From positions 1 to 34,992 of the forward strand of contig JAKDUG010000004.1 in the NCBI GenBank assembly GCA_030457805.1: 34,992 bases of DNA, written 5' to 3'. The stretch's first letter is position 1. Each line of letters begins with the position of its first letter. A model generated the notes under the pieces. It did no database searches and was not told where the DNA came from. It saw nothing but the letters and a program-made list of their open reading frames with translations. This document shows, piece by piece, positions 1 through 34,992 of the stretch. This DNA is from Psychroflexus sp. (GTDB lineage: Bacteria; Bacteroidota; Bacteroidia; Flavobacteriales; Flavobacteriaceae). The translations under genes and the position numbers were made by a program.

Positions 1-22
1 TTCTCAACTTTATAGCATTAAA

Positions 23-30
23 TACATTTG
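23..30 (+). promoter_or_regulatory. Promoter -7 element of the carbonic anhydrase gene
   Basis: TACATTTG is an exact match to the Bacteroidota sigma-A -7 consensus TAnnTTTG. It ends 16 nt before the ATG at 46. The TTG used as start in the ORF track (28-30) lies inside this element, so it cannot be the start if this promoter is real. The -33 element would sit at the window edge and cannot be judged. Confidence 0.6.
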
Positions 31-45
31 GAAAAAAATTCTAAC

Positions 46-672
46 ATGATTAATAAAATAATAACAAAAGAGGAGCTGAGTAAACTCACACCTGAGATGG
101 TTTTGTCAGATTTGATGGAAGGTAATAAGAGATACATCAACGACGGGTCTCACGAGAGAGATTACAATGCTCAGAAAACAATGGCTGTAACCGGTCAAAG
201 TCCTAAAGCGATTGTTTTATCATGTGTGGATAGTCGTGTGCCTGTTGAAACGGTTTTCGATCAAGGTTTAGGAGATGTTTTTGTTGCGCGTGTGGCTGGT
301 AATTTTGCTAATCCAGATATTATAGGGAGCATGGAGTTTGCCTGCGGGATTGCCGAAAGTAAACTTATTTTTGTTTTAGGACATGAATCTTGTGGTGCCA
401 TTTCAGCCGCTTGTGATCATGTGAAATTTGGAAACCTCACAGCAATGCTCGATAATATCCAGCCAGCGATTGATGCTATTGGCGATATCAAAGGCGAGCA
501 ATCTTCAAAAAATAAAGATTATGTGCAGTCAGTAGTGATCAAAAATGTTGAACTCACAATTGATAAAATCAGAAAAAACAGTCCTGTCCTCAAAAAACTT
601 GAAGATTCAGGTGTGATTAAAATCGTCGGGGGTGTTTATTACCTCGAGTCAGGCGAAATCAAATTGATATAG
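46..672 (+). CDS. Beta-class carbonic anhydrase
   Basis: Zinc enzyme that interconverts CO2 and bicarbonate, probably in the cytoplasm because no signal peptide is visible. The family zinc ligands and the catalytic Asp/Arg dyad are present: CVDSR (Cys60, Asp62, Arg64 counted from the ATG at 46) and HESC (His113, Cys116). The motif DQGLGDVFVARVAGN between them is also typical. The length of 208 aa is normal for the class. The ORF track begins at a TTG at 28, but that codon sits inside a TAnnTTTG promoter element, so I take the ATG at 46. It is a single gene convergent with the MATE/hemH pair. The function of the family is well established; the physiological role here (bicarbonate supply for carboxylases, pH) is inference. 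Confidence 0.93.
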   Translation: MINKIITKEELSKLTPEMVLSDLMEGNKRYINDGSHERDYNAQKTMAVTGQSPKAIVLSCVDSRVPVETVFDQGLGDVFVARVAGNFANPDIIGSMEFACGIAESKLIFVLGHESCGAISAACDHVKFGNLTAMLDNIQPAIDAIGDIKGEQSSKNKDYVQSVVIKNVELTIDKIRKNSPVLKKLEDSGVIKIVGGVYYLESGEIKLI

Positions 673-699
673 AATAAGTTGTTTTCAATCTTATTCACG

Positions 700-733
700 A
701 AAAGCACGGCTATTAATTGGCGGGGCTTTTTTT
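700..733. terminator. Possible weak terminator between convergent genes
   Basis: AAAAGC (700-705) can pair with GCTTTT (725-730), which is followed by a T run. The stem is short and imperfect. It spans the stop codon of the minus-strand MATE gene and lies just after the carbonic anhydrase stop, where a terminator would be expected. Confidence 0.35.
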
Positions 734-2074
734 GTTTAAGAGGTTATTCTTGATCTCTCGATTTAGGAAGAAGCCTGTGATTATGGTGGATAAAACATCT
801 GCAAGTGGGAATGAAATCCAAACGCCAAGCTCTCCATAGAAACGTGGAAGTATCAAGATAAGAGGAATAAAACAAAACCCCTGTCGTGTTAAAGTTAGGA
901 AAAAAGCAGGTTTGGCTTTTCCAATCGCTTGAAAATAAGCAGAGCCAATCAGCTGAAGTGCAATGATAGGAATCGCTGCAAATACCCAACGCATCGCAGA
1001 AGGTGTTTTAGAAAGAACTTCGGGATCTTGCGTAAAAGCACTCACGATTTCTGTTGCAAAAAACATGATCAGTCCAAAGACCAATAAAGCCATGATGGCC
1101 GCAAAAAGAATTGCTTTATTAATTGATTCGCGGACGCGTTCGTTCTTTTGGGCCCCATAATTGTAACCAGCGATGGGAAGGAAGCCTTGTGTCACTCCCA
1201 AAACTGGGAAAAGCGCAAACATCAGCATGCGTGAAATAATGGCGTAAACCGTCACAGAACCTTCGCCACCAAGCTTAAAGAGCACATTGTTTAGGATGAG
1301 GTAAATTAAACTGACAACAGCTTGTCTCGCCATTGTGACAAATCCTAAACTCGCAATTTCTCTTAATATCTTAGCATCAAATCCAAGATCTTGAAAGCGG
1401 AGTTTGAGCTCTGATTTGCGCGACATAAAGAAATAGATGATATAGATCAAGGAGAAGACATAGGAGCTTGTTGTTGCCCAGGCAGCTCCCATCATTCCCC
1501 AATCAAAGATGTTGATGAAGACATAATCTAAAATCAGGTTTGCTATTGATGGGATGATCATTGCAATCATCGAAAATTTCGGTTTCCCTTCCGCTCTGAT
1601 GACGGAGTTGCCCATCATTGTTAAAGCTAAAATTGGCACGCCGATCACAACAATTCTATAATAAATCTTAGCGGGTTCAAAGATGTCACCTTTTCCGCCA
1701 AATGCAGGAATAAGCGTATTCATGAAAATCAAGCCCACAGTCATTGCACTCAAAGTGATGAGGAGTGTGATGCTGATTTGATTTCCAAAAGTTTTGAGCG
1801 CCTTCTCTTTCAGATTAGCACCTAAAGCGCGAGAAATGACAGATGCACCACCAATACCGATGGCCATGCCCAGCGCAGCAATAAAAAATGAAATGGGCAA
1901 GACCACGTTTATCGCTGCAATAGCGATAGATCCGATCCAATTTCCAACAAAAATAGTGTCGACCAAAATATTGATAGACATCACTAAAATACCTATTGAT
2001 GCAGGAACGGATTGCCGGATGAGCAGTTGACTAATTGGCGCCGTTCCTAATTCATCGGCATTGATTTTTGCCAT
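713..2074 (-). CDS. MATE family multidrug/toxin efflux transporter
   Basis: Inner-membrane antiporter of the MATE (NorM/DinF-like) type, predicted to export organic compounds using a Na+ or H+ gradient. The 453 residues form about twelve hydrophobic segments in two similar halves. Typical MATE features are the N-terminal VPASIGILVMSINILVDTIF segment and the later GVTQGFLPIAGYNYGAQ segment (about residues 295-311). The ATG lies 3 nt after the hemH stop, so the two genes are almost surely cotranscribed. That link suggests, but does not prove, a substrate connected with porphyrins or iron. The substrate cannot be read from sequence. Confidence 0.9.
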   Translation of the reverse strand: MAKINADELGTAPISQLLIRQSVPASIGILVMSINILVDTIFVGNWIGSIAIAAINVVLPISFFIAALGMAIGIGGASVISRALGANLKEKALKTFGNQISITLLITLSAMTVGLIFMNTLIPAFGGKGDIFEPAKIYYRIVVIGVPILALTMMGNSVIRAEGKPKFSMIAMIIPSIANLILDYVFINIFDWGMMGAAWATTSSYVFSLIYIIYFFMSRKSELKLRFQDLGFDAKILREIASLGFVTMARQAVVSLIYLILNNVLFKLGGEGSVTVYAIISRMLMFALFPVLGVTQGFLPIAGYNYGAQKNERVRESINKAILFAAIMALLVFGLIMFFATEIVSAFTQDPEVLSKTPSAMRWVFAAIPIIALQLIGSAYFQAIGKAKPAFFLTLTRQGFCFIPLILILPRFYGELGVWISFPLADVLSTIITGFFLNREIKNNLLNKKSPAN

Positions 2075-2077
2075 AAT

Positions 2078-3097
2078 TTATTGAGATAAAGCCCATTCAT
2101 CAATCCAGCGGCTGAGTGTTTTAACCCAATCTTCACGATCGTTGATGCACGGTATAAAAGTAAACTCTTCTCCACTATTTTCTTTGAAAATCTCATCGGC
2201 TTCCATAGCGATTTCTTCAAGTGTTTCTAAACAATCCGAAACAAATGCAGGTGTCACCACCGCAAGTTTTTTTGTGCCTTCTTGCGCCAATCGCTCTACT
2301 GTTCTGTCAGTATATGGTTTTAACCATGGGTCGAAACCAAGACGAGATTGAAAGCTTGTGCTGTAAGTGCCTTCTTTGAGTTTGAGTTTTTCTGCTACCA
2401 AACGCGTCGTTTCGAAGCATTGGTGTCTGTAGCAAAACTGATGTGCTCTTGAAGCCGTTTGACAACAACTTCCATCAATCTTACAATGACTATTTGTGAT
2501 ATCGCTTTTGCGGATATGTCGTTCGGGAATACCGTGATAACTAAAGAGCAAGTGATCGTAATCGATTTCTTCAATCTTTTCGATAATGCTTCTCGATAAA
2601 ACAGTGATGTAATCTGGATGGTTATAAAAAGGAGGAACAACGGTATAGTTGATCTTCGGGAAGAATTCATCACGTAATTGCTCTGCCAAAACAATAATTG
2701 TTTCCGTTGTCGCCATCGCGAATTGCGGATACAAAGGCACGAGTAAAACATCAGTCACACCTTGTTCATAAAGCTCTTGAAGTCCATCCTTCATCGAAGG
2801 TTCACCATAGCGCATGGCAAGTGCTATCGGCACGCTGGTCTCTTCGTTAACTTTAGATTGTAAGCGTTCGGAAAGAACGATAAGTGGGGAGCCATCGTCC
2901 CACCAAATTTTTGAGTAAGCTTTTGCGGATTGTTTAGGTCGCGTGTTTAAAATAATGCCTTTGACTAAAATTGCTCGCAACAAGTAAGGTACATCAATCA
3001 CCCGCTCATCCATCAAAAATTCACCGAGATAAGATTTGACATCCTTAGGATCTGTACTCGCTGGAGAACCTAAATTCACAAGTAAAACTCCTTTCAT
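2078..3097 (-). CDS. hemH: Ferrochelatase
   Basis: Inserts ferrous iron into protoporphyrin (or coproporphyrin III in the alternative route) at the end of haem synthesis. Diagnostic motifs are VLLVNLGSP at the N-terminus, SYHGIPERH with the active-site His188, SFQSRLGFDPWLKPYT, and SDCLETLEEI with the conserved acidic Glu291. The 339-aa length is normal. Compared with the E. coli enzyme as I recall it, there is an insert of roughly 20 residues after SYHGIPERH carrying Cys205, Cys211, Cys212, Cys222 and Cys227, which could ligate a [2Fe-2S] cluster as described for some bacterial ferrochelatases. The gene leads a two-gene unit with the MATE exporter and has its own -7 element. The rest of the hem cluster is on the opposite strand beyond an AraC-type regulator. 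Confidence 0.96.
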   Translation of the reverse strand: MKGVLLVNLGSPASTDPKDVKSYLGEFLMDERVIDVPYLLRAILVKGIILNTRPKQSAKAYSKIWWDDGSPLIVLSERLQSKVNEETSVPIALAMRYGEPSMKDGLQELYEQGVTDVLLVPLYPQFAMATTETIIVLAEQLRDEFFPKINYTVVPPFYNHPDYITVLSRSIIEKIEEIDYDHLLFSYHGIPERHIRKSDITNSHCKIDGSCCQTASRAHQFCYRHQCFETTRLVAEKLKLKEGTYSTSFQSRLGFDPWLKPYTDRTVERLAQEGTKKLAVVTPAFVSDCLETLEEIAMEADEIFKENSGEEFTFIPCINDREDWVKTLSRWIDEWALSQ

Positions 3098-3111
3098 TTT
3101 TCAATTTTTTA

Positions 3112-3119
3112 CAAACATA
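3112..3119 (-). promoter_or_regulatory. Promoter -7 element of hemH
   Basis: On the minus strand this reads TATGTTTG, an exact TAnnTTTG match, 15 nt before the hemH ATG. It implies a very short leader. No clear -33 element was identified. Confidence 0.5.
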
Positions 3120-3205
3120 ACGGAATTAAAATGAAGTTCTTTTTTAAAAACTTATATTTTTATCTTAACAAAAATATGATGGTGTTAATTTGTGTAAGCG
3201 ACCTC

Positions 3206-3221
3206 TTTTTAGTTCTAAAAA
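3206..3221. repeat. 16-bp perfect palindrome between hemH and the AraC gene
   Basis: TTTTTAGTTCTAAAAA is fully self-complementary. Read on the minus strand it contains TTTAGAA, the heptamer found three times in the AraC-hemA gap. There is no T tract after it in either direction, so it does not look like a terminator. It may be an operator or chance in AT-rich DNA. Confidence 0.3.
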
Positions 3222-3263
3222 CACCTGTTTTCATAATATGGTTAAAGTGTCTGAAGTTTATAA

Positions 3264-4154
3264 CTACATCAAGTTTCCAACATATTTTTTTGGCGTGGTA
3301 CCAAATTTCTTTTTAAAAGCTGTGATGAAATGACTCGCCGTGGAGTAGCCAATTGCCAAGCCGACTTCATTGACATTGTGCTGACCGTCCTCCAGAAGCT
3401 TACGTGCATATTCCAGTTTATAATTAAGGAGAAAGGAGTAAGCTGTATCACCATAAATTTCTTTAAAGCCTTCTTTCAATTTCTTTAGGCTCAAGCCCAC
3501 TTCTTCGGCAAGGTCTTTTAATTTTGGTGGTTCTATCATCCGGTGGATGATAATTTCTTTGGCTAGTTTTATTTTCTTGACATTGTCTTCATCATCAAGA
3601 AATGGACATTGCTCAATATCAACTTCCTCGGGCCTGTTGAAATACAAGCCGATCAATTCGTAAACTTTTCCTTTTAAATAGATATTTTTGATAGACGGAT
3701 GCAAGTTGAAATTTAATAATTGCGTTAAGACCACAGCCATGGCCGGAGATAATTGCCCTTCCGTATAGTATTTTTTATCGCGATTATCCTCAGTGAGGAA
3801 ATCGATATAATTTGCTTCAGCTGAAAATAAACCGTGTAATTTTTTAATAGAAAATAAAATCGAAACACCCCATGATTTCGGGTTGATGTCGATATTGATC
3901 GGAAGTTCACGCTGTGGATTGTAAAGCAGCAGGGATTTATCTTCTTCGATATTTAAGCCGTATTGTCCTTGGTTAAAATTAAACTTGATGGCTCCTTTTA
4001 AACAAAAGTGAAACTGAATATAATCAGCGCTTAAATTCCGTTTTATATGGGCTGAATCTTCGTTGTCATTCTGAATGTTGATTATGTAAATACCATTTTC
4101 GAGTTCATAAAAATGAGCTGAACTTTTAGCGTTGTTTTTTAGAGTCGTCGACAT
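3264..4154 (-). CDS. AraC/XylS family transcriptional regulator
   Basis: DNA-binding regulator of 296 aa. The C-terminal AraC domain has two helix-turn-helix units: roughly residues 211-259 (KDLAEEVGLSLKKLKEGFKE) and 260-296 (NEVGLAIGYSTASHFITAFK, then KKFGTTPKKY), which match the family signature well. The N-terminal 200 residues are a divergent effector/dimerisation domain without a motif I can name; the overall organisation resembles PchR-type regulators of iron-siderophore genes. It is divergently transcribed from hemA across 197 bp, with hemH behind it, so control of haem or iron genes is a reasonable inference. The stretch before its ATG holds a palindrome and repeated TTTAGAA heptamers that may be binding sites. 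The effector is unknown. Confidence 0.9.
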   Translation of the reverse strand: MSTTLKNNAKSSAHFYELENGIYIINIQNDNEDSAHIKRNLSADYIQFHFCLKGAIKFNFNQGQYGLNIEEDKSLLLYNPQRELPINIDINPKSWGVSILFSIKKLHGLFSAEANYIDFLTEDNRDKKYYTEGQLSPAMAVVLTQLLNFNLHPSIKNIYLKGKVYELIGLYFNRPEEVDIEQCPFLDDEDNVKKIKLAKEIIIHRMIEPPKLKDLAEEVGLSLKKLKEGFKEIYGDTAYSFLLNYKLEYARKLLEDGQHNVNEVGLAIGYSTASHFITAFKKKFGTTPKKYVGNLM

Positions 4155-4171
4155 AGGAATTAAATTTTTTA

Positions 4172-4193
4172 TTTAGAATGATTCTATTTAGAA
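4172..4193. promoter_or_regulatory. Candidate operator in the AraC-hemA divergent region
   Basis: TAGAATGATTCTA (4174-4186) is a perfect 13-bp palindrome centred on one base. TTTAGAA occurs at 4172-4178 and again at 4187-4193 as a direct repeat with 15-bp periodicity, 18 to 40 nt upstream of the AraC ATG. AraC-type proteins usually bind direct repeats. A third TTTAGAA lies at 4302-4308, just upstream of the hemA -7 element. Function is inferred from position only. Confidence 0.35.
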
Positions 4194-4320
4194 ACCCTGT
4201 AAAGCATGAGTTACCATGCGAAAGTAGGTCTATAAGCTGATATAAATCATTTTTTAGTCAAAAAGACTTTAAACGACAAAAAATGAACTTTTAGCGTTAT
4301 TTTTAGAAATACTTCTGTTC

Positions 4321-4328
4321 TATTTTTG
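4321..4328 (+). promoter_or_regulatory. Promoter -7 element of the hemACDE unit
   Basis: TATTTTTG is an exact TAnnTTTG match ending 24 nt before the hemA ATG. This is the commonest spacing among the promoters in this window. Confidence 0.6.
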
Positions 4329-4351
4329 TTGGAAACTTTCTGAAAACATAA

Positions 4352-5614
4352 ATGTACAAATATAACGTATCAAAATACCAAACTTTCTTTGTTGTTGGCT
4401 TGAGTTATCAAAAAGCTGATGCAGTCACAAGAGGGAAATTCAGTTTAGGTATTGAGCAGCGTCGATCTATTTTGGAAAAAGCTGAAAGTATTGGTTTGGA
4501 TGCCATCACAGTGACATCCACTTGCAACCGAACCGAGATTTACGCTTTTGCAGATGATTCAGCTACACTCATTAATTTGTTGTGTGAATTTAGTATTGGT
4601 GACCAAGATTTGTTTCGAAAAGTCGGCTATGTCCGAGAAAATGAAGCAGCAATTTCGCACATGTTTCGTGTTGGCTGTGGCTTAGATAGCCAGATTTTGG
4701 GTGATTTTGAAATCATCAGTCAAATTAAATCTGCTTTTAGCGTTTCAAAAAAACGCAATCTGATCAATCCTTTCTTAGAGAGATTGGTTAATTCCGTGAT
4801 TCGTGCGAGCAGACGTATTAAGAACGAGACAGAAATGTCTTCGGGCGTGACTTCAGTTTCATTTGCATCGGTTCAGTACATTTTAGACCATATTGAAAAT
4901 GTCTCTGAAAAAAATATTTTACTTTTCGGAACCGGCAAAATCGGAAGGAATACATGTGAGAATCTTGTGAAGCACACGAGTAATAAGCATATCACACTCA
5001 TTAACAGAACGAAAGATAAGGCTGAAGAAATTGCAGGAAAATTTAATCTGACGGTTAAAGATTATTCAGAGCTTCAGGCTGAAATTCGTCAAACAGATAT
5101 TATGATCGTTGCCACTGGCGCGCAGCAACCAACAATTACAGAAGAAATTATTTTTCCTAAAAAGCCATTGTTGATTTTAGATTTGTCTATTCCTAAGAAT
5201 GTTTCTGAAGGTGTTGTGAAACTGGATGATGTGACGCTATTGCATTTAGATTATTTGTCACAAATGACAGATCAAACGCTGTCAAAACGCAAGAAATATA
5301 TCCCTGATGCTGAGCTTATTATTGAAGAAGAAGAAGCTGAATTTTATGAATGGTTAGATACGCGAAAATTTGCACCAACCATCAAAGCGCTCAAGGATAA
5401 ATTCAAAGATTTTCAAGCTGAGGAACTCGATTACCAAAGCAAAAAAGTGAAAAATTTTGACAAGGAGCAAGCCGAGTTTTTTAGTGACCGTTTGATTCAT
5501 AAGATCACAAGAAGTTTTGCAAGTCACTTGAGAGCCGCAAATGGCTCAACTGAAGAAAGTGTGGCGCTTCTTCAAAAAGTTTTTGAGCTTGAGGCACAAA
5601 AAAAATCTGAGTAA
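4352..5614 (+). CDS. hemA: Glutamyl-tRNA reductase
   Basis: Reduces glutamyl-tRNA(Glu) with NADPH to glutamate-1-semialdehyde, the first committed step of the C5 route to tetrapyrroles. The catalytic Cys58 lies in TSTCNRTEIYAF. The NADPH-binding domain begins at LLFGTGKIGRNTCENL (about residues 190-205), and GVTSVSFASVQYI (about 165-177) is also a family motif. The 420-aa length with a C-terminal helical dimerisation region (FAPTIKALKDKFKDF onward) is complete. It leads a plus-strand unit with hemC, hemD and hemE and lies divergent to the AraC-type regulator. Glu-tRNA reductase is often a controlled step, so regulation through the 197-bp upstream gap is plausible. Confidence 0.96.
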   Translation: MYKYNVSKYQTFFVVGLSYQKADAVTRGKFSLGIEQRRSILEKAESIGLDAITVTSTCNRTEIYAFADDSATLINLLCEFSIGDQDLFRKVGYVRENEAAISHMFRVGCGLDSQILGDFEIISQIKSAFSVSKKRNLINPFLERLVNSVIRASRRIKNETEMSSGVTSVSFASVQYILDHIENVSEKNILLFGTGKIGRNTCENLVKHTSNKHITLINRTKDKAEEIAGKFNLTVKDYSELQAEIRQTDIMIVATGAQQPTITEEIIFPKKPLLILDLSIPKNVSEGVVKLDDVTLLHLDYLSQMTDQTLSKRKKYIPDAELIIEEEEAEFYEWLDTRKFAPTIKALKDKFKDFQAEELDYQSKKVKNFDKEQAEFFSDRLIHKITRSFASHLRAANGSTEESVALLQKVFELEAQKKSE

Positions 5615-5645
5615 ATCAATTTCTTTTTATAAAAAAACAAGTCGA

Positions 5646-6566
5646 TTGGAAGCTAAACAAACGATTAAAATAGGGACGCGCGATAGCGAACTTGCTCTTT
5701 GGCAAGCCAAAAAAGTCCAAACTCTTTTAGAAAAACAAGGTTACAAAACCGAGCTTAAACCCGTAAAATCTCAAGGCGATCTCAATCTGAAACAGCCTTT
5801 ATACGAGATGGGAATTACAGGGATTTTCACAAAAACGCTTGACATTGCTTTGATTAATGGTGACATTGATATTGCTGTGCACTCTATGAAAGATGTGCCA
5901 ACGGCTTTGCCCAAGGGTGTTGTGAAAGCAGCTGTATTACCACGTGCCAATCATAAAGATATTTTGGTGCACAAAGATTTGGTTTTTCTAAAGCAAGCTG
6001 AAGGCACGATTGCTACGGGAAGTTTAAGGCGAAAAGCACAATGGCTTAACCAACATCCAAAACATCATGTTGAGAATCTAAGAGGAAACGTCATCACGCG
6101 TTTACAAAAGCTAAAAGATTCTGATTGGAATGCCGCAATTTTTGCAGCTGCAGGTCTTGAGCGCATTGAACTTACACCAGAAAATCACACAGAATTAGAC
6201 TGGATGATTTCAGCGCCAGCACAAGGTGCGATTATGACCGTTTGTATGGATATAAACAAACACAGTTTTGATGCCTTGCAAGCTTTAAATCACAAAGAAA
6301 CGGATTTAGCTGTAACGATAGAACGCGATTTTTTACGACGATTGGAGGGAGGATGTACTGCGCCAATTGGTGCGTTTGCAGAAATTAGAGCGCAAAAACT
6401 TCATTTTCAAGGCGCTTTATTTAGTTTAGATGGGAAGCAGAAATACGATATTTCAAAAACGGTTGATGTTGCCAATGCTGAGAACTTAGGAATTGAAGCT
6501 GCAGATGAACTTTTGGAGAATGATGCCGCCAAAAAATTAATGAAGGAATTAAGAGAAGTGTTGTAA
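5646..6566 (+). CDS. hemC: Porphobilinogen deaminase (hydroxymethylbilane synthase)
   Basis: Joins four porphobilinogens into hydroxymethylbilane. Motifs: IGTRDSELALWQAKKVQ at the N-terminus, HSMKDVPT with the catalytic Asp, ATGSLRRKAQW, and GGCTAPIGAFA with the Cys that carries the dipyrromethane cofactor. The ORF track starts at 5541, which overlaps hemA by 74 nt and adds about 35 residues rich in Lys and Phe that mirror the hemA 3' end in another frame. I prefer the TTG at 5646, which gives 306 aa (the usual length) and starts only ten residues before the conserved IGTRDS. With that start the cofactor Cys is Cys237 and the catalytic Asp is Asp83. There is no in-frame ATG between these positions. 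The start is the only doubtful part. Confidence 0.92.
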   Translation: MEAKQTIKIGTRDSELALWQAKKVQTLLEKQGYKTELKPVKSQGDLNLKQPLYEMGITGIFTKTLDIALINGDIDIAVHSMKDVPTALPKGVVKAAVLPRANHKDILVHKDLVFLKQAEGTIATGSLRRKAQWLNQHPKHHVENLRGNVITRLQKLKDSDWNAAIFAAAGLERIELTPENHTELDWMISAPAQGAIMTVCMDINKHSFDALQALNHKETDLAVTIERDFLRRLEGGCTAPIGAFAEIRAQKLHFQGALFSLDGKQKYDISKTVDVANAENLGIEAADELLENDAAKKLMKELREVL

Positions 6567-7217
6567 ATGGCTAGAATCCTTTCTACAAAATCGTTGACTG
6601 AATCACAACAGCAGCTTTTGCTAAACACAGACCATTCTCTGGTGCATTACGATGCGATCCAGATCAGTGAATTGTCTTCGAATTTTCCGCAGAAACCGTT
6701 GACAAATGCAATTGTCACAAGTCAAAATACCGCACGTATTATAATTGCACAGGCTTTTAAAATTGATCAGCTATTTTGTGTTGGAGAAAAAACGGCTAGC
6801 TTATTGTCAAGTCACGGTTATCAAGTGGTTTTAATTTGTGAATACGCAGCACAGTTGGCAAAATTGATCACTCAGAATTATGCATCAGATACATTTTCTT
6901 TATTGTGTAGTCAGCAGCGTTTGGATACAATACCTCACAGGTTTGTTGCAGAAAATATGTCTTTAACGGAATACCATTTATACGAAACATCAAGTCGTCA
7001 TCAGCATTTTCAAAATGATTTTGATGTCGTTTTGTTTTATAGCCCGAGTGGTATTCATTCATTTTTTGAAGCCAATTCAGAAATGACTTCAATTCAGGCT
7101 GTTTGTATTGGCACAACAACGGCTGAGGTGGCTAAGAGATATGTGAAAAATGTCACTTACTCGACGAAGACAAGCGTAGAAAGTGTGATAGTGAAAGCAG
7201 TACAATTACTGCGATAA
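6567..7217 (+). CDS. hemD: Uroporphyrinogen-III synthase
   Basis: Closes and inverts ring D of hydroxymethylbilane to give uroporphyrinogen III. This is a fast-diverging family, so the call rests on three points. The ATG follows the hemC stop with no gap and hemE comes next. The 216-aa length suits the bilobed family. The late motifs [14 protein letters not shown] (about residues 155-168) and [13 protein letters not shown] (about 179-191) match the family pattern in which Ser/Thr-rich loops bind the substrate. It is probably translationally coupled to hemC. Confidence 0.88.
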
Positions 7218-7245
7218 GAATAGATTTATTAAAGAGATTAATAAG

Positions 7246-8280
7246 ATGACAATGATAAAAAACGATTTATTTTTAAGAGCCTTAAAAGGCGAAACCGTTG
7301 AAAGACCACCAGTTTGGATGATGAGACAGGCAGGCCGCTATTTACCTGATTTCATGAAGATCAAAGAGAAGTATGACTTTTTTACACGTTGTCGTACACC
7401 AGAATTAGCAACCGAAATCACGGTGATGCCCATTCGTCAAATTGGAGTGGATGCGGCTATTTTATTTTGCGATATTCTTGTTGTACCGCAAGCCATGAAT
7501 ATTGAGGTAGAAATGAAACCTGGCGTTGGTCCGTGGTTGCCTAACCCAATCCGCTCGGCTGAAGATGTCAAAAATGTTGTTGTGCCAGATGTTTATGAAG
7601 AGCTCAACTACGTTTATGAGGCGATTAAAATGACAAAAAAAGAATTGGATAATGAGGTGCCTCTTATCGGTTTTGCAGGATCGCCTTGGACAATTTTTTG
7701 TTATTGTGTGCAAGGTCAGGGTTCTAAAAACTTTGATAAAGCAAAGCAGTTTTGTTTCTCAAATCCTGTTGCTGCGCATGAGTTATTGCAAAAAATTACA
7801 GATACAACCATTGCTTATTTAAAAGGGAAAGTTGAATCAGGTGTTGATGCTGTTCAGATTTTCGATTCATGGGGCGGTATGCTTTCTCCAGAAGACTATC
7901 AGCTTTTTTCTTGGAAGTACATCCAGCAAATTATCGATGCTCTTAAAGATGGCATTCCAGTGATTGCCTTCGGAAAAGGTTGTTGGTTTGCACTTGATCA
8001 GATGGCGGAATCAGGCGTTTCTGCTTTAGGAGTTGACTGGACATGTAGCCCAGAATACGCAAGAAAATTCACGAATAATTCGATTACACTTCAAGGAAAC
8101 TTTGACCCATCTCGACTTCTATCACCTATTCCAGAAATTGAAAGGATGACAGTTGAAATGATTGATAGATTTGGTAAGGACAAATACATTGCCAACCTAG
8201 GCCATGGTATCCTGCCAAACATTCCTGTTGATCATGCAAAAGCTTTTGTCAATGCTGTCAGGAATTACAAAGCAAAGTAG
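7246..8280 (+). CDS. hemE: Uroporphyrinogen decarboxylase
   Basis: Removes four acetate carboxyls from uroporphyrinogen III to give coproporphyrinogen III. Key residues are visible: [12 protein letters not shown] with Arg27 and Arg31, FCDIL with Asp76 (the equivalent of human Arg37/Arg41/Asp86), [10 protein letters not shown], and [11 protein letters not shown] and [10 protein letters not shown] near the end. The 344-aa length is normal. The ATG at 7246 is 28 nt after hemD; an alternative in-frame ATG at 7252 would only drop two residues. It is the last gene of the unit and is followed by a strong hairpin. hemF and hemB, which often follow in related genomes, are absent here. Confidence 0.96.
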
Positions 8281-8315
8281 ATTGCACTATCGTTTATTAT
8301 TTTAAATCATATTTT

Positions 8316-8353
8316 AAAAAGGCTGGTGTTGCAACACCAGCCTTTTTGTTTTT
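8316..8353 (+). terminator. Intrinsic terminator after hemE
   Basis: AAAAAGGCTGGTGTTGCAACACCAGCCTTTTT (8316-8347) is a perfect 32-bp palindrome forming a long GC-containing stem with a 4-nt loop, followed by more T residues. It cleanly ends the hemACDE transcript. Its symmetry means it could also block transcription arriving from the other side. Confidence 0.92.
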
Positions 8354-8427
8354 AAGACCATTCTGTAAGCTGCTTTTCTTGTCAAAGCATTAAAAATTAC
8401 GTATTTTCAACACAAATTTAGAAACGA

Positions 8428-9126
8428 ATGATTACAAAAACGGTAAACAATGTCACAGAAGCGCTTGAAGGTGTTAAGGACGATATGACTTTCATGTTCG
8501 GCGGCTTTGGTTTAAGTGGTATTCCAGAAAATAGCATTAATGAATTGGTGAAACGCAACATCAAAAACTTGACATGTATTTCTAACAATGCGGGTGTTGA
8601 TGATTTTGGATTAGGGCTTTTGCTCAAGAAAAACCAGATCAAAAAAATGATTTCTTCTTATGTGGGTGAAAATGCTGAATTTGAACGCCAAATGTTGAGC
8701 GGAGAGCTGGAGGTCGATTTGATTCCGCAAGGAACTTTAGCTGAGCGCTGTCGTGCTGCACAAAATGGTATTCCAGCTTTCTATACACCTGCAGGTTACG
8801 GAACGGAGGTCGCTGAAGGGAAGGAAGTCAGAGATTTTGACGGTAAGCCTCATGTTTTAGAAGAAGCTTTTGAAGCAGATTTTGCTTTTGTCAAAGCTTG
8901 GAAAGGCGATACAGCTGGAAATTTAATTTTTAAAGGAACCGCGCGAAACTTTAATGCTGTGATGAGTGGCGCTGCAAAAATCACCGTTGCTGAGGTTGAA
9001 GAACTCGTTGAGCCAGGAGAATTAGATCCAAACTTTGTGCATATCCCAGGTGTTTTTGTACAGCGAATTTACCAGGGTGAGAAGTATGAAAAACGAATTG
9101 AAAAGCGGACGGTTAGAGAATCATAA
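8428..9126 (+). CDS. 3-oxoacid CoA-transferase subunit A (SCOT type)
   Basis: Alpha subunit of a family I CoA-transferase, likely moving CoA between succinyl-CoA and acetoacetate or a similar 3-oxoacid. It shows the family glycine-rich segment [15 protein letters not shown] (about residues 22-36), [15 protein letters not shown] and [12 protein letters not shown]. At 232 aa it is complete. Subunit B begins 15 nt downstream. No exact -7 element precedes it; TATTTTCA at 8402 is a poor match. A heptamer TTTAGAA also seen upstream of the AraC-type gene occurs at 8417-8423. The exact acid substrate cannot be fixed from sequence, although the pair resembles succinyl-CoA:3-ketoacid transferases (scoA/scoB) more than propionate or glutaconate enzymes. 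Confidence 0.9.
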
Positions 9127-9141
9127 AATTGAAAAGAAATT

Positions 9142-9795
9142 ATGTTAGATAAAAAAGGAATAGCACAACGAATTGCAAAGGAAGTGAAAGATGGCTATTA
9201 CGTCAACTTAGGAATTGGTATTCCGACGCTTGTTGCAAATTTTGTCAGAGACGATATAGATGTTGAATTTCAAAGTGAAAACGGAATTTTGGGAATGGGA
9301 CCTTTTCCTACAGAAGATGAAGTTGATGCAGATTTAATCAATGCTGGAAAACAGACCATTACGGCTCGCCCTGGTGCAAGTTTTTTCGATTCGGCTTTGA
9401 GCTTCGGAATGATTCGTGGTCAGCACATTGACTTGACAATATTAGGCGCGATGGAAGTGGCGCAAGATGGCAATATTGCCAACTGGAAAATACCAGGCAA
9501 AATGGTGAAGGGAATGGGCGGCGCTATGGATTTAGTCGGTTCTGCACAGAATATTATTGTGGCAATGATGCACACGAATAAAGCAGGGAAGTCAAAACTA
9601 TTATCATCTTGTACTTTACCATTAACGGGTGTTAAGTGTGTGACCAAAGTGGTGACAAACCTAGCCGTAATTGATATTGTGGATGGTAAGTTTAAGTTAT
9701 TAGAACGCGCACCAGGCGTTTCTGTAGAAGAAATTAAAGAAGCGACTGAAGGTGAATTAATCGTCGATGGCGATATCCCAGAAATGACTTTATGA
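9142..9795 (+). CDS. 3-oxoacid CoA-transferase subunit B (SCOT type)
   Basis: Beta subunit, which carries the catalytic glutamate that forms the glutamyl-CoA thioester. Here it is Glu46 in FQSENGILGMGP. The oxyanion-hole/glycine segment VNLGIGIPTLVANFV (about residues 21-35) and GGAMDLVGSAQNIIVAMMH are also as expected. The 217-aa length is normal. It follows subunit A by 15 nt and the pair is closed by a hairpin that it shares with convergent lpxB. Likely role: activation of acetoacetate or 3-oxoacids from leucine or fatty-acid breakdown; the direction in vivo is inference. Confidence 0.91.
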   Translation: MLDKKGIAQRIAKEVKDGYYVNLGIGIPTLVANFVRDDIDVEFQSENGILGMGPFPTEDEVDADLINAGKQTITARPGASFFDSALSFGMIRGQHIDLTILGAMEVAQDGNIANWKIPGKMVKGMGGAMDLVGSAQNIIVAMMHTNKAGKSKLLSSCTLPLTGVKCVTKVVTNLAVIDIVDGKFKLLERAPGVSVEEIKEATEGELIVDGDIPEMTL

Positions 9796-9820
9796 TATAC
9801 AAAGAATAAAGATTTGCTTA

Positions 9821-9859
9821 AAAACCGTTTAAACAGTTATGTTTAAGCGGTTTTATTTT
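9821..9859. terminator. Bidirectional terminator between subunit B gene and lpxB
   Basis: AAAACCGTTTAAAC (9821-9834) pairs with GTTTAAGCGGTTTT (9841-9854) over 14 bp with one G-T wobble and a 6-nt loop. T tracts follow on both strands. The lpxB stop codon (9853-9855) lies in the 3' arm, so the two convergent units share it. Confidence 0.88.
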
Positions 9860-10971
9860 TGAAGTAAATCAAGCATTAATTCAGCTGTATGATCGCTGGC
9901 GCCAAGTCCACCGAGTTTTTGTTTAAGCGTTTTAAACTCAGCACGCATATGAGATGAGTAATTTGAATCTAATATTTTGGTAAGCTCAGTTTCTAGGCTT
10001 TTGGCATTAAATTCATTCTGAATTAATTCCTTGACAACTTCTTTATCCATGATCAAGTTGACCAAGGAAATATAGTTGAGTTTGATAATGCGTTTTGCTA
10101 TTTGATAAGAAATTTGACTTCCTTTATAACAAACAACTTCTGGAACTTCAAACAAGGCCGTTTCAAGTGTCGCTGTGCCAGAAGTGACTAAGGCAGCTTT
10201 TGAATGTGATAGTAAACTGTAAGTTTCGTTTGTCACAAAACTGACATTTTCTTTGACGAGAAACTGTTCATAAAAAGCTTGATCCTGACTCGGCGCGCCT
10301 GCAATTACAAATTGATAAGCTTTAAATTTCTTTGGCATTTCAAGCATCGTTGACAGCATCTTGACAATTTCTTGTTTTCGACTACCAGGGAGAATTGCAA
10401 TAATTTCGCGTTGATCTAGACCGTGGTTTTTCTGAAATTCCTCCAAACTTCTAACCTCGAGTTGATCAATAGCATCTAAAAGTGGATGGCCGACAAAGTG
10501 TACCGGATAGTTGTGTTTGTCTTCGTAAAAGTTTTTCTCAAAAGGTAAAATGACAAACATTTCATCAACATCACGTTTGATTGCTTTAATTCTATTTTCC
10601 TTCCAAGCCCAGATTTGAGGCGAGATATAGTAGAAAGTTTTGATGTTTCTCTGTTTGGCCCATTTGGCAATACGCATATTAAAACCAGGATAATCAATAA
10701 AGATGATCACATCTGGATTGTAGTTTTCAATATCATTTTTACAGACTTTGATATTCCCTAAAATGGTTTTTAAATTTATCACAACCTCAATGAACCCCAT
10801 GAAAGCAAGATCTTTGTAATGCTTTACGGGATTGTGTTGTGCCACTTCTGTCATCAAATCGCCACCCCAAAATCTGAAATCTGCATTTTCATCTTTTTTG
10901 AGTAAGGCTTTCATTAGATTTGAAGCGTGCAAATCTCCAGAAGCTTCACCAGCAATTAGATAGTATTTCAT
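9853..10971 (-). CDS. lpxB: Lipid-A-disaccharide synthase
   Basis: Condenses UDP-2,3-diacylglucosamine with lipid X to make the lipid A disaccharide at the inner membrane, on the cytoplasmic side. It is a GT19 enzyme of 372 aa with the hallmark N-terminus YYLIAGEASGDLHASNL, WGGDLM, YYISPQIWAWKENRIK, PGSRKQEI and TSGTATLETALFEVPEVV. All are in place, so the gene looks intact. It stands alone on the minus strand between convergent CoA-transferase and divergent yicC. A near match to the -7 element (TAATTTTA, one mismatch) ends 23 nt before its ATG. Its presence confirms a Gram-negative outer membrane. Confidence 0.96.
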   Translation of the reverse strand: MKYYLIAGEASGDLHASNLMKALLKKDENADFRFWGGDLMTEVAQHNPVKHYKDLAFMGFIEVVINLKTILGNIKVCKNDIENYNPDVIIFIDYPGFNMRIAKWAKQRNIKTFYYISPQIWAWKENRIKAIKRDVDEMFVILPFEKNFYEDKHNYPVHFVGHPLLDAIDQLEVRSLEEFQKNHGLDQREIIAILPGSRKQEIVKMLSTMLEMPKKFKAYQFVIAGAPSQDQAFYEQFLVKENVSFVTNETYSLLSHSKAALVTSGTATLETALFEVPEVVCYKGSQISYQIAKRIIKLNYISLVNLIMDKEVVKELIQNEFNAKSLETELTKILDSNYSSHMRAEFKTLKQKLGGLGASDHTAELMLDLLQK

Positions 10972-11052
10972 AGAATCAAACTCTTTAACTGTGTAAAATT
11001 AAAATAATTAACGCATAATCAGATATAATAGTGGGCATAGTTTTAGTTTTTT

Positions 11053-11060
11053 TACCTTTG
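11053..11060 (+). promoter_or_regulatory. Promoter -7 element of the yicC-gmk-nadD unit
   Basis: TACCTTTG is an exact TAnnTTTG match ending 25 nt before the yicC ATG, close to the modal spacing in the window. Confidence 0.6.
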
Positions 11061-11084
11061 CAGGTTCATTTCTAAATACTGATT

Positions 11085-11951
11085 ATGATTCAATCCATGA
11101 CGGGTTACGGCAAAAGTACGCACGATTTGACAGATCAAACGATCCATGTCGAGCTCAAATCATTGAATAGTAAAAATCTAGATATTAATTTTAGAGCTGC
11201 TTCTCAATACCGCGAAATCGAAATTCCACTGCGCAATAAAATCTCTGAGGTTTTAAAACGCGGAAAGGTCGATGTTTCGCTTTATGTCGAATCAAAAACA
11301 GGAGAAACCTCAGCGGTGATCAACACCAAAATTGTTGAGAATTACTTAAATCAACTTCAGCAAATTCAGCCAGATGAAGAGAAAGATCTTTCTGATTTGT
11401 TGGGTATCGTCATGAAATTACCGGAAGCTTTGTCAACGGATAAAACAGATTTAGAAAAACATGAAGTCAAAGCAATTGAAGCTGCTTTAGAAGAAGCCTT
11501 GCAAACACTTCTCAAACATCGTTTGGATGAAGGGAAAGCCTTGGAGACTGATTTTAGATTTCGCATTGATAACTTGAAAGCGCTCGTCAATGAAGTGATA
11601 GCGATGGACCCTGAGCGTATTGAAAATGTTAGAACGCGTTTGCACAAAGCCGTTGATGATTTAAAAGTCAATGTTGATGAAAATCGGTTTGAGCAAGAAT
11701 TGGTTTATTACATCGAAAAATACGATATTACTGAAGAGAAAATTCGTTTAGAAAATCACCTTGATTACTTTGCTAAAAATTTAGATTCTGCTGACTCTAA
11801 TGGGAAAAAATTGAATTTTATATGTCAAGAGATTGGGCGTGAGATCAATACAATTGGGTCTAAATCAAATCATGCACCAATGCAAAAACTCGTTGTTAAG
11901 ATGAAGGATGAGTTGGAAAAAATTAAGGAACAACTTTTAAACGTGCTTTAA
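11085..11951 (+). CDS. YicC/YloC family endoribonuclease
   Basis: The family is a group of conserved endoribonucleases; E. coli YicC has been linked to RNA decay. The N-terminal signature MIQSMTGYGKS and the C-terminal motifs EKYDITEEKIRLENHLDYF, LNFICQEIGREINTIGSK and KMKDELEKIKEQL are typical, and 288 aa is the usual length. The predicted fold has a conserved N-terminal domain and a helical C-terminal domain. The guanylate kinase gene starts 2 nt after the stop; yicC-gmk adjacency is common in bacteria. The RNA targets in this organism are unknown. Confidence 0.9.
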   Translation: MIQSMTGYGKSTHDLTDQTIHVELKSLNSKNLDINFRAASQYREIEIPLRNKISEVLKRGKVDVSLYVESKTGETSAVINTKIVENYLNQLQQIQPDEEKDLSDLLGIVMKLPEALSTDKTDLEKHEVKAIEAALEEALQTLLKHRLDEGKALETDFRFRIDNLKALVNEVIAMDPERIENVRTRLHKAVDDLKVNVDENRFEQELVYYIEKYDITEEKIRLENHLDYFAKNLDSADSNGKKLNFICQEIGREINTIGSKSNHAPMQKLVVKMKDELEKIKEQLLNVL

Positions 11952-11953
11952 AT

Positions 11954-12532
11954 ATGTTAGCAGAAAACGGAAAACTTATTGTGTTTTCAGCGCCTTCAGG
12001 CTCAGGAAAAACAACAATTGTTCGTTATTTATTATCAAGAGAAGAACTCAACCTTGATTTCTCTATTTCAGCCACTTCACGTGATCCTAGATCGCATGAG
12101 GTTGATGGAGAAGATTATTATTTTATGAGTTTAAAAGACTTTAAATCTTATATTAAAAGTGATGATTTTTTAGAGTGGGAGGAAGTGTATCGCGATAATT
12201 TTTACGGCACATTAAAAAAAGAAGTTGAACGAATTTGGGCAAAAGGCAAACATGTTGTTTTTGATATTGATGTCGTTGGTGGCTTAGATATCAAGCGGAT
12301 ATATCCAGAACGCACCTTGGCTGTTTTTGTGAAACCACCAAGTATTGAGGAACTCAAAATCCGTTTGAAAAAACGACAAACAGAAACTGAAGATCGAATT
12401 AATATGCGGATTGCCAAAGCGTCAATTGAACTGGCAACAGCGCCACAATTTGATCATATTATTGTGAATAATGAACTCAATGCAGCTTTGGAAGAAGCTT
12501 ATCATCTTGTCGATGATTTTGTAAATCAATAG
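11954..12532 (+). CDS. gmk: Guanylate kinase
   Basis: Phosphorylates GMP to GDP with ATP in the cytosol. The P-loop SAPSGSGKTT is at residues 12-21, followed by ISATSRDPRSHEVDGEDYYF (GMP-binding region, about 39-58) and the lid region with RLKKRQTETEDRI. The 192-aa length is complete. It sits 2 nt after yicC and 2 nt before nadD, so all three are probably read from one mRNA with translational coupling. Confidence 0.95.
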   Translation: MLAENGKLIVFSAPSGSGKTTIVRYLLSREELNLDFSISATSRDPRSHEVDGEDYYFMSLKDFKSYIKSDDFLEWEEVYRDNFYGTLKKEVERIWAKGKHVVFDIDVVGGLDIKRIYPERTLAVFVKPPSIEELKIRLKKRQTETEDRINMRIAKASIELATAPQFDHIIVNNELNAALEEAYHLVDDFVNQ

Positions 12533-12534
12533 TT

Positions 12535-13122
12535 ATGAATAAAAAGGTTGGTTTGTACTTTGGGACTTTCAATCCCTTTCATATTGGGCATTTAATCATT
12601 GCAAATCACTTGTCACAATTTACTGATTTGGATGAAGTTTGGTTGGTGGTGACGCCACAAAGTCCTTTTAAAAAACGTTCAAATTTACTGTCCAATTATC
12701 ACAGATTTGAATTAGTCTATCGGGCTTTAGAAGGCTATGATCACTTGCATGTCAGCGATGTTGAATTTAATTTACCGCAGCCCAATTACACAAGCTTAAC
12801 GCTAGCGAAGTTAGCTGAAAAGCATCCGACGAACGAATTTGCAATTATAATGGGAGAAGATAATCTCAATCACTTCCATAAGTGGAAAAATTATGAATAT
12901 ATTCTAGAACATCATAAAATTTATGTGTGTCCGCGAATTTCAAAAGATGAAATTTCAGACGCTTTTAAAAATCATCCGAAGATTGTCAAAACGGATACAC
13001 CAATAATTGAAATTTCATCAACGCTGATTCGGCGTTCAATTAAAGATGGGAAGAATGTTGAGCCGTTGCTGCCAACTCAAGTTTGGAAGTACGTGGATGA
13101 GATGAATTTTTATAGAAATTAA
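12535..13122 (+). CDS. nadD: Nicotinate-nucleotide adenylyltransferase
   Basis: Transfers AMP from ATP to nicotinate mononucleotide, making deamido-NAD on the way to NAD. The nucleotidyltransferase motif GTFNPFHIGHLIIANH lies at residues 9-24, and the second motif ISSTLIRRSIKDG near the C-terminus binds the ATP phosphates. IIMGEDNLNHFHKW is a family marker. It is 195 aa and complete, placed 2 nt after gmk. Confidence 0.94.
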   Translation: MNKKVGLYFGTFNPFHIGHLIIANHLSQFTDLDEVWLVVTPQSPFKKRSNLLSNYHRFELVYRALEGYDHLHVSDVEFNLPQPNYTSLTLAKLAEKHPTNEFAIIMGEDNLNHFHKWKNYEYILEHHKIYVCPRISKDEISDAFKNHPKIVKTDTPIIEISSTLIRRSIKDGKNVEPLLPTQVWKYVDEMNFYRN

Positions 13123-13128
13123 GAAAAC

Positions 13129-14166
13129 GTGAAAAAAAATAATATAAAATCAGAAAATCGCAGTCCTTTAAACTCACCGCGATTTGCAGTGATCGGAGGC
13201 GGGAGTTGGGCGACAGCCATTGTGAAAATGCTCAGTGAAAATTTAGAAACCATCAATTGGTACATCCGAGATGAACAGGCTATTGACCATATCCAAACGG
13301 AAGGACATAACCCAAATTACTTGAGTGCTGTCGAGTTTGACACAAGCCAACTGAACTTATCAAGCGATATCAATGTCGTTATTGAGAAGTCAGATGTTTT
13401 GATTTTTGTTGTGCCATCCGCTTTTTTACAAAGTGAGATGAATAAGATAAAAGTTCCTTTAAAGGATAAAATCGTTTTTAGTGCTATCAAGGGAATTGTC
13501 CCTGAATCTTATTTGCTCGTCGGGGAGCATTTTAATGTGAACTATAATATTCCTTTTGAAAATATTGGCGTCATTACAGGGCCTTGCCACGCTGAGGAAG
13601 TTGCTTTGGAGCGCTTGTCTTATCTGACGATTGCTTCTGCTGACGAAACCAATGCGCAGCTTGTTGCCGATCATTTAAGCAGTGATTATATCAAATGTAA
13701 TATTACCGAAGATGTGATCGGAACGGAGTACGCTGCCGTGCTTAAAAATATCTATGCTATTGCCGCAGGTATTGCACATGGTTTAGGATATGGAGATAAT
13801 TTTCAAAGTGTTTTGATGAGTAATGCTATTAAGGAAATGAAACGCTTTATCAAAAAACGCTACAAAATGAAACGAAACATTAATGATTCTGCCTACTTAG
13901 GGGATTTATTGGTGACAGGTTATTCAGTTTTTAGCCGAAATCGCTTATTTGGAAATATGATCGGAAAAGGCTATACCGTTAAAAGTGCACAACTTGAAAT
14001 GAGTATGGTCGCTGAGGGATATTACGCTGCTAAAAGTGCTTATGATATCAATAAAAAAGATGATAGTAAAGCCAAAACACCAATCATTAATGCAGTTTAT
14101 AAGGTTTTGTATCTCGATAAAAATCCCAAAAAAGTCTTTGCAAAACTAGCAGACAAATTAGTTTAA
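13129..14166 (+). CDS. gpsA: Glycerol-3-phosphate dehydrogenase [NAD(P)+]
   Basis: Reduces dihydroxyacetone phosphate to sn-glycerol-3-phosphate for phospholipid synthesis. The Rossmann motif FAVIGGGSWATAIVKML starts at about residue 19. FSAIKGIVPES, GPCHAEEVALE, the catalytic-Lys segment EYAAVLKNIYAIAAGIAHGLG and SRNRLFGNMIGKG follow in the expected order. The start is GTG at 13129, 6 nt after nadD; no closer in-frame ATG exists before the Rossmann motif, so about 18 residues precede the fold. Family length is about 330-345 aa, matching 345 here. Confidence 0.92.
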   Translation: MKKNNIKSENRSPLNSPRFAVIGGGSWATAIVKMLSENLETINWYIRDEQAIDHIQTEGHNPNYLSAVEFDTSQLNLSSDINVVIEKSDVLIFVVPSAFLQSEMNKIKVPLKDKIVFSAIKGIVPESYLLVGEHFNVNYNIPFENIGVITGPCHAEEVALERLSYLTIASADETNAQLVADHLSSDYIKCNITEDVIGTEYAAVLKNIYAIAAGIAHGLGYGDNFQSVLMSNAIKEMKRFIKKRYKMKRNINDSAYLGDLLVTGYSVFSRNRLFGNMIGKGYTVKSAQLEMSMVAEGYYAAKSAYDINKKDDSKAKTPIINAVYKVLYLDKNPKKVFAKLADKLV

Positions 14167-14184
14167 TCTTTACTTATCTTTTTT

Positions 14185-15075
14185 ATGAATTCAGTATTCA
14201 AGGGAGCACTTTTTGTAGCTCTAGGCGCCTCATGCTACGGCTTGCTCACCACTTTTGTGAAATTAGCATATCAAGATGGATTTAAGGTTTATGAGGTGAC
14301 TTTTGCACAGCTATTCATCGGCTTTATCGGTTTGGTGATTCTCAATTTATTTCTTAAAAAATCATCGCGACCTGAAGAGACGAAAGCAGTTCGGAATAGG
14401 TCGCGTTTATATCTCGTCTTGTCGGGCACCTCTCTTGGTTTTACGAGTATATTCTATTATTTAGCCATGCAGACAATCACTGTTTCTGTCGGAATTGTGT
14501 TGTTGATGCAGAGTGTTTGGATCGGTGTTGTTTTTGATATTGTTGTCAATAAAGTCAAGCCGACAAAGCAGAAAATTAGTGCTGTCATTCTGGTTTTAAT
14601 CGGTACTGTTCTCGCTGCTGATTTGCTTGTGCAAGATCAATCTGTGAGTGGAATTGGTTTGCTGTATGGTTTTTGTGCGGCCTTGTCTTTTGCAACAACG
14701 ATGATCACTTCAAATAAGGTGTCCTTGCAATACCATTCGTTTACGCGGAGTAAGTGGATGATGCTTGGCGGTTTAGCGATTGCAAGTATTTTTACCATTA
14801 TCAGCTATGAAGGCAGTTTTAACTTCGAGATTTTTAAACTCTGGGGGCCTGTTTTAGCCTTGTTTGGAACGATTTTGCCGCCTTTGTTTTTTACGTCTGG
14901 CATGCCAAAAATCAATGTTGGCTTGGGCGCAATTGTCTCTTCAATGGAGTTGCCAGTGGCAGTGATGATGGGATATTTCGTATTAGGCGAGGAGCAAAAT
15001 TACACGAAATGGATTGGGATTGCCATGATTTTGTTTGCCATCGTTTTGATGAATTACAAAAAAGCGAGTCGTTAA
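14185..15075 (+). CDS. DMT superfamily (EamA) transporter
   Basis: Inner-membrane protein of 296 aa with about ten hydrophobic helices arranged as two EamA repeats (first ending near residue 140, second ending with ILFAIVLMNYKKA). Typical segments are ALFVALGASCYGLLTTFVKL at the N-terminus and GAIVSSMELPVAVMMGYFVL in the second repeat. Such proteins export amino acids, metabolites or drugs; the substrate is not readable. It follows gpsA by 18 nt and ends only 6 nt from the convergent 131-aa gene, with no visible terminator in between. Confidence 0.88.
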   Translation: MNSVFKGALFVALGASCYGLLTTFVKLAYQDGFKVYEVTFAQLFIGFIGLVILNLFLKKSSRPEETKAVRNRSRLYLVLSGTSLGFTSIFYYLAMQTITVSVGIVLLMQSVWIGVVFDIVVNKVKPTKQKISAVILVLIGTVLAADLLVQDQSVSGIGLLYGFCAALSFATTMITSNKVSLQYHSFTRSKWMMLGGLAIASIFTIISYEGSFNFEIFKLWGPVLALFGTILPPLFFTSGMPKINVGLGAIVSSMELPVAVMMGYFVLGEEQNYTKWIGIAMILFAIVLMNYKKASR

Positions 15076-15081
15076 ATTTAA

Positions 15082-15477
15082 TTAGGTCGCTAAAATTCCT
15101 TTTTTTCCAATAGCCTTGATTGCCTTTGCTTTCTTTTGAGAAATTGAATGTGGTGGGAATACAAAGTCCTTGTGGAACATCTTATTTCCGATGAAGTATG
15201 TGACTTTAAAGCAGTTTTCAAAGCTCGTGAGTTCAGTTTGAAGGTATTCAAGGTGCGCAGCGGAATGCGCTGGTAAACGCTCTAGTTTTTTACGTAAAGT
15301 CGATGTCGTTTTGTTATCTGATTTTCCGTCAGAAACAATAAGTAAGGTGTCTAAGGCTTCTTCGTTTTCGTTGATGATGTAAATATTCCACTCATCGGAT
15401 TTAAAATCGTCATTGTACTCAAAGAGCGCTGCAACATATACATTCTTAACGTCTGGAATTTGGATGTCTTTCTTCAT
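15082..15477 (-). CDS. Conserved hypothetical protein downstream of pheS
   Basis: 131-aa soluble protein with no signal peptide or membrane segment. I do not recognise a named domain. It begins MKKDIQIPDVKNVYVAALFE and ends in a basic stretch (SQKKAKAIKAIGKKGILAT); the middle has a Ser/Thr/Lys/Asp-rich segment followed by a possible helix (RKKLERLPAHSAAHLEYLQ). It starts 18 nt after pheS on the same strand. I recall similar small proteins near pheS in other flavobacteria, sometimes mislabelled as a Phe-tRNA synthetase subunit. That recollection is unchecked and the protein has no synthetase motif. Confidence 0.75.
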   Translation of the reverse strand: MKKDIQIPDVKNVYVAALFEYNDDFKSDEWNIYIINENEEALDTLLIVSDGKSDNKTTSTLRKKLERLPAHSAAHLEYLQTELTSFENCFKVTYFIGNKMFHKDFVFPPHSISQKKAKAIKAIGKKGILAT

Positions 15478-15495
15478 CTTTTAGAGACTTTAGGC

Positions 15496-16518
15496 TTAGA
15501 GCACAGATTTAAATTGCTTTAAAAAGCGGATGTCATTTTCGTAAAACATTCTGATATCTTCAATTTGGTACAAGAGCATAGCGATACGCTCGATTCCCAT
15601 TCCGAAAGCAAATCCTGAGTATTCATTAGGGTCTATGCCGACATTTTTTAGCACATTTGGATCTACCATGCCACAGCCCATGATCTCGAGCCAACCCGTT
15701 CCTTTTGTAATGCGGTAGTCTGTTTCTGTTTCTAGTCCCCAGTAGATATCAACTTCAGCACTTGGCTCTGTAAATGGAAAATATGATGGTCTGAGTCTAA
15801 TTTTTGATTTTCCAAAAAGTTGTTCTGTAAAGTAGATCAGTGTTTGTTTCAAGTCTTTAAAAGAGACATCTTTGTCGATGTATAAACCTTCAACTTGGTG
15901 GAAAATACAATGTGACCGTGATGAGATATCTTCATTTCTAAAAACACGACCTGGAGAGATTGTGCGGATAGGAGGTTTGTTGTTTTCCATGTAGCGCACC
16001 TGCACACTTGATGTGTGTGTTCTCAGTAAAATATCTTTGGGATCGGTTTGGATAAAGAATGTGTCTTGCATGTCACGCGCTGGGTGATATTCTGGCAGGT
16101 TTAAGGCAGAGAAATTGTGCCAGTCATCCTCAATTTCGGGTCCTTCCGATACATTAAAGCCAATATTAGAAAAGACTTCGATGATTTGGTTTTTTACCAC
16201 AGAAATCGGGTGTCTTGATCCGATTTCAATTTGTTCACCTGGTTTTGTTAAGTCGCCATAAATCCCTTTTTCCTCCTGTTGATTTTTAAAGAAAGCCTTA
16301 GACGCTTCAATCTTAGCAGTCGCTTCTTGTTTGAGTGCGTTGATTGCTTTTCCAAAGTCTTTTTTCTGTGCGTTAGGGACAGTTTTGAATTTTGAAAAGA
16401 AGTCATTAAGAATCCCTTTTTTGCCTAAATAAGTAATCCTAAATTCTTCGAGTTCTTGTTCCGAAGATGCTTTGAAATTTTTGACGTTTTCAATATGAGA
16501 TTTAATCTGATCAATCAT
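15496..16518 (-). CDS. pheS: Phenylalanyl-tRNA synthetase alpha subunit
   Basis: Catalytic subunit of the alpha2beta2 class II enzyme that charges tRNA(Phe). The N-terminal coiled-coil (residues 1-90) contains [12 protein letters not shown]. The catalytic core has [29 protein letters not shown], motif 2 [20 protein letters not shown] and motif 3 [16 protein letters not shown]. The 340-aa length is complete. pheT is not in the window, so alpha and beta genes are not adjacent here. It has its own -7 element and is followed by the 131-aa protein. Confidence 0.96.
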
Positions 16519-16541
16519 AAGTCGGCTTGTAAATGAGGTTG

Positions 16542-16549
16542 CAAAAATA
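16542..16549 (-). promoter_or_regulatory. Promoter -7 element of pheS
   Basis: Reads TATTTTTG on the minus strand, an exact TAnnTTTG match, ending 24 nt before the pheS ATG. This suggests pheS has its own promoter although a minus-strand gene lies just upstream. Confidence 0.58.
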
Positions 16550-16582
16550 CAAATTAATTTATGCTTAAAATGGAAAGTCTGT

Positions 16583-16939
16583 TTAATTGATGTAGTCGCG
16601 CTCTAAAAAATAAGTAACAATTGCTTCTTTCATCAATACGCTTTGTTCACCAGCTTTGAGTGCGGGAAGTTTTGAAATATTTGTATAATGGGGCCATCCG
16701 TCTTCATCGACGAAATCAAATTCATAATAGCCGTAATCTTCCAATAATTTGCAGATGGCAATATGCATTAAATTTATTTTATCATCTTTTTTGAATTTCA
16801 ATTGTGGTTTCCCTAGTTCTTGCACGCCGATTAAGTAAATAATCGCATCCAACTCGAGTTGCTCTCCATCGCCAAACTGTTCAGAAAGTTTACCTGAGAG
16901 TTTGCTCCATCGTTCTTTTAATTTTTCGTCTCCTATCAT
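16583..16939 (-). CDS. Conserved hypothetical protein upstream of pheS
   Basis: 118-aa acidic soluble protein starting [20 protein letters not shown], with [37 protein letters not shown] and a Trp-containing [15 protein letters not shown] segment. It has no transmembrane helix, signal peptide or metal motif. I do not recognise a characterised domain; it looks like a lineage-conserved protein because it has a regular helical pattern and good coding character. It is divergent from cvpA and 64 nt upstream of pheS on the same strand. A -7 element lies only 5 nt from its ATG, so a leaderless message is possible. Confidence 0.72.
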
Positions 16940-16943
16940 GTTG

Positions 16944-16951
16944 CAAACTTA
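16944..16951 (-). promoter_or_regulatory. -7 element directly before the 118-aa gene
   Basis: Reads TAAGTTTG on the minus strand, an exact TAnnTTTG match, but only 5 nt from the ATG. If used, transcription would start at or very near the start codon. A chance match is possible. Confidence 0.4.
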
Positions 16952-16959
16952 TAGCTTTC
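16952..16959 (+). promoter_or_regulatory. Possible -7 element of cvpA
   Basis: TAGCTTTC differs from TAnnTTTG in the last base only and ends 24 nt before the cvpA ATG, the modal spacing in this window. TATATTTA at 16971-16978 is a second one-mismatch candidate closer to the ATG. Confidence 0.35.
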
Positions 16960-16982
16960 GGTTAAATTAGTATATTTACCGG

Positions 16983-17492
16983 ATGAATATTTTTGATATT
17001 ATTGTTGGTGTCCTTGCGCTCTTATTTCTCTTTAAAGGATTCAAGAAAGGCCTTTTTAATGAGTTGGCTGGCTTTGTTGCTTTGTTTTCCGGCCTGTGGC
17101 TTGCTTATCGCTATTATGCTTATTTCTCCTCTGTTTATTTATCTCAATATTTTGAATGGTCAGAAGAAAATTTGCAAGTCTTCAGCTTTTTCCTCCTCTT
17201 TATTATTGTTGTCACCCTTGTACATTTGATAGCTAAGCTTATGACAAGTTTTTTAAAAATGATTGCTTTGGGCCTAGTAAATCGTTTGTTTGGCGGTTTA
17301 TTTGGCCTGCTTAAATTACTTCTTCTGCTGATTGTTTTCTATCTCAGTTTAGATTATATCGATTCATTTTATGCACTCAAATCTGAAACTTGGCTTGAAA
17401 ACTCTCTCATCTTCCAAAATACGTTTGGATTATATCAAAATTACTTTCCCGCATTGGCTGATATATTTGAAGAACACGCCAGTAACTTATAA
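16983..17492 (+). CDS. CvpA family membrane protein
   Basis: 169-aa inner-membrane protein with four hydrophobic segments: about residues 3-18, 26-45, 65-85 and 103-121. The N-terminal FDIIVGVLALLFLFKGFKKG and the glycine-containing LGLVNRLFGGLFGLLKLLLL segment fit the CvpA/colicin V production family. Family members have been linked to colicin V export and envelope stress tolerance in enterobacteria; the role here is unknown. It is a single-gene unit divergent from the 118-aa gene and convergent with atpC. Confidence 0.85.
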   Translation: MNIFDIIVGVLALLFLFKGFKKGLFNELAGFVALFSGLWLAYRYYAYFSSVYLSQYFEWSEENLQVFSFFLLFIIVVTLVHLIAKLMTSFLKMIALGLVNRLFGGLFGLLKLLLLLIVFYLSLDYIDSFYALKSETWLENSLIFQNTFGLYQNYFPALADIFEEHASNL

Positions 17493-17526
17493 GCAAAAAA
17501 AAGCTCATCCTATAAAGATGAGCTTT
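17493..17526 (-). terminator. Intrinsic terminator after atpC
   Basis: AAAGCTCATC (17500-17509) pairs perfectly with GATGAGCTTT (17517-17526) around a 7-nt loop. On the minus strand the stem is followed by seven T residues, so it fits the end of the atpD-atpC transcript. The plus-strand side has a poorer T tract but may still serve cvpA. Confidence 0.88.
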
Positions 17527-17549
17527 GTATAAATTAGAGATTGTTTTAA

Positions 17550-17825
17550 TTAATCTGTCAAAACAATCACTTTGTTATTATTCATTTCGATAACGCCACC
17601 AGAAATCTTCATACAAAGTTTTCCTTTCTGTTTTTGAAAAGCATTTTCTGCAGCTTTCGGCAATATTGTATTTGCGTCAAGTTTGATGATTCCTTGTGTT
17701 AAGACTGAAACGATAGGCGCGTGATTATCTAAAATTTGAAACTCACCTTCTATGCCAGGCACACTCACAGATTGAACATCTTGATCGAGAATCACTTCTT
17801 CTGGTGTAACAATTTCTAATTGCAT
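17550..17825 (-). CDS. atpC: F1-ATP synthase epsilon subunit
   Basis: Rotor-stalk subunit that couples the F1 catalytic head to the c-ring. The N-terminal beta-sandwich is present: MQLEIVTPEEVILDQDVQSV, VPGIEGEFQILDNHAPIVSVL and MKISGGVIEMNNNKVIVLTD. At 91 aa it ends there and lacks the C-terminal two-helix domain that inhibits ATP hydrolysis in E. coli and Bacillus. The short form is normal in this phylum as far as I know. The ATG is 10 nt after the atpD stop, and a hairpin terminator follows. Confidence 0.93.
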   Translation of the reverse strand: MQLEIVTPEEVILDQDVQSVSVPGIEGEFQILDNHAPIVSVLTQGIIKLDANTILPKAAENAFQKQKGKLCMKISGGVIEMNNNKVIVLTD

Positions 17826-17835
17826 AATATTGATT

Positions 17836-19356
<1,521 letters not shown>

Positions 19357-19390
19357 TTATGATGTTTGAGAAAAATTAATTTTCAGTTTG

Positions 19391-19398
19391 CAAATATA
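19391..19398 (-). promoter_or_regulatory. Promoter -7 element of atpD-atpC
   Basis: Reads TATATTTG on the minus strand, an exact TAnnTTTG match, ending 47 nt before the atpD ATG, so the leader is longer than elsewhere in the window. Confidence 0.55.
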
Positions 19399-19445
19399 CC
19401 ACTTTTTTATAAAAAAATGAAGTTGCAATTTTAAAAATAAATTCT

Positions 19446-21293
19446 TTATTCTACTGTGACTGATTTTGCTAAATTTCGCGGTTGATCAACATTTTTTCCG
19501 AGCATGACAGCAATGTGATACGACAATAATTGTAGTGGTATTGTCGTCAACAATGGAGTGAATTCTTCAAATGTATCTGGCACCTCTAAGATATGATCTG
19601 CCATTTGCTTAACAGAGGTATCACCTTCAGTGACAACAGCTATGATTTTTCCTTTTCTCGATTTGATTTCTTGAATATTGCTGACCACTTTTTCATAGTG
19701 CCCTTTTTTCGTGGCAATAACAACAACTGGCATCATTTCATCAATCAAAGCAATCGGACCGTGTTTCATCTCTGCAGCTGGGTATCCTTCTGCATGGATG
19801 TATGAGATTTCTTTGAGCTTCAATGCGCCTTCTAAAGCAACAGGGAAGTTATGTCCACGTCCTAAGTACAAACAGTTTTTTGCTTTTTTGTAAGCTTCTG
19901 CAACTTTGATGACCGCGTCATTTGTTTGAAGTGTTCTCTCAATTTTTTCTGGAATTGAGTCCAATTCATTTAGGTAGGCATGAAATTGAGAATTTGAAAT
20001 TTCTCCTTTTTGCTTTCCTAGTTTAAGAGCGATCAAAGTTAATATAGTGATTTGTGTCGTAAATGCTTTTGTCGAGGCAACGCCAATTTCTGGTCCCGCA
20101 TGTGTGTATGCACCTGCGTGAGTTTCTCTAGAAATAGATGAACCAACGACATTACAAACACCAAAAACAAAAGCGCCTTTTTCTTTAGCAATTTTAATTG
20201 CCGCCATTGTATCCGCTGTTTCTCCACTTTGAGAAATTGCGATAACGACATCATCCTCTGTGATGATTGGGTTGCGATATCTGAATTCAGAAGCGTATTC
20301 AACTTCGACTGGGATTCTAGCAAAATCTTCAAATAAATATTCTGAGACGAGCCCAGCATGCCATGATGTTCCGCAAGCAATGACAATAATGCGTCTTGCA
20401 TTGAGGAATTTTTCAATATTATCATCAATACCAGCCATACGGATGAGTCCTTTTTCAGGAAGCATACGTCCGCGGTAGGTATCTTTAATGGCTTCGGGTT
20501 GTTCGTAAATTTCTTTCAGCATAAAATGCTCATAACCCGCTTTTTCAATCTGGTCAAGGCTTAATTGGAGTTCTTGAACATAAGGCTCAATTAATTTATC
20601 ATTTTTGATTTTTCGCACTTTAATATTTCGCCCTAATCTGACAACGGCCATTTCACCATCTTCAAGATAAATAGATTTATTTGTAAACTCGATAAAAGGA
20701 GAAGCATCAGAAGCGATGAAGTATTCATCTTCTCCTACACCTATAGCCAATGGGCTTCCTAGTCGAGCAACAACGATTTCATTGGGTTTATTTCTGTCAA
20801 AAACAGCAATTGCGTATGCGCCAATAGTTTGGTTTAAAGCCACCTGAACGGCCTTGCCAAGCTTGACGTTTTCTTTTTTCTTAACATCTTCAATCAAGTT
20901 AATTAAAACTTCTGTGTCAGTATCTGATTCAAAAGAATAGCCTCTATTGGTGAGTTCTTTTTTAAGTGATTCATAATTTTCAATGATCCCGTTATGGATG
21001 ATAACAAGATCACCTGAGTTGGAAACATGCGGATGCGAGTTGACATCGTTAGGCTCTCCGTGTGTTGCCCAGCGTGTATGTCCGATTCCGATATGTCCAG
21101 AGGTGATATTTTCTTTTTCACATTTCTTAACGAGCTCTGAAACTTTTCCTTTTGTTTTGCAAATTTTCAATTCATCATCTGCGTATAGTGCGACTCCTGC
21201 ACTATCATAGCCTCTGTATTCGAGTCTTTGTAGGCCTTTTAAAACGACATTATAGGCGTTTTTAGGTCCGATGTATCCTACGATTCCACACAT
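19446..21293 (-). CDS. glmS: Glutamine-fructose-6-phosphate aminotransferase (isomerizing)
   Basis: Makes glucosamine-6-phosphate from fructose-6-phosphate and glutamine, the entry to peptidoglycan and LPS amino sugars. The glutaminase domain (about 1-220) opens with MCGIVGYIG, Cys2 being the nucleophile after Met removal, and has HTRWATHGEPNDVNSHPH. Two SIS sugar-isomerase domains follow (about 290-420 and 465-600), and the C-terminus ends AKSVTVE as in known GlmS. 615 aa is full length. It is the third gene of a unit after the GT5-like and DUF4270 genes (19-nt gap). I see no glmS ribozyme in the short upstream gap. Confidence 0.96.
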   Translation of the reverse strand: MCGIVGYIGPKNAYNVVLKGLQRLEYRGYDSAGVALYADDELKICKTKGKVSELVKKCEKENITSGHIGIGHTRWATHGEPNDVNSHPHVSNSGDLVIIHNGIIENYESLKKELTNRGYSFESDTDTEVLINLIEDVKKKENVKLGKAVQVALNQTIGAYAIAVFDRNKPNEIVVARLGSPLAIGVGEDEYFIASDASPFIEFTNKSIYLEDGEMAVVRLGRNIKVRKIKNDKLIEPYVQELQLSLDQIEKAGYEHFMLKEIYEQPEAIKDTYRGRMLPEKGLIRMAGIDDNIEKFLNARRIIVIACGTSWHAGLVSEYLFEDFARIPVEVEYASEFRYRNPIITEDDVVIAISQSGETADTMAAIKIAKEKGAFVFGVCNVVGSSISRETHAGAYTHAGPEIGVASTKAFTTQITILTLIALKLGKQKGEISNSQFHAYLNELDSIPEKIERTLQTNDAVIKVAEAYKKAKNCLYLGRGHNFPVALEGALKLKEISYIHAEGYPAAEMKHGPIALIDEMMPVVVIATKKGHYEKVVSNIQEIKSRKGKIIAVVTEGDTSVKQMADHILEVPDTFEEFTPLLTTIPLQLLSYHIAVMLGKNVDQPRNLAKSVTVE

Positions 21294-21312
21294 AATTATT
21301 GGTTAGATTAGG

Positions 21313-22878
21313 TTAATTTTCTGTTTCTGTATAGATGATTCTTAGTTTCATTCTTTTCTGCTCATCTGGTGAGTTACTTCCGTGAAGGACAGTTCCTCTT
21401 GGTGTGATGACAGAGCTTTCGATGACTTTACTGATTTCTGATGGATCGTCATTCTTTACTTTTTTGGTCTTTGTTAAGTTGACGTTTTCTGAAAGTAAAA
21501 GCCCTAATTTTACGTTTGTTGAATCATTATTGATCACATTGTGAATGTGGTTGGTGATACGCAATCTGTAAAATTTATTGCCATTATCATCTTCATCTAA
21601 AGGAGGAAGGTGAATGAAAGCCGAGTTTGTCGGATTGTTTTCATTGACTGATGGGTCATTTAGGTAGTCTGGTAAAATCCTGTTATCGTCAGCATTGTAG
21701 ATAAAAAGACGCTTGACGATATTTTGATCAGTGGAAGCAATATCATCATTGACATAAAGAATCAAATTCGCTTCGTTAATGATCCAATTTTTTTCACGTA
21801 ATTCTTCAAGTTGATCAGAAACACCATCGTTATTTGAATCTGGTCCTGAGAAGAGATTGATGATTCCTGCCGAACCTTCTCCGCCTTTCAAGTAGAGGTT
21901 TTCTTCGCCATTTGTCTTGTCTTGATTAGATAAGTCGACGCCGAAATCATTGTCATATAAGTTAACTTTGATGCCTTGGAAGTTCAGCTTGAAACTTTCG
22001 TGTTTTTCATTGCTTTCATCGCCGTCGTCAGTGCTGTTATTTTCACGCTCTGTTGTGTAATGGATCTTTATTTCAGTCGCATCAGTGGCAAAGTTTAAAT
22101 AAAACATGATTGGGTCAGGGCCCACTTGTTCCATTTGGAAATATAAACCTCTGAGGTGGTTGATAAAATTATTGTTATTCACAAGAACATTGTTGCCTGC
22201 TTGGTCAATAATCTTATCTTGAAAATAAGCCTTTGGTAGTTTAATACGAATACGCGGCGACATTCTGATGGTGTCAACCTCAGATTTGCTACTATCAATC
22301 AGTGTAATTGGTGAAATGACTTCATCATAAGTGATAACGTCAGATTCAAAAAGAGGTGTTGACTCAAAGAAATTTTCAAACTCACCTATTTGATCTGAAT
22401 AGTAAGCTTGATTTTGATCGAACTCACCATCATCACCCGGGTCTAAATTCCTGAGGTAATAGTTTGATTCATAGATCTTCATTTTAAAATCTCCTTCACC
22501 ATAAATGGAATCGAGTTCATAAGTGTCTTCCTCGATTTTACGACCAAATAAAGGAAAAGATAGCACCACACTATCGACCTCTGGATTGGTTCCGAAATCA
22601 GGATTTGTACTTCCTAAGCTCAATTGTGTCAGTAGACTGGTCGTGCTTTTACCATAAATAGGATCGTCATAATTTCCTAATAGGTAATTTGACAATCCGT
22701 TCGTTTGAACAGCTCCTATTTTCTCGCTATATGAAGTGACTTCGTCAATTTCATAAGCGGGTTGTAGATCAATGCTGTCGATGTAATCACTTCCAGTTTC
22801 AAAGGTGTTGTCTTGGCAGGCTGTCATTGCAATGATAAAACCGAATAAGCCAAGCGTGTTTTTTAATAATCTATTCAT
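21313..22878 (-). CDS. DUF4270 family lipoprotein
   Basis: Large surface or periplasmic lipoprotein of unknown function typical of Bacteroidota. From the ATG at 22878 the protein has 521 aa and a lipoprotein signal, MNRLLKNTLGLFGFIIAMTAC, with the lipid-anchored Cys at residue 21. The ORF-track start at 22908 overlaps the previous gene and adds a charged KKKKNKRTR leader; the 22878 start lies one base after the upstream stop. The body is beta-rich with many Asp/Asn, including VDSVVLSFPLF and a calcium-binding-like loop DSNNDGVSD (about residue 347), resembling thrombospondin-type-3 or dockerin loops. It lies between the GT5-like gene and glmS. Its job is unknown; a link to envelope polysaccharide is only suggested by context. 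Confidence 0.85.
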   Translation of the reverse strand: MNRLLKNTLGLFGFIIAMTACQDNTFETGSDYIDSIDLQPAYEIDEVTSYSEKIGAVQTNGLSNYLLGNYDDPIYGKSTTSLLTQLSLGSTNPDFGTNPEVDSVVLSFPLFGRKIEEDTYELDSIYGEGDFKMKIYESNYYLRNLDPGDDGEFDQNQAYYSDQIGEFENFFESTPLFESDVITYDEVISPITLIDSSKSEVDTIRMSPRIRIKLPKAYFQDKIIDQAGNNVLVNNNNFINHLRGLYFQMEQVGPDPIMFYLNFATDATEIKIHYTTERENNSTDDGDESNEKHESFKLNFQGIKVNLYDNDFGVDLSNQDKTNGEENLYLKGGEGSAGIINLFSGPDSNNDGVSDQLEELREKNWIINEANLILYVNDDIASTDQNIVKRLFIYNADDNRILPDYLNDPSVNENNPTNSAFIHLPPLDEDDNGNKFYRLRITNHIHNVINNDSTNVKLGLLLSENVNLTKTKKVKNDDPSEISKVIESSVITPRGTVLHGSNSPDEQKRMKLRIIYTETEN

Positions 22879-22879
22879 T

Positions 22880-23713
22880 CTAGTCCTCTTGTTCTTCTTC
22901 TTCTTCATTTAAAATATCTTTCAAGTAGAAAGTTTGGTAGGCTTGTGCAAAAGCTTCACGTGACTTGTATTCTAAAGTTGGCACATCTTTGTCAGCGACA
23001 TAAGAAACCAATTCTTCTGGGACATCCTCACTGCCGTAAATGATTCCGTCAGAGTTGTCAATTGCCACTTTCATGATATTGACATAATTTGGCGTCTTGA
23101 GGTGCATCACGGTGTCGTCTTCTAAACCATCGAACAAAACCTTCTTCATCATGTCAGGCTCTAACGCACCATCAAAACTTTGATTGTACACAGATGTCAC
23201 AATTTTTGATTCTTTGAACAACGGTTCGTTCCCGTAGTAATTACGTAAATACATTGGGAGAAGGGAAGCTAACCACCCGTTGACATGTATAATATCAGGT
23301 GCCCAGTTTAGTTTTTTGACTGTTTCAATAACGCCTTTTGCAAAGAAAATAGCGCGTTCGTCATTGTCTTCAAAAAGTTCACCATCTTCGTCAGTTAGTG
23401 TTGCTTTGCGTTTGAAATAATCTTCGTTATCAATAAAATAAACTTGCATTCTTTCCTTTGGAATTGATGCAACTTTAATGATCAAAGGCATATCAAGGTC
23501 GTTGACAACAAGATTCATACCTGATAAGCGGATCACTTCATGAAGTTGATGTCTTCTTTCGTTGATGTTTCCAAATCGTGGCATAAATATTCTTGTTTGA
23601 CCACCTGCAGCATTGACCATTTTTGGAGCTTCAAATGATAAAGAAGAAATGTTGTTTTCTGGTAAATACGGAACAACCTCAGACGATACGTATAATATGC
23701 GTTTATCTTTCAT
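22880..23713 (-). CDS. Truncated GT5-type starch/glycogen synthase-like protein
   Basis: 277 aa related to the N-terminal half of bacterial glycogen synthase (about 480 aa). Visible similarities: start RILYVSSEVVPYL, DDERAIFFAKGVIE-like segment, WAPDIIHVNGWLASLLPMYL and SKIVTSVYNQSFDG. The ADP-glucose-binding KTGGLGDV loop of true synthases is replaced by PENNISSLSFEAPK, and the whole C-terminal Rossmann domain is missing. The protein ends in an acidic tail (NEEEEEQED) and the next gene starts one base later, so there is no decayed remnant. Either it is a non-catalytic or regulatory derivative or it acts with a partner. It leads the unit with DUF4270 and glmS and is divergent from panC. Annotating it as glycogen synthase would be misleading. 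Confidence 0.85.
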   Translation of the reverse strand: MKDKRILYVSSEVVPYLPENNISSLSFEAPKMVNAAGGQTRIFMPRFGNINERRHQLHEVIRLSGMNLVVNDLDMPLIIKVASIPKERMQVYFIDNEDYFKRKATLTDEDGELFEDNDERAIFFAKGVIETVKKLNWAPDIIHVNGWLASLLPMYLRNYYGNEPLFKESKIVTSVYNQSFDGALEPDMMKKVLFDGLEDDTVMHLKTPNYVNIMKVAIDNSDGIIYGSEDVPEELVSYVADKDVPTLEYKSREAFAQAYQTFYLKDILNEEEEEQED

Positions 23714-23742
23714 GTGGAAAAGGATGATTATTTATAAAGCTG

Positions 23743-23750
23743 CAAATTTA
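23743..23750 (-). promoter_or_regulatory. Promoter -7 element of the GT5-DUF4270-glmS unit
   Basis: Reads TAAATTTG on the minus strand, an exact TAnnTTTG match, ending 30 nt before the ATG. It faces away from the panC promoter across a 99-bp divergent gap. Confidence 0.57.
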
Positions 23751-23781
23751 CGAAATTTTATGCGGATTGAAGTGAAAATAT

Positions 23782-23789
23782 TAGCTTTG
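23782..23789 (+). promoter_or_regulatory. Promoter -7 element of the panC-radA unit
   Basis: TAGCTTTG is an exact TAnnTTTG match ending 24 nt before the GTG start of panC, which supports that start. Confidence 0.6.
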
Positions 23790-23812
23790 CAAATTAATTA
23801 TAGAAAACGAGA

Positions 23813-24658
23813 GTGGATATAACAGACTCACAAAAACTTCAAAAAGAAGTTGTTAAGCTCAAGGAGCAGAAAAAAATCATCGGTTTAGTGCCAACTATGG
23901 GCGCTTTGCATCACGGACACTTAACTTTAGTTGATTTTGCTTTTCAATATTGCGACTATGTGATTGTCAGTATTTTTGTAAATCCGACACAGTTTAATAA
24001 CGCGGGAGATCTTAAAAATTACCCAAAAAACCACCAAAGCGACTACGATTTGCTGATGAGCAACAATCCGAACACGATTGTTTTCAGCCCAAGTGTCGAG
24101 GGCATTTACGGCAATCAAGTCCAAGCTGAAGAATTCGATTTTGGAAGTATTGTTCAATATATGGAGGGACAATTTCGCTCCGGACATTTCAATGGTGTGG
24201 GCACAATTTTGAAGCACCTTTTTGATATTGTTAAGCCGCATAAAGCTTTTTTTGGTGAAAAAGATTATCAACAATTGGCTTTGGTTAAGAAGTTAGTTCA
24301 AATCACAGGTCAGGATGTTGAAGTGATTGGTTGTCCAACATCAAGGACAGCAAGTGGTTTGGCAGAAAGCTCTCGTAATTTTAGATTGACAGAAAAGCAA
24401 TTAGATGAGGCTGCCCTGATTCATTTAAGTTTGCAAAAAGCGAAAGCTGCTTTTCATGCTGAGAAAGATATTCAGGAAATTAAAACAATTGTTAAATCAC
24501 TTTTTGATGCGAGTCAAGGTCTTGATTTAGAGTATTTTGAAATTGCTGCTGCAGATGATTTGGTTCCAGTCACACAAATAAAGAGTGACAATTCCTACCG
24601 TGGTTTTATGGCTGCTTTTTCTGGAGATGTTAGACTAATTGATAATATTGCTTTTTAA
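23813..24658 (+). CDS. panC: Pantothenate synthetase (pantoate-beta-alanine ligase)
   Basis: Joins pantoate and beta-alanine with ATP to make pantothenate, the coenzyme A precursor. Nucleotidyltransferase motif [18 protein letters not shown] (about residues 26-43) carries the HxGH-type site. [44 protein letters not shown] and AESSRNFRL (second ATP-binding motif) follow. 281 aa is full length. The start is GTG at 23813, supported by the promoter spacing and family length. panD lies 8 nt downstream, so two steps of the pathway are together. Confidence 0.95.
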
Positions 24659-24666
24659 ATAAACCT

Positions 24667-25017
24667 ATGCAAATACAAGTTGTCAAATCAAAAATTCACC
24701 GCGTCAAGGTGACAGGTGCAGATTTAAATTATATCGGAAGCATCACTATTGATGAAGATCTGATGGAGGCTGCGCAAATTATTGAAGGCGAAAAAGTTCA
24801 GATTGTCAATAATAACAATGGTGAGCGTCTTGAAACTTATGTGATTCCTGGTCCGCGTCAGAGTGGAGAAATCACACTCAATGGAGCTGCTGCTAGACGT
24901 GTGGCTCCTGGGGATATTGTGATTATTATGTCTTATGGTTTTATGACAATTGATGAGGCAAAGAGCTTTAAACCTAGCCTTGTTTTTCCTAATGATCAGA
25001 ACCTTTTGGACTCATGA
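24667..25017 (+). CDS. panD: Aspartate 1-decarboxylase proenzyme
   Basis: Pyruvoyl enzyme that makes beta-alanine from aspartate, feeding PanC. The self-cleavage site is Gly24-Ser25 in [13 protein letters not shown]; Ser25 becomes the pyruvoyl group. [14 protein letters not shown] and [25 protein letters not shown] are family blocks. 116 aa is complete. Its TGA stop overlaps the ATG of the next gene by 4 nt (ATGA), indicating translational coupling. Confidence 0.96.
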
Positions 25018-25982
25018 ATCAACGGAAAAAAAAACTCCTAAAGATTGCTATCCCTTTAGTCATAGGTGTTTTTTTTGTGGTGATATCACTGTTGAGATTT
25101 GAGGCTGAAGAGCGACAATTAATTTGGGAAAATGTAAAAAAGGCGGACCTTTTCTGGGTTTCAGTTTCTGTTTTACTAGGAGTTTTATCACATTTATCTC
25201 GGGCGTATCGCTGGCATTATCTGTTAGAGCCTCTAAATGTCAAACCTAAATTTTCAAATTCATTTATGTCGTTGATGTTTGCCTATCTCGCTAATCTTGG
25301 TATTCCTCGATCTGGTGAAGTTTTGAGAGCCGTCAGTATTTCAACATACGAAAAGGTTAATTTTCAAGAGAGTTTTGGGACAATTGTGACCGAGCGTGTC
25401 ATTGATTTCATCATGCTTTTAAGTATCGTTGGTCTGACAGTCGTGTTGCAAACAGATATTATTCTTAGTTTTTTTAAAGCACAGTCCATTAATCCGCTCA
25501 TAACATTTGCTTTGATGCTTTTGCTTATCGGCATTTTTATTTTGGGCTTAAAAATTCTACAAAGATCACAACACAGGTTGATTATCAAGGTAAAAGTGTT
25601 CTTAGAAGGCGTTTTAAAGGGAATGAAAACAATTCTAAAAATGAAAAACAGAATTGCTTTTATCGGCCATACCCTTTTGATTTGGTTCCTCTACGTCGCC
25701 ATGTTTGTGGTTGTGAAATACAGTGTCCCCGAAACTGCAGATCTCGGCTTAAACGTGATGTTGGTTGCTTTTGTGTTTGGTTCATTTTCAATGTCTATCA
25801 CAAATGGCGGTATTGGTATTTATCCGCTCACAGTCGGGGCAAGTATTGCTCTTTTTGGCGGAAGTGCTGTCGCTGGCGAATCATTCGGATGGATCGTTTG
25901 GGCTGCGCAAACACTTTTGGTTGTAGTGATTGGTGGCGCTTCTGCTTTTCTGCTGCCGCTTGTCAATAAAAATAAAATTTAA
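25014..25982 (+). CDS. Lysylphosphatidylglycerol synthase TM-region (YbhN/AglD-like) membrane protein
   Basis: 322-aa inner-membrane protein with seven or eight hydrophobic helices. It matches the flippase-like domain found in MprF, called LPG_synthase_TM or UPF0104. Characteristic pieces are [20 protein letters not shown] in the first third, [20 protein letters not shown] and [21 protein letters not shown] near the end. The cytoplasmic aminoacyl-transferase domain of MprF is absent, so a lysyl-PG synthase label would overstate it. It overlaps panD by 4 nt. Possible roles are lipid translocation or support of a glycosyltransferase; neither follows from the panCD context. Confidence 0.85.
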
Positions 25983-26008
25983 TACCTTTACTAATAAATT
26001 ATATTTTT

Positions 26009-27151
26009 ATGAAACAACACACTACTATTGTTTTTATGTTATGTTTTGTCTTAGGGTTTTCTCAAAAAGAATACGTCCAAGTTGATTCTAAGATATTAGA
26101 AGAAACACGCCAAATCAAGGTGCAGCTTCCGCGAAATTACGAAAAAAATAAAGAGAAAAAATATCCAGTCGTGGTCACTTTTGACGGCGATTATATGTTT
26201 GAGCCTGTAGCTGGAATATCTGATTTTTACTCTTATTGGGAGTATATTCCTGAAGTCATTGTCATTGGGATCAATCAAGCTGGCTTCCGTGAAGAAGATG
26301 GACAAAAGGATGACGGTGCTGGTTATCCTGAAGGAAAAGGAGTTAAGTTTTATGATTTTGTCAGCTTAGAAGTGATGAAATTTGTCGATGAAAACTATAG
26401 AGCCTCACCATTTGCCGTGATAGTCGGACAGGATTATATGTCAGATTTTGCGAGTTATTTTGTAATGAAGTCCAATCCTGTATTTAGAGGGTATATTAAT
26501 CTCAGTCCAGATTATACGCCCAATAATATTAACCGCTTGCAAGATGCTTTTGGTAAATCTAAACACAAAATATGGTATTATTTAGCAACGGCAGAAAATG
26601 ATGTTGACGCTTTGAGAACCAAGATTAGAGGAGCAAATGCAAAGTTCTCAATTGTTGAAAACGAAAACTTTTATTATTACTATGATGACATTAAAAAAGC
26701 AGACCACTTTAGTATGATTGGTCCTGCTTTACCTGAAGCTTTTCAAAATATTTTCTCGCTTTATAAACCCATTTCGCAACAAGAATATGACAGGCAAGTT
26801 TTAAAAGCAGATCACTATGTAGAATATCTTATTCAAAAGTATGAAACCATTTATGAACTTTATGCTTTAGACATTAAATACCGTGTGAGTGACTTTATGT
26901 ATATTCAACAAGCCATAGAAAAAAACAAGAAGTTTGACCAGTATAAAGACTTGGCTAAACTCGCTCAAAATGAACTTCCTAAGACTTTATTAGGCGACTA
27001 TTTTAGAGCTAGATATTTTGAAGAAGAAGGCAAACCGAAAAAAGCCATGCGCAGTTATCAAGATGCCTATGGCCTTGAGGAAGCTGGCGGGGTGACGAAT
27101 GATTATGTGCTTGATAAGGCTGAGACCATTAAAGAGACTTTCGGCTACTAA
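26009..27151 (+). CDS. Secreted alpha/beta-hydrolase (esterase D/Fes-like) protein with altered nucleophile
   Basis: 380-aa exported protein with a signal peptide (MKQHTTIVFMLCFVLGFSQ, cut near residue 18). Residues 20-255 follow the esterase D / enterochelin-esterase fold: RQIKVQLPRNYEKNKEKKYP, VVVTFDGDYMF, VIVIGINQAG, FVDENYRASPFAVIVG and ADHFSMIGPALPEAF with the likely catalytic His. At the nucleophile elbow the family GHSxGG is replaced by GQDYMS (Gly140-Gln141-Asp142), so the serine is missing. The last 120 residues are helical and end in a TPR-like segment (GDYFRARYFEEEGKPKKAM). It sits 26 nt after the membrane protein and 8 nt before radA. I expect it not to be an ordinary serine esterase; it may bind rather than cleave. 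Confidence 0.82.
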   Translation: MKQHTTIVFMLCFVLGFSQKEYVQVDSKILEETRQIKVQLPRNYEKNKEKKYPVVVTFDGDYMFEPVAGISDFYSYWEYIPEVIVIGINQAGFREEDGQKDDGAGYPEGKGVKFYDFVSLEVMKFVDENYRASPFAVIVGQDYMSDFASYFVMKSNPVFRGYINLSPDYTPNNINRLQDAFGKSKHKIWYYLATAENDVDALRTKIRGANAKFSIVENENFYYYYDDIKKADHFSMIGPALPEAFQNIFSLYKPISQQEYDRQVLKADHYVEYLIQKYETIYELYALDIKYRVSDFMYIQQAIEKNKKFDQYKDLAKLAQNELPKTLLGDYFRARYFEEEGKPKKAMRSYQDAYGLEEAGGVTNDYVLDKAETIKETFGY

Positions 27152-27159
27152 AAATAATT

Positions 27160-28524
27160 ATGGCAAAAACAAAAACCGTTTATTACTGTCAAAGCTGTGG
27201 CGCGCAATACGCCAAGTGGCAAGGGCAGTGCAATGCTTGTAAAGCGTGGAATACTTTAGCAGAAGAGATTGTTGAGAAATCAACAAAACCGAGTTGGGAT
27301 AGCCATGCACAAGAATCTCCAGCCAAAAAGAAACAACGACCAACTCTTATTGCTGATATTGAGGTGTCTGCCGTTCAGCGGCTCGAGACCAAAAATGGAG
27401 AATTCAATCGGGTTCTTGGTGGTGGCCTAGTGCCTGGCTCTGTCACCCTTCTTGGCGGGGAACCTGGGATTGGGAAAAGTACCTTGTTGTTGCAGCTGTC
27501 ACTTCAGTTTAAACAGAAAGTGCTGTATGTGTCTGGAGAAGAGAGTCAGCAGCAAATAAAGTTGAGAGCAGAGCGCATTTCTGATACTGAGAATAATTGT
27601 TACATCCTTTCAGAGACCAAAACCCAACACATTTTTAAACAAATAGGAGAGGTGCAACCTGATGTTTTGATTATTGATTCTATTCAGACTTTACATACGG
27701 ATTATATCGAAAGTTCGCCGGGTAGCGTTTCTCAAGTGCGCGAATGTGCAGCAGAACTGATCAAGTTTGCAAAGGAAACCAATACGCCAGTGCTCTTAAT
27801 TGGCCATATCAATAAAGAAGGAAGTATTGCTGGTCCCAAAGTTTTAGAACATATGGTCGATACTGTTTTGCAGTTTGAAGGTGACCGGAATTATGTCTAT
27901 CGCATCTTGCGTGCGCACAAAAACCGTTATGGCTCTACGCATGAATTAGGGATCTTTGAAATGCAAGCTTACGGATTAAAAGAAGTCAAAAACCCATCTG
28001 ACTTATTAATATCTAAAATAGATAATGGACTTAGCGGAACGGCCATTGCCGCAACTTTAGAAGGTATCCGTCCATTGATGATTGAGATTCAGGCATTGGT
28101 CAGTACAGCAGTTTATGGAACGCCACAACGTTCCACCACAGGTTATCACGTGAAAAGATTAAATATGCTTTTGGCAGTTTTAGAAAAGCGTGCAGGCTTT
28201 AAACTCGGTGCTAAAGATGTCTTTTTAAATATTACTGGAGGTATTCAAGTCGATGATCCTGCTATTGATCTCGCTGTTGTGGCAGCTATTTTATCTTCCA
28301 ATGAAGATGAAGCCATCCCAAATGATATTTGTTTTGCTGCTGAAGTTGGATTGGCTGGTGAAATTAGGCCAGTGACCCGGATTGAGCAGCGCGTGATTGA
28401 AGCCGAAAAGTTAGGCTTTGGCAGAATAATTGTTTCCAAACAAGCTAAACTTCCCAAAACGAATTATACAATAGAGGTCTTTAAAGTTGCAAAGATTCAG
28501 GATTTAGTTAAAATCTTATTTTAA
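27160..28524 (+). CDS. radA: DNA repair protein RadA
   Basis: RecA-like ATPase that promotes branch migration in recombinational repair. The N-terminal zinc finger YYCQSCGAQYAKWQGQCNAC holds four Cys. Walker A GGEPGIGKST is at about residues 98-107, and the RadA-specific KNRYG motif occurs in RAHKNRYGSTHELGIFEM (about 248-265). A Lon-protease-like C-terminal domain follows (GGIQVDDPAIDLAVVAAIL). 454 aa is full length. It is the last gene of the panC unit, 8 nt after the esterase-like gene. Confidence 0.96.
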   Translation: MAKTKTVYYCQSCGAQYAKWQGQCNACKAWNTLAEEIVEKSTKPSWDSHAQESPAKKKQRPTLIADIEVSAVQRLETKNGEFNRVLGGGLVPGSVTLLGGEPGIGKSTLLLQLSLQFKQKVLYVSGEESQQQIKLRAERISDTENNCYILSETKTQHIFKQIGEVQPDVLIIDSIQTLHTDYIESSPGSVSQVRECAAELIKFAKETNTPVLLIGHINKEGSIAGPKVLEHMVDTVLQFEGDRNYVYRILRAHKNRYGSTHELGIFEMQAYGLKEVKNPSDLLISKIDNGLSGTAIAATLEGIRPLMIEIQALVSTAVYGTPQRSTTGYHVKRLNMLLAVLEKRAGFKLGAKDVFLNITGGIQVDDPAIDLAVVAAILSSNEDEAIPNDICFAAEVGLAGEIRPVTRIEQRVIEAEKLGFGRIIVSKQAKLPKTNYTIEVFKVAKIQDLVKILF

Positions 28525-28538
28525 AGTTTTTTTTATCT

Positions 28539-28546
28539 TATTTTTG
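28539..28546 (+). promoter_or_regulatory. Promoter -7 element of the lytic transglycosylase gene
   Basis: TATTTTTG is an exact TAnnTTTG match ending 27 nt before the ATG at 28573, in the 48-nt gap after radA. It suggests a separate transcript. Confidence 0.55.
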
Positions 28547-28572
28547 AATTCTTTCAATTTGAAATAAAAGGA

Positions 28573-30099
28573 ATGAAGTATGTATTGGTTTTAAGTCTTT
28601 GCGTTTTGACTTTAACAAGTCAGGCGCAAATAGATCCAGAATCTAAACTGAGTAAACAGGAGTTTCATGAAATTATTCAGGATTCGGTTAAAATTGTTTT
28701 TGAAGATTACAAAAAGACAATTCGTCTGGATTCCGTTTGGCAGCAGGCCTTGTCTAACTCCGAGCTTTTTGAAGAAATTCACAATGATATCACAGTCAAA
28801 AATTTAGAGCGTGAGTCTATTAAAACTGTTGAAACTGATGTTTTAAAAGAGCGTCTCAAGCGCTTGAATCAAAAAACACCCTTTCATATTGAATACAATC
28901 CATCTTTAGAAGGTGTGATCAATTATTATTTGAGTCGTGGGCAAAAAAGCACAGAACGTTTGATAAGCTTAAGTCGTTTTTATTTTCCACTTTTCGAAAG
29001 AACCTTTGACAAGTACGATGTTCCTTTAGAGATGAAATATCTCGCGCTGGTTGAGTCAGCCTTAAATCCGCAGGCAAAATCACGTGTTGGTGCAACAGGT
29101 TTATGGCAGTTTATGTTTGCGACAGGCAAAATGTACGATTTGGATGTCAGTAGTTATGTTGACGAGCGCATGGATCCTGTGGCATCGACAGAAGCTGCAG
29201 CACAATACCTCAAGAAACTTTACAACATGTTTGATGATTGGGATTTGGCTCTTGCGGCTTATAATTCTGGTCCTGGGAATGTGTCTAAAGCAATCAGAAG
29301 AAGCGGAGGCGAAATTAATTACTGGAAACTCAGACGTTTTCTACCCCGAGAAACGGCGGGCTATGTGCCATCTTTTCAAGCGATGATGTATCTTTTTGAA
29401 TATGCTGATGAACACCATTTAGCGCCAAATGAACCTACACATGTTTTCTATGCCACAGATACAGTTCATACCAAAGGTTTAATCAAACTGGAGCATGTTG
29501 CCAAAGCCACAAGTATTGATCTTGACTATTTAAAATTCTTAAATCCAAGCTATAAATTAGGCATCATTCCTTATGAAGAAAATAAGGCGTACTACTTGCG
29601 TTTACCTTACCATGCTGTCGGTTTATTTGTCGCCAATGAAGATAAAATATACGATTATGCAGAAGTGCAGATTGCCAACCATGATGAGCCTTTACCAAAG
29701 TATTATAAAGCTGATGATAAGGTTTATTACCGTGTAAAATCTGGTGATTACTTAGGTCGTGTTGCACAGAAATTTGGTGTTTACACAAGTCAAATTCGGC
29801 GGTGGAATAATATGCGTTCTGATAAACTTAGTATTGGCCAACGTTTGACAATCTACCCAAAGAAACCAACAGCAATTGTTGAGTCTTCACCGAATAAGAA
29901 ATCAAAAACGACAGAATCTAAGAAGGAAACAGCGCAATCTTCTTCAAAAACAGCGACTTATAACGTTAAAAATGGAGACTCCCTGTGGAGTATTTCACGT
30001 AAATTCCCACATGTGACGATTGAAGATATCAAAAAAATAAATGACCTTAATACAAATCGACTTAAGCCAGGAATGACTTTACAGATTCGTAAAAGTTAA
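28573..30099 (+). CDS. MltD-like membrane-bound lytic murein transglycosylase with LysM repeats
   Basis: Cleaves the glycan strands of peptidoglycan to 1,6-anhydro ends in the periplasm. A signal peptide (MKYVLVLSLCVLTLTSQAQ) precedes a helical linker. The SLT domain spans about residues 135-270, with catalytic Glu161 in ALVESALNP followed by GATGLWQFM and AAYNSGPGNVSKAI. Two clear LysM peptidoglycan-binding repeats lie at 385-430 (YRVKSGDYLGRVAQKFGVYT) and 462-506 (YNVKNGDSLWSISRKFPHVT), joined by a Ser/Lys/Thr linker. A weaker LysM-like stretch may occupy 295-345. 508 aa is complete. The signal peptide has no lipobox Cys of the E. coli MltD kind. Confidence 0.92.
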   Translation: MKYVLVLSLCVLTLTSQAQIDPESKLSKQEFHEIIQDSVKIVFEDYKKTIRLDSVWQQALSNSELFEEIHNDITVKNLERESIKTVETDVLKERLKRLNQKTPFHIEYNPSLEGVINYYLSRGQKSTERLISLSRFYFPLFERTFDKYDVPLEMKYLALVESALNPQAKSRVGATGLWQFMFATGKMYDLDVSSYVDERMDPVASTEAAAQYLKKLYNMFDDWDLALAAYNSGPGNVSKAIRRSGGEINYWKLRRFLPRETAGYVPSFQAMMYLFEYADEHHLAPNEPTHVFYATDTVHTKGLIKLEHVAKATSIDLDYLKFLNPSYKLGIIPYEENKAYYLRLPYHAVGLFVANEDKIYDYAEVQIANHDEPLPKYYKADDKVYYRVKSGDYLGRVAQKFGVYTSQIRRWNNMRSDKLSIGQRLTIYPKKPTAIVESSPNKKSKTTESKKETAQSSSKTATYNVKNGDSLWSISRKFPHVTIEDIKKINDLNTNRLKPGMTLQIRKS

Positions 30100-30123
30100 G
30101 GTTTAAGAAACTTCTTAAAAGAC

Positions 30124-30163
30124 AAAGCGGCGTTCTCAAAATCTTGAGAACGCCGCTTTTTTT
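30124..30163 (+). terminator. Intrinsic terminator after the lytic transglycosylase gene
   Basis: AAAGCGGCGTTCTCAA (30124-30139) pairs perfectly over 16 bp with TTGAGAACGCCGCTTT (30144-30159), with a 4-nt loop and a run of T residues after it. It is the strongest hairpin in the window and separates this unit from the convergent efflux operon. Confidence 0.95.
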
Positions 30164-30181
30164 AGTCTTGCTTTTTAAAAA

Positions 30182-30370
30182 TTAATCCTTTACGCCAAAA
30201 TATTTTCTGAGGATATCTTCTAGTAAACACCACTTTGTGATTGAGGATTGTAATAAATTCGCGCCAACAAAGGCTGTAAACCAAAGCCAATTAATGTTGA
30301 CATATACGGCAAGGAGAAGACTGATCAATACAAATGTACCAGCGATTCCTCTGACTAATCTATTTCTCAT
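30182..30370 (-). CDS. DUF2892 family small membrane protein
   Basis: 62-aa protein with two hydrophobic helices (residues about 8-24 and 28-43) and a short Cys-containing tail (TKWCLLEDILRKYFGVKD). The start MRNRLVRGIAGTFVLISLLL and the hairpin layout fit the DUF2892 (YgaP transmembrane-like) family. It begins 17 nt after the RND pump stop on the same strand, so it is the last gene of the efflux operon. Function is unknown. Family members often accompany rhodanese or efflux genes; a chaperone or accessory role with the pump is only a guess. Confidence 0.82.
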   Translation of the reverse strand: MRNRLVRGIAGTFVLISLLLAVYVNINWLWFTAFVGANLLQSSITKWCLLEDILRKYFGVKD

Positions 30371-30387
30371 AACTTTTATTTTTTAAA

Positions 30388-33300
30388 TTATTTGTACTTG
30401 TTTTTCATCATTAAATAATACACCAATGGCACGATGAGTAGAGTTAAAAAAGTGGAGCCAATTGTTCCGCCCATTAGTGAAATTGCTAAACCTTGAAATA
30501 TGGGATCAAACAGAATAACAAAGGCGCCAATCACAACTGTTCCTGCAGTTAATAGAATTGGCGTTGTTCGTACAGCGCCAGCTTCAATAACAGCTTGCTT
30601 TAAAGGAATGCCATCTGCTAATCTGATATTGATAAAGTCGATGAGCAGGACGGAGTTCCGGACCATGATTCCTGCCAGAGCAATCATTCCAATAAAAGAT
30701 GTTGCCGTAAAGAAAGCATCCATCATCCAGTGGCCTAAAATAATTCCGATCATCGATAACGGAATGGCCACCATCATCACAATTGGCGTTTTGAAATTTT
30801 GGAACCAGCCGACAATCAGCATATAGATAATGATAATCACGCCGCCAAAAGCCAATCCGAGATCTCTAAAAACTTCAAGTGTAATCTGCCATTCACCATC
30901 CCATTTAACGGTGTAATCATTTGTGTTTTCTGGCTGACCAACATAGAGTTCACTCAATTCATAGCCTTTAGGAATCTCAATGTTTTTGAGTTGATCTTCC
31001 ATTCCTAAAATGGCATAAACTGGGCTTTCAAGATCACCAGCCATTTCAGCAGTGACGTACACCACTGACATTTGGTTTTTTCTGTATTTGCTTTTAGGGA
31101 TTTCACCTTCCTTAATTGAAACTAAATCACCAATTGGGACCATTTGACCTTTTTGAGATTTGATCTCAATTTTGTTCAAACCATCAATATTCTTCTGTGT
31201 TTCATCAAGTTTTAAAACAATAGCCACTTGCTCAGTTTTCTCAGGCATATACATTGCACTCACAGCATCGTTGCCAAGAGCAGTTCTCAAGCTATGTACA
31301 ATTTGTTGTGTGCTGATTCCTGCTTTTTGAGCCTTATCTTTATTAATATCATAAGTCAACTCAGTTTGTGGCGCTTCAATACGCCAATCGATATCAACGA
31401 CATCTGTTGCGTTTTTTAAAATATTTTTAATCTCTTGGGCAATCCTGATTTGTTCTTCTTCATTTGGGCCATAAATCTCTGCCACGATAGTTGATAAAAC
31501 TGGTGGCCCCGGTGGTACTTCAACAATCTTTGCATTGGCCTTGTGTTTTTCAGCAACCTCTTGAATCCCTGGACGCATCAGTTTTGCAATGTCATGACTT
31601 TGCAAGCTGCGGTCATCTTTGTCTTTGATATTGACTTGAATATCAGCATGGTGATTTTCCTTTCGCATATCATAGTGGCGCACGAGTCCGTTGAATGTAA
31701 TTGGCGCTGCTGCCCCGATATAGCTTTGGTAATTCAGAACATATTCCTCTTGAGAAATGTATTGTGTGATGTCTTTCACAGCTGCTGAAGTTTCCTCGAG
31801 TGTGCTGCCTTCTGGTAAATCAACAATCACTTGGAACTCATTCTTATTGTCAAAAGGTAACATTTTGACTAAAACTGTTTCTGTGAAAAAGAGAGATAGT
31901 GTTCCAAATAAAACGAGCGCTGTCACGCCAATAACGAGAAAAGCTTTCTTCTTGTTTTCTAAAAGCGGTCTTTCAAATCTGTCGTAAAGCTTATAAATTC
32001 TAGTATTTTCAATGCCTTGTGCTTCATCGGTATTTGCGAGCTCATCAGATTTGTTTTTCTCTTTCCCCCTTAAAAATATATAGCCTAAATAAGGTGTGAT
32101 TGTCAAGGCGACAAAGAGCGATAAAATCATTGCGATTGAAGCACCAATCGGCATCGGACTCATGTAAGGCCCCATCATGCCGCTGACAAATGCCATGGGC
32201 AAGACTGAAGCAATCACAGTGAAAGTTGCTAAAATTGTTGGATTTCCTACTTCGTTAATGGCATAAAGTGCTGCTTCTTTAAAGGGGAGTTTCCGCATTT
32301 TAAAATGCCTGTGCATATTCTCTGCGATAATAATGGAGTCGTCCACTACAATTCCCGTTACGAAAACCAAGGCAAAGAGTGTGATTCTGTTCAGTGTATA
32401 ATCCAACAGATAATAACTTAATAAAGTCAAGGCAAAGGTAATTGGTACAGATAAGAAAACAACCAAACCACCTCGCCATCCCATGGCGAGCATGACCACT
32501 AAAGTCACGGCGATAATTGCACCGATGAGGTGAAGCATTAATTCAGAAACCTTATCAGAAGCCGTTTCTCCATAGTTACGAGTCACTTCAACTTTAACAT
32601 CACTAGGAATGGTGTTTTGCTTTAAAAGCTCAACACGCTCCAAAATTTGGTCAGCGATATTCATCGCGTCAGCTCCTTTTCTTTTAGCAACTGATAAAGT
32701 GACAGCAGGATATTCTGAAGGACTATTTTCAGCATTGATCACGTCACCAGCACCATAGCCAAAATTCGCATATTGATTTGGTATTTCTGCAGTGAGTTCA
32801 ACAGAAGCGACCTGATTTAAATAAATAGGCATCCGATTTTTTTGACCAATGATCAGTTTTTCAAGATCTTCTTTTGACTCAAAAAAGCCATTTGTCTTCA
32901 CTTTAAACTCGCGATTATTTTGGCTAAAGCTACCCAATTGCATTTGCACATTATTAGCAGAGATGTGCTTTCTAATTGTCAAGGGATCAACTTCAGCCGA
33001 TGTCATTTTTGAAGGATCGAGAACAATGTTTAGAGCTTCATTACGGCCACCAATAATTTCAGTTTGGGCGACATCATTAATTGTTTTGATTTCATTCTCA
33101 ACCTCCTGAGCGATTTTTTTAAGCTGAAAATCATCGTATTTTTCACTCCACAATGTCAACCCTAAGATAGGCACATCATCAATGGATCTCGTCTTGATTA
33201 GCGGTTGTGAAATACCTTGTGGCATTTCATCCATATGCTTCATGATTTCGTCATAAAGCTTGACATAAGAACGCTCCACATCTTCCCCGACATAAAACTG

Positions 33301-33594
33301 AGCAATCATCATTCCCTGACCTGGAAGTGCAGAGGAGTGTACAAACTTGACGCCTTTGACGTTCGAGACTATTTTTTCTAATGGCGCAATCACGCGTGAC
33401 TCAACTTCACTTGGTGTTGCACCTGGATAAGCCACAAAAACATCAGCCATCGGCACGTCAATTTGTGGCTCTTCTTCTCTTGGAATTAAAAACGAGCTGT
33501 AAACACCGATAGCCATAAAAACGACCATCAGCAAAACAGTCAGTTTTGAGTCTAAAAAAATTTTAGCAATTTTGCCAGCAATACCTTGTTTCAT
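30388..33594 (-). CDS. RND family efflux pump inner-membrane permease
   Basis: Proton-driven pump of the AcrB/MexB superfamily that moves substrates from periplasm or inner membrane into the TolC duct. It has 1068 aa, twelve membrane helices and two large periplasmic loops. The start region SSFLIPREEEPQIDVPMADVF is typical. The proton-relay Asp pair is Asp418-Asp419 in GIVVDDSIIIAENM (TM4). At the TM10 position equivalent to AcrB Lys940 I read Arg979 in GIMVRNSVLLIDF. The HlyD adaptor gene lies 6 nt upstream. No CzcA-type metal signature was noticed, so a drug or organic substrate is more likely than a metal, but this is not firm. Confidence 0.93.
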   Translation of the reverse strand: MKQGIAGKIAKIFLDSKLTVLLMVVFMAIGVYSSFLIPREEEPQIDVPMADVFVAYPGATPSEVESRVIAPLEKIVSNVKGVKFVHSSALPGQGMMIAQFYVGEDVERSYVKLYDEIMKHMDEMPQGISQPLIKTRSIDDVPILGLTLWSEKYDDFQLKKIAQEVENEIKTINDVAQTEIIGGRNEALNIVLDPSKMTSAEVDPLTIRKHISANNVQMQLGSFSQNNREFKVKTNGFFESKEDLEKLIIGQKNRMPIYLNQVASVELTAEIPNQYANFGYGAGDVINAENSPSEYPAVTLSVAKRKGADAMNIADQILERVELLKQNTIPSDVKVEVTRNYGETASDKVSELMLHLIGAIIAVTLVVMLAMGWRGGLVVFLSVPITFALTLLSYYLLDYTLNRITLFALVFVTGIVVDDSIIIAENMHRHFKMRKLPFKEAALYAINEVGNPTILATFTVIASVLPMAFVSGMMGPYMSPMPIGASIAMILSLFVALTITPYLGYIFLRGKEKNKSDELANTDEAQGIENTRIYKLYDRFERPLLENKKKAFLVIGVTALVLFGTLSLFFTETVLVKMLPFDNKNEFQVIVDLPEGSTLEETSAAVKDITQYISQEEYVLNYQSYIGAAAPITFNGLVRHYDMRKENHHADIQVNIKDKDDRSLQSHDIAKLMRPGIQEVAEKHKANAKIVEVPPGPPVLSTIVAEIYGPNEEEQIRIAQEIKNILKNATDVVDIDWRIEAPQTELTYDINKDKAQKAGISTQQIVHSLRTALGNDAVSAMYMPEKTEQVAIVLKLDETQKNIDGLNKIEIKSQKGQMVPIGDLVSIKEGEIPKSKYRKNQMSVVYVTAEMAGDLESPVYAILGMEDQLKNIEIPKGYELSELYVGQPENTNDYTVKWDGEWQITLEVFRDLGLAFGGVIIIIYMLIVGWFQNFKTPIVMMVAIPLSMIGIILGHWMMDAFFTATSFIGMIALAGIMVRNSVLLIDFINIRLADGIPLKQAVIEAGAVRTTPILLTAGTVVIGAFVILFDPIFQGLAISLMGGTIGSTFLTLLIVPLVYYLMMKNKYK

Positions 33595-33600
33595 TGTTTT

Positions 33601-34683
33601 TTATTTAAGGCGAATTGGAGCGCCGTTGTACAATCTTGAGTCAGCCTGGAGGATGTAGGTGTCATCGGCAGAAATGCCAGAAATCACTTCGATCATGTCG
33701 TCATGTGTTTTTCCAAGTCTTAACCAATTTAAAATTGCTGTGTTTGAGCTACTTATTGTATACACGCCTTGGAGTTCGCCTTTTGAAATGATCGCTTCTT
33801 TTTCGATCATCAGTTGTGTGGCTGCTGTCTTTTCGTTTTTAACTTTAAAATTAATACTGGCATACATTCCTGATTTTGCGGCATCAGGAGATTGATCTAA
33901 AACGGCTTTAACTTTATATTGTCCGTTTGTTTGAGAGGCAGAACCGGCAACTTCAGAAACTTTTGCCGTTGTTTGAAGACCGAGACTTGAAATACTGACA
34001 GCGACAGAATCACCAATTTTGATATTTGAAATTTGTGATTCAGAGACAGTGGTATGGATTTCAAATTTTGATAAATTTTCAATCCTCAATAAGGGTTCTC
34101 CTGGTTGAGCCAAATTGCCAACCTCTGCATAAATATTGGTGACAATACCGTCAAATGCCGCGCGAAGATTTGTATAGGCAAACTGCGATTCAACTTCAGC
34201 TATCATTTGCTGGGCTGCTTCTTGGTTTGCTTTTGCCATATCGAAAGCCATTTCTATATTGTCAAATTCTTTCTGACTGATGCTATTCTTTTCGAGTAAA
34301 TTTTGGTAGCGTTCATAATCGCGTTTTGCATTTTTGAAATTAGCTTTCGTCTTATTTATTTCTGCAGCCACTTGTGCTTTTTTTGCATTAATTTCTTGGC
34401 TATTGATGTGTATCAAAGGATCTCCTTTTTTGATTTTCTGGCCTACTTCAACAGGGACTTCTTCAATATAGCCCATCATTCTTGTGCTCATCGTGGCTTG
34501 ATCAAGCGCCTTGATTTGCCCGCTTGTACTGATCAATGAAGAGTTTGATGCTTTAACGGTTGCTGTTTCAACTGTAATTGGATCTTTCTGTTGTTTTGTT
34601 GTTTCTTTATTTTCCTTATTGCCACAGCTCATAAAGCTGACGATGAAAATGAATGCAACTGATTTTATTAAAAATTTTGTCAT
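33601..34683 (-). CDS. RND efflux periplasmic adaptor (membrane fusion protein), lipoprotein
   Basis: Links the RND pump to the outer-membrane channel. The 360-aa protein has a lipoprotein signal MTKFLIKSVAFIFIVSFMSC with the anchored Cys20. It follows with a barrel-sandwich half (TRMMGYIEEVPVEVGQKIKK), a coiled-coil hairpin (about residues 110-170, NKTKANFKNAKRDYERYQNL), the second lipoyl half (NLRAAFDGIVTNIYAEVG, LAQPGEPLLRIENL) and beta-barrel domains. The order channel-adaptor-pump and the 6-nt spacing to the pump gene show a single tripartite operon. The start is 13 nt after the TolC-type stop. Confidence 0.93.
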   Translation of the reverse strand: MTKFLIKSVAFIFIVSFMSCGNKENKETTKQQKDPITVETATVKASNSSLISTSGQIKALDQATMSTRMMGYIEEVPVEVGQKIKKGDPLIHINSQEINAKKAQVAAEINKTKANFKNAKRDYERYQNLLEKNSISQKEFDNIEMAFDMAKANQEAAQQMIAEVESQFAYTNLRAAFDGIVTNIYAEVGNLAQPGEPLLRIENLSKFEIHTTVSESQISNIKIGDSVAVSISSLGLQTTAKVSEVAGSASQTNGQYKVKAVLDQSPDAAKSGMYASINFKVKNEKTAATQLMIEKEAIISKGELQGVYTISSSNTAILNWLRLGKTHDDMIEVISGISADDTYILQADSRLYNGAPIRLK

Positions 34684-34696
34684 GATCAGGGTTTGT

Positions 34697-34992
34697 TTAA
34701 TTTGTTAAAAAACTGAGGTAATACGAAGTGTAATTGTGTTTGAAAATAGCATTGTAATGTTTGAGTTGCTGTTGTGAGAATTTCGCTTCAGCTTCTAAAA
34801 CCTCAGTCGACTTTTCTAAGCCTTCTGCAAAACGATCTTCTTTGATGCGTAAAGATTCTTTAGCCTGCTCCACAGAAATGGCTGTTGTCTCTACTTCATT
34901 CAAGGCATCTTGATAATTGCGTTTTGCTTTTTGTAAAGTGTACGTCCCTGATATAGGTTGACCACATAAATCAAAGTGTAAGCTTATGAAAG
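34697..34992 (-). CDS. TolC-type outer-membrane efflux protein (3' end only)
   Basis: Partial gene cut by the window edge; 97 codons remain. The ORF track begins it at a TTG (34903), but the frame stays open to 34992 (reading LQKAKRNYQDALNEVE across the supposed start), so this is an interior fragment and not a short gene. The long amphipathic helix QAKESLRIKEDRFAEGLEKS and STEVLEAEAKFSQQQLKHYN is the standard C-terminal TolC helix pair, ending NYTSYYLSFLTN. It is the first visible gene of the efflux operon; any regulator or promoter lies outside the window. Confidence 0.88.
   Translation of the reverse strand, partial: FISLHFDLCGQPISGTYTLQKAKRNYQDALNEVETTAISVEQAKESLRIKEDRFAEGLEKSTEVLEAEAKFSQQQLKHYNAIFKHNYTSYYLSFLTN

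Follow-up and report, generated by a model that had tools for sequence, protein, structure and literature searches.

The 34,992-nt window analysed here, the whole of the stretch taken from Psychroflexus sp. contig JAKDUG010000004.1, carries on its minus strand an open frame running from ATG to TAG that encodes a protein of 277 residues, which we refer to as GT5L (Table 1). The original prediction named a DUF4270 lipoprotein and glmS as the operon partners of this gene, and both lie on its downstream side, the DUF4270 gene directly and glmS after it; the DUF4270 product is not a generic lipoprotein and corresponds to BamH. The one-base interval described between the GT5L stop and the next gene holds for a bamH ATG at 22878, whereas an in-frame ATG at 22908 would give a 29-nt overlap, so that the start at 22878 is provisional. 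The 99-bp gap between GT5L and panC contains one -7-like element (TAnnTTTG) for each direction, TAAATTTG at 23750-23743 (minus) on the GT5L side and TAGCTTTG at 23782-23789 (plus) on the panC side.

Table 1. Features of the GT5L locus, in window coordinates; residue numbers refer to GT5L
Feature	Position	Strand	Basis
GT5L, 277-aa GT5 N-domain-only protein, pseudo-glycosyltransferase	22880..23713	-	ORF, Pfam, family, residue loss, AlphaFold2 model
bamH (DUF4270), BAM canopy lipoprotein; alternative in-frame start 22908	21313..22878	-	PF14092 E=1.2e-72; NF053686 BamH_fj E=1.1e-159
glmS, 3′ of bamH, linkage confined to Bacteroidia	19446..21293	-	ORF identified from sequence; synteny
panC, divergent neighbour of GT5L	23813..24658	+	Divergent in 79/80 Flavobacteriaceae and 38/40 other Bacteroidia loci
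Bacteroidota -7-like element TAAATTTG, 30 nt 5′ of GT5L start	23743..23750	-	Consensus match only
Residues 18-21 (PENN) in place of KTGG nucleotide loop	23651..23662	-	Alignment
Residues 48-63, G-N-I-N-E-R-R-H-Q-L-H-E-V-I-R-L, lineage signature motif	23525..23572	-	Alignment of lineage vs unlinked GlgA
Residues 143-147 HVNGW (E. coli GlgA: HAHDW; D137 -> G146)	23273..23287	-	Alignment
Y176 in place of acceptor-site His (E. coli H161)	23186..23188	-	Y in 41/47, H in 0/47 Bacteroidia sequences
C-terminal helix, residues 252-267, like the crossing tail helix of full-length GT5	22913..22960	-	Suggestive

GT5L belongs to the GT5 superfamily both by sequence and by fold, in agreement with the prediction that the N-terminal GT5 fold is retained. 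The Pfam Glyco_transf_5 profile (PF08323) matches over positions 1-226 of 239 with E=6e-48 (164 bits vs a cut-off of 22.7), and is the sole Pfam match, with none for a second domain. The nearest solved structures by sequence are GT5 synthases (1rzu, E=4e-6), and the nearest PDB folds to the AlphaFold2 model, built from 36 relatives (mean pLDDT 82, pTM 0.87), are likewise bacterial GT5 synthases (1rzu, E=3.1e-12, TMq 0.67; Foldseek). None of the curated NCBIfam equivalog cut-offs for glycogen synthase is reached, by a wide margin, the best scores being 168.8 bits for NF010698 (cut-off 754) and 108.7 for TIGR02095 (cut-off 328). The sequence contains no signal peptide or other export signal and its first β-strand begins at residue 5, which suggests a cytoplasmic location.

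For the catalytic residues we use E. coli GlgA numbering and an assignment that we take to be established for GT5 enzymes. The KTGGLADV loop of the synthases reads PENNISSL in GT5L, the equivalents of K15, G17, G18, D21, D137 and H161 are all lost, and the domain bearing R300, K305 and E377 is absent. The protein thus has neither the two-domain GT-B architecture nor the KTGGL(A/G)DV loop and catalytic His/Asp of a functional GlgA. The same holds for the truncated Bacteroidia proteins as a group, where K15 is found in 2/47 and G17, G18 and H161 in 0/47, D21 and D137 are nearly always gone, and the domain that would bear R300, K305 and E377 is missing altogether. Replacement of the KTGG loop and loss of synthase function, with the protein repurposed, are both borne out, and we state with high confidence that GT5L is not a glycogen synthase. 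That it is non-catalytic is well supported by the residues and the domain that are gone, and inactivity would also be expected in vitro. The reported absence of the C-terminal Rossmann domain stands in so far as no second domain is matched, and may need one refinement. The C-terminal helix is similar to the tail helix (SAxxYxxLY) of full-length GT5 enzymes and scores ∼9 SD above shuffled sequences, with the best match lying elsewhere in half of the sequences, and this is suggestive of an internal excision in which the tail helix was retained.

The genome of the host was searched for the remaining components of glycogen synthesis. GT5L is its sole GT5; no GT3 glycogen synthase was found, and no glgC scored above the cut-off (best 23 bits vs 425). 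A glycogen role was rejected on these grounds. It might be argued that GT5L remains an active glycosyltransferase, alone or split with a separate C-terminal domain protein (cf. Alg13/Alg14), since it keeps the fold and some of the acceptor side. This is very unlikely: no residue with a known part in ADP-glucose handling remains, the host has no other synthase, and no stand-alone glycosyltransferase C-domain gene occurs in its genome, where PF00534 matches all lie in ORFs of 362-427 aa. On the latter finding the split arrangement was rejected.

Sequence profile searches (E<=1e-25) detected exactly one copy of the GT5L family in 127 of 129 Bacteroidia genomes, always truncated, the open frames measuring 256-336 codons. 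In 15 of those 127 a full-length GT5 (473-514 codons) is present as well, and the truncated protein is the sole GT5 in most of the others. Identity among Flavobacteriaceae homologues is 65-80%, and dN/dS among close relatives is 0.02-0.07, values that are rough, being computed from stop-to-stop frames, and that are lower than those of panC in every pair computable for both. GT5L is thus under strong purifying selection. The loss of catalytic residues and of a domain might in itself bring to mind a decaying remnant without function, an explanation whose likelihood, as far as sequence can tell, is next to nil in view of this retention, identity and constraint. A recent pseudogene was rejected on the conservation and the dN/dS values, and the description of the short form as a settled architecture is upheld.

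The position of the gene is also conserved. Of the 124 Bacteroidia genomes that have both genes, 117 carry GT5L directly 5′ of DUF4270/bamH and in the same orientation, as judged from the coordinates of separate GT5L and DUF4270 searches. GT5L is present in every one of the 124 Bacteroidia genomes in which DUF4270 was found (124/124); loss of the gene from relatives that keep DUF4270, named in advance as an observation that would speak against a repurposed protein, is not seen. Two Bacteroidia loci, L142 (G007) and L143 (G002), carry the gene beside panC with no adjoining bamH and represent natural exceptions. In the host genome bamG lies elsewhere (L213:1-3536, contig C108), between a TPR gene and a coaX-like type III pantothenate kinase gene, the latter identified from sequence; a TPR gene is also found 3′ of bamG in L153, L154 and L168. 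Since the bamH locus is divergent to panC-panD, both bam loci of the host neighbour CoA-synthesis genes.

Linkage to bamH extends beyond Bacteroidia (the names of other classes used here are presumptive). Non-Bacteroidia genomes carry a GT5 of the same lineage that is either truncated (open frames of 257-325 aa) or full-length (about 490-560 aa), in the gene order GT5-bamH-bamG for the truncated and GT5-(gmhB)-bamH-bamG for the full-length form, while separate GlgA paralogues are never linked to bamH/bamG in this way. An HMM trained on Bacteroidia BamH only, with specificity checked by gene position, was run on 4175 ORFs of non-Bacteroidia loci; 35 matches reached E<=2, spread over 35 of the 38 lineage loci. 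Each lay 3′ of a truncated or full-length GT5 gene and shared its strand, within 600 bp in 33 cases, at 1.4 kb in one and with an overlap in one (frames taken stop to stop); 23 control loci (unlinked GlgA, Chlorobia-type GT5 and E. coli) gave 0 matches. These BamH-like genes mostly score below the Pfam DUF4270 model, and those of L161, L162, L166 and L155 are weak in the BamH HMM itself. BamG follows bamH directly in 11/11 loci tested with NF053685 (E 1e-37 to 1e-76) and in 33 of the 38 lineage loci with our own HMM.

The third gene of the Bacteroidia cluster behaves differently. It was proposed that the protein regulates GlmS, which as a sugar-sensing control of GlmS or amino-sugar flux would accord with the presence of glmS 3′ of bamH (79/80 loci in Flavobacteriaceae, 31/40 in the other Bacteroidia), with retention of a sugar-binding fold, and with the adjoining gmhB (an LPS heptose enzyme) in other classes. 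However, glmS is clustered in 0/38 lineage loci outside Bacteroidia (one weak similarity, on the opposite strand, in L186), where the lineage GT5 and bamH are both present, and neither the ADP-sugar loop nor its domain is retained. A primary partnership with GlmS is therefore discarded, and a regulatory role towards it appears unlikely. The wider part of that proposal, an envelope context instead of glycogen, is supported.

A GmhB-type heptose-bisphosphate phosphatase gene often lies between GT5 and bamH in the full-length loci; a gmhB-like gene is found directly 3′ of the full-length GT5 in L172-L182, L188 and L193-L197, and Chlorobia-type loci keep GT5-gmhB with bamH absent. The ancestral order was probably GT5-gmhB-bamH-bamG. 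Eighty-five N-domains were placed in a quick maximum-likelihood tree with unlinked GlgA, that of E. coli among them, as the root. All 44 truncated rows fall into a single clade (SH-aLRT 100) that sits within the linked full-length GT5 and Chlorobia-type sequences, and the whole bamH-linked lineage stands apart from unlinked GlgA (SH-aLRT 98). A single truncation event suffices for all truncated proteins, and the GT5-bamH pairing is older than the truncation. Since the pairing predates the shortening, GT5L probably has its task in the envelope rather than in glycogen storage. GT5L itself falls within this lineage in the tree, carries its signature motif and has bamH directly downstream.

Loss of catalytic residues has also taken place in full-length members of the lineage. 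These are mostly intact; the exceptions are L189, which has lost most catalytic residues, and L184 and L179, which have lost part of the loop. The residues are intact in 18/18 unlinked GlgA, so that decay is repeated in bamH-linked GT5 and not in unlinked copies. What catalytic and non-catalytic members share is the motif (E/D)R(R/K)xx(L/I)HxxxRL, which is absent from ordinary GlgA and predates the loss of catalysis and of the second domain. H58, R62 and L63 are found in 100% of 90 lineage sequences vs 0-17% of 18 unlinked GlgA, R53 in all but one of the 90 (Lys in L183), and Q90, R41, G48 and N96 show the same lineage-restricted conservation. These positions centre on the signature loop, the strongest candidate for a functional site in GT5L. 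Residues 51-60 have low pLDDT in the AlphaFold2 model, which would suit a loop that becomes ordered upon binding.

Taken together, we consider with moderate confidence (a probability of roughly 0.5) that GT5L is a cytoplasmic pseudo-glycosyltransferase that serves envelope/BAM biogenesis by binding a ligand or a partner. Early in the phylum, the ancestor would have been a two-domain GT5 enzyme encoded at the head of an operon with bamH, bamG and, in many cases, gmhB. Loss of the nucleotide-sugar domain and loop would have occurred in an ancestor shared by Bacteroidia and some other classes, leaving the front half of the fold, in which the lineage loop was already present. Binding of a cytosolic ligand or protein partner through the signature loop and the old acceptor face may then tune co-expressed outer-membrane biogenesis, either of the BAM canopy or of envelope sugars. 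Operons can persist without functional coupling, and some Bacteroidia (G002, G007) keep the gene without an adjoining bamH; both points count against such a role. A more far-reaching and more tentative reading is that GT5L is a near-universal, ancient member of a phylum-specific outer-membrane assembly programme (GT5-bamH-bamG), in which the loop that predates the loss of catalysis could couple construction of the BAM canopy to the status of sugars or precursors in the cytosol.

The extracellular canopy of the Bacteroidota BAM complex includes BamH and BamG (PMC12611786, PMC12578637); both are required for BAM function in F. johnsoniae (PMC12611786), and BamH is important, not essential, in B. 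thetaiotaomicron (PMC12611786, PMC12578637). A subunit of the complex would be expected to be exported and to co-purify with BamA. The cryo-EM preparations are not reported to contain a GT5L orthologue as a BAM subunit (PMC12611786, PMC12578637), and since GT5L also has no export signal it is unlikely to be a structural component. Direct contact with BamH or BamG is unlikely as well, because the mature proteins reside in or outside the outer membrane. These considerations also suit an alternative, in which GT5L does housekeeping work of another kind and stays beside bamH/bamG only because of the benefit of a shared promoter or of translational coupling through abutting or overlapping start codons. 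The short or overlapping junction with bamH would fit such hitchhiking, as would the conserved panC/panD side, which has no obvious functional relation. Nevertheless, the linkage outlives both catalysis and half of the protein across classes, while gmhB, glmS and panC vary, a pattern that would be unusual for a hitchhiker, and we regard this alternative as less likely. A strongly conserved cytosolic protein encoded beside bam genes may well be a factor that lay beyond the reach of the structures.

Several earlier records appear to concern the same family. The promoter of fjoh_0824, directly before bamH (fjoh_0823), has been used for inducible expression in F. johnsoniae (PMC12611786), and by synteny fjoh_0824 would be the GT5L orthologue. 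In B. thetaiotaomicron the locus tags of the pair adjoin, BT_4307 lying next to BT_4306 (BamH). Neither ‘glycogen’ nor ‘glycosyltransferase’ occurs in the two BAM papers (PMC12611786, PMC12578637). A 2024 review mentions a ‘fragment of GlgA-GT5’ in one sentence and gives no function, linkage, phylogeny or residue analysis; that fragment and the publicly annotated ‘glycogen synthase’ (e.g. BT_4307) very probably belong to the family of GT5L. BT_4307 has been cited as evidence for glycogen storage (PMC10797578), which the missing catalytic parts do not support. It is also listed in a table of proteins enriched with a vitamin B12 probe (PMC8941943), a kind of list that can include abundant proteins; vitamin B12 binding was considered as a lead only, and nothing in the GT5L sequence suggests a cobalamin site. 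The main texts of two transposon papers (PMC3547785, PMC4072883), searched for essentiality, do not name a GT5L orthologue. The open-access main texts searched describe neither the linkage GT5-bamH-bamG and how old it is, nor the repeated decay of catalytic residues, nor the signature loop; no activity assay, ligand or deletion phenotype for the family came to light there either. Our results imply that a gene labelled ‘glycogen synthase’ in very many Bacteroidota, gut commensals included, very probably makes no glycogen. The gene is constantly accompanied by bamH and, in classes other than Bacteroidia, also by bamG; the two encode core parts, described in 2025, of a BAM complex unique to the group.

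With bacterial GlgA (CAZy GT5; 1RZU, 2QZS) GT5L shares a homologous N-terminal Rossmann-like domain, and differs in having no C-terminal domain, in the loss or absence of KTGG, D137, H161, R300, K305 and E377, and in being linked to bamH instead of glg genes. The full-length bamH-linked GT5 proteins (L176-L189) are of the same lineage and have the same signature motif and bamH-bamG neighbours, but are two-domain proteins with mostly intact catalytic residues. The Chlorobia-type ‘starch synthase’ (PRK14098/NF010698) resembles GT5L in the signature motif and the lost KTGG loop; unlike GT5L it has two domains, adjoins gmhB with no bamH within reach, and keeps E377 and H161 while R300 and K305 are lost. 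In L193-L197 (genomes G048, G063, G106, G165 and G010) the GT5 is the sole one of its genome (10/10 checked for this family code) and scores above the NF010698 cut-off, yet is without K15, G17, G18, R300 and K305, so that this equivalog may describe a non-canonical or inactive enzyme. BamH and BamG, finally, are gene neighbours and probable operon partners of GT5L that are outer-membrane or surface proteins, whereas GT5L has no export signal and is not reported in the complex.
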